This document shows, in pieces, positions 1 through 38,143 of a stretch of DNA of 38,143 bases. Under the pieces are notes generated by a model that saw nothing but the letters and a program-made list of their open reading frames with translations, searched no databases and was not told where the DNA came from. The DNA is from a virus. The position numbers and the translations under genes were made by a program. Positions within the stretch are counted from its first letter, which is position 1. Each line of letters opens with the position of its first letter. The stretch lies in IMG/VR virus record IMGVR_UViG_3300021197_000272, positions 1 to 38,143 of that record. The stretch is one strand, 5' to 3'.

Positions 1-387
1 ACTTTTTATCTTGAGTTTGAACCCAGAGAACTTTCGACAAGTATCACCAATACTGCGCTAGAACTTTCAAATGGGACGGGTGCTGAACGGATTCTTTCGC
101 ATGTAGATTCTCAAATCCACGCTTACTTCGTAGATGGCGGGAATGTACAGGCCAATATCGATGGTGGAACTAACACGGTGGGGGTAATAAACCGCCTAGC
201 GATATCGTATAAGGCTAACAATATCCAAGTCTCAGTCAGCGGTGGGGCGGTAGTAAGCGATACGTCTGCATCCATACCGACAGTAGACCGGTTAATAATT
301 GGAAATCAGGTGGATGATAATACTAGGTTACTCAACGGCCACATCAAGCGTCTCATCTACTGGCCTTATCACTCAGACTCTCTATAA
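1..387 (+). CDS. Tail/spike protein, C-terminal part (lectin-like fold), cut by window start
   Basis: Open from base 1 in frame 1 to a TAA at 385-387, so 128 residues of a C-terminus are visible and the start lies outside the window. The pattern is that of concanavalin/LamG-type beta-sandwich domains at the ends of phage tail proteins: alternating beta strands, a central NRLAISYKANNIQVSVSGG stretch, a GNQ...LLNGHIKRLIYWP strand near the end, and no hydrophobic segment. Such domains usually bind surface glycans, so adsorption is the likely role (inference). The next gene starts 4 bases downstream. The gene opening at 37941 could be its N-terminal part in a circularly permuted genome, but the window ends do not join in frame. 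Confidence 0.7.
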   Translation, partial: TFYLEFEPRELSTSITNTALELSNGTGAERILSHVDSQIHAYFVDGGNVQANIDGGTNTVGVINRLAISYKANNIQVSVSGGAVVSDTSASIPTVDRLIIGNQVDDNTRLLNGHIKRLIYWPYHSDSL

Positions 388-390
388 CAA

Positions 391-3159
391 ATGGCACTCA
401 ATCTTTCAACACTGACAAACCCAGCGACATCTGGTGATGTTCTAGCAGAAGCCCTGACCACCGCTGACTTCCTTGAAGGCGTTCCGGTTCTTCGCAACTT
501 GGCTCGCGGTTCACAAAAGGGCGGCGATGCGAAACAAGGGACAGCCCTAAACCAGCCTAAAGCGTTGCCCTTGGACGCCAATGGGAAAGGCTATCTGTAT
601 CTCTCTGGTGTTAGTGGAAACTATGCGAGCGTTCCTCATGCCGCCAACCTTAACGGAATTACTGATTTTGTCATGGAAGCAAGGGATGTTTATATGTCCG
701 ACTGGGCTACTGGGTCTGAGACTTTCTTCGCTAAGTATGGAAATACCACTAAAACATTTACTTTCCGAAGGAGCGGAGCAAACATTAATTTCTACTCCGA
801 GGGCCACAATCACTTCAACTTTACGCACGGGTTGACTGGTGCAGCCACTGCGAGCATTCGATTGACTCGCGCAGGAACCAGCGTGACAGCAGAGCTGGAT
901 ACCGGCTCAGGCTACGCCGCGATAGGCTCTGCGTTGACTATTAACACCGCCCAACTGTTAGATGTAACCGACCCTGTAGAAATCGGGGCGCGTCAAGAGG
1001 GGACTAACCAACTTCTCACCGGAAAGATTGGTCAAATTCGATTGTGGAAAAACGCCACATCATCAGGCACACCAGTCCTCGACGTAGACTTCACGGCCAC
1101 CAACGTGCGCCACGGTGACACCAAGTTCAAATGCGCGACTGGTCAAGTGGTAACAATCAATCAATCCGGCAACGACCCAGCGACGATTATCAAGAAGCCG
1201 GTGTTGCGGTTCGATGGTGTAAATGATGTTCTGGGTGGCTTGCTTAACCAGACGATTGATAGCGGCTATATGTTTGCAGCTTTCAGCGTTTTGGGCAATG
1301 GCGGCTCTACTACTGCAAGATTGTTTGGTATTAATTCAACGGGAGAGTTCGATTACTCAATCAGCGGGTTTGTTGTAAGCGCAAAAAATAACACTAACCA
1401 GATTAACTCATACCATGGAAGTGTAGGCTGGAGACCACAACACAATGGCATGTTTGATGATGCAGTTGGCGATGTCCTCCATGAAATTAAATTTCAAGCA
1501 GGAGCGCAAAGGAGTCGGGTTAATAACGCTGACGAAAGAAATAGGACTGACCCGCTTAACACTATAAGTGCTGAAGAATTTAAAATTGGCAGTCTTAATA
1601 TGACTGGAGCAGACGCTGCCGCCGTCGACCTAGAATACCTAGCACTGTTCGATGCGACCATCACCGACGACCAAGCGGACTCTGTTCGTAATTATATTAA
1701 TAACCGGAACAACGTGTTTAGCTTAGTGGACGGCTTTGGGTATTACTTCTTTGACCCGCAGATTTTCCCTATTGTTTCTCCTGCTGCCTTTGTGAGCTTT
1801 TGGGGTGGTAATATTGTTGGTTCAGATAACACACTTAACGCTTCTGTTAGCCAATCTACAGTCAACGACCAGCCGACACGGGATGGCTACACGGTTACAT
1901 TTAACGACAACGCTGACCACCTTGTGGTTGCAAGTCCACTGTCAGGAGGCCAAGCTGGCTATCAAATCGTAGGAACATCACTGGGAACCTTTGCGTATCG
2001 CGTGGATTCCGATGCGGTCACTGAGCTGAATCTTTTGGGTAACGCCGGAACTGTGCGGTCAATCGGAGACCTTTACGGAATCATCTTGTTACCAGCATCA
2101 GCAACAGGCAAAGACATCGAAGACGCTCGCAAGTTGCTTATCGACCGAGGTGCGGCTGACGCAGCATCAGTAACTTCTGTGGAGGAATTTTGGCGAAACC
2201 GTTCCGACATTGTTGAGTTTAACCATGTAAATTTCACCAATGTAACGAATTTTTTAAGGGCTTGGAGAGACGCTAATTCAATAAATAATTTTGGTGCTAT
2301 TAATGCCCCTAACGGAAACAATTTCTCAGGAGCATGGGAAGGCTGCGATTCTCTATTGTCATTTCCGGCTGGCGCAAAGCTCGGCACAAGTGCTAACAAT
2401 GTGAATTTTACGAGCACATGGCAAGAAAATGGTCTCACAAGTTTTCCTGCGTTGGATTTAAGCAAAGGGATAAATATGTCTTATGCATGGTATAACGCGA
2501 CATCACTAAGTTCATTTGGAGCCATTGATGCGAGAGGCTGCACTAACTTCTTCAATGCATGGAACGGCTGCTCGTCCCTAACGTCATTTCCGGCGGGCGC
2601 AAAGCTAGGCACGGCGGCGAGCAATGTGAACTTTACGAGCGCATGGAAGTCTAGTGGTCTTACGAGTTTTCCTGCTTTGGATTTAAGCACTGGCAATAAT
2701 TTCCGCGAGTCATTCCAATCTTGCACGGCACTAACAACTATTGAAGATGGTATTTTACTAGGAACCTCATCAAGCTCTGTCGATTTCACGAGCGCGTTTA
2801 AAGCTTGCACGGCTCTTACCACACTGCCTTCAAACTTAGATTTGAGTAAGGGCGATGATTTCCAGACAGCATTCCAAAACTGTCAGTCTCTCGTAAATTT
2901 TCCCGCCAACGCATTCGACACTATGGGGACTCCTCAATCGTATTGTTTCCTCAACACATGGCTGGACAACAACGCACTTAGTGCAGCAAGCGTGGAGAAC
3001 ATTCTGGTTTCAATTAATACCAGTGGGCAATCAGCTCCTTCAACCGGACCAGAGATAACCATCAAATATAACACAGCCACTGGAACACCAGCATACTCTA
3101 CACTCGCCTCACTTAAGGGCAAAGGCTGGGTAGTAATTGTTAACGGCGTAACACTTTAA
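391..3159 (+). CDS. Large tail adhesin with lectin-like domains and BspA/DUF285-like repeats
   Basis: A 922-residue virion-type protein. Residues about 60-230 resemble a LamG/concanavalin sandwich, and a second similar domain follows from the PVLRFDGVNDVLGG segment near residue 275. Residues about 600-850 are tandem repeats built on FxxAWxxCxSLxSFP and NVNFTSxWxxxGLTSFPAL, the signature of BspA-like leucine-rich repeats (DUF285 type), known from bacterial surface proteins and found in some phage tail proteins. There is no signal peptide or membrane segment, which fits a virion component rather than a host surface protein. It lies in a tail module upstream of the portal. Host receptor binding is inferred. 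Two of the repeats are also closely similar in DNA, suggesting recent duplication. Confidence 0.75.
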   Translation: MALNLSTLTNPATSGDVLAEALTTADFLEGVPVLRNLARGSQKGGDAKQGTALNQPKALPLDANGKGYLYLSGVSGNYASVPHAANLNGITDFVMEARDVYMSDWATGSETFFAKYGNTTKTFTFRRSGANINFYSEGHNHFNFTHGLTGAATASIRLTRAGTSVTAELDTGSGYAAIGSALTINTAQLLDVTDPVEIGARQEGTNQLLTGKIGQIRLWKNATSSGTPVLDVDFTATNVRHGDTKFKCATGQVVTINQSGNDPATIIKKPVLRFDGVNDVLGGLLNQTIDSGYMFAAFSVLGNGGSTTARLFGINSTGEFDYSISGFVVSAKNNTNQINSYHGSVGWRPQHNGMFDDAVGDVLHEIKFQAGAQRSRVNNADERNRTDPLNTISAEEFKIGSLNMTGADAAAVDLEYLALFDATITDDQADSVRNYINNRNNVFSLVDGFGYYFFDPQIFPIVSPAAFVSFWGGNIVGSDNTLNASVSQSTVNDQPTRDGYTVTFNDNADHLVVASPLSGGQAGYQIVGTSLGTFAYRVDSDAVTELNLLGNAGTVRSIGDLYGIILLPASATGKDIEDARKLLIDRGAADAASVTSVEEFWRNRSDIVEFNHVNFTNVTNFLRAWRDANSINNFGAINAPNGNNFSGAWEGCDSLLSFPAGAKLGTSANNVNFTSTWQENGLTSFPALDLSKGINMSYAWYNATSLSSFGAIDARGCTNFFNAWNGCSSLTSFPAGAKLGTAASNVNFTSAWKSSGLTSFPALDLSTGNNFRESFQSCTALTTIEDGILLGTSSSSVDFTSAFKACTALTTLPSNLDLSKGDDFQTAFQNCQSLVNFPANAFDTMGTPQSYCFLNTWLDNNALSAASVENILVSINTSGQSAPSTGPEITIKYNTATGTPAYSTLASLKGKGWVVIVNGVTL
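2341..2688 (+). repeat. 225-bp-period direct repeat within the adhesin gene
   Basis: Bases 2341-2463 and 2566-2688 are closely similar, offset by exactly 225 bases (75 codons). Both contain GTCATTTCCGGC, GGCGCAAAGCT, ACGAGC.CATGG and TTGGATTTAAGC. The period keeps the reading frame, so copies can be gained or lost by recombination without breaking the adhesin. Weaker copies follow up to about 2900. Confidence 0.8.
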
Positions 3160-3162
3160 GTA

Positions 3163-3507
3163 ATGACAGACGAAACCCATAGATTCTTCCGGTTCTCCAA
3201 CGAGCAATCCTACGAGCAACTCACAGCATCCGGTAACACAGCCCGAGGTCTACCTGACGGTGACGGCACTGAACGGTGGTTGGCACTGTGGGATAAGACT
3301 TTCTTAGACCCAGAGACCAACAGCGACCGACTCTATTGTGTGAAGAAGTCAGGGGTGTTACCTAGTGACAACTTTGACCTAGAGGGCATTGAGGAAATCG
3401 ACCTTGAGGCCTACCTACAACGACTACAGTGGGAGCCGCCTATTGAGGAAGACCTTGAGGCACTGGATGAACTTGAACTTCCTGCTGAAATTGAACCGAT
3501 AGACTAA
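3163..3507 (+). CDS. Hypothetical acidic protein downstream of adhesin
   Basis: 114 residues, not recognised. It begins TDETHRFFRFSNEQSYEQL and has a strongly acidic C-terminal third rich in EE, DLE and ELE. It starts 3 bases after the adhesin stop, and its TAA overlaps the next ATG (TAATG), so it is translationally coupled to the following gene. Its place after a tail adhesin would suit a fibre assembly chaperone or a minor tail protein, but nothing in the sequence proves it. Confidence 0.7.
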   Translation: MTDETHRFFRFSNEQSYEQLTASGNTARGLPDGDGTERWLALWDKTFLDPETNSDRLYCVKKSGVLPSDNFDLEGIEEIDLEAYLQRLQWEPPIEEDLEALDELELPAEIEPID

Positions 3508-3839
3508 TGGAAGACCAAGAACCACTTACAGACATTGAGCAGTCACGAGCTGACACAGGGTTTCGATACTATGTTGTTCAACCCGATGTCTACACAGGAC
3601 TTGTGGCTGCTGTTGATGCTGACCGTGGCTATCCTAACAAGCAAGGCACAACGCTTACTGGGTTACCACCTGTTGCTAACCTGGCTGAAGCCACTGATGC
3701 TAGTGGTAAACTTATTGCCATCGACTGCTGGCGCTTTACTGCCAACGATGACGCGATGCTTGAGGGGACTGATGGAGTCCAAGAGCTTACCCAACTAGAA
3801 TTTTTATCAATCAAACCTCAACCCGAGGAACTACTTTAA
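3507..3839 (+). CDS. Hypothetical protein, possible tail assembly partner
   Basis: 110 residues, soluble and acidic, not recognised. It shares its first base with the preceding stop codon (TAATG). The segment VVQPDVYTGLVAAVDADRGY followed by a short beta-rich domain is the only visible feature. It ends 12 bases before the portal gene, whose leader TTAACAACAATAACAC lies across this gap. It forms the last gene of the tail-adhesin module. Confidence 0.7.
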   Translation: MEDQEPLTDIEQSRADTGFRYYVVQPDVYTGLVAAVDADRGYPNKQGTTLTGLPPVANLAEATDASGKLIAIDCWRFTANDDAMLEGTDGVQELTQLEFLSIKPQPEELL

Positions 3840-3851
3840 CAACAATAACAC

Positions 3852-5405
3852 ATGCAAGCCGAGACAGCACAGCAACTCTATACCACCCTAGAAGGCGCAC
3901 GGTATTCCTACCTTGACCGAGGACGGGCCTGTTCAAAGCTGACGCTTCCTTATGTTATGCCTGACGAGGGCTTCGGTCCCCACAGTCGCCTAGAGACACC
4001 CTTCAGTGGCGTCGGTTCCCGTGGTGTTAACAATCTTGCCTCTAAGCTGCTCCTTGCCTTGCTGCCTCCTAACTCACCTTTCTTTAGATTCCAAGCCAAC
4101 GAAAAGAAGCTTGCCGAGGACGAGACTCCACCTGAGTTAATGAGTGAGATCGAAGCGTCTCTCCAAGCCCTTGAGGAGCTAGTGATGGATGAGGTGACCC
4201 GAGGTGCATACCGGGTTGCTCTTCACGAGGCCCTTAAGCATCTCATCATCACCGGTAATGCATTGTTATATCTACCGGATGAAGGAGGACTACGAGTCTT
4301 TCACCTTGACCGCTTTGTTGTTCAGCGTGACCCTATGGGTAATTTGTTATCTGTGGCCACCAAGGAGTCTGTTGCATTCAGCACTCTTTCGGAGGAGATA
4401 CGCCAACGACTTCAACAACAAGATCCGAACCTTGCCGAAAGTGACGCTAAGGTGGACTTGTTTACCTCATGTAAACGGAAGGCCAAACACTGGGTGATCA
4501 CTCAGGATGTTAATGGTGTAGATATTCCGTATGCTGGTGGTAAGGTAACAATGGACCGCAACCCCTTCATCCCTTTAAGACTTTCTAGGATTGATGGGGA
4601 AGCTTATGGGCGTGGGTTCGTTGAGGAATACCTCGGTGACATCCAGAGTCTCGAAGCGTTGACCCGTGCGATTGTCGAGGGATCGGCTGCTGCTGCTAAG
4701 GTTCTCTTTCTTGTTAACCCTAATGGCACCACACGCGCCCGGACGTTAGCTGAAAGCCCCAACGGTGCGATTGTCCAAGGCAACGCCGCTGATGTTAACA
4801 CTCTCCAGCTAGATAAGTTCAACGACTTTAGGACAGCCCAGGTTACTATGGAAGCAATCAAGGACCGCCTTGGTGCTGCCTTCCTTCTCACCTCAGGTGT
4901 AGTCCGACAGGCCGAGCGTGTGACAGCCGAGGAGATCCGTATGTTATCCCAAGAGCTTGAGGCTTCCCTAGGTGGTCTTTACTCGCTCCTTGCTGCTGAG
5001 ATGCAATTGCCATTGGTGAAGCGCATCATGTCAGTCATGCAAAAGAAGAAGATGTTACCTAAGCTTCCTAAGGACTTGGTGAAGCCAGTTATTGTTACCG
5101 GGGTAGAAGCCCTTGGTAGAGGTAACGATCTTTCTAAATTAGATTTATTCCTTGCCGGTGCTGCTCAGGTCGTAGGACCAGAAGCTATCGGCCAGTTTGT
5201 TAATGTTGAAGACTACTTTAAGCGTCGTGCGACTGCACTCGGTATCAAGACCGAAGGACTCATCAAGAGCGCCGAGCAGATGCAGCAAGAAGCACAGATG
5301 CAACAGATGCAAGCTATGACTGAGAAGCTAGGACCAGCCGGTATTAAAGCCTTGAATGATCAAGCTATGGCCGGTAATATGCCATCAGTCGAACCACAAG
5401 AATAA
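3852..5405 (+). CDS. Portal (head-tail connector) protein, T7 gp8-like
   Basis: 517 residues, close to T7 gp8 (536). T7-type portal features include an N-terminal YLDRGRACSKLTLPYVMP segment (tyrosine, arginine and P-Y-V-M-P as in podoviral connectors), an LLLALLPPNSPFFRF helix-loop, and a C-terminal coiled region rich in methionine and glutamine. Twelve copies would form the DNA channel at the capsid vertex and the platform for the tail tube. The scaffold gene follows after two bases, the usual T7 order. The start has an A/C-rich leader and no Shine-Dalgarno. Confidence 0.95.
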   Translation: MQAETAQQLYTTLEGARYSYLDRGRACSKLTLPYVMPDEGFGPHSRLETPFSGVGSRGVNNLASKLLLALLPPNSPFFRFQANEKKLAEDETPPELMSEIEASLQALEELVMDEVTRGAYRVALHEALKHLIITGNALLYLPDEGGLRVFHLDRFVVQRDPMGNLLSVATKESVAFSTLSEEIRQRLQQQDPNLAESDAKVDLFTSCKRKAKHWVITQDVNGVDIPYAGGKVTMDRNPFIPLRLSRIDGEAYGRGFVEEYLGDIQSLEALTRAIVEGSAAAAKVLFLVNPNGTTRARTLAESPNGAIVQGNAADVNTLQLDKFNDFRTAQVTMEAIKDRLGAAFLLTSGVVRQAERVTAEEIRMLSQELEASLGGLYSLLAAEMQLPLVKRIMSVMQKKKMLPKLPKDLVKPVIVTGVEALGRGNDLSKLDLFLAGAAQVVGPEAIGQFVNVEDYFKRRATALGIKTEGLIKSAEQMQQEAQMQQMQAMTEKLGPAGIKALNDQAMAGNMPSVEPQE

Positions 5406-5407
5406 AT

Positions 5408-6169
5408 ATGGAAAGCGTTACATTTAGCGAACCCACAGAACAAGAGAATATGTCTCTTGAAGAACAGGCTGAGATGCAAGATGCACAACAGGCCACAGAA
5501 CAACAGCCCGAAACGGCTGAAGCATCCCCGGAACGCCCTGAGTGGTTACCGGAGAAGTTTGATAACCCGGAGGCTTTAGCAGACGCTTACAGCAACCTCG
5601 AAAAGCAGTTCCACGAGAACAAAGCCGAGCCATCCGAGACCGAAGACAACGCCACCAGCGAACCAGAGGTAACCAACAGTGCTGTCACCAGCGCATCCGA
5701 AGAATACTTCGAGACCGGTGAGCTATCCGAAGAGACCTATAAGAGTCTTGAGGCTAACGGCATTCCTAAGGAGATGGTTGATATGTATGTTAATGGCTAC
5801 GAAGCCGTGGCTAATCAACAACAACAAACCTTGATGCAAGAGGCAGGAGGTAAGGAGAACTACGACGCTATGTCCGAGTGGGCAGCAACAGCTTTAACAG
5901 ACCAAGAACAAGAGGTGTATAACAACACTGTCGAGTCAGGGGATGTTAATGCAGCAACTATGGCGATCCGTGGTCTCTATGCTCGCTTTCAGTCGGACGG
6001 TGGAACACCTGTTTCTCTTGTCCAAGGGGACACCTCGGGAACAGCCGGGGCTTTGCCTTTTAGCTCCTCTAAGGAGATGACGATTGCTATGCAAGACCCA
6101 CGCTATAGTTACGATAACAAATACCGGGAGCAAGTCTCACAGAGGCTTTCTGTCACAACCGCATTCTAA
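5408..6169 (+). CDS. Capsid assembly scaffolding protein, T7 gp9-like
   Basis: 253 residues, very acidic, with long glutamate/glutamine-rich stretches in the first 110 residues and a conserved RPEWLPEKFDNPEALADAYS motif near residue 43, typical of T7-type scaffolds. The C-terminal part (MQDPRYSYDNKYREQVSQRL) matches the end of scaffolds that contact the shell. Scaffold guides procapsid assembly and is lost on packaging. It sits between portal and capsid as in T7, but seven small genes separate it from the capsid here. Confidence 0.92.
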   Translation: MESVTFSEPTEQENMSLEEQAEMQDAQQATEQQPETAEASPERPEWLPEKFDNPEALADAYSNLEKQFHENKAEPSETEDNATSEPEVTNSAVTSASEEYFETGELSEETYKSLEANGIPKEMVDMYVNGYEAVANQQQQTLMQEAGGKENYDAMSEWAATALTDQEQEVYNNTVESGDVNAATMAIRGLYARFQSDGGTPVSLVQGDTSGTAGALPFSSSKEMTIAMQDPRYSYDNKYREQVSQRLSVTTAF

Positions 6170-6171
6170 TT

Positions 6172-6360
6172 ATGTCATCTATTATTACTTACATCATCGA
6201 CAACACTCAGGAACTCTTAGCCGCCCTTTCAATGGTGGTCGCTGCTTGTTCCGCTATCGCTGCTCTTACCCCTACTCCTACGGACGACGGGTTGGTCAAG
6301 AAGCTTTACAAGGTTGTCGATTTCCTTGCACTTAACATTGGCCGCGCCAAGCAAAAATAA
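6172..6360 (+). CDS. Small membrane protein, holin-like
   Basis: 62 residues with one clear hydrophobic helix (about residues 13-31, LLAALSMVVAACSAIAAL), then a TPTPTDDGLVKKLYKVVDF segment and a basic end NIGRAKQK. This arrangement resembles small phage holins of the Phage_holin_2_4 type, which form membrane lesions that release endolysin. A second holin candidate lies at 20912-21073 in the T7 gp17.5 position, so this one may act as an antiholin or have another membrane role. It begins 2 bases after the scaffold stop. Confidence 0.6.
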   Translation: MSSIITYIIDNTQELLAALSMVVAACSAIAALTPTPTDDGLVKKLYKVVDFLALNIGRAKQK

Positions 6361-6384
6361 CAACCCTTACCACACACGCGCCAC

Positions 6385-6714
6385 ATGTCTGTGTCTCTGC
6401 TAGTCAAGTTACTTATATCGTTTCCCCGACTAGCGGAGGCATTTCGTGGTCTTATGGAAGCCTATGAAGAGAAACTATATGTTGAGCGTCACAGCAATAT
6501 GCGTGATGTTATTGATGAGTGGATGCACTCCGACTCTTCGTCCGACAAAGCTCCCTTACTTTTTAGAGAAGGCCAAAGAGCAGACGTGGACAGCGGACCA
6601 GAAGCAGACGGTGGGGGAGATGTTACATTACATAAACGACTTAGAGAACAATGTCCGCTAAACGAAAAGGATTGTCCCTTCGCAAAGAGCACAAGTCAGA
6701 CAAAGGAGGCTTAA
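6385..6714 (+). CDS. Hypothetical protein containing a nested lipoprotein gene
   Basis: 109 residues. The first 50 (SVSLLVKLLISFPRLAEAF, then a charged helix ending VERHSNMRDVIDEWMHSD) look like a genuine small phage protein; I recall similar helix-RHRDLID endings in marine phages, but cannot confirm this. The remainder is low in recognisable structure and overlaps two other frames: the lipoprotein at 6464-6661 and the basic protein at 6651-6902. The functional protein may therefore be short, with a C-terminus constrained mainly by the other frames. An inner-membrane spanin role is possible by position, although the N-terminal hydrophobic stretch is weak. Confidence 0.55.
   Translation: MSVSLLVKLLISFPRLAEAFRGLMEAYEEKLYVERHSNMRDVIDEWMHSDSSSDKAPLLFREGQRADVDSGPEADGGGDVTLHKRLREQCPLNEKDCPFAKSTSQTKEA
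6464..6661 (+). CDS. Small predicted lipoprotein (o-spanin candidate) nested out of frame
   Basis: 65 residues from ATG 6464 in another frame of 6385-6714. It has a textbook type II signal: MKRN, a hydrophobic core MLSVTAICVMLL and a lipobox-like MSGC with Cys21, followed by a short polar mature part. Nested or overlapping lipoprotein genes are the classic Rz/Rz1 arrangement, where the outer-membrane spanin partners an inner-membrane protein to disrupt the outer membrane at lysis. Its stop overlaps the next ATG (6651) by 11 bases, a natural spacing. A GTG at 6446 is an alternative start but would put charged residues before the signal. Confidence 0.6.
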   Translation: MKRNYMLSVTAICVMLLMSGCTPTLRPTKLPYFLEKAKEQTWTADQKQTVGEMLHYINDLENNVR

Positions 6715-6902
6715 CAGAAAAGGGACGCAAGTATTACAACCGAAAGACAGGTAGTAACTTAAAGAAACCGCAACCAGAGGGAGGCCCGAGGAAGCGGTCT
6801 TTTTGTGCGCGTAGTCTAGGTATTTTAAAAAAACACAACATAAGCTGTTCAAAGACTCCCGACAAGAGAGCATGTAAAGCCCGTAGAAGGTGGAAATGCT
6901 AA
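6651..6902 (+). CDS. Small highly basic Cys-containing phage protein (DUF6321-like)
   Basis: 83 residues, very rich in lysine and arginine. Recognisable pieces are GLTEKGRKYYNRKTGSNLK, RKRSFCARSLGILKK and a terminal KARRRWKC. The pattern KGR..YN.KTG.NLK...R..SFCAR is one I associate with a small conserved family in marine phages. The function is not known to me; the charge suggests DNA or capsid-interior binding. It starts inside the end of the lipoprotein gene, as expected for a compact phage operon. Confidence 0.75.
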   Translation: MSAKRKGLSLRKEHKSDKGGLTEKGRKYYNRKTGSNLKKPQPEGGPRKRSFCARSLGILKKHNISCSKTPDKRACKARRRWKC

Positions 6903-6928
6903 ACCCCAACACTAACAATAACACTATT

Positions 6929-7051
6929 ATGCCAAACGTAGGAAATAAGTCGTATCCGTATACCCCCAAAGGTAAGAAAGCAGCTAAGAAAGCCGCCAAG
7001 CGGAAGGGGTTGAAGATCATGTCAAAGAAGAAGAAAGGCAACGGATCTTGA
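6929..7051 (+). CDS. Small lysine-rich protein
   Basis: 40 residues from ATG 6929: PNVGNKSYPYTPKGKKAAKK, then a lysine-rich tail with KKKKGNGS. Small proteins with a GNKxYPYTPKGKK start occur beside structural genes in marine phages; the function is unknown. The leader is CCAACACTAACAATAACACT, the same A/C-rich type as before portal and capsid. The stop TGA overlaps the TTG proposed as the start of the next gene. Confidence 0.65.
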   Translation: MPNVGNKSYPYTPKGKKAAKKAAKRKGLKIMSKKKKGNGS

Positions 7052-7374
7052 GGAAAGTAAATGAAAACCTCCTGTTAGGAGATGTTATTCAAATAGATTT
7101 CCTAGACCACGTGCAAGACGGCACCGATGGTCCCCTTGAATGCTCAGTCTATGGTTCACTTACGGACATAGGCGATAAATACCTTACTGTTACCTCATGG
7201 CACGGCTGTGAGGATAACACAACAACTTTCACCATTATTACAAGCTGCATAAGTAGCTTGGTGGTGTTTAAACCAAACGTCATCATAAAGATAGACTCCC
7301 CCGAGGCCGACGATGAGACCCACTGCGGTGGACAATCAATAACTCCGAACCCGGTTATGGACACATCAGAATGA
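7048..7374 (+). CDS. Hypothetical protein, probable TTG start
   Basis: 108 residues, beta-rich and acidic, not recognised. In this frame the only suitable start is TTG at 7048, overlapping the preceding TGA (TTGA); no ATG lies near. The segment NENLLLGDVIQIDFLDHVQD followed by YLTVTSWHGCED suggests a small beta-barrel. Two cysteine sites (HGCED, HCGGQ) are present but no clear metal motif. It is the last gene before the capsid leader. Confidence 0.55.
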   Translation: MRKVNENLLLGDVIQIDFLDHVQDGTDGPLECSVYGSLTDIGDKYLTVTSWHGCEDNTTTFTIITSCISSLVVFKPNVIIKIDSPEADDETHCGGQSITPNPVMDTSE

Positions 7375-7413
7375 GGACAACCTTAACAACAACAATTAGA
7401 AAAACCAAATATT
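7375..7413 (+). promoter_or_regulatory. A/C-rich, SD-less leader of the capsid gene
   Basis: The 39 bases before the capsid ATG contain CCTTAACAACAACAATTAG and then an AT-rich stretch ending AAATATT. There is no purine-rich Shine-Dalgarno. The same TTAACAACA/ACAATAACA theme precedes portal (3838-3851), the 6929 gene, the 25531 gene and DNA polymerase. An unstructured A-rich leader probably recruits ribosomes through protein S1 or low structure (inference). Confidence 0.6.
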
Positions 7414-8439
7414 ATGGCTAACGGAGATACATCCGCGTCCCGATTGGGACAAGTTAACGTGGCAGGTGATGTCGACGCTTTGTTCCTCAAGGTGTTCTCA
7501 GGAGAAATCCTGACCACATTCGAAGAGTTCAACGTGATGAAAGGACTTCACACGATTCGGACTATTGCTAACGGTAAGTCTGCTCAGTTCCCTGTAACTG
7601 GCATTGCTACCGCTAAATACCACACCCCAGGTCAGAACATTGCTGACGCCACTAACAGCTACCTCAGTGCTATTAAGCACGCGGAGCAAGTTATCAGCAT
7701 TGACGATGTCCTGCTTGCTTCAACCTTCATCGCAAACATTGATGAGCTTAAGAACCATTACGATGTACGCAGCATTTATGCTCAGGAACTCGGTAAGGCT
7801 CTTGCCAAGCGTTTCGATCTTGCAACCATGAAGACCCTTGCTGCTGCTGCCCGTGCTGACTCTGCACTTAAGACCTCTGCAACGGATGGTTTTGATGGGA
7901 AAGACGGAATTAGCATCAGCCGTGGGAGCGGAACTTTGACTGGCGCAACTATTCAATCATCCTTGTTCACTGCTGCTCAAAGGCTTGACGAGAACGATGT
8001 TCCTAACGACGGAAAGCGTTTCGCTATCCTTAAACCAGCCGATTACTACACATTGCTTTCCTCTGGTGAAAAAGTTATCAACCGTGACTTCGGTGGTCGT
8101 GGTGATGTTGCTACTGGTGGCCTCCCAATGGTTGCTGGTATTAACATCTACAAGTCGAATCACCTTGCTGATATTGATAATGCAGAAGCTGCTCAGGACC
8201 AAGATGACGATAAATCCAACAACGATGTCTTCGGCACTGCCGGAACCGGTTACAACGGAAACCTGAGTGATCTGGACATCATCGGTGGACACCCATCGGC
8301 TATCGGAACTGTCAAACTCCTTGACCTTGCTACCGAAAGTGAATACAAGGTCGAACTACAAGGAAGCCTGTTCGTAGCGAAATATGCTATGGGCCACGGC
8401 GTCCTTCGCCCCGAGGCAGCCTTTGAAATCAAAGTCTAA
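7414..8439 (+). CDS. Major capsid protein, T7 gp10-like
   Basis: 341 residues, the size of T7 gp10A (345). It begins ANGDTSASRLGQVNVAGDVD and continues LFLKVFSGEILTTFEEFNVM and IRTIANGKSAQFPVTGIATA, the conserved N-arm and E-loop region of T7-type HK97-fold shells; the end is HGVLRPEAAFEIKV. It forms the icosahedral head. It has its own leader and is followed by a strong hairpin terminator, matching the highly expressed monocistronic-like arrangement in T7. I saw no slippery site suggesting a 10B-type frameshift product. Confidence 0.96.
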   Translation: MANGDTSASRLGQVNVAGDVDALFLKVFSGEILTTFEEFNVMKGLHTIRTIANGKSAQFPVTGIATAKYHTPGQNIADATNSYLSAIKHAEQVISIDDVLLASTFIANIDELKNHYDVRSIYAQELGKALAKRFDLATMKTLAAAARADSALKTSATDGFDGKDGISISRGSGTLTGATIQSSLFTAAQRLDENDVPNDGKRFAILKPADYYTLLSSGEKVINRDFGGRGDVATGGLPMVAGINIYKSNHLADIDNAEAAQDQDDDKSNNDVFGTAGTGYNGNLSDLDIIGGHPSAIGTVKLLDLATESEYKVELQGSLFVAKYAMGHGVLRPEAAFEIKV

Positions 8440-8466
8440 GCCTTAACAACACCCAATAACCCCAAC

Positions 8467-8516
8467 GGTCGCACTCCTTTCTTTATTGATGGGGGTGCGG
8501 CCTTTTCCTTTTTCCC
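8467..8516 (+). terminator. Rho-independent terminator after the capsid gene
   Basis: The arms GGTCGCACTCC (8467-8477) and GGGGTGCGGCC (8492-8502) pair over 11 positions, including two G-T (wobble) pairs, around a 14-base loop, and are followed by TTTTCCTTTTT. The position equals that of T7 T-phi, the late terminator after gene 10, which limits read-through into tail genes. Confidence 0.85.
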
Positions 8517-8523
8517 ACTTACT

Positions 8524-9120
8524 ATGGCTACCCTTACCACCAAACTTGACGCTGTTAACACCATGCTCGGTTACGTTACCGAAGCACCTGTAAACTCTAT
8601 CGCTAACACTACTTCTTTGCCGCCATCTGCTGCACTTGCTAAAGGTGTTATTGACGAAGTGTCACGTGAGGTTCAACAAGATGGGTGGCATTTTAACACA
8701 GCCCAAGACTACAAGTTGGAAGCCAACGCCTCCAATAAGTTTGTGTTACCTGACAACGTCCTTCAAGTGGACACAGTTGACACCACCTATGATGTAGTCC
8801 AACGAGGCACCACATTGTTCGACCGTAAGAACTACACTGATGTATTCACTGAAGACGAGCTTAAGGTTAACATAACATTTTTACTTGAATACGAAGAGCT
8901 ACCAGAACAGGCTCGACGTTACATTGCCCTCAAGGCATCCCGGATGTTTGCTAACAGACTTGTTGGCTCCCGTGAGATTGAGGCACTTATTTACCGTGAT
9001 GAGATTCGCGCCAAAGCAGCTATGGAAGAAGCTGAAGGTAACAACTCTGATCGAACAATCTTTGACAACTACGACACTGCTACACGTATCGGCATCAATC
9101 GCCGCACTGACCTTGCTTAA
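8524..9120 (+). CDS. Tail tubular protein A, T7 gp11-like
   Basis: 198 residues, the size of T7 gp11 (196). Typical elements are an N-terminal LDAVNTMLGYVTEAPVNSI, a DEVSREVQQDGWHFNTAQDY helix region, a central VVQRGTTLFDRKNYTDVF, and the ARRYIALKASRMFANRLVGS helix that is characteristic of the family. It forms the adaptor ring between portal and nozzle. The next gene begins 3 bases after its stop. Confidence 0.93.
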   Translation: MATLTTKLDAVNTMLGYVTEAPVNSIANTTSLPPSAALAKGVIDEVSREVQQDGWHFNTAQDYKLEANASNKFVLPDNVLQVDTVDTTYDVVQRGTTLFDRKNYTDVFTEDELKVNITFLLEYEELPEQARRYIALKASRMFANRLVGSREIEALIYRDEIRAKAAMEEAEGNNSDRTIFDNYDTATRIGINRRTDLA

Positions 9121-9123
9121 ACG

Positions 9124-11874
9124 ATGGCTAACATAACAACTACCGTTCCTAACCTCATCCAAGGGGTCAGCCAACAGTCACCTCAGGTGCGCCTAGCTGG
9201 TCAATGTGAGGAGCAGATCAACGGTCTTTCCACTGTCACCAAAGGACTCACTAAGCGTCCCCCGGCACGGCTCATAGACAACCTAGGGGCTGTAGCTCTT
9301 GAGGGTGACTTCCTGCACTTCATCAACCGAAGTGAGACTGAAAGGTATGTTGTTACAGTTGAGCATCGGACCACAGGTGACGGCACAGGTGTTATCAGGG
9401 TGTTTAACCTAGAGACAGGAGCCGAAGCATCTGTTGAAGGAGCCACTGGTGGCTACACGGTCAGTGGTGATTATCTTAAACTAGCAACAGCTAACAAATC
9501 CCACGAACAACTCAAAGCTCTTACCATAGGGGACAGCACGTTTCTCCTTAACACTGATGTTACTGTCGCTAAGACAACCGAGAAGTCCGAGGCTCTTGAT
9601 TCGTCCCGTGCCTTAGTGTTTGTTAAACAAGGAGACTATGCTAAGAAGTATGGTCTTAAGTTCAGAGACAAAGGAACCTTTAATGGCGGTGGTGCAACTT
9701 TTAATGTTACTTGGGCAGAGGAAAGGACTGGGTTCTTCGATAATAAATACATTTATCAAATCAGCAGTATCAGTGTCATTAGCGGTGGATCAGGCTACAC
9801 AGTCGACGATGAGCCAACGATTGAGTTTTCGACAGGAGTAGAATGGCAGACGCGTCCTGAGTTCGATATTACTGTAGATCCAACGACACAGGCTGTAACA
9901 GGAGTAACACTTCTTCATAAAGGATTAACAACAGTATATGACTCGCAACAAAGCTTTGCCTCATCAATCCCCGCGTCCCCTGCTTATGATGAAGTTCATG
10001 TTGTCACTCATAAGGCATCACACAACGACCAAGCAGCCGATACAGTTAACATTGCCCAAAGACTTACTACCGTCCTAAATGGAGGCGAAGCCGATGATAA
10101 TACTGTTATTGATGAACAACAACCGGAACATCCTGCTGGACCTTTCCCAGTAGCCACCGCTTACACCTCAAAGGACAAAGACGGCTCTATCCTTATCAAC
10201 CGCAATGACGGCCAAGACTTCTTCCTTGAAGCATTCGATGGTCTTGCTGGTTCCGGCCTAGGACTCGTTCACAAGGAAGTCGATGCCCTTTCGGATCTCC
10301 CTGTGCGTGGACCTGATGGTTTTCGTGTAGCCGTGCGTGGCTCTGCTGACGCTAACGAGGACGACTACTATCTCCGCTTTGAGACTAACGACGGTCAATC
10401 CTTTGGTGAAGGAGGCTGGGTAGAAGACGTAGGACCAGACATCGACATCGCTCTCGACCCTAGCACCCTTCCGCTCCAGCTTGTTAACACCGGGGTAAAC
10501 ACCTTTACAATTAACACTACCGGGTGGGCCAAGCGTAAGGCTGGTGACGATGATACCAACCCATTTCCATCCTTTGTCGGTAAGAAGCTTAACAACTTTG
10601 TCTTCTTTAAGAACCGCCTAGGATTCATCTATGAGGACTCTGTGGTGCTTTCAGAAGCCGGAGAACTCTTTAACTTCTTTAGGACCACCGTAAGGACTCT
10701 GTTGGATACCGCTCCGATTGATGTTACATCTGCCACTGCTAACGTAACAAACCTTCGAAGCAGCGTAGCCTTCCAAGAGAACCTGTTGTTATTTGCCGAC
10801 CGGGGACAGTTTGTTCTTAAGGGTGATCCCTTGACCAACGAAACAATCACTCTTGAAGCTGTCACCAACTATGATGTTAACACATCCGAAGATCCCCTTG
10901 CTGTTGGCTCTTATGTCTACTTCCCATTTAAGCGCGGTAACTTCCTTGGTATGCAAGAGTATTCTCTCAATGCCACCACGGACGTTTACGACTCGGATGA
11001 CATTACCACACAAGTTCCAGGATACATCACCGACGGTAACATCCTTGTAACATCAGGGTCATCCGCTACCGACCTCATTGCTCTTAGCTCAGGAGGCGAC
11101 ACCATCTACGTCTACAAGTATTTCTTTAACGGACGAGAGAAGGTTGTTAGCTCATGGAGCAAGTTCAAGATGCCCTTCAATGTTCTCAGCCTAGAGTTCA
11201 TCAATAGCTCCCTGTTTGTTGTTGGTGACAAAGATGGGGACACCCTGTTGACTGAGATGAAGTGTGAAGAGCTACGTCTTGAGGATGACACCCTTGACGG
11301 CTTTACGATCCACCTCGACATGCTCAAGAAGAAGACGTTCAGTGGAAGCCCAACAACCACACCCACCGACACCTTGATCGACCTCGGGTTCACTCCCGGT
11401 CCTGATGATGTTGTTGAGGTGTATGACAGCCACGGCAACCGAGTTGTTGTTAACTTTGTCAACGTCAACCAAGCAAGCATCCAGTCCTACAACCGGACGT
11501 GCTTCAGCGGTCTTCGATACAACCTAGAATACACCTTCAGTGAACCAGTGTTTAAGCAAGGTAACCCACCAGTGTCCTCGGGTCTTGCCCGTATGATACT
11601 TAGGAACGGCACCTTGTTCTTTACGGACGCGGTGGACTTCCAAGTTGAGGTAACACCTATTGCTAGGGACAAGCGTATCTTTACCTACAGTCCTAACGTC
11701 ATTAACATCACCTCGACGGACACTTTGCTTTCACAAGACGGTAAGTTGCGATTCTCGATCTTTACACAAGCAAAGGATTCGCTTATTAAGATTGTTAACT
11801 CAAGTGCATTTGCATCTAACTTCCAAGCCTGTGAATTCGAAGCCAACGTCCATACCCGTTCAACTAGAATATAA
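9124..11874 (+). CDS. Tail tubular protein B (nozzle), T7 gp12-like
   Basis: 916 residues (T7 gp12 is 794). It begins with NLIQGVSQQSPQVRLAGQCE and a KGLTKRPPARLI segment, the hallmark start of T7-type nozzle proteins (GVSQQP..R..GQ...N...D...GL.KRPP). Other landmarks are KLNNFVFFKNRLGFI, ESDV-like SEAGELFNFFRTTV, and a C-terminal SGLRYNLEYTFSEPVFKQG. It forms the hexameric nozzle that opens for DNA ejection. The extra length over T7 lies mainly in the middle (about residues 200-400). Confidence 0.94.
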   Translation: MANITTTVPNLIQGVSQQSPQVRLAGQCEEQINGLSTVTKGLTKRPPARLIDNLGAVALEGDFLHFINRSETERYVVTVEHRTTGDGTGVIRVFNLETGAEASVEGATGGYTVSGDYLKLATANKSHEQLKALTIGDSTFLLNTDVTVAKTTEKSEALDSSRALVFVKQGDYAKKYGLKFRDKGTFNGGGATFNVTWAEERTGFFDNKYIYQISSISVISGGSGYTVDDEPTIEFSTGVEWQTRPEFDITVDPTTQAVTGVTLLHKGLTTVYDSQQSFASSIPASPAYDEVHVVTHKASHNDQAADTVNIAQRLTTVLNGGEADDNTVIDEQQPEHPAGPFPVATAYTSKDKDGSILINRNDGQDFFLEAFDGLAGSGLGLVHKEVDALSDLPVRGPDGFRVAVRGSADANEDDYYLRFETNDGQSFGEGGWVEDVGPDIDIALDPSTLPLQLVNTGVNTFTINTTGWAKRKAGDDDTNPFPSFVGKKLNNFVFFKNRLGFIYEDSVVLSEAGELFNFFRTTVRTLLDTAPIDVTSATANVTNLRSSVAFQENLLLFADRGQFVLKGDPLTNETITLEAVTNYDVNTSEDPLAVGSYVYFPFKRGNFLGMQEYSLNATTDVYDSDDITTQVPGYITDGNILVTSGSSATDLIALSSGGDTIYVYKYFFNGREKVVSSWSKFKMPFNVLSLEFINSSLFVVGDKDGDTLLTEMKCEELRLEDDTLDGFTIHLDMLKKKTFSGSPTTTPTDTLIDLGFTPGPDDVVEVYDSHGNRVVVNFVNVNQASIQSYNRTCFSGLRYNLEYTFSEPVFKQGNPPVSSGLARMILRNGTLFFTDAVDFQVEVTPIARDKRIFTYSPNVINITSTDTLLSQDGKLRFSIFTQAKDSLIKIVNSSAFASNFQACEFEANVHTRSTRI

Positions 11875-12337
11875 TAACGTCTACCTTAGGTCAGCCCGTA
11901 ACTCTGACTGTGAAGAGGTAGGCATCAACATGCGCCACATCGACAAGCTTGAATGTTTGTTAACCAGTGGGTCCACCCCAACACAAGCCCTAACCTTAGG
12001 GTTAAAGCAAGACTACCATACGTGGACCATATGCGCCAAAGATGACCACGCTCCCTTAGCTTGCTTTGGGATCGGCGAGTGTGTCAAGGATACCACTAAC
12101 TACATCTGGTTGTTATCGACCGATAGGCTGCTTCAAGTTGCGGGATTTGAGTTTGCTAAAGCTAGTAAAGCTTGGCTTTCCTTTATTGTTAACCACTACA
12201 AACTACCATGTGTCAACCACGTCCACGTCCAAAACACCACAGCTATTCGATGGCTTAAGTGGTGTGGTGCTGAGTTCTCCGAGGACTCCACCTCCGACTT
12301 CCTTTCATTCCAAATCAATCCCTCTTTATCTAAATAA
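11831..12337 (+). CDS. Internal virion protein A-like (T7 gp13 family)
   Basis: About 168 residues if read from the GTG at 11831; the conserved part begins at NNVYLRSARNSDCEEVGI. The pattern VYLR.A..SD..E....MR.ID..E, TPTQALTLGLKQ and an AFECVKD-like GIGECVKDTTNYIWLLSTDR core resembles the T7 gp13/DUF2833 group, which has an acetyltransferase-like shape and is needed for virion assembly. No ATG precedes the conserved part after the gp12 stop, so the start must overlap gp12 (GTG 11831, or a rarer codon); an ATG occurs only later at 11930. The start is uncertain, the gene is not. Confidence 0.8.
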   Translation: MNSKPTSIPVQLEYNNVYLRSARNSDCEEVGINMRHIDKLECLLTSGSTPTQALTLGLKQDYHTWTICAKDDHAPLACFGIGECVKDTTNYIWLLSTDRLLQVAGFEFAKASKAWLSFIVNHYKLPCVNHVHVQNTTAIRWLKWCGAEFSEDSTSDFLSFQINPSLSK

Positions 12338-12342
12338 CAATT

Positions 12343-12978
12343 ATGTGTGAACCTATCTCGATGGGCATTGCAAGTGCTGTATCATCCTTTGCTGGGCAAC
12401 AAGCTGCGGCAAGCGCCCAAGAACAAGCTCAAGCGCAAGCCTCTGCTGCTGAACAAGTTAGAGCGCTACGTGCTAATACGTCTTTGCGACTTAGAGAAGC
12501 TCAAGAGGGAATTGCACGGTCACAACGTAAGGAGGTCGCACAGATCAAAGGTATGGAGGCTAAGTCCAAAGCCAAGCTAGTAGCACTTACAGAGTCAGGC
12601 GTAGCTGGTAGAACTCTTAACGTAGCTCTTGGTAAGCTCAAGGCTGAAGAAGCACGCTACCAGTTCTCAGAGGAACGCCAGAAGGAGTTGTTACAACAAC
12701 AAGCCACCTTCGGTATGCAAGAGGAAGCGTTTAGATCACGAATGAACCAGCTTAGAATTAACCAGCCGATACAACAAGCAAGCCTACTCAGTGCCGGACT
12801 TACAGGAGTGCAAACAGCTTTAGGAACCGCACAGGTGATGCAAGGGGTGGATTTTAAGCTACCCGGATTTTCATCGGCGGCTGTTAAAAATACCACAGCG
12901 TCTACTTCTCCCCTTAAACAAGCTTCGTTTCAAGGAAACCCAATCCCACTTCCCGAGCTTGACACGCTTCCTACCTAA
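12343..12978 (+). CDS. Internal virion protein B, T7 gp14-like
   Basis: 211 residues, similar to T7 gp14 (196). The N-terminus CEPISMGIASAVSSFAGQQA is hydrophobic and alanine-rich, then comes a long helical region with many Gln, Ala and Arg (coiled coil, residues about 25-130) and a glycine/serine-rich end. This is the usual form of gp14-type ejection proteins, which leave the capsid first and form a pore in the outer membrane. It begins 5 bases after the gp13-like stop, with leader TAAATAACAATT. Confidence 0.9.
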   Translation: MCEPISMGIASAVSSFAGQQAAASAQEQAQAQASAAEQVRALRANTSLRLREAQEGIARSQRKEVAQIKGMEAKSKAKLVALTESGVAGRTLNVALGKLKAEEARYQFSEERQKELLQQQATFGMQEEAFRSRMNQLRINQPIQQASLLSAGLTGVQTALGTAQVMQGVDFKLPGFSSAAVKNTTASTSPLKQASFQGNPIPLPELDTLPT

Positions 12979-12984
12979 TCACAC

Positions 12985-15621
12985 ATGAAGAATCAAGACC
13001 TTATCAACGCTCTCCGTAACGAGGGCAGACAACCTGTAGACCTTAACTTAGGACAGGTTCCCGTATCACCTACTATCGGACGTATGGGTAACTACAATGT
13101 CGTCGTAAAAGGGTTCTCAACGCGGAACGCAGCAACCGAGCTTTCAGCGGCGCTTGCACAGATGCCTCAGTTTTTAGGCCAAGCCCGTAACATCCAAGAG
13201 ACCGCCGGGAAACAAGCAGCCGACGAGCTAACAACAGAGCAAGTAATTGACCGAATCAACAAAGGCGACTTTGAAGCTCAAGGATTTCTTACGCAGTTTG
13301 GTAAGGATAAAGCATTTGCAGAGCAGATTTACAACCGGTGGTTTAAGTCCCAGATTCGACCCGCGTTGATCGAAGCGTCCAGTGAGTTGGATAACAAAAG
13401 TCACGATGATCTTCTTCAGATGGGTGAGGGCGAAGCGTTCCAAGCACAGGCACAAGCTATACTGGTTAACTCATTAACAAACAACGATCCGTCTATCCTA
13501 GAGAAGATTGCTGCTAACCCGCACACCGCCAACCTACACAACAAAGCGATGGAAGCATACATCCCAGAGTTCATAGCAAAGGCTGAAGCGACGGCGACCG
13601 CTCGTAAACTTAAGTTCACCAAAGACTCAGCTTTACAGAGTGTTACTGATGACGTGGTGAGTCTTCTCGACCAGTCCCCGATACCTGATTATAAAGTAAA
13701 TGAAACGCTAAGTGACATTGAAAACAAAAACAAATCTCAAAAGTATTACACCAAACAACGCAAAAAACTGGTTAACCACCACCAATCGACTCTTGAATTT
13801 GCTATGGATGCGGCAAGAGCAAGCGGGCTAGAAGGCTCAGACCTAATCCAAGCACGTAAAAATGCTCTGGCCGGTCTGGAGTCACGGATGGGGTTTTTAT
13901 TGGAACGAGAGGAGACTCAAGAATTTGGTGCGATTCTTACCGCAATGCGCGAAGGGGTTCTGAAAATTGATGGGAAAACCTTTGGGTCATCTAAAGACGG
14001 ATTGGATCTTATGACTAAGTCCGAATTCATGCTAGAGCGATATGAGGACAAGCTTGAGGCAGACAACGAACGCGATGACTTCAATAAAGATAAAACGTCC
14101 GGGTGGCTTTTAGATAATGTTGAAAGCATAGCTGGTCCTGTTCAAGATGATAGGTATTCCGCTCCAGAAGATTATGAAGAAGTCATTCAAAAATTAAACA
14201 CACTTAGGAGCAGTGTTAGGGACTATGGGGAAGACATTGCCACTAAACGAGAGAAACTCTTTTATCTTGAGAGAGTTGAAGAAGAGATTGCCGAACTTGA
14301 AGCCGCCAAGGAGAATAGGGTTGATGATATTACGTTTGTCTTAGACTCCCCGAAGTTTGACGCCTTGACACGAGAAGTAGGAATAGGGGAACAAGCTACC
14401 ATTCAAAAAGATACAACTGCGGGTCAGTTGGAGTTACAACAACGAGCCAGAGAATTTGACGTAGAAGCTGAGTTGGAGTCTTTATCTATCACAAGACAAA
14501 ACTTTAGAGGCGACGATGAAAAAACATACGACATGGATGTATTTGATATACCAGCTAAAGCGCGTAAAAATGCACTTGAAAAGGTAATCGGTCCTGAGTT
14601 TCGAGCTTACCGGAAAGGGACACTTTCATTGGATGACGCAAAGAAAGAAGATCTACAAACGAGATATAAAGAAGCTTACGCCTCTGAGTTTAACAATTTG
14701 GTTCGTGAGTTGGCAAGAGAGAAGGGATATACTAAACCCGTAACACCGACAGAAACTAAAACAAAAACTAAAGTTTCACCTGAGTTTGAAGATGCTCTTA
14801 AACGTCGAAAAATAGAACAACAAGGTTATCCTTTGGAAAACGGACGTTTGCAATACGAACCGGCATCTTTTGCGGAGGGCGATGGCGCTTTTCCATCTTC
14901 ATTTTTGAAGACTGTAGAACGTAATGCAATTTCCCCGGCTGGACTCGTAGATACTGATAACGCTTATAAAATGCTTGTTGATCCCAAAGCCGTAGACGTG
15001 ATGCGAGCAAGTAATACGGAAGCGGAGCGTCTTGAGTTTAATAAAAAGTGGTTAAATACGAAATTTCGTAAAATAGCAAAAAAAGCTCGCGCAAAGGCAA
15101 TTATGCAAAAACCCGAATCATTACGCCTAGGCTCACTTTCGTGGGAAGTTCAGCAGAGCGAGGTCACCGGACTTCCTATGGAAATTCTTAAAACGGATAA
15201 AGGCTTCAGTAAGACGACCTACATGAAGGACAACGGGTTTTTAGCCTTTGACACAGAGGAGCCGTTTGAGATTGATTACGACCAAGACGGTTCCTTAACA
15301 AACAAGGACGCACCTAAGAAACGAATCTTTAATGTTAACGCCGTCTACAAAGCTGTCCGCAAAAACGACTTCGAAGATTTGATCTTTATTGCAACCGAAT
15401 ACGGACACGCTCCAGAAGGGGCCAATGTGCAATCACCAGAGATTCAATCATTTCTAAATAACCAGAAAGTTTTGATTGACAAATATGGGTTTATGGATTT
15501 CCAGCGACGAGAAACAAGAAAACCTTTCGAACCACCTAAAGAGAAAACCTTAGAGGATTACCGAGAGTTGTATGAAAACTCCGCAATTACCGATCCTCCT
15601 AAACAAGAGAACGAAGAATAA
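12985..15621 (+). CDS. Internal virion protein C, T7 gp15-like
   Basis: 878 residues, mostly alpha-helical and highly charged, compared with 747 in T7 gp15. The N-terminal YNVVVKGFSTRNAATELSAA and helix-rich FLTQFGKDKAFAEQIYNRWF are typical of the gp15 start. It would line the internal core and extend the ejection tube into the periplasm. Base composition changes after about 13680 toward more A-rich codons (AAA, GAA), suggesting a less conserved or exchanged central and C-terminal part. Identification is by order and architecture. Confidence 0.82.
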   Translation: MKNQDLINALRNEGRQPVDLNLGQVPVSPTIGRMGNYNVVVKGFSTRNAATELSAALAQMPQFLGQARNIQETAGKQAADELTTEQVIDRINKGDFEAQGFLTQFGKDKAFAEQIYNRWFKSQIRPALIEASSELDNKSHDDLLQMGEGEAFQAQAQAILVNSLTNNDPSILEKIAANPHTANLHNKAMEAYIPEFIAKAEATATARKLKFTKDSALQSVTDDVVSLLDQSPIPDYKVNETLSDIENKNKSQKYYTKQRKKLVNHHQSTLEFAMDAARASGLEGSDLIQARKNALAGLESRMGFLLEREETQEFGAILTAMREGVLKIDGKTFGSSKDGLDLMTKSEFMLERYEDKLEADNERDDFNKDKTSGWLLDNVESIAGPVQDDRYSAPEDYEEVIQKLNTLRSSVRDYGEDIATKREKLFYLERVEEEIAELEAAKENRVDDITFVLDSPKFDALTREVGIGEQATIQKDTTAGQLELQQRAREFDVEAELESLSITRQNFRGDDEKTYDMDVFDIPAKARKNALEKVIGPEFRAYRKGTLSLDDAKKEDLQTRYKEAYASEFNNLVRELAREKGYTKPVTPTETKTKTKVSPEFEDALKRRKIEQQGYPLENGRLQYEPASFAEGDGAFPSSFLKTVERNAISPAGLVDTDNAYKMLVDPKAVDVMRASNTEAERLEFNKKWLNTKFRKIAKKARAKAIMQKPESLRLGSLSWEVQQSEVTGLPMEILKTDKGFSKTTYMKDNGFLAFDTEEPFEIDYDQDGSLTNKDAPKKRIFNVNAVYKAVRKNDFEDLIFIATEYGHAPEGANVQSPEIQSFLNNQKVLIDKYGFMDFQRRETRKPFEPPKEKTLEDYRELYENSAITDPPKQENEE

Positions 15622-15626
15622 TACAC

Positions 15627-16526
15627 ATGAGTCTTTTTCCTGCACAATCGCTGATAGCACAGTCGAGGTTTCTTGCCCCGTCAATGCAACGCCCTATAAC
15701 CTATTCAGATGTTGACCCTGACTACGGACACCTAGACCGAAGTGCTCAGTTGGAGAACCAAGACGACTCTGGCTTCTTTGAAGACCTATTCATGGGCTTT
15801 GCCTCTGGTGCTGAAGGCTTCGGACGGTCAGTCGTAGGCTTGGCTGATTTCGCACTTGGGGATGCACTACCTGATAGCTGGTCTGAAAGAACCCTAGAAC
15901 GTCCGGACAGTTTAGTCGGAGGATTGGTTGAGGGAATCACTCAGTTTAGTTTAGGTTTAATTCCTGGTCTTGGCGTAGCCGGTCTTCTTGGAAAGGGAGG
16001 AAAACTCTTGAATGTAAGCGACAAACTTCTCAAGACTTCCAAGACACTGACAACAGGTGTTACCGCTGACTTTGTGGCCTTTGACGCACACGAAGCACGC
16101 TTGAGTGACTTCCTTGCCTCCCATGATGTTACCCGTAACGCTGTCACACAATACCTAGCGTCCGACGAAACCGACGGTGAGTTTGAAGGTCGCATGAAAA
16201 ATGTGCTTGAGGGAGGAGCTTTAGCCGGTGTAGCTGGCACCCTTATCAAAGGTGTTAAAACTTTAAAGAAGGGAAGAAAACTCGATGGGAGTGAGGACGC
16301 TCTTAACGAATTCACCCAATCAGCCAACGAACTTAAAGATACTTTAATAGAAAGCGGCATAGCAACAAGAAAAGGAATAGAGATTGAAATGAACCTCAAG
16401 AAAACATTTCCTAATGCACTGCGCCGCGTACAAGACCAAATTAACAACACACGCCTTGACCAACAAGGAGGAGGACGCACTGAGGTTGATGCCGACAGCG
16501 CCCTTCCCAATTACCCAGACTGTTAA
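15627..16526 (+). CDS. Ejection protein, N-terminal part of a gp16-like internal core protein (split)
   Basis: 299 residues. An N-terminal segment with PDYGHLDRSAQLENQDDSGF is followed by hydrophobic, glycine-rich stretches (FFEDLFMGFASGAEGFGRSV; FSLGLIPGLGVAGLLGKGGK) like those of large podoviral ejection proteins that cross the inner membrane. The stop is followed 20 bases later by the 1094-residue gene; together (1393 residues) they approach T7 gp16 (1318). No lytic transglycosylase motif was seen in either part, so peptidoglycan opening would need another protein. The split may be natural or come from an old frameshift; I found no obvious slip site. Confidence 0.75.
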   Translation: MSLFPAQSLIAQSRFLAPSMQRPITYSDVDPDYGHLDRSAQLENQDDSGFFEDLFMGFASGAEGFGRSVVGLADFALGDALPDSWSERTLERPDSLVGGLVEGITQFSLGLIPGLGVAGLLGKGGKLLNVSDKLLKTSKTLTTGVTADFVAFDAHEARLSDFLASHDVTRNAVTQYLASDETDGEFEGRMKNVLEGGALAGVAGTLIKGVKTLKKGRKLDGSEDALNEFTQSANELKDTLIESGIATRKGIEIEMNLKKTFPNALRRVQDQINNTRLDQQGGGRTEVDADSALPNYPDC

Positions 16527-16546
16527 CATATTTTAAACGCACGTAT

Positions 16547-19500
16547 ATGCCTAAAGAACCTAATACAAACCCTTGCGCCATCGGCGGCAAAGAAGCTCTT
16601 TACAGTAGCTCACGTATTCTCCGAGAACTCGGGAGTGCCTCTGAGTTTTCAGAAATTGACGACTTAGTAAAAAAGACTGCGGACCAGTTACAGTCCGAGC
16701 AGCCGAGATTTATGGAGTCCAAGGAAATTGGAGACCAAATAAGCGAAGCTATTGCAAGAGCGCAGATATACGGAGGAGATCCAGACGTTTACATACAGAT
16801 TCTAAGAACCGCCGATCTTGATAACCCCGAGGTAATGGCAACCTTCAGTAACCTCATGCTAAGGCAACAGGTGACCTTCCAAGGCATGTCTGCGGCTAAG
16901 AATCGTCAGGTGTCACTTGCTAAACAAATTAGCGATGGTGTGGATAATGGAATTGACGAGGTGAAGATTAAGGATCTTGAGATGCAGTTAACCGACGCTA
17001 ACGCTCAGTTTCGTAACTACATGACCTATAACTCAGTCCTCGGAACTGGCGCAAGTAGGTTGTTATCGCAACGTAAGTCAAAGAACATCGGCAAGGCTTT
17101 TGATTTGTTAACAACAAAACTCGGTGATAAATACAAATCGTCTTTGGATGGAGAAGCGTTCCTTAAAGAAAACAGGCTAAATTCCGAAGCACGCACAAAG
17201 CTAGAAGCGGAGAACAATCAGGTTAAAGAAGACATTGAAACCGACATTGATGCCCTTTCGGATGAAGATTTACAATCACGTATAGCGAAAGACGAAGAGA
17301 CAATCAAGAATCAAACGGACAAGATTAACGAACTTCAAAACGACCTCAACGCACGCACAAAAGAGCTTGCCGGACTGGAGACCAAACCCGAAGTAGACCC
17401 ACGGACAGACGCATTAAATAAGCAGATAAAGGACTTAAAAGCGGATCTAAAAATTCAACAAACATTACGACAGCTTAGAAACGATATTAAAGGTCTTCGT
17501 AAGAAAGGAAAGATAACTAACTTTCAAAAAGAACAGTTACTCGATAAACTGAGATCACAAAGCGAACGGCTGAACCAGCGTTTAAAGGTTAGTGACGTTA
17601 AGACCAAGAAGCTGTATGACAAGTTTGTTAAACAGAACCTAGGATCTCAAAAGGCACGGACCTTTGCAAAGCGTTTGTATTTTGCAGCCCAAGACGGAAA
17701 AGAAGATGCGGTGTTAAACATGGCCGCAAAGATGTCCGAGAAGTCAGGATGGACAAAAGGGCTTAACATGGGTCTTCAGTGGTTCATGGGTAACATCTTG
17801 AGTGGGCCTCCCTCGTATGTCTTGAACGGTATTGCGCCGGTATTAACACGTGGTCTTCTCAAACTTGAAAGAGCGACCGGAGCAATACTCACAGGCAATA
17901 CCGACCTTCTTAAAGCACACATGACGATGGATTCCATGTTTGGAAACGTCCGACAAGCTTGGGAAATGGGTGGAAAAGCCCTCAAAAGCGACACGGAAAC
18001 CCTGTTGGGGGGAGCGAGGTCGATGGACCCAGAACTGTCTGGAGAGTCGTTAGGAGCTTTTCACTCTAGTAACTTCAACAGCAAGTTTATGTCTTCCGAC
18101 CCTATGGTCGCTGTAATGAACACCGTCAACGTAGCAACACGTTTACCCTTTAGAATTAACGGAGCAGTTGATGTTATTAACAAAACCTTTGCCGTAGACA
18201 ACTACCTTAAAACGCACTACAAGATGGAAGGTCTTTCTAAGATTAGAAAAGGAGATCTTGATGCGGATGAACTCGGTGCCTACGTAGATGGCAAGGTGCG
18301 CAAGATGTATAATGAGGACGGTTCGTTGTATTCCGAAGAGCGCATGATGAAGGCTTACGCAAAGCGAGCATTGGATGAAGGATTTGATGAAACAGATCCG
18401 AACGCAATCGGACGTAAACACCTTGAGTTCATGTCGGAAAAGATGAAAGAACTCCAAAAAAATGGGGGAGACCTCAGCGAGATGGACCTACTTGCAAGGC
18501 GAGCCGAAGACTTTGCACGGGAATCAACCTTTACGGGTGAGCCGGGAGCTATAACTAACATCCTTAACCAACTAAGAGATCACGTTCCTTTAACAAAGTT
18601 CCTTATTCCGTTTGTTAATACTCCGATGCAGATCTTGAAGTTTGGGTGGCAGCGCACTCTTCCTGGGGTGTTCTTAAGTGACATAGCGCCACGACTTGTT
18701 AAAGGAACCAAACAGGCACGACTAGATTTCGCGAAGTTAGGACCAATCGAACAAGCAGCTTATCGCGGACGCTTAACAACTGCGGTGGCCTCAACAGGAG
18801 CTTTGGTTTACTTTGCAAGTAACAATAGAGAGTCGATTACTGGTGGTGGTCCACGTAACAAAGATGAACGACGCGCCCTAGAAGCAACAGGGTGGCAACC
18901 TTATTCGTTTGCTATAACAGATGACGAGGGTAACAAAACTTACTACAGCTACCAACGGATGGACCCATTCGCCACTATGATTGGTATTATTGCTGATATT
19001 GCAGAGTTTGGAGAAATGAACCCACGAAGCGATGACGAGCTTAGTTCCGCCGTGTCTGGCATGGCCTTTACCATAGCCGAAAGCTTGACCGATAAATCTT
19101 TCCTTCGTGGTTTGAATAACGTCTTGAACATCACTGGTGATCCAGAGACTTACATTCCTAAGACATTAAAGGACATCGGAGCCGGTATGGTGGTCCCAAT
19201 GTTCGTGGATAAACTAAAGAACTACGACAGCGAAATTCTCATCAAGGAGAATCGCACCATTGTTGACGCAATACTCAGAAAGCTACCCATCGCTGAAGAG
19301 AACGTTCCTCCAAAGAGAACCTTTCTTGGGGAACCGGTCTACAAACAGAATCCTTTTGGTTTACTCGGGATCGCAAATCCGGTCTACATATCAAGTCAAC
19401 GCAACGACATCGTAGACCAAAAGATACAAGATATGCTTCCAAGATTTTCGTTACCTCCAGCAAACTACTTAAACCACGGTGACACGGACATGCGAGAGTT

Positions 19501-19831
19501 CTACAACAAAGATGGGAGACAAGCATACGACCGTTTTCTTGAATTAACATCAACAACGACCATTCAAGGACGGAATCTAAGAACCGCTTTGAAAGGTCTG
19601 TTTAAGTCCAGAGCCTTTAAAAGCGCGGAACAGAATTATCTAGCAGCCCAAGAGACCGGAGAACCGGGAGTTGAAGACCCTCGCGTGGCTCTGACTAGAA
19701 GTATTATCTCGCGTTACCGGAGAATTGCCAAACGGGAAGTTATCACTGAGTTTCCCGAACTACAAGAGACAGTATTCAATTTAAAAACACAAAAGCGCAG
19801 AATGCTTAACAACCCTATCCCAACCTTATAA
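16547..19831 (+). CDS. Large ejection protein, C-terminal part of gp16-like internal core protein
   Basis: 1094 residues. The first 380 are charged coiled coil (DEETIKNQTDKINELQNDLN and similar). The middle has MGLQWFMGNILSGPPSYVLN and VMNTVNVATRLPFRINGAVD. Around residue 690 is VPLTKFLIPFVNTPMQILKF, a motif I associate with the C-terminal domain of large phage internal or polyvalent proteins. It would be ejected with the DNA and form the inner-membrane channel. It starts 20 bases after the gene holding the N-terminal part, with leader ATTTTAAACGCACGTAT. Confidence 0.8.
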   Translation: MPKEPNTNPCAIGGKEALYSSSRILRELGSASEFSEIDDLVKKTADQLQSEQPRFMESKEIGDQISEAIARAQIYGGDPDVYIQILRTADLDNPEVMATFSNLMLRQQVTFQGMSAAKNRQVSLAKQISDGVDNGIDEVKIKDLEMQLTDANAQFRNYMTYNSVLGTGASRLLSQRKSKNIGKAFDLLTTKLGDKYKSSLDGEAFLKENRLNSEARTKLEAENNQVKEDIETDIDALSDEDLQSRIAKDEETIKNQTDKINELQNDLNARTKELAGLETKPEVDPRTDALNKQIKDLKADLKIQQTLRQLRNDIKGLRKKGKITNFQKEQLLDKLRSQSERLNQRLKVSDVKTKKLYDKFVKQNLGSQKARTFAKRLYFAAQDGKEDAVLNMAAKMSEKSGWTKGLNMGLQWFMGNILSGPPSYVLNGIAPVLTRGLLKLERATGAILTGNTDLLKAHMTMDSMFGNVRQAWEMGGKALKSDTETLLGGARSMDPELSGESLGAFHSSNFNSKFMSSDPMVAVMNTVNVATRLPFRINGAVDVINKTFAVDNYLKTHYKMEGLSKIRKGDLDADELGAYVDGKVRKMYNEDGSLYSEERMMKAYAKRALDEGFDETDPNAIGRKHLEFMSEKMKELQKNGGDLSEMDLLARRAEDFARESTFTGEPGAITNILNQLRDHVPLTKFLIPFVNTPMQILKFGWQRTLPGVFLSDIAPRLVKGTKQARLDFAKLGPIEQAAYRGRLTTAVASTGALVYFASNNRESITGGGPRNKDERRALEATGWQPYSFAITDDEGNKTYYSYQRMDPFATMIGIIADIAEFGEMNPRSDDELSSAVSGMAFTIAESLTDKSFLRGLNNVLNITGDPETYIPKTLKDIGAGMVVPMFVDKLKNYDSEILIKENRTIVDAILRKLPIAEENVPPKRTFLGEPVYKQNPFGLLGIANPVYISSQRNDIVDQKIQDMLPRFSLPPANYLNHGDTDMREFYNKDGRQAYDRFLELTSTTTIQGRNLRTALKGLFKSRAFKSAEQNYLAAQETGEPGVEDPRVALTRSIISRYRRIAKREVITEFPELQETVFNLKTQKRRMLNNPIPTL

Positions 19832-19837
19832 AATACC

Positions 19838-20905
19838 ATGTCAGCCACAAGTGGACTATCATTCTATCTATCCGAAGCCGTATCAACCGCACCTCAGAGT
19901 CTTACCTATGGGTTTGAAGTGTTAAGCGTTGATGATCTATCGGTGGTCGGAATCAACACCAGCAACCAAAGAGTCAGCCTTGTAAAGGACAGTGATTTCA
20001 CGTTAAACCTTGATACAAAAACTGTTACATGCACTAGCTCCGCTTGGTCAGGATTAACAAAGATCAGCCAACTCAGTGACTCGGGAACAAAAATAAGAAT
20101 CTTTCGGACAACATCAGTGATACCCTCGATTGACTTTACATCCGGCGCTGTGTTAAGTGAAAGCGATCTCGATACCGCCTATAAGCAAGGGCTCTTTGCC
20201 GCACAGGAGATGACCGAGGATGCAGCCGACACGAACGCTGGTCTTCAAAGTGTAACATCAGGTGTTATTGCAGCCGGTGCTGTGACCGCTCCTAAGATTG
20301 CAACAAACTCAATCTCAGAAGACCGCATAATTAACCTTGCTGTAACTAACGCAAAGATTGCAGATAATGCTGTTAACGCAGCAAAGATCCAGAATGGCAC
20401 GGTGGGATCGGCTGAACTGGCTGCTAACTGTGTAACAACAGCAAAGATCGGAGCTAACCAAGTCACGACTACACAGATTCTAAATAATGCTGTAACACAA
20501 GCTAAGGTAGTCAAAGCCGGAAAAGCTAACATGGAAGCACTGACTGGGAGTGCCGGACAATCTCAGGGTGTTGTAACACCTGACGTTCTTAGATATAGCC
20601 AGTTCGCTCCAAGAGCCTATGGTTCATTAGGTATGGCGAGCGATAGCGACAATTCGTTTGCACACTCCTATAATGTCGCGTCTGTGTCCGCTAACACTCA
20701 TGAACGAACAGTTACCTTCACAACACCATTGCACAGTAACGCGGATTATGTAGTTCTTGCAACCATTACAGGAGCCGGAGCCGGTTTTGATGCCCCCTCA
20801 ATCGTAAGTAAGACCGCGTCTGGGTTTACAATTGATTTTAACAACACCGACAGCTCCGGGCGTGGAATTGACTTCGTTGTCTTCGGAAGCACCCTTGCAA
20901 CATAA
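19838..20905 (+). CDS. Tail fibre, T7 gp17-like N-terminal domain with AKI repeats
   Basis: 355 residues. The first 140 match the T7 fibre attachment domain in form: FEVLSVDDLSVVGINTSNQR, a KDSDFTLNLDTKTVTCTSSA strand set, FRTTSVIPSIDFTSGAVLSE, and SDLDTAYKQGLFAAQEMTED. Residues about 150-230 carry tandem repeats of the AVT.AKI..NAV type, which form triple beta-helical shafts in phage fibres. The end is a short beta domain (VVLATITGAGAGFD...GIDFVVFGSTLAT). It follows the internal proteins and precedes holin and terminase, exactly the T7 order. It is shorter than T7 gp17 (553), so the distal adhesins at 1-3159 may provide host recognition. Confidence 0.93.
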   Translation: MSATSGLSFYLSEAVSTAPQSLTYGFEVLSVDDLSVVGINTSNQRVSLVKDSDFTLNLDTKTVTCTSSAWSGLTKISQLSDSGTKIRIFRTTSVIPSIDFTSGAVLSESDLDTAYKQGLFAAQEMTEDAADTNAGLQSVTSGVIAAGAVTAPKIATNSISEDRIINLAVTNAKIADNAVNAAKIQNGTVGSAELAANCVTTAKIGANQVTTTQILNNAVTQAKVVKAGKANMEALTGSAGQSQGVVTPDVLRYSQFAPRAYGSLGMASDSDNSFAHSYNVASVSANTHERTVTFTTPLHSNADYVVLATITGAGAGFDAPSIVSKTASGFTIDFNNTDSSGRGIDFVVFGSTLAT

Positions 20906-20911
20906 TAACAG

Positions 20912-21073
20912 ATGAACTCCTCAGTCAATACACCCTTAGTAGGTATCACCGGATTGATTGCAAATATAACACTCGAACAAGTTAACGCAGCCGTGGCTCT
21001 TGCTGTTGGAATCGCCACACTGGTCTATATGTTAATAAAGATCAGCCACCTTTTAGACAATAGAAAGAAATAA
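20912..21073 (+). CDS. Holin candidate in the T7 gp17.5 position
   Basis: 53 residues: a polar N-terminus, one hydrophobic helix (about residues 26-44, NAAVALAVGIATLVYMLIKI) and a basic tail DNRKK. A single-span class II-type holin with this size and position (after fibre, before small terminase) matches T7 gp17.5, which releases endolysin from the cytoplasm. The TAA overlaps the terminase ATG (TAATG), indicating coupled translation. Confidence 0.75.
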   Translation: MNSSVNTPLVGITGLIANITLEQVNAAVALAVGIATLVYMLIKISHLLDNRKK

Positions 21074-21303
21074 TGACCGACGAAAAACGAAGCATAAAGA
21101 TGGAGGGTTTACAAGACCTTCTCATCGATACATTCATCGACCAAATCAACAGTGGTGAAGCACCTCCTGCCTTGTTAAACGCTGCACGTCAGTTACTTAA
21201 GGACAATAACATCACAGCCAGCATCACTAAGGACTCACCCTTGGAAGCACTTGTAAATTTACTTCCATTCGAAGATCCGACTGATAAGGTTGTTAATGAA
21301 TGA
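21073..21303 (+). CDS. Small terminase subunit, T7 gp18-like
   Basis: 76 residues, comparable with T7 gp18 (89). A helical core GLQDLLIDTFIDQINSGEAP and LNAARQLLKDNNI is typical of podoviral small terminases that recognise concatemer DNA and stimulate the large subunit. The stop overlaps the large terminase ATG (ATGA at 21300). Confidence 0.85.
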   Translation: MTDEKRSIKMEGLQDLLIDTFIDQINSGEAPPALLNAARQLLKDNNITASITKDSPLEALVNLLPFEDPTDKVVNE

Positions 21304-22970
21304 GTGATCTTCCACCACAGCTTAAGGACTTCCGTAACTTCCTTTGGATGACATGGAATCACCTTACGCTACCCGCACCTACCCCTATCCAATACGAGAT
21401 AGCCGAGTGGATGCAAAACGGTCCACGCCGTGGTGTTATCCAAGGGTTCCGAGGTGTCGGTAAGTCATGGATCTGTTCAGCCTTTGTTGTCCACCAGCTC
21501 CTTCTAGATCCACAAAAGAACATCCTTGTTGTCTCGGCATCCAAGAACCGCGCTGATGACTTCTCCACGTTCACCCTTAGGTTGATCCACGAGATGCCCG
21601 TGTTGGCTCACCTGATGCCCGGTGACAAACAACGCTTCTCTAAGATCTCCTTTGATGTCGGACCAGCCCAAGCATCCCACGCTCCCTCGGTCAAGTCCCT
21701 TGGTATAACATCTCAGCTTACCGGCTCCCGTGCTGACATCATTGTTGCTGATGACGTAGAAGTCCCTAACAACTCAGCCACCCAGTCGATGCGTGACAAG
21801 CTCTCAGAGCAAGTCAAAGAGTTCGAAGCTATCCTTAAGCCTGAGGACAACAGCCGCATCCTGTTCCTTGGGACACCTCAGTGTGAAGACAGCATTTATA
21901 ACAAGATGCTTGAGCGTGACTACGAGATGCGCGTGTGGCCCGCAAAGAAGATCACAAGGGACAAATCCGAAAAGATCTACCGGGGTAACATAGCAGAGTC
22001 CTGTGTGGATGATGATCTTGTCGGAGAACCCACCGAACCCACACGCTTTGGTGACATCGACCTAGCCGAACGTGAAGCATCCTATGGTAAGTCCGGGTTC
22101 GCGATGCAGTTCATGCTGGACCCTAAGCTGTCTGACTTGGACCGCTATCCATTAAAGATCAATGACCTGATTGTTATGGATCTTGATAACGAGACGGCAC
22201 CCGAAAAGCTGGTGTGGGCGCAAGTCCCGGAGAACGCTTGGGACAGCACTGTGCCTAACGTCGGGTTCACCGGGGACCGCTTCTTTCGTCCTATGAAGAT
22301 TGTAGGGGACCACGTGCCTTACACCGGAAGTGTTCTTGCTATTGACCCATCAGGTCGTGGTAAAGACGAGACCTCTTGGGCTGTCGTCAAGATGCTTAAT
22401 GGTTACCTGTATGTTACCGATGCCGGAGGTATGCAAGGAGGATACGACGAAAAGGTTCTTAAGGTTCTTACCATGAAGGCCAAGATGAACAAGGTTAATG
22501 TTATTGTGGTGGAAAGTAACTTCGGTGACGGCATGTTTGTGGAGATCATTAAGCCCTATCTCACTAAGATCTACCCTTGCACCGTCGAGGAGATCAGACA
22601 TAACATACAAAAGGAGAAGCGGATCGTAGACACCCTGGAACCCGTGATGAACCAACACAAGCTTGTTATCGACCCCAAGGTCATTAAGAACGACTACGAC
22701 TCCGCCCAGAAGTATCCCCTTGAAACACAGCTAAAATACCAGCTAATGTTCCAGCTATCCCGCCTTACACGCGAACGAGGAGCCCTAACACACGATGATA
22801 GACTCGATGCCCTTTCGATGGGTGTCTCCTACTGGACACAACAGATGGCCCAAGATGCCGACACAAAGATCGGCGAAAGAAAAGAGGAGGCCATCCACCA
22901 ACAACTCCGGGACTTCAAGGACACCTATTACAAGTCACATAATAAAAGCACATATACATCATGGATATAA
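21300..22970 (+). CDS. Large terminase subunit (packaging ATPase and nuclease), T7 gp19-like
   Basis: 556 residues (T7 gp19 is 586). Walker A is GFRGVGKSW with Lys55; Walker B is DIIVADDVEV with Asp151; the C-terminal RNase H-like nuclease begins VLAIDPSGRGKDETSWAVV with Asp349 and ends with DDRLDALSMGVSYW. It pumps DNA into the procapsid through the portal and cuts the concatemer. The amidase gene overlaps its last 10 bases. The T7 group packages with direct terminal repeats, so the ends should be near the repeat region just downstream. Confidence 0.96.
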   Translation: MSDLPPQLKDFRNFLWMTWNHLTLPAPTPIQYEIAEWMQNGPRRGVIQGFRGVGKSWICSAFVVHQLLLDPQKNILVVSASKNRADDFSTFTLRLIHEMPVLAHLMPGDKQRFSKISFDVGPAQASHAPSVKSLGITSQLTGSRADIIVADDVEVPNNSATQSMRDKLSEQVKEFEAILKPEDNSRILFLGTPQCEDSIYNKMLERDYEMRVWPAKKITRDKSEKIYRGNIAESCVDDDLVGEPTEPTRFGDIDLAEREASYGKSGFAMQFMLDPKLSDLDRYPLKINDLIVMDLDNETAPEKLVWAQVPENAWDSTVPNVGFTGDRFFRPMKIVGDHVPYTGSVLAIDPSGRGKDETSWAVVKMLNGYLYVTDAGGMQGGYDEKVLKVLTMKAKMNKVNVIVVESNFGDGMFVEIIKPYLTKIYPCTVEEIRHNIQKEKRIVDTLEPVMNQHKLVIDPKVIKNDYDSAQKYPLETQLKYQLMFQLSRLTRERGALTHDDRLDALSMGVSYWTQQMAQDADTKIGERKEEAIHQQLRDFKDTYYKSHNKSTYTSWI

Positions 22971-23650
22971 AGACTGTTAACGACATTATAACGATGCTTG
23001 AGGAATACCGCGATAGTGGCCTTAGGATGGATTCTGAGCGGGTTTTAGATGGACCGGTAGGTGAGCCTAGGAAACAACGCCTTGTGCTCGCTGTGGGGCA
23101 TTCTAGGGCCAACGACAAGGGAGCTGTGAGTTGGGATGGGACTTACACCGAGTGGGCCTACAATCGAACCCTTGCCCACTTTATCAATCTTTACCTAGAC
23201 GAGTCTATTGATGTTACCATTATCGACAAATACAAAGGGGACTCCTACACCGAAGCTATGGCTAACCTTAAGCTTGGCGTTGATCCCCTTGGGGCTGACC
23301 TTGTGGTCGAACTCCACTTCAACGCCTACAAGTCCCAAGAGGCCAACGGATACGAAGCCCTTTACTGGCACACCTCCAAACACGGCAAACAAGCCGCCGA
23401 CGCCTTCATCAACTCCATGTCCTCCGCTTTCCCCAACAACCTCAACCGTGGACCCAAAGCCATCAAGGACAACTCCGAAAGAGGCGCACGGTTCCTTAGA
23501 ATGCTTAAAGCACCTTGTGTTATCCTTGAACCATTCTTCGGAACCAACAAAAAGGAATGGACCATGTTCCAAGAATCATACGGAAAACAACAACTCGGAA
23601 AAGCAATAGCCACGTCTATTAACAAGTGTTTTTTAGATTGGGCTAAGTAG
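22961..23650 (+). CDS. Endolysin: N-acetylmuramoyl-L-alanine amidase (Amidase_3 type)
   Basis: 229 residues. After a 40-residue helical N-terminus comes LVLAVGHSRANDKGAVSWDG, then YTEWAYNRTLAHFINLYLDE, LVVELHFNAY and CVILEPFFGTNKKEW. His47, Glu64 and His119 are the probable zinc ligands and Glu190 the catalytic acid of the Amidase_3 fold. It cleaves the amide between MurNAc and L-Ala in peptidoglycan. There is no signal peptide, so it needs a holin. Unlike T7, whose lysozyme (gp3.5, a different amidase family) lies with the early/middle genes, this one is in the late block after the terminase. Confidence 0.92.
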   Translation: MDIKTVNDIITMLEEYRDSGLRMDSERVLDGPVGEPRKQRLVLAVGHSRANDKGAVSWDGTYTEWAYNRTLAHFINLYLDESIDVTIIDKYKGDSYTEAMANLKLGVDPLGADLVVELHFNAYKSQEANGYEALYWHTSKHGKQAADAFINSMSSAFPNNLNRGPKAIKDNSERGARFLRMLKAPCVILEPFFGTNKKEWTMFQESYGKQQLGKAIATSINKCFLDWAK

Positions 23651-23937
23651 TTGAATAACAATCCCTTACAAATGAGACCCATAATAGGGGAAGGGGGAAT
23701 AAGCCTATCTTAGGATAGCCCCGAAGGTGGATGATCTAAGGATTCTTTCCAATAACATCAACAATAACACTATCTTAGAATTATCCCGAAGGTAGGTGAT
23801 CTAAGGATTACCAACAATAACACTATCTTAGAATTATCTTATGAGACCTTAGAATAAGGGGGACTTAAGGAGATCTAAGAATAGCTCTAAGAGTAGGTGT
23901 TAATGATTACCTATACATACCAACCTATCAGTGTTTA
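23651..23937. other. Non-coding repeat region after the lysis gene
   Basis: 287 bases without a supported gene. The central part is filled with CTTAG/CTAAG-containing repeats (separate entry), and the flank 23651-23700 has a purine run GGGGAAGGGGGAAT. I see no clear terminator hairpin with a T-run after the amidase. The position after terminase and endolysin is where T7-type genomes carry their physical ends. Confidence 0.6.
23705..23838. repeat. Imperfect 40-bp tandem repeats with CTTAG/CTAAG cores
   Basis: Copy a at 23705-23744 and copy b at 23770-23809 match at 34 of 40 positions (both start CTATCTTAG and end TGATCTAAGGATT). A third partial copy starts at 23822. A perfect 27-base direct repeat, beginning CAACAATAACACTATCTTAG, occurs at 23759-23785 and 23812-23838. 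Copy a contains the palindrome CTATC-TTAG-GATAG (23705-23718). More CTTAG/CTAAG elements continue to 23895. T7 has clustered 7-base repeats beside its terminal redundancy, so a packaging or end function is plausible. Confidence 0.85.
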
Positions 23938-24219
23938 ATGCAACATAACTCCAACATCCATCACCAAGAGATACCTGAGGTCTCCCTAGACAACCTAGAG
24001 CATGCCTTAGCTTGCCTAAGGGAACACTTCGATGATGTTGTTGTTGCTGTTCATCACAAAGACACCAGGAACATCAAGGTGACCTCATCAAATCCTTATG
24101 CTGGCTTAGGGATGTTACCGACTATCCAAACGAAGCTTAGGGGTGCTATAGAACACGCCGAGATGACCCAGTTGATCCATGAGGAATCCTATGAGATTGA
24201 GGAGGATGATAGGCTGTAG
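23938..24219 (+). CDS. Hypothetical protein in the genome-end region
   Basis: 93 residues, not recognised. The region EVSLDNLEHALACLREHFDD and the acidic tail HEESYEIEEDDRL give a helical, acidic protein. Codon use resembles neighbours (CCTTAG, GATGTTGTT). It is isolated between two non-coding repeat stretches, so it may belong to the last late or the first early unit. No Shine-Dalgarno; upstream is ACCAACCTATCAGTGTTTA. Confidence 0.6.
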   Translation: MQHNSNIHHQEIPEVSLDNLEHALACLREHFDDVVVAVHHKDTRNIKVTSSNPYAGLGMLPTIQTKLRGAIEHAEMTQLIHEESYEIEEDDRL

Positions 24220-24526
24220 GTTTTAGTTACAAAAATGTGAAGGGGTATATGTAGAGATTCGAGCCGAAAAATCCCCCCAAGCCCCCATCGAAAACGCCAC
24301 AATAGGCGACAAGCATACACAAAAAGCACAAGGGGGGTATGTTATCTACTGAGCGACAGACACAAAGAACAACATATAGAATGTTTTTTGCATTGGCTTT
24401 GCTTGATTGTTACCTTAGGCGGAGCCACAATCGAAATTGTATAATCCACAGCCTGGTTTTCGTTAGCGCTTGTTTTTGTGTTGTCACCCCTTTTGAAATG
24501 TAGCTGTATGCACAATGTAAACACAA

Positions 24527-24603
24527 CCTAGTAACACCTATGGCCTACCTATGATCTACCTACTACCTACCTAGTAACACCTACTGTCTACCTATGATCT
24601 ACC
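24527..24603. repeat. Direct repeat pair of 34 bp with CTACCTA elements
   Basis: 24527-24560 and 24570-24603 agree at 31 of 34 positions; both start CCTAGTAACACCTA and end CTACCTATGATCTACC. The 9-base spacer TACTACCTA continues the CTACC theme, so seven or more CTACC/CCTA elements lie in 80 bases. The array lies about 100 bases before the first early gene. Candidate roles are a short-repeat block beside the terminal redundancy, as in T7, or iteron-like protein sites. Confidence 0.85.
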
Positions 24604-24666
24604 GGGAGGTGCTGTCACTTTTTCGCAAGACTGTAAGCACCTCATAAAAGACATTAAAGTTTTTGA

Positions 24667-24694
24667 TTGTTTTTCATACTCACCTCTGTATAGT
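24667..24694 (+). promoter_or_regulatory. Candidate host (sigma70-type) early promoter
   Basis: TTGTTT at 24667-24672 and TATAGT at 24689-24694 are separated by 16 bases. Initiation would fall about 24700-24703, directly at or next to the ATG at 24704, so the first early mRNA could be nearly leaderless. This is pattern matching only; an SD-poor host may use different promoter elements. Confidence 0.35.
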
Positions 24695-24703
24695 GATTTC
24701 GAT

Positions 24704-24955
24704 ATGAATAAACAACAAGACCAGACAAACCCACAAATCACTTGCGAAGAGCTAATCTACGCCGGACAAGATGACGATATAAGCGATCTTTTCGATATTG
24801 CTTTAGATGTTATTGAGACGGGCCGAGCTTCTAACCTTGAAGGCATCAAGCAATGGCTCATTTCTTATACGTATTATAAGGATTTAAAAGAAACCTTGCA
24901 TCCTGATTTATTTGATGCCGTAATCCAACACGCTATTCAACAAAGTAACAAATAA
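24704..24955 (+). CDS. First early gene, acidic hypothetical protein
   Basis: 83 residues, not recognised. It is clearly acidic, with clusters such as YAGQDDDISDLFDIALDVIE, a helical layout and few basic residues. It is the first gene after the putative early promoter. In T7 that position is held by the acidic anti-restriction protein Ocr, but no sequence likeness to Ocr is visible to me, so any host-takeover role is a positional guess. Confidence 0.65.
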   Translation: MNKQQDQTNPQITCEELIYAGQDDDISDLFDIALDVIETGRASNLEGIKQWLISYTYYKDLKETLHPDLFDAVIQHAIQQSNK

Positions 24956-24964
24956 ACTACTCTT

Positions 24965-25327
24965 ATGAAAACACAAGAAACCAAGAAACCAAAAGCAGTC
25001 TCGTTCAATTCACACGAGCTACCAACACCAACACCAACAACCGCCACAAGGAAACTAGGCTCCAACCGAGGCAAAACTCGCCTATGGTTAGAGGGTAACA
25101 TCCTAGAAAACCACGGCTGGACCACGGGTGACAAGTTCGACGTGGTTATGATCGACGGTGTGTTAAAGTATGTTAAGCATTCCAACGGAAAGCGAAAGGT
25201 AGCCGGGAAGCCCGGTCGTCCTATCATCGATACCAATACCGACAAGATTAGCCACACCTTGAACGCCAAGCCGGGGGCGGTTGTTAATGTTATAGTCACA
25301 AGCGAAGCAATCACTATCCAGAAATAG
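24965..25327 (+). CDS. SymE/AbrB-like beta-barrel protein
   Basis: 120 residues. After a basic, proline/threonine-rich N-terminus comes GKTRLWLEGNILENHGWTTG and DKFDVVMIDGVLKYV, which follows the SymE pattern (RLWL.G.WLE.AGFT.GD...V....G.L). A basic linker GKRKVAGKPGRPIID leads to a second short beta unit ending VNVIVTSEAITIQK. The SpoVT/AbrB-like fold is used by DNA-binding regulators and by SymE-type toxins. A transcriptional or host-directed role is inferred; the family match is from memory and moderate. Confidence 0.6.
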   Translation: MKTQETKKPKAVSFNSHELPTPTPTTATRKLGSNRGKTRLWLEGNILENHGWTTGDKFDVVMIDGVLKYVKHSNGKRKVAGKPGRPIIDTNTDKISHTLNAKPGAVVNVIVTSEAITIQK

Positions 25328-25331
25328 AGAG

Positions 25332-25505
25332 ATGATTGATCCACATTCTATGACTGGTCCTTTATGGCTCCTTCTCTTCCTTTTCATCTTCCTTCCTTTG
25401 AGCTTCTTCACGGTGGCATTCAACATGGAGCGAACACGGAGACGCTATGAACGCATGAGAGATCAAGCCGAAAGCAAAAGATCCCGCGAAGACTTCCGCC
25501 TTTAA
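25332..25505 (+). CDS. Small single-span membrane protein
   Basis: 57 residues from ATG 25332, 4 bases after the preceding stop. A hydrophobic helix (residues about 11-30, LWLLLFLFIFLPLSFFTVAF) is followed by a very basic cytoplasmic-type tail (NMERTRRRYERMRDQAESKR). The positive-inside rule predicts the tail in the cytoplasm. Early expression and form suggest a host-membrane effector such as a superinfection-exclusion or stress protein, but there is no specific evidence. Confidence 0.6.
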   Translation: MIDPHSMTGPLWLLLFLFIFLPLSFFTVAFNMERTRRRYERMRDQAESKRSREDFRL

Positions 25506-25530
25506 CAATAACAACAACAAATCAAAACTT

Positions 25531-25746
25531 ATGAAACAAACAATAATTGACCAAATCACTAGCGATATTGGCGGGCCTGATGCGGTTCTAGATTCCATTC
25601 AGACCGCCATGATGGAAAACATCGATGAAGGCTATTGCACCGAGTGTGCTTCGTTTTATGGTAACGTAGAACCGGACGCGCGTCGGTATGCTTGCCACGT
25701 GTGTAATAAAAAGGAAGTTTACTCATTAACCGAGATCTTTCTTTAA
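25531..25746 (+). CDS. Small zinc-ribbon protein
   Basis: 71 residues. Cys36-x2-Cys39 (EGYCTECASFYG) and Cys55-x2-Cys58 (YACHVCNKKEV) form a two-knuckle zinc-ribbon. The N-terminal half is a helix (TIIDQITSDIGGPDAVLDSI). Zinc ribbons of this size often bind nucleic acid or RNA polymerase; no family is recognised. It has the longest A/C-rich leader in the window (TTTAACAATAACAACAACAA). Confidence 0.7.
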   Translation: MKQTIIDQITSDIGGPDAVLDSIQTAMMENIDEGYCTECASFYGNVEPDARRYACHVCNKKEVYSLTEIFL

Positions 25747-25814
25747 TTCCAACCCAATTCCTCTCGATTCGTCGCGGGGAGTTGTATGGAGTCAATGAAA
25801 CCTCCGCTTATATT

Positions 25815-26036
25815 ATGAAAAAAACAACCCAAACGAAACCAAGGGAAACAACCTTGATAGTTAATGAAATAGACAAGGTCTTTCCAAAAGATGGAAAACA
25901 ACCTTATGCGCTAGGGTGTCACGCTATCGACATTGAAACAGGGGAACAAGTGAACGCTTTAATTAGCTTTGACTTCTCCGAATTGTTATTCGTCGTATCG
26001 ACGGGAAAAACCCTAAACGAAACCTTGAACGCATGA
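25815..26036 (+). CDS. Hypothetical early protein preceding the GP88-like gene
   Basis: 73 residues from ATG 25815 (a TTG at 25782 is in frame upstream, but ATG AAA AAA ACA is preferred). A beta-rich sequence with ETTLIVNEIDKVFPKDGKQP and YALGCHAIDIETGEQVNALI resembles a small OB- or cold-shock-like layout, though not enough to name it. It overlaps the next gene by ATGA, so the two are translationally coupled and may act together. Confidence 0.65.
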   Translation: MKKTTQTKPRETTLIVNEIDKVFPKDGKQPYALGCHAIDIETGEQVNALISFDFSELLFVVSTGKTLNETLNA

Positions 26037-26722
26037 AACTTCTCAACAGCGGAAACGCAAAAACGATTAAAGGTGAGAAACTAGGCTTTAAAACCTACGG
26101 GGTCCATCTGTCACCCTTTAACAAATCAGGATTTCAAGTCTGCAAATGGGCATCAAAAGGTTGTGCAAGAGCTTGTCTTGATACTGCGGGAAGGGGTGTT
26201 ATGTCCAACGTGCAAAGATCAAGGATTAACAAAACCAAATTCCTGTTTGAAGATCGAAACGGTTTCTTAGATCAACTACGCGCCGAAATAAAAAGCGCCA
26301 TCCGATCCAGCGAAAAGAAAGGCTTGGTCCCTTGTTTCCGTCTTAATCTCACTTCGGATTTTAAATGGGAGGAAACTGGAATATTCGAGGAATTCCCGGA
26401 GGTCCAATTTTACGATTACACCAAAGGTAAAAACCGCATGATTGAATATTTAGAAGGAAACCTTCCTCCCAACTATCATTTGACCTATTCCCGCAGTGAA
26501 AAGAAAGGTGACGACATTCACTCAAAAGCTTTCCTAAAATCCGAGGGCAATGTTGCGGTTGTCTTCCGTGGAAAGCTTCCTAAGAAGTGGAACGGTTTTG
26601 ATGTTATCGATGGAGACGAAAGCGATCTAAGGTTTTTAGATGCGACTGGAAAGGTTATTGGATTAGTTGAAAAGGGATTGGCCAAGAAAGACGAAACTGG
26701 ATTTGTAGTGGAAGCATTATGA
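26033..26722 (+). CDS. GP88-like (DUF7227-like) cysteine-motif protein
   Basis: 229 residues. The N-terminal LLNSGNAKTIKGEKLGFKTY, HLSPFNKSGFQVCKWASKGC and ARACLDTAGRGVMSNVQRSR give Cys37, Cys44 and Cys48 in the arrangement C-x6-C-x3-C followed by N..R..K, as I recall for the 'gene product 88' group of phage and plasmid proteins. A later FYDYTKGKNRMIEYL and YHLTYSRSEKKGDD may form a barrel-like active site. Biochemical function is unknown to me; the three cysteines suggest a metal or Fe-S site. Both ends couple to neighbours through ATGA overlaps. Confidence 0.65.
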   Translation: MKLLNSGNAKTIKGEKLGFKTYGVHLSPFNKSGFQVCKWASKGCARACLDTAGRGVMSNVQRSRINKTKFLFEDRNGFLDQLRAEIKSAIRSSEKKGLVPCFRLNLTSDFKWEETGIFEEFPEVQFYDYTKGKNRMIEYLEGNLPPNYHLTYSRSEKKGDDIHSKAFLKSEGNVAVVFRGKLPKKWNGFDVIDGDESDLRFLDATGKVIGLVEKGLAKKDETGFVVEAL

Positions 26723-26805
26723 ACAAATTCGAAGAAATACTATGGCTTTTATTCTCTCTCCTTTCCGCCTACTTAGCTTGGGAACTATTCCGAGGGGGTA
26801 ACTAG
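26719..26805 (+). CDS. Very small membrane peptide
   Basis: 28 residues, NKFEEILWLLFSLLSAYLAW plus ELFRGGN, one transmembrane helix. It overlaps the previous stop by ATGA, which supports translation, and is followed directly by a terminator. Function unknown. Confidence 0.45.
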   Translation: MNKFEEILWLLFSLLSAYLAWELFRGGN

Positions 26806-26833
26806 CACCACCACACACAAAACACCACCACAA

Positions 26834-26868
26834 GAGCAGCCTAGGGGAAACCTTGGGCTGCTTTTTTG
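26834..26868 (+). terminator. Rho-independent terminator ending the first early block
   Basis: AGCAGCCTAGG and CCTTGGGCTGCT (26851-26862) form a stem with one bulge and a short GGAAA-type loop, followed by TTTTTT. It separates the early gene block from the integrase region and would let the two be controlled separately, much as the T7 early terminator limits host polymerase. Confidence 0.85.
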
Positions 26869-26900
26869 TTGCCATCACACCCCTAAAACCTGGAAATCCT

Positions 26901-27424
26901 ATCGTTGGGGCAAAAAACATCTTTACACGATGAAAGTTTTCGGCTAATCGTTGTGCATGGCTACAAAAACAATAGAAGAGCTGTTCGAAATTACCTTTGT
27001 GAATCGTTGGGCCGAAAAAGCCCGAGCTGAGGTAGAGCAACGTAACATTTCCTTTTGGTTAAAGAACCTACCGAAGACCACCAGGGGCTTATCGTTGGGC
27101 GTAATCGACAAGATCATATTGTCAGAGGTAAAGAAGGGTAACAAACCTTCAACCATTAACAGTAAACTACAGACCTTGAAGACCACCCTGGATTTCACAA
27201 GGGAACGCGGGATGCATGACGTTGGGTTCAAAGTCCCACGGTTAAAGCAACCAAGCGATGCCCGTATGTCGTTCTTTAGCGAGGAGGACCAAGAGGCCAT
27301 CGAGGCTTTGATTGATGACAAGGGCTTTCGGTTGTTCTTTCGTTGGTCTATTGCGACAGGTCTTCGTCCATCGGAATCGTTGGGCCTAAAGTCCTCCATG
27401 ATTCGCCGTGACCCTATCGTTGGG
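26901..27424 (+). repeat. Five copies of the 9-mer ATCGTTGGG across the integrase locus
   Basis: Exact copies lie at 26901, 27003, 27091, 27376 and 27416, all on the + strand. A near copy ATCGTTGTG is at 26947, and CGTTGGG recurs at 27220. The first copy is non-coding; the other four are read in three different frames (CGT TGG, TCG TTG, ATC GTT), so protein coding does not explain them. Possible integrase arm sites or another DNA-level signal. Confidence 0.7.
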
Positions 27425-27766
27425 CCGGTGATTGATATTGTTAAAACAAAGAACGGGGAGCCAAGGACCATACCGCTCACCCGGAAAGCCTTGGAGGCGC
27501 TCGAAACTGTCGGGGAGTGGAAGCGTTACACCAGCTACCGAATCACCCGAGAGTGGGCAAGGTTGCGTCGAAAAGACCCGGAAGCTTTGAAGGATTTTGT
27601 GTTTTATACGTGCCGACACACGTGTGCCACTCGACTACTGTCCAAGGGTGTTAACATCAAGGTGGTCCAGAGTTGGATGGGACACAAAGACATCAACATG
27701 ACATTGAGATACGCAAAGCTCGTGCCGAGTGACCTTGCAGCAGCCCGTGACATCCTAGAAAAATGA
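26957..27766 (+). CDS. int: Tyrosine recombinase / integrase
   Basis: 269 residues from ATG 26957 (a TTG 6 bases upstream is an alternative). It has an N-terminal SAM-like core-binding domain (about residues 1-95) and a C-terminal catalytic domain. Arg137 is in ATGLRPSESLGLK, the beta-hairpin is KTKNGEPRTIPLT, Arg220 is in YTCRHTCATRLLSKG, His243 is in WMGHKDINMTLRY and the nucleophile is Tyr252. The usual first His of H-x-x-R is Tyr217. It would integrate phage DNA at a host att site. It lies upstream of RNA polymerase as in integrase-bearing marine T7-like phages. The recurring ATCGTTGGG sites surround and lie within it. Confidence 0.93.
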   Translation: MATKTIEELFEITFVNRWAEKARAEVEQRNISFWLKNLPKTTRGLSLGVIDKIILSEVKKGNKPSTINSKLQTLKTTLDFTRERGMHDVGFKVPRLKQPSDARMSFFSEEDQEAIEALIDDKGFRLFFRWSIATGLRPSESLGLKSSMIRRDPIVGPVIDIVKTKNGEPRTIPLTRKALEALETVGEWKRYTSYRITREWARLRRKDPEALKDFVFYTCRHTCATRLLSKGVNIKVVQSWMGHKDINMTLRYAKLVPSDLAAARDILEK

Positions 27767-28071
27767 AGCACTTATTATTCATTACCGAGACGTTTCGTCG
27801 CGCCGGAATCAACACCATGTATCGAGCGACTCTTTGCGTGGCCGTTGGGGCTAAACCAGGCATAAGCATTATTACCCTTGCTTCTCTTCTTGAGACAACA
27901 CCGGAAGCGATCAGGGTGGCCATGCGTGGTCTTGTCTCCGATCATTTGGTTACCGTTACCAAGGTGTTGGATAAAACCAACAGATCGAAGGAGACTCGGG
28001 TCTATCCGACGCCTCGCTTGAAGGATGTTATTTCGGCTCTTACACCTCAAAACAAAAAAACAAAACCATGA
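27763..28071 (+). CDS. Winged helix-turn-helix regulator
   Basis: 102 residues, overlapping the integrase stop (ATGA). SIITLASLLETTPEAIRVAM forms a helix-turn-helix and RGLVSDHLVTVTKVLDKTNR the wing strand, like MarR/ArsR-type domains that read a following wing before a basic end. Being coupled to the integrase it may be the excisionase-like or lysogeny regulator, but direct evidence is only the fold. Confidence 0.7.
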   Translation: MKHLLFITETFRRAGINTMYRATLCVAVGAKPGISIITLASLLETTPEAIRVAMRGLVSDHLVTVTKVLDKTNRSKETRVYPTPRLKDVISALTPQNKKTKP

Positions 28072-28385
28072 GACAAATAAATCCAATAGCCAAAGCTTGG
28101 GCGAACGTAGAGAAATCTCAGCACAAGCATGAACTGTATAAAGCCTATCGGAGGCGTCGTGAGAAACCAGCAAGGGAGTATCTTGATGGGACACATTTGT
28201 TTGAGCGTTCCTTTTCGGATGTCAAAACAGGTGAAACTAAGATCATGGGTGGACGCGAAGCCAAGGAGTTGAATGCATTTCTGTTCCAAGAGTACATTAA
28301 ACTTTGTGATGCTAACAATGAAAACAGATCATTAGAGCGTTGGAAAGTAATTAAAAGATTTTACCAGTCAGAAAAAACATTATGA
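28068..28385 (+). CDS. Hypothetical basic protein
   Basis: 105 residues, basic and helical (AWANVEKSQHKHELYKAYRR; EKPAREYLDGTHLFERSFSD), not recognised. It overlaps the preceding gene by 4 bases and the following one by ATGA, forming a tight chain integrase - wHTH - this - small basic protein that ends before RNA polymerase. Confidence 0.6.
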   Translation: MRQINPIAKAWANVEKSQHKHELYKAYRRRREKPAREYLDGTHLFERSFSDVKTGETKIMGGREAKELNAFLFQEYIKLCDANNENRSLERWKVIKRFYQSEKTL

Positions 28386-28546
28386 GAATAGAGCGCAAAT
28401 ACCTAAGTCACCGGGACCAAATAAAAGTGCAAATACTTGAAGATGAATGCTTGATGTTATCCCAGCGCATTGCTAGGATCGTCAAGAAGCGAGATCGCTT
28501 GATGCGGAAACGCGACAAGATTCTTGATAAGGGACTAGAATCGTAG
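28382..28546 (+). CDS. Small basic coiled-coil protein
   Basis: 54 residues, MRIERKYLSHRDQIKVQILE then a helix with heptad-like spacing and many Arg/Lys (RIARIVKKRDRLMRKRDKIL). It probably dimerises through a short coiled coil and binds nucleic acid or protein. It begins in an ATGA overlap and is the last gene of the integrase operon. Confidence 0.55.
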   Translation: MRIERKYLSHRDQIKVQILEDECLMLSQRIARIVKKRDRLMRKRDKILDKGLES

Positions 28547-28609
28547 GGAGAACCTCGGGCGCGGTTGCTTGTTTACCGTCATTGAACACCCTTATCAACT
28601 CCTTCACAT

Positions 28610-31003
28610 ATGGAACAAAACGAACTCAACCAAGAGATGTTAGATCTCGGGGTCCAACGGTACAGAAAGAACCGGACGACCAACAAAGGATCACTTACCA
28701 ACGCCGGAAGACGCATAATGCGTGAAGGTGTGGAGCCAGTTACGTTGGGCCTAGTTGAGTTGCTTCCGACAATAGATAAAATTAAAAACAAGTCACAGTG
28801 GCAACGCTGTTTAGTGGATGTTAAAGACTTTCGCCCGATAGCACTGATAGCCGTAAAGGCTACCTTAGATGTCCTCGACGAGCCTCGTTCCTATGCTAGT
28901 GTGTGTTTTCGCTTAGGACGGGCCGTCGAGGACCAACTACTTTCCGACAACTTCATACGTAACCACGAGTTCGGGTCGAGATTGGTTAAGCGTATGCAAG
29001 ACTTAGCGAGCCGGGGACCAGCAACCCAAAGCGCCTACCTCCACAAGACCGCCCGGAGTGAGGACATGGAGTGGACCGATTGGACCCGCCGGGATCGCAT
29101 CTCGTGTGGCTCCATGTTGCTTGAGATTGTCCATGATCGCACTGGTCTTATTAAGTTTACTGACAAGGTCCAACGCCAACGCCGCCACTACAAGCCGATG
29201 CGGATGGTGGAGATCTCTGATGTTACTAGAGAGTGGATCAACGAATACGACACCTACCGCGAGTTATTGTTACCGTTCTGGTTACCGATGGTGGAAAGCC
29301 CGGAGCCGTGGCACAAGGTGTTTGGTGGAGGCTATGGTATCAACAAGGACCAAGGGCTACCTGTTCTTCCGTTCATCCGATGCTCTGATCGTAATGTCCT
29401 AAGGATGGCACCTGACATGCCCCAGGTTTACAACGCGGTCAACCTCATCCAAGAGACACCCTATGCCATTAACAACCGAGTCCTTGAGATGCTTGAGTGG
29501 GCGTGGGAGAAAGATTTACAGATTGGGTTACCACCTAGGAACGACCTAGAGCTACCTGAGTGGCCCGGTGATCACATGTCGCTGGAGGAAACACGCAACT
29601 GGAGGGACGACAAGCGGGAACGCGCAGCCTATAACACCTCGTTGGGTTCACAGCGCATCCTCATCTCCAAGATCTTGATGTTATCGCGGAAGTTTCGCAA
29701 CGAGCGTATGTTCATGCCGTCATCGTGTGACTTTAGGGGTCGAGTCTATCAGGTGCCAAGCTACCTTAACTACCAAGGCCCGGATCACTGTCGAGGATTG
29801 TTACAGTTTCACCGAGGTAACCCGATAAAGTCCGACGACGACCTAAGATGGCTTGGGATACACGGGGCTAACTGTTTCGGTAACGACAAGTGTGACTTTG
29901 AGACACGCCTAAAGTGGGCCGATGGGTTCACACGGGATGCGATACGAATTGCTAACGACCCTAAGTCCAACCGAGAGTGGGCCGATGCGGATGAACCGTG
30001 GCAAGCGTTGGCGTGGTGCTTTGAGTGGGCCGAGTATCACACGAAACGGTCGAAAAATTTTAGGACGTTCCTGCCTTGTGCGATGGACGCAACCAACAGT
30101 GGCCTTCAGCTTCTGTCATTGTTAAGTAGGGACGAGGAAGGATGCTTTGCAACTAACGTCTCACCTACCGAAACACCTCAAGACATCTATAGGTTGGTCG
30201 CGGATCACACGTTGGGTAAGCTCAAGCAAGATGCAGCCAAGGGTAGGGACTACGCACGGCTTTGGGTTGAGTTTGGGATCGATAGAAAGACCTGCAAAAG
30301 ACCGTGCATGACGGTTTCTTACGGCTTAACTCCTTACTCCAACAGGGATTACGTCGCTGACTGGTATGACACCACCCGAAGAGAGCGTGGGATTGACTGT
30401 GTGTTCGGTCGTAGTCACATGTATCCAGCCATCAAGTATCTAGGTGACACCCTGTGGGACAGTATCCAAGATTTGTTAACCAAACCTAAGCAAGTGATGA
30501 ACTGGTTCCAAGATGTCTCCCGGCTGATGACACGACAGGAGCTACCACTCACTTGGACAACACCTAGTGGGTTCCGGGTCAGTCAAGACTACCGCAAACA
30601 AGTGAGTCGAAAGGTAAGCACTTGGTTGAACGGATCGTTAACATCGGTGCGCTTCAAGGATGCTACGGACGACCTCGACCCAAGACGACAGAGCAATGGT
30701 GTAGCCCCTAATGTTGTGCATTCCTTGGATGCGGCTGGCTTGGTCCTGAGTGTTAACGAAAGTTGGAAGCGTGGCTTGTATGATTTCGCCATGATCCACG
30801 ACAGCTTTGCCACACACAGTAACAACTGCGAGACACTTGCGTCATCACTCCGGGACAGCTTCAGCGAGATGTTTACAAAAGATATTCTTGCAGACCTAGC
30901 CGAAGCGTGGCAGAACGAATCTTACGAGGAGCTACCAAGCCTTCCCGACTACGGAACCTTTGATGTTAACACATTACGCGACTCTAAATACTTTTTCAGT
31001 TAA
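28610..31003 (+). CDS. Single-subunit DNA-dependent RNA polymerase, T7-type
   Basis: 797 residues (T7 gp1 is 883). Conserved sites: CDFRGRVYQVPSYLNYQGPD (DxxGR motif, Asp374); MDATNSGLQLLSLLSRDE with catalytic Asp493; RKTCKRPCMTVSYGL with Lys563 and Tyr571, spaced as T7 Lys631/Tyr639; HDSF with His730-Asp731, matching T7 His811/Asp812; C-terminus LRDSKYFFS. The promoter-recognition region lies around TTPSGFRVSQDYRKQVSRKV. It would transcribe the middle and late genes. Its own leader is not T7-like, and I could not derive a phage promoter consensus, so its target sites are still open. Confidence 0.97.
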   Translation: MEQNELNQEMLDLGVQRYRKNRTTNKGSLTNAGRRIMREGVEPVTLGLVELLPTIDKIKNKSQWQRCLVDVKDFRPIALIAVKATLDVLDEPRSYASVCFRLGRAVEDQLLSDNFIRNHEFGSRLVKRMQDLASRGPATQSAYLHKTARSEDMEWTDWTRRDRISCGSMLLEIVHDRTGLIKFTDKVQRQRRHYKPMRMVEISDVTREWINEYDTYRELLLPFWLPMVESPEPWHKVFGGGYGINKDQGLPVLPFIRCSDRNVLRMAPDMPQVYNAVNLIQETPYAINNRVLEMLEWAWEKDLQIGLPPRNDLELPEWPGDHMSLEETRNWRDDKRERAAYNTSLGSQRILISKILMLSRKFRNERMFMPSSCDFRGRVYQVPSYLNYQGPDHCRGLLQFHRGNPIKSDDDLRWLGIHGANCFGNDKCDFETRLKWADGFTRDAIRIANDPKSNREWADADEPWQALAWCFEWAEYHTKRSKNFRTFLPCAMDATNSGLQLLSLLSRDEEGCFATNVSPTETPQDIYRLVADHTLGKLKQDAAKGRDYARLWVEFGIDRKTCKRPCMTVSYGLTPYSNRDYVADWYDTTRRERGIDCVFGRSHMYPAIKYLGDTLWDSIQDLLTKPKQVMNWFQDVSRLMTRQELPLTWTTPSGFRVSQDYRKQVSRKVSTWLNGSLTSVRFKDATDDLDPRRQSNGVAPNVVHSLDAAGLVLSVNESWKRGLYDFAMIHDSFATHSNNCETLASSLRDSFSEMFTKDILADLAEAWQNESYEELPSLPDYGTFDVNTLRDSKYFFS

Positions 31004-31056
31004 AGGTAAAACACTGAGAAAAACAAAGAAACCAAAAAACCTAAACAATAAAAATA
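31004..31056 (+). promoter_or_regulatory. A-rich leader of the SSB gene
   Basis: 53 bases between RNA polymerase and SSB consist mostly of A runs (GAGAAAAACAAAGAAACCAA, then AAAATAATG). There is no Shine-Dalgarno and almost no secondary structure. This suits high-level, S1-type translation initiation of an abundant protein. A phage promoter could also lie here, but no consensus was found. Confidence 0.4.
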
Positions 31057-31650
31057 ATGAAACTACTGACAACGCCTATTGGCACCGCCCTTTATCCAAA
31101 GCTGGTTAAACCTGACACTAAGTTTGATGAGGTTGGATCTTATTCGTGCAAGCTGATCCTTTCTAAGGACGATTTTGAAACGGTCTCGGCGCAAATCAAT
31201 CCTTGGTTTGACCAAGAATACGAGCGATTCGTAAGGGAAAGCCGCCAGACAAGCCTTAAACGCCGTGAAAAGCTCCCTTTGCGTATTAATGAGGACAATG
31301 AGTGTGAGTTATTTTCTAAACAAATAGCTCAGAAAAACGTGGCAGGAAAACTTATAACCTTCCAAATAGCACTTTTTGATTCAACTGGAAAAAAAATTAA
31401 CGACGATCTTAATATCGGATCAGGCTCTAAGGTTCGGCTTTCAGTAGAACCCTTTGCGTGGCATGTTCCAGCACAAGGCGTTGGTTATACCTTAAGACTC
31501 AAAGCCGCACAGATTATAGATCTTAAGGAGTACACGCCTAAAAGCGATGCCTTTTCTTTTGATGCCCACGAAGGCGGCTTCGTGTCCGAGGATCTTGGCG
31601 ACGCATTTGAAAACGATAGCACGGATAAGGATGCCTCGATTCCGTTCTAA
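31057..31650 (+). CDS. Single-stranded DNA-binding protein, T7 gp2.5-like position
   Basis: 197 residues (T7 gp2.5 is 232). An OB-fold-like domain begins KLLTTPIGTALYPKLVKPDT and is followed by an acidic C-terminal tail ending DKDASIPF, the negatively charged, Phe-terminated tail by which SSBs bind polymerase and helicase. The leader is a long A-rich run (31004-31056). The end of the gene overlaps endonuclease I by 20 bases, so the acidic tail and the nuclease N-terminus share DNA. Confidence 0.88.
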   Translation: MKLLTTPIGTALYPKLVKPDTKFDEVGSYSCKLILSKDDFETVSAQINPWFDQEYERFVRESRQTSLKRREKLPLRINEDNECELFSKQIAQKNVAGKLITFQIALFDSTGKKINDDLNIGSGSKVRLSVEPFAWHVPAQGVGYTLRLKAAQIIDLKEYTPKSDAFSFDAHEGGFVSEDLGDAFENDSTDKDASIPF

Positions 31651-31990
31651 ATTTGAACAAAGGCTGGCTCTTGCGATGCAACGTGCGGGAGTCAGCTTTA
31701 CATATGAGTCCCAACGGATCAAGTATGTTAAGAACCACCACTATACCCCGGACTTCGTCTTGGATAATGGTGTTATCCTTGAGGCTAAAGGTCGCTTCAT
31801 GTCGTCAGACAGGGCAAAGCATTTGTTAATTCAAAGGCAGTACGCAGATAACCCTCTGGATATTCGCTTCGTTTTTATGCGAGCAAGTAACACTCTCAAC
31901 AAAAGGAGCAAGACAACCTATGGAGACTGGTGTGACAAGCACGGGTTTCTTTGGTGCGAGAAGTCCATACCTCGGTCGTGGTTCGACTAA
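31631..31990 (+). CDS. Endonuclease I (Holliday junction resolvase), T7 gp3-like
   Basis: 119 residues from ATG 31631 (T7 gp3 is 149). FRSKFEQRLALAMQRAGVSF, YTPDFVLDNGVILEAKGRF, KHLLIQRQYADNPLDIRFVF and YGDWCDKHGFLW match the T7 nuclease core. Catalytic residues are Glu9, Asp41, Glu51 and Lys53. It resolves branched DNA and degrades host DNA to feed replication. The open frame extends upstream inside the SSB gene, but homology starts at this ATG, so the start is well supported. Confidence 0.95.
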   Translation: MPRFRSKFEQRLALAMQRAGVSFTYESQRIKYVKNHHYTPDFVLDNGVILEAKGRFMSSDRAKHLLIQRQYADNPLDIRFVFMRASNTLNKRSKTTYGDWCDKHGFLWCEKSIPRSWFD

Positions 31991-32009
31991 TGTAAAAAAG
32001 AAAAACAAG

Positions 32010-33611
32010 ATGTATATAGCAACCCACCAGCCGTGCGACAAGTGCGGTGCATCGGATGCGTTGTGTGTTAATGAGGACGGTTCTACGTTCTGTCATTCGT
32101 GCAATACCTATGACAGAGCCGAGGCTGCACCAACAACACCGCCACCCACTACTATGAAAATAACAAAACCACTTCACTCCGACTCGGACAAGTTCCTTAG
32201 CGGAAGATACAGTGACATACCAGCACGTCACATCACCCTCGACACCTGTAAACACATGCGGTATCGCATTGGAGATTACAACGGACGTGCCTGTCACATT
32301 GCGGACTACTACGACGACGACCGAAAGCTCCAAGGCCAGAAGCTACGCTTCGAAGGTAAACAATTTATGATCCTTGGTGACATCTCGGATCGCTTCTATG
32401 GTCAACACCTACACCCGATGGGGGGAATGAAGCTTGTTGTTACTGAAGGGGAGGTCGATGCGTTGAGCGTCAGCCAGATGCAAGATAACAAATACGCTAC
32501 GGTTTCGTTACCTACAGGTGCAGCCAGTGCTGCCAAGGTATTCAAGCAGAACCTCAAGTGGCTCGACAAGTGGGACGAGGTGATACTTATGTTTGATGAG
32601 GATGAGCCGGGACGGAAAGCAGTAGAGGATGTTGTTGGTATCCTTCCAAGCGGTAAAGCTAAGGTCGCCCGGTTACCCTTAAAAGATGCCAACGAATGTC
32701 TTATAAACAAGCGCAGCCGGGATGTTATTCACGCTATCTTTCAAGCCAACGCATGGAGGCCAGATGCTATCATCTCTGGAACGGACATCCACGACCGCCT
32801 GACCAATCCGAAGAACACCGCAAGCATCCCGTATCCGTTCGACGGGCTGAATGAGATGACACGTGGTATTCGTAAGGGAGAGATTGTTACCTTCTGTGCC
32901 GGTTCTGGGATCGGAAAGTCACAGGTGTGTCGCATCATTGCTCACCACATCCTTACCACCACTGAACACAGCGTAGGTTACATAGCATTGGAGGAATCCA
33001 TTGAGCGCACAGCACTCGGCATCGTTGGTCTTGAGATGGGTAAGCTTCTGCACCTTGATCCCGAAGTTAACTATACCGACACCAACTTCGATGAAGCCTA
33101 TGTCAACACGGTCGGGTCAGGTCGCATGTGGCTTTATGATCACTGGGGTAGCCTTGATGCGGATCGTTTACTGTCGCACGTGATGCACATGGCGAAGGCG
33201 ATGGATGTCGAGTATGTTATTCTTGATCACATCAGCATTGTTGTCAGTGGTATGCAAGATGGAGACGAACGCCGGATGATTGATAATGTTATGACCAAGC
33301 TACGTGCTTTGGTTGAGGAGTGCGGCATTGCATTGATCCTGGTGTCACACCTTAAGCGTCCATCGGAAGGCCGAGGTCACGAAGAGGGTAACAAAACTTC
33401 TCTTGCTCACCTCCGTGGTTCCGCTGCGATTGCACAACTCTCTGACATGGTGATCGGCTTGGAGCGAAACCAGCAAGACACTGAGCATAAGCATGTTACA
33501 ACGGTTCGTGTGTTAAAGAATAGATTCTCAGGTGACACCGGAGTGGCCACTAACCTTGCATTTAATCCTGTTACCGGACGCATGAGTGAGTATACTTTTG
33601 AAGAGTTATGA
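32010..33611 (+). CDS. Primase-helicase, T7 gp4-like
   Basis: 533 residues from ATG 32010 (T7 gp4A is 566). The N-terminal zinc finger has Cys9, Cys12, Cys28 and Cys31 (PCDKCGASD...TFCHSCNTY). TOPRIM: LVVTEGEVDALSVSQ with Glu146, and LMFDEDEPGRKAVED. Helicase: Walker A CAGSGIGKSQ with Lys303, a DHISIVVSG Walker B-like segment, and RGSAAIAQLSD near the end. It unwinds the fork and primes lagging-strand synthesis. The frame is open upstream to 31920 across endonuclease I, but the zinc finger fixes this start. An in-frame ATG at 32154 could give a zinc-free short form. Confidence 0.95.
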   Translation: MYIATHQPCDKCGASDALCVNEDGSTFCHSCNTYDRAEAAPTTPPPTTMKITKPLHSDSDKFLSGRYSDIPARHITLDTCKHMRYRIGDYNGRACHIADYYDDDRKLQGQKLRFEGKQFMILGDISDRFYGQHLHPMGGMKLVVTEGEVDALSVSQMQDNKYATVSLPTGAASAAKVFKQNLKWLDKWDEVILMFDEDEPGRKAVEDVVGILPSGKAKVARLPLKDANECLINKRSRDVIHAIFQANAWRPDAIISGTDIHDRLTNPKNTASIPYPFDGLNEMTRGIRKGEIVTFCAGSGIGKSQVCRIIAHHILTTTEHSVGYIALEESIERTALGIVGLEMGKLLHLDPEVNYTDTNFDEAYVNTVGSGRMWLYDHWGSLDADRLLSHVMHMAKAMDVEYVILDHISIVVSGMQDGDERRMIDNVMTKLRALVEECGIALILVSHLKRPSEGRGHEEGNKTSLAHLRGSAAIAQLSDMVIGLERNQQDTEHKHVTTVRVLKNRFSGDTGVATNLAFNPVTGRMSEYTFEEL

Positions 33612-34210
33612 AAGTCTTGGTAGCGTGTGAGTTCTCGGGTGTTGTTAGGGACGCTTTCATTAAGCGTGGTCACGATGCGATTAGCTGTGACATACTTCCT
33701 AGTGAAGCTCCCGGCCCACACCACATGGGTGATGTTAGTGAATTGTTAAACCAAAGATTTGATTTGATGATCGCTCACCCGCCTTGCACCTACCTAACTA
33801 ACTCAGGAGTCAAGCACTTACATACTGACATTACTCGTTGGTTTAAATTGTTCGACGCTGCTGAGTTCTTTAAGAAGTTACTTAACGCTCCTAACATAAC
33901 TCACATTGCTGTTGAGAACCCTATCATGCACCGCTATGCTCGCGAGATCATCGGAAGTAAGCAGTCACAGATCGTGCAGCCGTGGATGTTTGGTCACACC
34001 GAAAGCAAGGCGACAGGTTTTTGGTTAAAAAATTTACCGCCACTTTTCGAAACGATGAATGTAAAGCAAGAGATGTTATCCCTCCCCAAGAATCAGACAC
34101 ACAAAGTTCACTATGCTTCACCCGGTAAAGATCGGTGGAAGAATAGGTCGGTCACTTGTCAAGGCATTGCGGATGCTATGGCTGAACAGTGGGGCGAGAT
34201 GTTAATTTAA
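33608..34210 (+). CDS. Putative DNA methyltransferase-like protein
   Basis: 200 residues, overlapping the helicase stop by ATGA. KVLVACEFSGVVRDAFIKRG with HDAISCDILPSE looks like a SAM-binding motif I, AHPPCTYLTNSG has a PPC motif with Cys60 and VENPIMH an ENP at Glu103, as in C5-cytosine methylases, but the protein is far shorter than a full C5 enzyme (usually over 300 residues) and I see no separate target-recognition domain. Similar short proteins are common in marine and soil phages, often annotated as DNA methylase. A DNA-modification role in the replication operon is likely but unproven. Confidence 0.7.
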   Translation: MKVLVACEFSGVVRDAFIKRGHDAISCDILPSEAPGPHHMGDVSELLNQRFDLMIAHPPCTYLTNSGVKHLHTDITRWFKLFDAAEFFKKLLNAPNITHIAVENPIMHRYAREIIGSKQSQIVQPWMFGHTESKATGFWLKNLPPLFETMNVKQEMLSLPKNQTHKVHYASPGKDRWKNRSVTCQGIADAMAEQWGEMLI

Positions 34211-34265
34211 TGGCTAGGTATCCTTACTCCCTCTTCCTTTGGACGAAGTAAAACAAACCATGACA

Positions 34266-34282
34266 GCCGGGAATAGACCGGC
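34266..34282 (+). promoter_or_regulatory. Small hairpin in the DNA polymerase leader
   Basis: GCCGG (34266-34270) and CCGGC (34278-34282) form a 5-base-pair stem with a 7-base loop GAATAGA, 24 bases before the polymerase ATG. There is no T-run, so it is not a terminator. It may be an RNA processing site or simply chance. The A/C-rich leader CATTAACAACAACTAAG follows it. Confidence 0.35.
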
Positions 34283-34306
34283 ACCCAACATTAACAACAA
34301 CTAAGA

Positions 34307-36151
34307 ATGAAAAAACATAAGATGCTCTACTTTGATATAGAGACCAACGCTATTGACTTCTGGCCTACCCTTGCTGGGTTAAAAGATCTCCACTGTATTT
34401 CTATCTACGACCCGGATGCACGTAAGATGCACTCGTTTAGTAGCAACGCTAACAACCTAGATGAAGGGGTGTCCATGTTGAACGCAAGCCATAACATCTG
34501 TGGTCACAACGCGATCAACTTTGATGCACCGGCCCTACGCAAGCTAGGCTATGAGATCACAGCACGGGTCGTGGACACCAAGGTCATGTCCCAAGTCATG
34601 CACCCGGATCTCTTTACGGAAGACTGTAGACGTGGCGAAGAGTTCCCGAAGAACCTTAGAGGACGCCACAGCTTGAAGGCGTGGGGTCTCCGCTTGGGTA
34701 ACGAAAAGGATGACCACGGTGCCACCGAAGACTGGACCCAGTGGAGTCAAGAGATGCAAGACTACTGCGAGCAGGATGTTAATGTGGTGGTGGACTTGTT
34801 CCTTCACTTTTTGTCCCAGAAACCATCCGCCGATATGTTATTTATCGAGCATGACTTTGCTGAGTTGATGACACAACAGGAGATGAACGGGTGGCCCTTT
34901 GACATAAAGAAAGCCAACGAGCTTGCCGAAGAACTTATGGCACGTCGGGCTGAACTCCGGGACGAACTACAAGACATGTTCCCGTCAACCACCGAGGAGA
35001 TGAAGACACCTAAAGGGTGGACCGTTGAGGTAGACGGTAAGACATACACGGCTGCAACCAAGGGTGGCCTTAAGCTAGTCCTCAAGGAAAACAAGTTGAA
35101 GCAAGTCCTAGCCGACAAGGCGGTCAAGACTGGTAACAAAACCAAGACCATTCCATTCAACCCTAACAGCCGGGACCAGATAGCAGAACGCCTTATGAAG
35201 ATGGGGTGGGAGCCAGAGGCTTACGAAGGAAAGCGACCTAAGATTGATGAGGCAGTCCTTAAGGAGATAGATAAACCCGAGGCTAAGTTGTTATTGGAGT
35301 ATCTGTTAATTAGTAAACGCCTAGGACAAGTGGCCGAGGGTCGCCAAGGTTGGTTAACACTAGTCAAGGACGGACGCATCCACGGTGAGGTCAATACAAA
35401 CGGCGCAGTCACCGGACGATGCACCCACAGCAAACCTAACGTGGCTCAAGTGCCAGCGTCGAGAGCAGTCTACGGTTCCCAGTGTCGCGATCTGTTCACA
35501 GCACCGGAGGGTAAAGTGTTAGTAGGTGCAGATGCCAGTGGCTTAGAACTCAGGTGCCTCGCTCACTACCTCTATCCTTATGACAACGGTGTGTATGGTA
35601 AGACAATTATTGAAGGAGACATTCACACAGCTAACCAACAGGCGGCAGGCTTACCTACACGTGACCACGCTAAGACTTTCATCTATGCTTTCCTTTACGG
35701 AGCCGGTGACCAGAAGATTGGTTCTATTGTAGGTGGAAGTAGACGAGAGGGTAAACGATTGAAGGCCGAGTTCATGCGTAAGACTCCGGCGATCAAGAAA
35801 CTACAACATGCTATTGAGCAAGCTCTCAAAGGTAAGCAGTGGCTAGGTGGTATTGATGGAAGACGACTCCCGGTTCGCTCGGCACACTCTGCTCTTAATT
35901 TGTTATTACAATCCAGCGGCGCTGTCCTGATGAAGAAGGCACTCATTGTATTTAACGAGTCGGCCTCTCACCCTTACGAACTCCACGGTAACATCCACGA
36001 TGAGGTCCAGTTCAGCTGCCTTGAGGAACACGCAGAGGAACTAGGTCAACTCTTCTGTGACTCACTAGCACGGGCTGGTAAGTTGTTAAGCTTCCGATGC
36101 CCACTCGATGGTGAGTATAGCATTGGTAAAACCTGGAAAGACACACACTAA
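34307..36151 (+). CDS. Family A DNA polymerase with 3'-5' exonuclease, T7 gp5-like
   Basis: 614 residues (T7 gp5 is 704). The exonuclease domain begins MLYFDIETNAIDFW with Asp10 and Glu12; QDYCEQDVNVVVDLF is a later exo motif. Polymerase motif A is VLVGADASGLELRCLAHYL with Asp near 409, motif B RDHAKTFIYAFLYGAGDQKI, and motif C NIHDEVQFSC with Asp near 565. The shorter length means the T7 thioredoxin-binding insertion is probably reduced or absent, so processivity may rest on another factor. Start: ATG 34307 after a TTAACAACAAC leader. Confidence 0.97.
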   Translation: MKKHKMLYFDIETNAIDFWPTLAGLKDLHCISIYDPDARKMHSFSSNANNLDEGVSMLNASHNICGHNAINFDAPALRKLGYEITARVVDTKVMSQVMHPDLFTEDCRRGEEFPKNLRGRHSLKAWGLRLGNEKDDHGATEDWTQWSQEMQDYCEQDVNVVVDLFLHFLSQKPSADMLFIEHDFAELMTQQEMNGWPFDIKKANELAEELMARRAELRDELQDMFPSTTEEMKTPKGWTVEVDGKTYTAATKGGLKLVLKENKLKQVLADKAVKTGNKTKTIPFNPNSRDQIAERLMKMGWEPEAYEGKRPKIDEAVLKEIDKPEAKLLLEYLLISKRLGQVAEGRQGWLTLVKDGRIHGEVNTNGAVTGRCTHSKPNVAQVPASRAVYGSQCRDLFTAPEGKVLVGADASGLELRCLAHYLYPYDNGVYGKTIIEGDIHTANQQAAGLPTRDHAKTFIYAFLYGAGDQKIGSIVGGSRREGKRLKAEFMRKTPAIKKLQHAIEQALKGKQWLGGIDGRRLPVRSAHSALNLLLQSSGAVLMKKALIVFNESASHPYELHGNIHDEVQFSCLEEHAEELGQLFCDSLARAGKLLSFRCPLDGEYSIGKTWKDTH

Positions 36152-36159
36152 AAAGACTT

Positions 36160-36906
36160 ATGAAAAAAATATACATAGACGGCGACATGCTTCTTTACCG
36201 TGCTGCCTTTGCAGCCGAGAAGGAGATCCGATGGGACGATGACATCTTCACAGTCCACTCTGACTTCAGTGACCTCAAGGATTCCTACATCATGGTGACT
36301 GATTGTATCTGTGAGATCCTTGACGCATACGAAGACAACGGTGATGAGATAACAATGGTGTTCTCGGATCGCTACACGTTCCGCCATGAGATCAACCTAC
36401 TTTACAAAGCCCACCGCCGGGACAAGCGATCACCCTTAGGCATCAATGACCTTCGTGAGTGGGCTTGTGATGAGTGGAAGTCTCTCCGGGTGGACCGCTT
36501 GGAAGCTGACGATGTCCTAGGTATCATTGGTAGCCGTGACCCCGATGGTTCGGTTATTGTTAGTGGCGACAAGGACTTCGCGACCGTCCCTTGCACTTGG
36601 TATAACTTCCTTAAGGATGACCTACGAAAGATAACAACAGAGGAAGCTGACTTCCAACACCTAGTGCAAACCCTTGCTGGTGACGCAACCGATGGATACT
36701 TTGGTGTCCCACGGGTGGGCCTAAAGACAGCCGAAAAGATCCTTAACAAAGATGGTGCCGAGTGGCAGACTGTTGTTAACACCTATGAGAAAGCTGGGAT
36801 GACCGAGGAGGATGCCCTACTCAATGCCCGGATGGCCTTCATCCTTAGGGATGGTTACTACAACAAAGAAACAAAGGAGATAAAGCTATGGACCCCAACA
36901 CAATAA
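36160..36906 (+). CDS. 5'-3' exonuclease (FEN family), T7 gp6-like
   Basis: 248 residues (T7 gp6 is 300). KKIYIDGDMLLYRAAFAAEK holds the first metal aspartates, VDRLEADDVLGIIGS and VIVSGDKDFATVPC the next acidic motifs, and LAGDATDGYFGVPRVGLKTA a helix-hairpin-helix that binds DNA. It removes RNA primers and degrades host DNA, and supports recombination at genome ends. It starts 8 bases after the polymerase stop. Confidence 0.94.
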   Translation: MKKIYIDGDMLLYRAAFAAEKEIRWDDDIFTVHSDFSDLKDSYIMVTDCICEILDAYEDNGDEITMVFSDRYTFRHEINLLYKAHRRDKRSPLGINDLREWACDEWKSLRVDRLEADDVLGIIGSRDPDGSVIVSGDKDFATVPCTWYNFLKDDLRKITTEEADFQHLVQTLAGDATDGYFGVPRVGLKTAEKILNKDGAEWQTVVNTYEKAGMTEEDALLNARMAFILRDGYYNKETKEIKLWTPTQ

Positions 36907-37199
36907 CAATCGAAGGCACCGCCGAGGAGCGCAAACAGATCCCATTGTATCGTGGGTTGATGTGTTATTTTCCCCATGCCTTGGTGGAAGTAGCCAAACA
37001 AAGTTACAAAGGTAACATCCAACACCACCCCGAAGATGAGATATGGTGGGACATGAGTAAGTCCAAGGATGAGCTTGATGCCTTGCTCCGACACATGCTT
37101 GAGGGGGAGTGGGCGGCTGTTGCTTGGCGTGCTTTAGCTCACCTTGAACGAAGTTGTATAGAGAATAAGGCCCATAGTAGGAAAGTTAAACATGAATGA
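36888..37199 (+). CDS. DUF5664-like putative dNTP diphosphohydrolase
   Basis: 103 residues, overlapping the exonuclease end by 19 bases. RGLMCYFPHALVEVAKQSYK followed by DELDALLRHMLEGEWAAVAW and RALAHLER gives the helical pattern of DUF5664 proteins, which include dATP/dGTP diphosphohydrolases (MazZ group) with acidic metal sites (here Glu, Asp-Glu-Leu-Asp and Glu of the Leu-Leu-Arg-His helix). The likely job is trimming nucleotide pools during replication. No PurZ-like gene is seen, so diaminopurine DNA is not supported. Confidence 0.65.
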   Translation: MDPNTITIEGTAEERKQIPLYRGLMCYFPHALVEVAKQSYKGNIQHHPEDEIWWDMSKSKDELDALLRHMLEGEWAAVAWRALAHLERSCIENKAHSRKVKHE

Positions 37200-37383
37200 T
37201 TACATTCCGAGCATACCAGATGACCTCATAAAGTTCTTGGACGAACGCGTGCCAAGCAAAGATTTCTCCCCTAGCGATTCGCTTCGGGAGATTGATTTTT
37301 ATAGTGGGAAGCGAGAACTTGTTAACTTTCTAAAGACCCTTCACGAAGACCAGTTAGAGAACCAATTCCTTACCCCCGAATAA
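37192..37383 (+). CDS. Small hypothetical protein
   Basis: 63 residues, acidic and helical: IPSIPDDLIKFLDERVPSKD, then YSGKRELVNFLKTLHEDQLE. Short proteins with an LIKFLDERFP-type start and a GKRELVxFL motif occur in many marine phages; the function is unknown. It starts inside the DUF5664-like gene (8-base overlap) and ends 3 bases before the next. Confidence 0.7.
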   Translation: MNDYIPSIPDDLIKFLDERVPSKDFSPSDSLREIDFYSGKRELVNFLKTLHEDQLENQFLTPE

Positions 37384-37386
37384 CCC

Positions 37387-37596
37387 ATGTGCATGTCTGT
37401 CAAGACCCCCAAGCCCCCGGAGCCACCCGCATCTCCACCACCCCCAACAGCCGTAGCTGAAACAGTTAAACAACCTGAGCAAGAGGCTCCGATGAAAAAG
37501 AAGAGGCGTGGTGCGGCATCCCTTGTGTTACGCAGGCCAACAATGGGTGGCTTAGGAACTAGCACTGGTGTTAACACTTCTACCTACCCTCAATAA
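37387..37596 (+). CDS. Proline-rich small phage protein
   Basis: 69 residues. It starts CMSVKTPKPPEPPASPPPPT, then a basic KKKRRGAASLVLRRPTMGGL. The form (proline-rich head, then R-G-x-x-S-L-x-L-R) is widespread near structural genes of podoviruses and roseophages; a head completion role is often assumed but not proved. It begins the structural block that leads to the tail module. Confidence 0.7.
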   Translation: MCMSVKTPKPPEPPASPPPPTAVAETVKQPEQEAPMKKKRRGAASLVLRRPTMGGLGTSTGVNTSTYPQ

Positions 37597-37611
37597 CCCA
37601 ACATCAGCATC

Positions 37612-37935
37612 ATGCCAAACTTTAGCACAGACATAACAATCGCCAACTCCAACCTAACTGGTGGTGCTGGTGCCTTTGATTCAACAACCACACCCGCAGT
37701 CAACACAGGGACCGGGACACCTAGTGGATTCTTTGTAGCCGGGACATTCGACGGAGCCACCGTCAGCCTTGAGCAAAAGATCGGGACCACTTGGGTAGCC
37801 CTTGGTGACGACACAACTCTTACTGGTAACGGTGGTGGATTGTTCACTACTCCCTTGTCAGACATCCGCGCAAATGTTACAGGTGCCGGTAGCTCCTTCA
37901 GTGTGAAGGTTGTTATCAAACCAATCTATCTATAG
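37612..37935 (+). CDS. Small beta-rich virion protein candidate
   Basis: 107 residues, rich in Gly, Thr, Ser and Ala: PNFSTDITIANSNLTGGAGA, FFVAGTFDGATVSLEQKIGT, TWVALGDDTTLTGNGGG and a closing KVVIKPIYL. An Ig-like or decoration-protein layout with very few charged residues is typical of head decoration or tail adaptor proteins. It lies directly upstream of the tail gene that leaves the window. Leader CTCAATAACCCAACATCAGC. Confidence 0.65.
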   Translation: MPNFSTDITIANSNLTGGAGAFDSTTTPAVNTGTGTPSGFFVAGTFDGATVSLEQKIGTTWVALGDDTTLTGNGGGLFTTPLSDIRANVTGAGSSFSVKVVIKPIYL

Positions 37936-37940
37936 AGAAT

Positions 37941-38143
37941 ATGTCGAAGAAGAAGGACAGCTTGAAACCTTGGCTGAGTAGACCTACCGTCAACAGGAGT
38001 GTTACGCTTCCGTTAACGAGGCCGCTTACGCAAAGGTTAAGTAACTTGAATGAGTTTCACCCCAACGAGCTTGATCCCTATCTTCTTTTTGACGCCCAGG
38101 ATTCCATGATTGGAACTCTGGAGAACCCAACGCTTGACCTAGA
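37941..38143 (+). CDS. N-terminal part of a tail-module protein, cut by window end
   Basis: The reading frame is open from ATG 37941 to the end, 67 residues: SKKKDSLKPWLSRPTVNRSV, TLPLTRPLTQRLSNLNEF and DPYLLFDAQDSMIGTLENPT. A short basic start followed by FDAQDSMIG resembles the beginning of lectin-like phage tail proteins in which a trimming or LamG domain follows. It may be the N-terminus of the protein whose C-terminus is at 1-387, with the middle missing. Confidence 0.6.
   Translation, partial: MSKKKDSLKPWLSRPTVNRSVTLPLTRPLTQRLSNLNEFHPNELDPYLLFDAQDSMIGTLENPTLDL

Follow-up and report, generated by a model that had tools for sequence, protein, structure and literature searches.

The closest described counterparts of the repeat array considered here include the stoperators of cluster A mycobacteriophages (L5 type), numerous short asymmetric sites of 13 bp that are scattered genome-wide in one orientation with respect to transcription; most of the stoperators are not in promoters, one or more are located at a promoter, and the repressor that binds them blocks elongation (PMC6550527). 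In SPbeta, the repressor MrpR/YopR has the tyrosine recombinase fold, has lost catalysis and reads a repeated element of 15 bp, SPBRE, in promoter regions; the same authors point to integrases that act as repressors of their own synthesis (PMC10516654). The class II pause/termination signal of T7 is another short word, ATCTGTT (PMC9624206), and in T7-like cyanophages, integration was observed in the absence of stable lysogeny, with no homologue of a repressor detected (PMC8776855).

The present array belongs to IMGVR_UViG_3300021197_000272, a T7-like marine phage of the family Autographiviridae, genus Ayaqvirus, the entire 38 143-nucleotide sequence of which is hereafter called the window; judged by the integrase (95% identity), AP013544 (Ayaqvirus) is the nearest named phage. 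Like the stoperators, the Ayaqvirus array consists of a repeated asymmetric site in a single orientation relative to transcription. One copy overlaps the predicted promoter of the integrase gene (int). Unlike the stoperators, the sites are 9-10 bp long instead of 13, lie in coding sequence, are confined to the region from int to the RNA polymerase (RNAP) gene except for a few opposite-strand matches, and have no dedicated repressor that could be recognised. A comparison with MrpR and with the phi3T repressor SroF is suggested by the fold: here too, a protein of the tyrosine recombinase fold may read a repeated phage element that controls promoters. In contrast to MrpR, the Ayaqvirus integrase (Int) retains its catalytic residues, and most of its putative sites are inside int. 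The copies, at ~9-10 bp, asymmetric, direct and beside int, also resemble lambda-type arm sites and Cox-Xis direct repeats; they differ from the arm sites in that Int has no arm-binding domain, the spacing is irregular, the sites extend into int and the RNAP gene, and attP was not found in searches. Finally, the repeated word is, like the T7 class II signal, short, asymmetric and on the coding strand, but it reads ATCGTTGGG, one base shorter in the shared part and then continuing with GGG, and it is clustered at int and nearly absent where the phage polymerase serves. The array can be considered a variant of repeated phage operator systems that, as far as our literature search reached, has not been described for these phages.

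The repeated word and its setting

The word ATCGTTGGG occurs five times in the window, always on the plus strand and within positions 26901-27424 (Table 1), compared with 0.18 copies expected on both strands and at most one in dinucleotide shuffles. A recount of the copies reported in the first-pass annotation (26901, 27003, 27091, 27376 and 27416) agrees in position and strand, and the near copy at 26947 is ATCGTTGTG, which indeed ends one base 5' of the ATG at 26957. The exact complement of the word on the same strand is absent from the window. Its core CGTTGGG, with C or G as the usual next base, is found 15 times, the 10 plus-strand copies all within 26903-30216 and the five minus-strand copies all elsewhere. 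The continuation of this core at a lower density to ~30.2 kb, traced previously through 27220, 28743, 29640 and 30210, stands, but a copy at 27843 had been overlooked. Similarly, the coding copies do fall in three reading frames, although two of the four (27091 and 27376) share a frame and both encode S-L-G.

Table 1. Features of the int-RNAP region, with positions in the window
Feature	Positions	Strand	Remarks
Intrinsic terminator 5' of int	26835..26867	+	Read from aligned upstream sequences
ATCGTTGGG, copy 1	26901..26909	+	Noncoding, between terminator and predicted -35
Predicted int promoter	26922..26950	+	TTTACA (26922-26927), 17 nt, TAATCG (26945-26950), ATG 6 nt on
Degenerate copy ATCGTTGTG	26947..26955	+	Overlaps predicted -10/start; ends one base before ATG (26957)
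Tyrosine integrase gene (int), 269 aa	26957..27766	+	Core-binding and catalytic domains
ATCGTTGGG in int	27003..27011	+	Frame N-R-W
ATCGTTGGG in int	27091..27099	+	Frame S-L-G
Core copy GACGTTGGG in int	27218..27226	+	
ATCGTTGGG in int	27376..27384	+	Frame S-L-G
ATCGTTGGG in int	27416..27424	+	Frame I-V-G
Position of core copy ACCGTTGGG in relatives	27506..27514	+	Mutated to CTGTCGGG in the window
Small wHTH-like protein gene	27763..28071	+	Fast evolving
CGTTGGG in wHTH gene	27843..27849	+	Conserved in L004; also in L071 gene at the wHTH position
T7-like single-subunit RNAP gene	28610..31003	+	
CGTTGGG in RNAP gene	28743..28749	+	
CGTTGGG in RNAP gene	29640..29646	+	
CGTTGGG in RNAP gene	30210..30216	+	

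Ranked by over-representation score, ATCGTTGGG comes second among all 9-mers of the window, and it is this word that is clustered. When the codons of the genome were shuffled synonymously, with the noncoding copy kept fixed so that the floor is one, five copies arose in none of 1000 replicates and four copies in one; clusters of five within 524 bases, for any 9-mer, were absent from 300 such shuffles, that is, a codon-aware randomization does not reproduce a cluster of this density. When up to one mismatch is allowed, the repeated 9-mers of the integrase region reach seven copies, compared with a maximum of four in shuffles.

The similarity among the copies is limited to ~9-10 bases, with different upstream flanks. 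The possibility that the copies are phage RNAP promoters is rejected, as they share only these ~9-10 bases and no longer common sequence. The spacing is irregular (40-158 bases), with no helical phasing apparent by eye. Asymmetric repeats in the same orientation within a coding region are familiar from the iterons of lambda O, and the present copies share these properties, so that replication iterons or another polar, Chi-like DNA-processing signal can be considered. The irregular spacing and the lack of a recognised clade-wide initiator gene speak against iterons, and a Chi-like signal would be expected to spread genome-wide, which is not seen; the polar signal proposed in the first-pass annotation retains a small chance, but the sites are local to the int-RNAP region, and such a role is very unlikely.

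The wHTH-like protein encoded next to int has no match in Pfam or PHROG. Further downstream, the order is RNAP (at 28610), a gp2.5-like SSB, and then primase and DNA polymerase (names according to the AP013544 annotation). The terminator 5' of int has a stem that is altered on both sides among relatives (upstream alignment, most lineages). Several other elements of the window are worth recording. Immediately 5' of the RNAP gene, GGTTGCTTGTTTACCGTCATTGAACACC (28563-28590) shows clade-wide conservation, occurs only once in the window and may represent a promoter or a regulatory site. A 120-aa early protein (24965-25327), the sequence of which recalls AbrB/SymE-like folds in the absence of a Pfam match, is a possible regulator, and two 35-base direct repeats, ACCTAGTAACACCTA...GATCTACC, with 43 bases between them, occupy a gene-poor early stretch (24526-24603). 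Imperfect repeats on ATCTTAGAAT and GATCTAAGGAT, directly 3' of the terminase and amidase genes (23698-23900), recall the short repeats beside the T7 terminal repeats and probably mark the genome end. The intergenic words AACAATAACA and TAACAACA at 3841, 6908, 7379, 25504 and 34286, often directly 5' of start codons, perhaps reflect the host translation-start context. A scan of a genome collection for relatives of Int found one 48% identical protein (Rhodospirillaceae bin) and two distant matches only, and no close prophage was detected in 36 genomes of the related order.

Conservation and turnover among relatives

The conservation set of 62 loci, several of them partial, includes 32 distinct integrase genes with 74-100% identity. 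The genes that are complete at both ends contain five to eight CGTTGGG copies each, always in the sense orientation. The copy at +421 (27376 in the window) is present in all 32 relatives, with identical codons, followed by those at +48 (27003; 30 of the 32), +461 (27416; 25), +136 (27091; 24), +263 (27218; 20) and +551 (the 27506 position; 14). The +461 copy is missing only from the clade with 74-78% identity, where a copy appears at about +628, in a variable stretch ~165 bases 3' of the lost +459/+461 copy. Upstream of the coding region, many relatives have an intact TAATCGTTGGGCATG before the int ATG, at the place of the degenerate window copy; this promoter copy is absent in four relatives (L007, L009, L012 and L017). 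The 26901 copy is shared with L005, L008, L014, L015, L020 and L034 and elsewhere is gone along with its flank.

Conservation of the sites extends to silent positions. The codon entropy among close relatives is 0.12 at site codons, compared with 0.65 at other conserved residues, and the copies at 27003 (+46) and 27376 (+419) lack any synonymous variation across up to 32 sequences, six-fold R, S and L codons included (P<1e-5 against degeneracy-matched codons). In the RNAP gene, which carries copies in the relatives as well, the CG in the core of the 28743 copy persists among close relatives in which the first residue is S, A or T. In several lineages, accessory genes between int and the RNAP gene also contain exact, lineage-specific copies, and one accessory gene bears a copy in both L008 and L071, the Int of the latter being 80% identical to that of the window. 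The silent-site conservation, together with the turnover of the sites, which either persist in relatives or are replaced, supports the argument of the first-pass annotation that the sites are functional at the DNA level, beyond amino acid needs; neither of the outcomes named there as refuting it was observed. Chance combined with codon and amino acid bias would draw on the common tripeptide S-L-G, which is encoded at 27091, 27376 and 29639 alike; this explanation is refuted by the codon shuffles, the silent-site conservation and the replacement copy, and is almost certainly wrong.

In eight records of the clade (near-complete or partial), nearly all exact copies are in the int-RNAP region, on the gene strand; the few remaining ones lie elsewhere, on the other strand. 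When IMG/VR was scanned for exact matches to TAATCGTTGGGCATG, 65 stretches were detected, with clusters only in this phage group, and every cluster stretch that covers int has this integrase (L171 ends just inside int). Neither the Int relatives with at most 48% identity nor ten integrase-bearing T7-like phages from GenBank showed repeated 9-mers above shuffles. In sum, these are real sites with conservation at the DNA level, a fixed orientation and a local distribution, and they are tied to this integrase clade.

The predicted promoter and the level of action

In every lineage aligned upstream of int, a -35-like hexamer (TTTACA, TTGACC, TTGCCG or TTGCGT), a spacer of exactly 17 nt, a -10-like hexamer (mostly TAATCG) and another 6-8 nt precede the ATG, although the -10-like hexamers are poor TATAAT matches. 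A site sits between -10 and the ATG in most lineages. This arrangement predicts a leaderless int mRNA. Because the pre-ATG copy spans the predicted -10/start, and the 26901 copy lies 12 nt 5' of the predicted -35, both would be outside this mRNA, and this is the main argument that the sites probably act at the level of DNA and not of RNA.

Recognition of AUCGUUGGG in the int mRNA by a protein or small RNA would be compatible with the location of all copies on the sense strand of transcribed genes and with the copy that abuts the start codon. Apart from the two copies outside the predicted transcript, however, accessibility of the sites in predicted folds is not above that of other 9-mers, and the window lacks the exact complement on the same strand; we regard RNA-level sites as quite unlikely. 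A pause or termination signal for the phage RNAP, analogous to the T7 class II signal (PMC9624206), is highly improbable: ATC-GTT does resemble ATCTGTT, the orientation follows transcription and the RNAP co-varies with the sites, but these are nearly absent from the remaining genome transcribed by the phage polymerase, and the noncoding copies surround a predicted promoter of the host type.

A different kind of repeat is found upstream of int in two relatives, L021 and L022, where tandem 12-base units, TTGTGTCCGTCC and CTGGGTCCGTCC, lie ~100-250 bases 5' of the gene (2615-2720 in L022). The units include GTGTC and GGGTC, which we take to resemble T7 primase recognition sites, and the tandem array is possibly an origin or a lagging-strand start.

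Candidate readers and proposed role

The model of Int (mean pLDDT 75, pTM 0.54) consists of a four-helix core-binding domain from residue 6, followed by the catalytic domain; according to the model and a fold search, Int lacks an N-terminal arm-binding domain. Among solved structures, the matches include Tn1549 Int (82-397), Xer, lambda Int (many 75-356) and, lower, phi3T SroF. The catalytic residues R137, K165, R220, H243 and Y252 are kept, with Y217 where H is usual, so Int looks like an ordinary active recombinase.

Arm-type and Cox-like sites are 9-11 bp long, asymmetric, directly oriented and located near int. The copies fit in all these respects and co-occur with this integrase clade, which would be compatible with accessory recombination sites, that is, an array bound by Int or a directionality factor that shapes attP and controls integration and excision. 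Nevertheless, this alternative is unlikely, and the integrase arm sites of the first-pass annotation in particular are disfavored. Int comprises only the core-binding and catalytic domains, without the arm-binding domain; sites reach ~470 bases into int in the window and +628 in the 74-78% identity clade, and continue into the RNAP gene, far past a normal attP; no tRNA fragment was found near int, comparison of the int region with 385 genomes of one bacterial class gave no att-like match, and one copy is on the predicted promoter start. A search for an inverted site pair that could be the attP core for Int gave a best pair with four mismatches, which is unremarkable given the exact copies.

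Operators for the adjacent wHTH protein, as a lysogeny regulator, were another early suggestion. The wHTH gene adjoins int in an operon, and in several other Autographiviridae with an integrase, annotations place a MarR-type regulator next to int. However, where Int identity is 90-95% and the sites are unchanged, the wHTH protein has only 51-63% identity and an altered presumed recognition helix, and the sites persist in L059 and L067, in which no wHTH gene is recognisable. Because the protein is too variable and is not recognisable in these two phages, it is an unlikely reader, and the operator idea in this form is a long shot. At the wHTH place between int and the RNAP gene, L059 (5525-5908) and L067 (4427-4804) encode a small DnaA domain IV protein (PF08299, above the cut-off in L059).

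Among the recognised DNA-binding proteins, only Int invariably occurs together with the sites, no other shared repressor candidate could be recognised in the clade, and tyrosine recombinases clamp asymmetric half-sites. Thus, the most likely reader is Int, although this is the least certain part of the explanation, and a host protein is a possible reader as well. A regulatory role of the operator type in general agrees best with the data. Our preferred explanation, in which our confidence falls somewhat short of even, is that the ATCGTTGGG array is an operator/roadblock system for int that would be read by an orientation-sensitive, sequence-specific DNA-binding protein; the promoter, repression and roadblock are all elements that we infer from the sequences. 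Under the operator/roadblock scheme, protein bound over the -10/start copy and the copy 5' of -35 would block initiation at int, and the copies within int, together with the sparser ones in the next genes and the RNAP gene, would serve either as auxiliary operators or as polar roadblocks in the path of the transcribing polymerase. If Int itself binds, its core-binding and catalytic domains would clamp an asymmetric half-site of ~9-13 bp, and Int would therefore repress its own synthesis; because it keeps the catalytic residues, it would be integrase and regulator at once. Several findings weigh against this explanation: the search for an inverted core pair gave nothing convincing, Int looks catalytically active whereas MrpR is not, the -10-like hexamers match TATAAT poorly, and four relatives are devoid of the promoter copy. 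That a catalytically intact integrase of a T7-like phage is its own repressor, reading an oriented half-site array in the promoter and in three coding frames, is a more specific claim that we consider doubtful but worth entertaining; if it is true, each int gene bears its own brake wherever the gene moves.

Integrase-bearing T7-like phages are very common in the sea, and little is known of how they control integration and lysogeny. An operator-like array in int that is both oriented and conserved provides a concrete handle on this control; it is also a clear example of regulatory DNA superimposed in several frames on a coding sequence.
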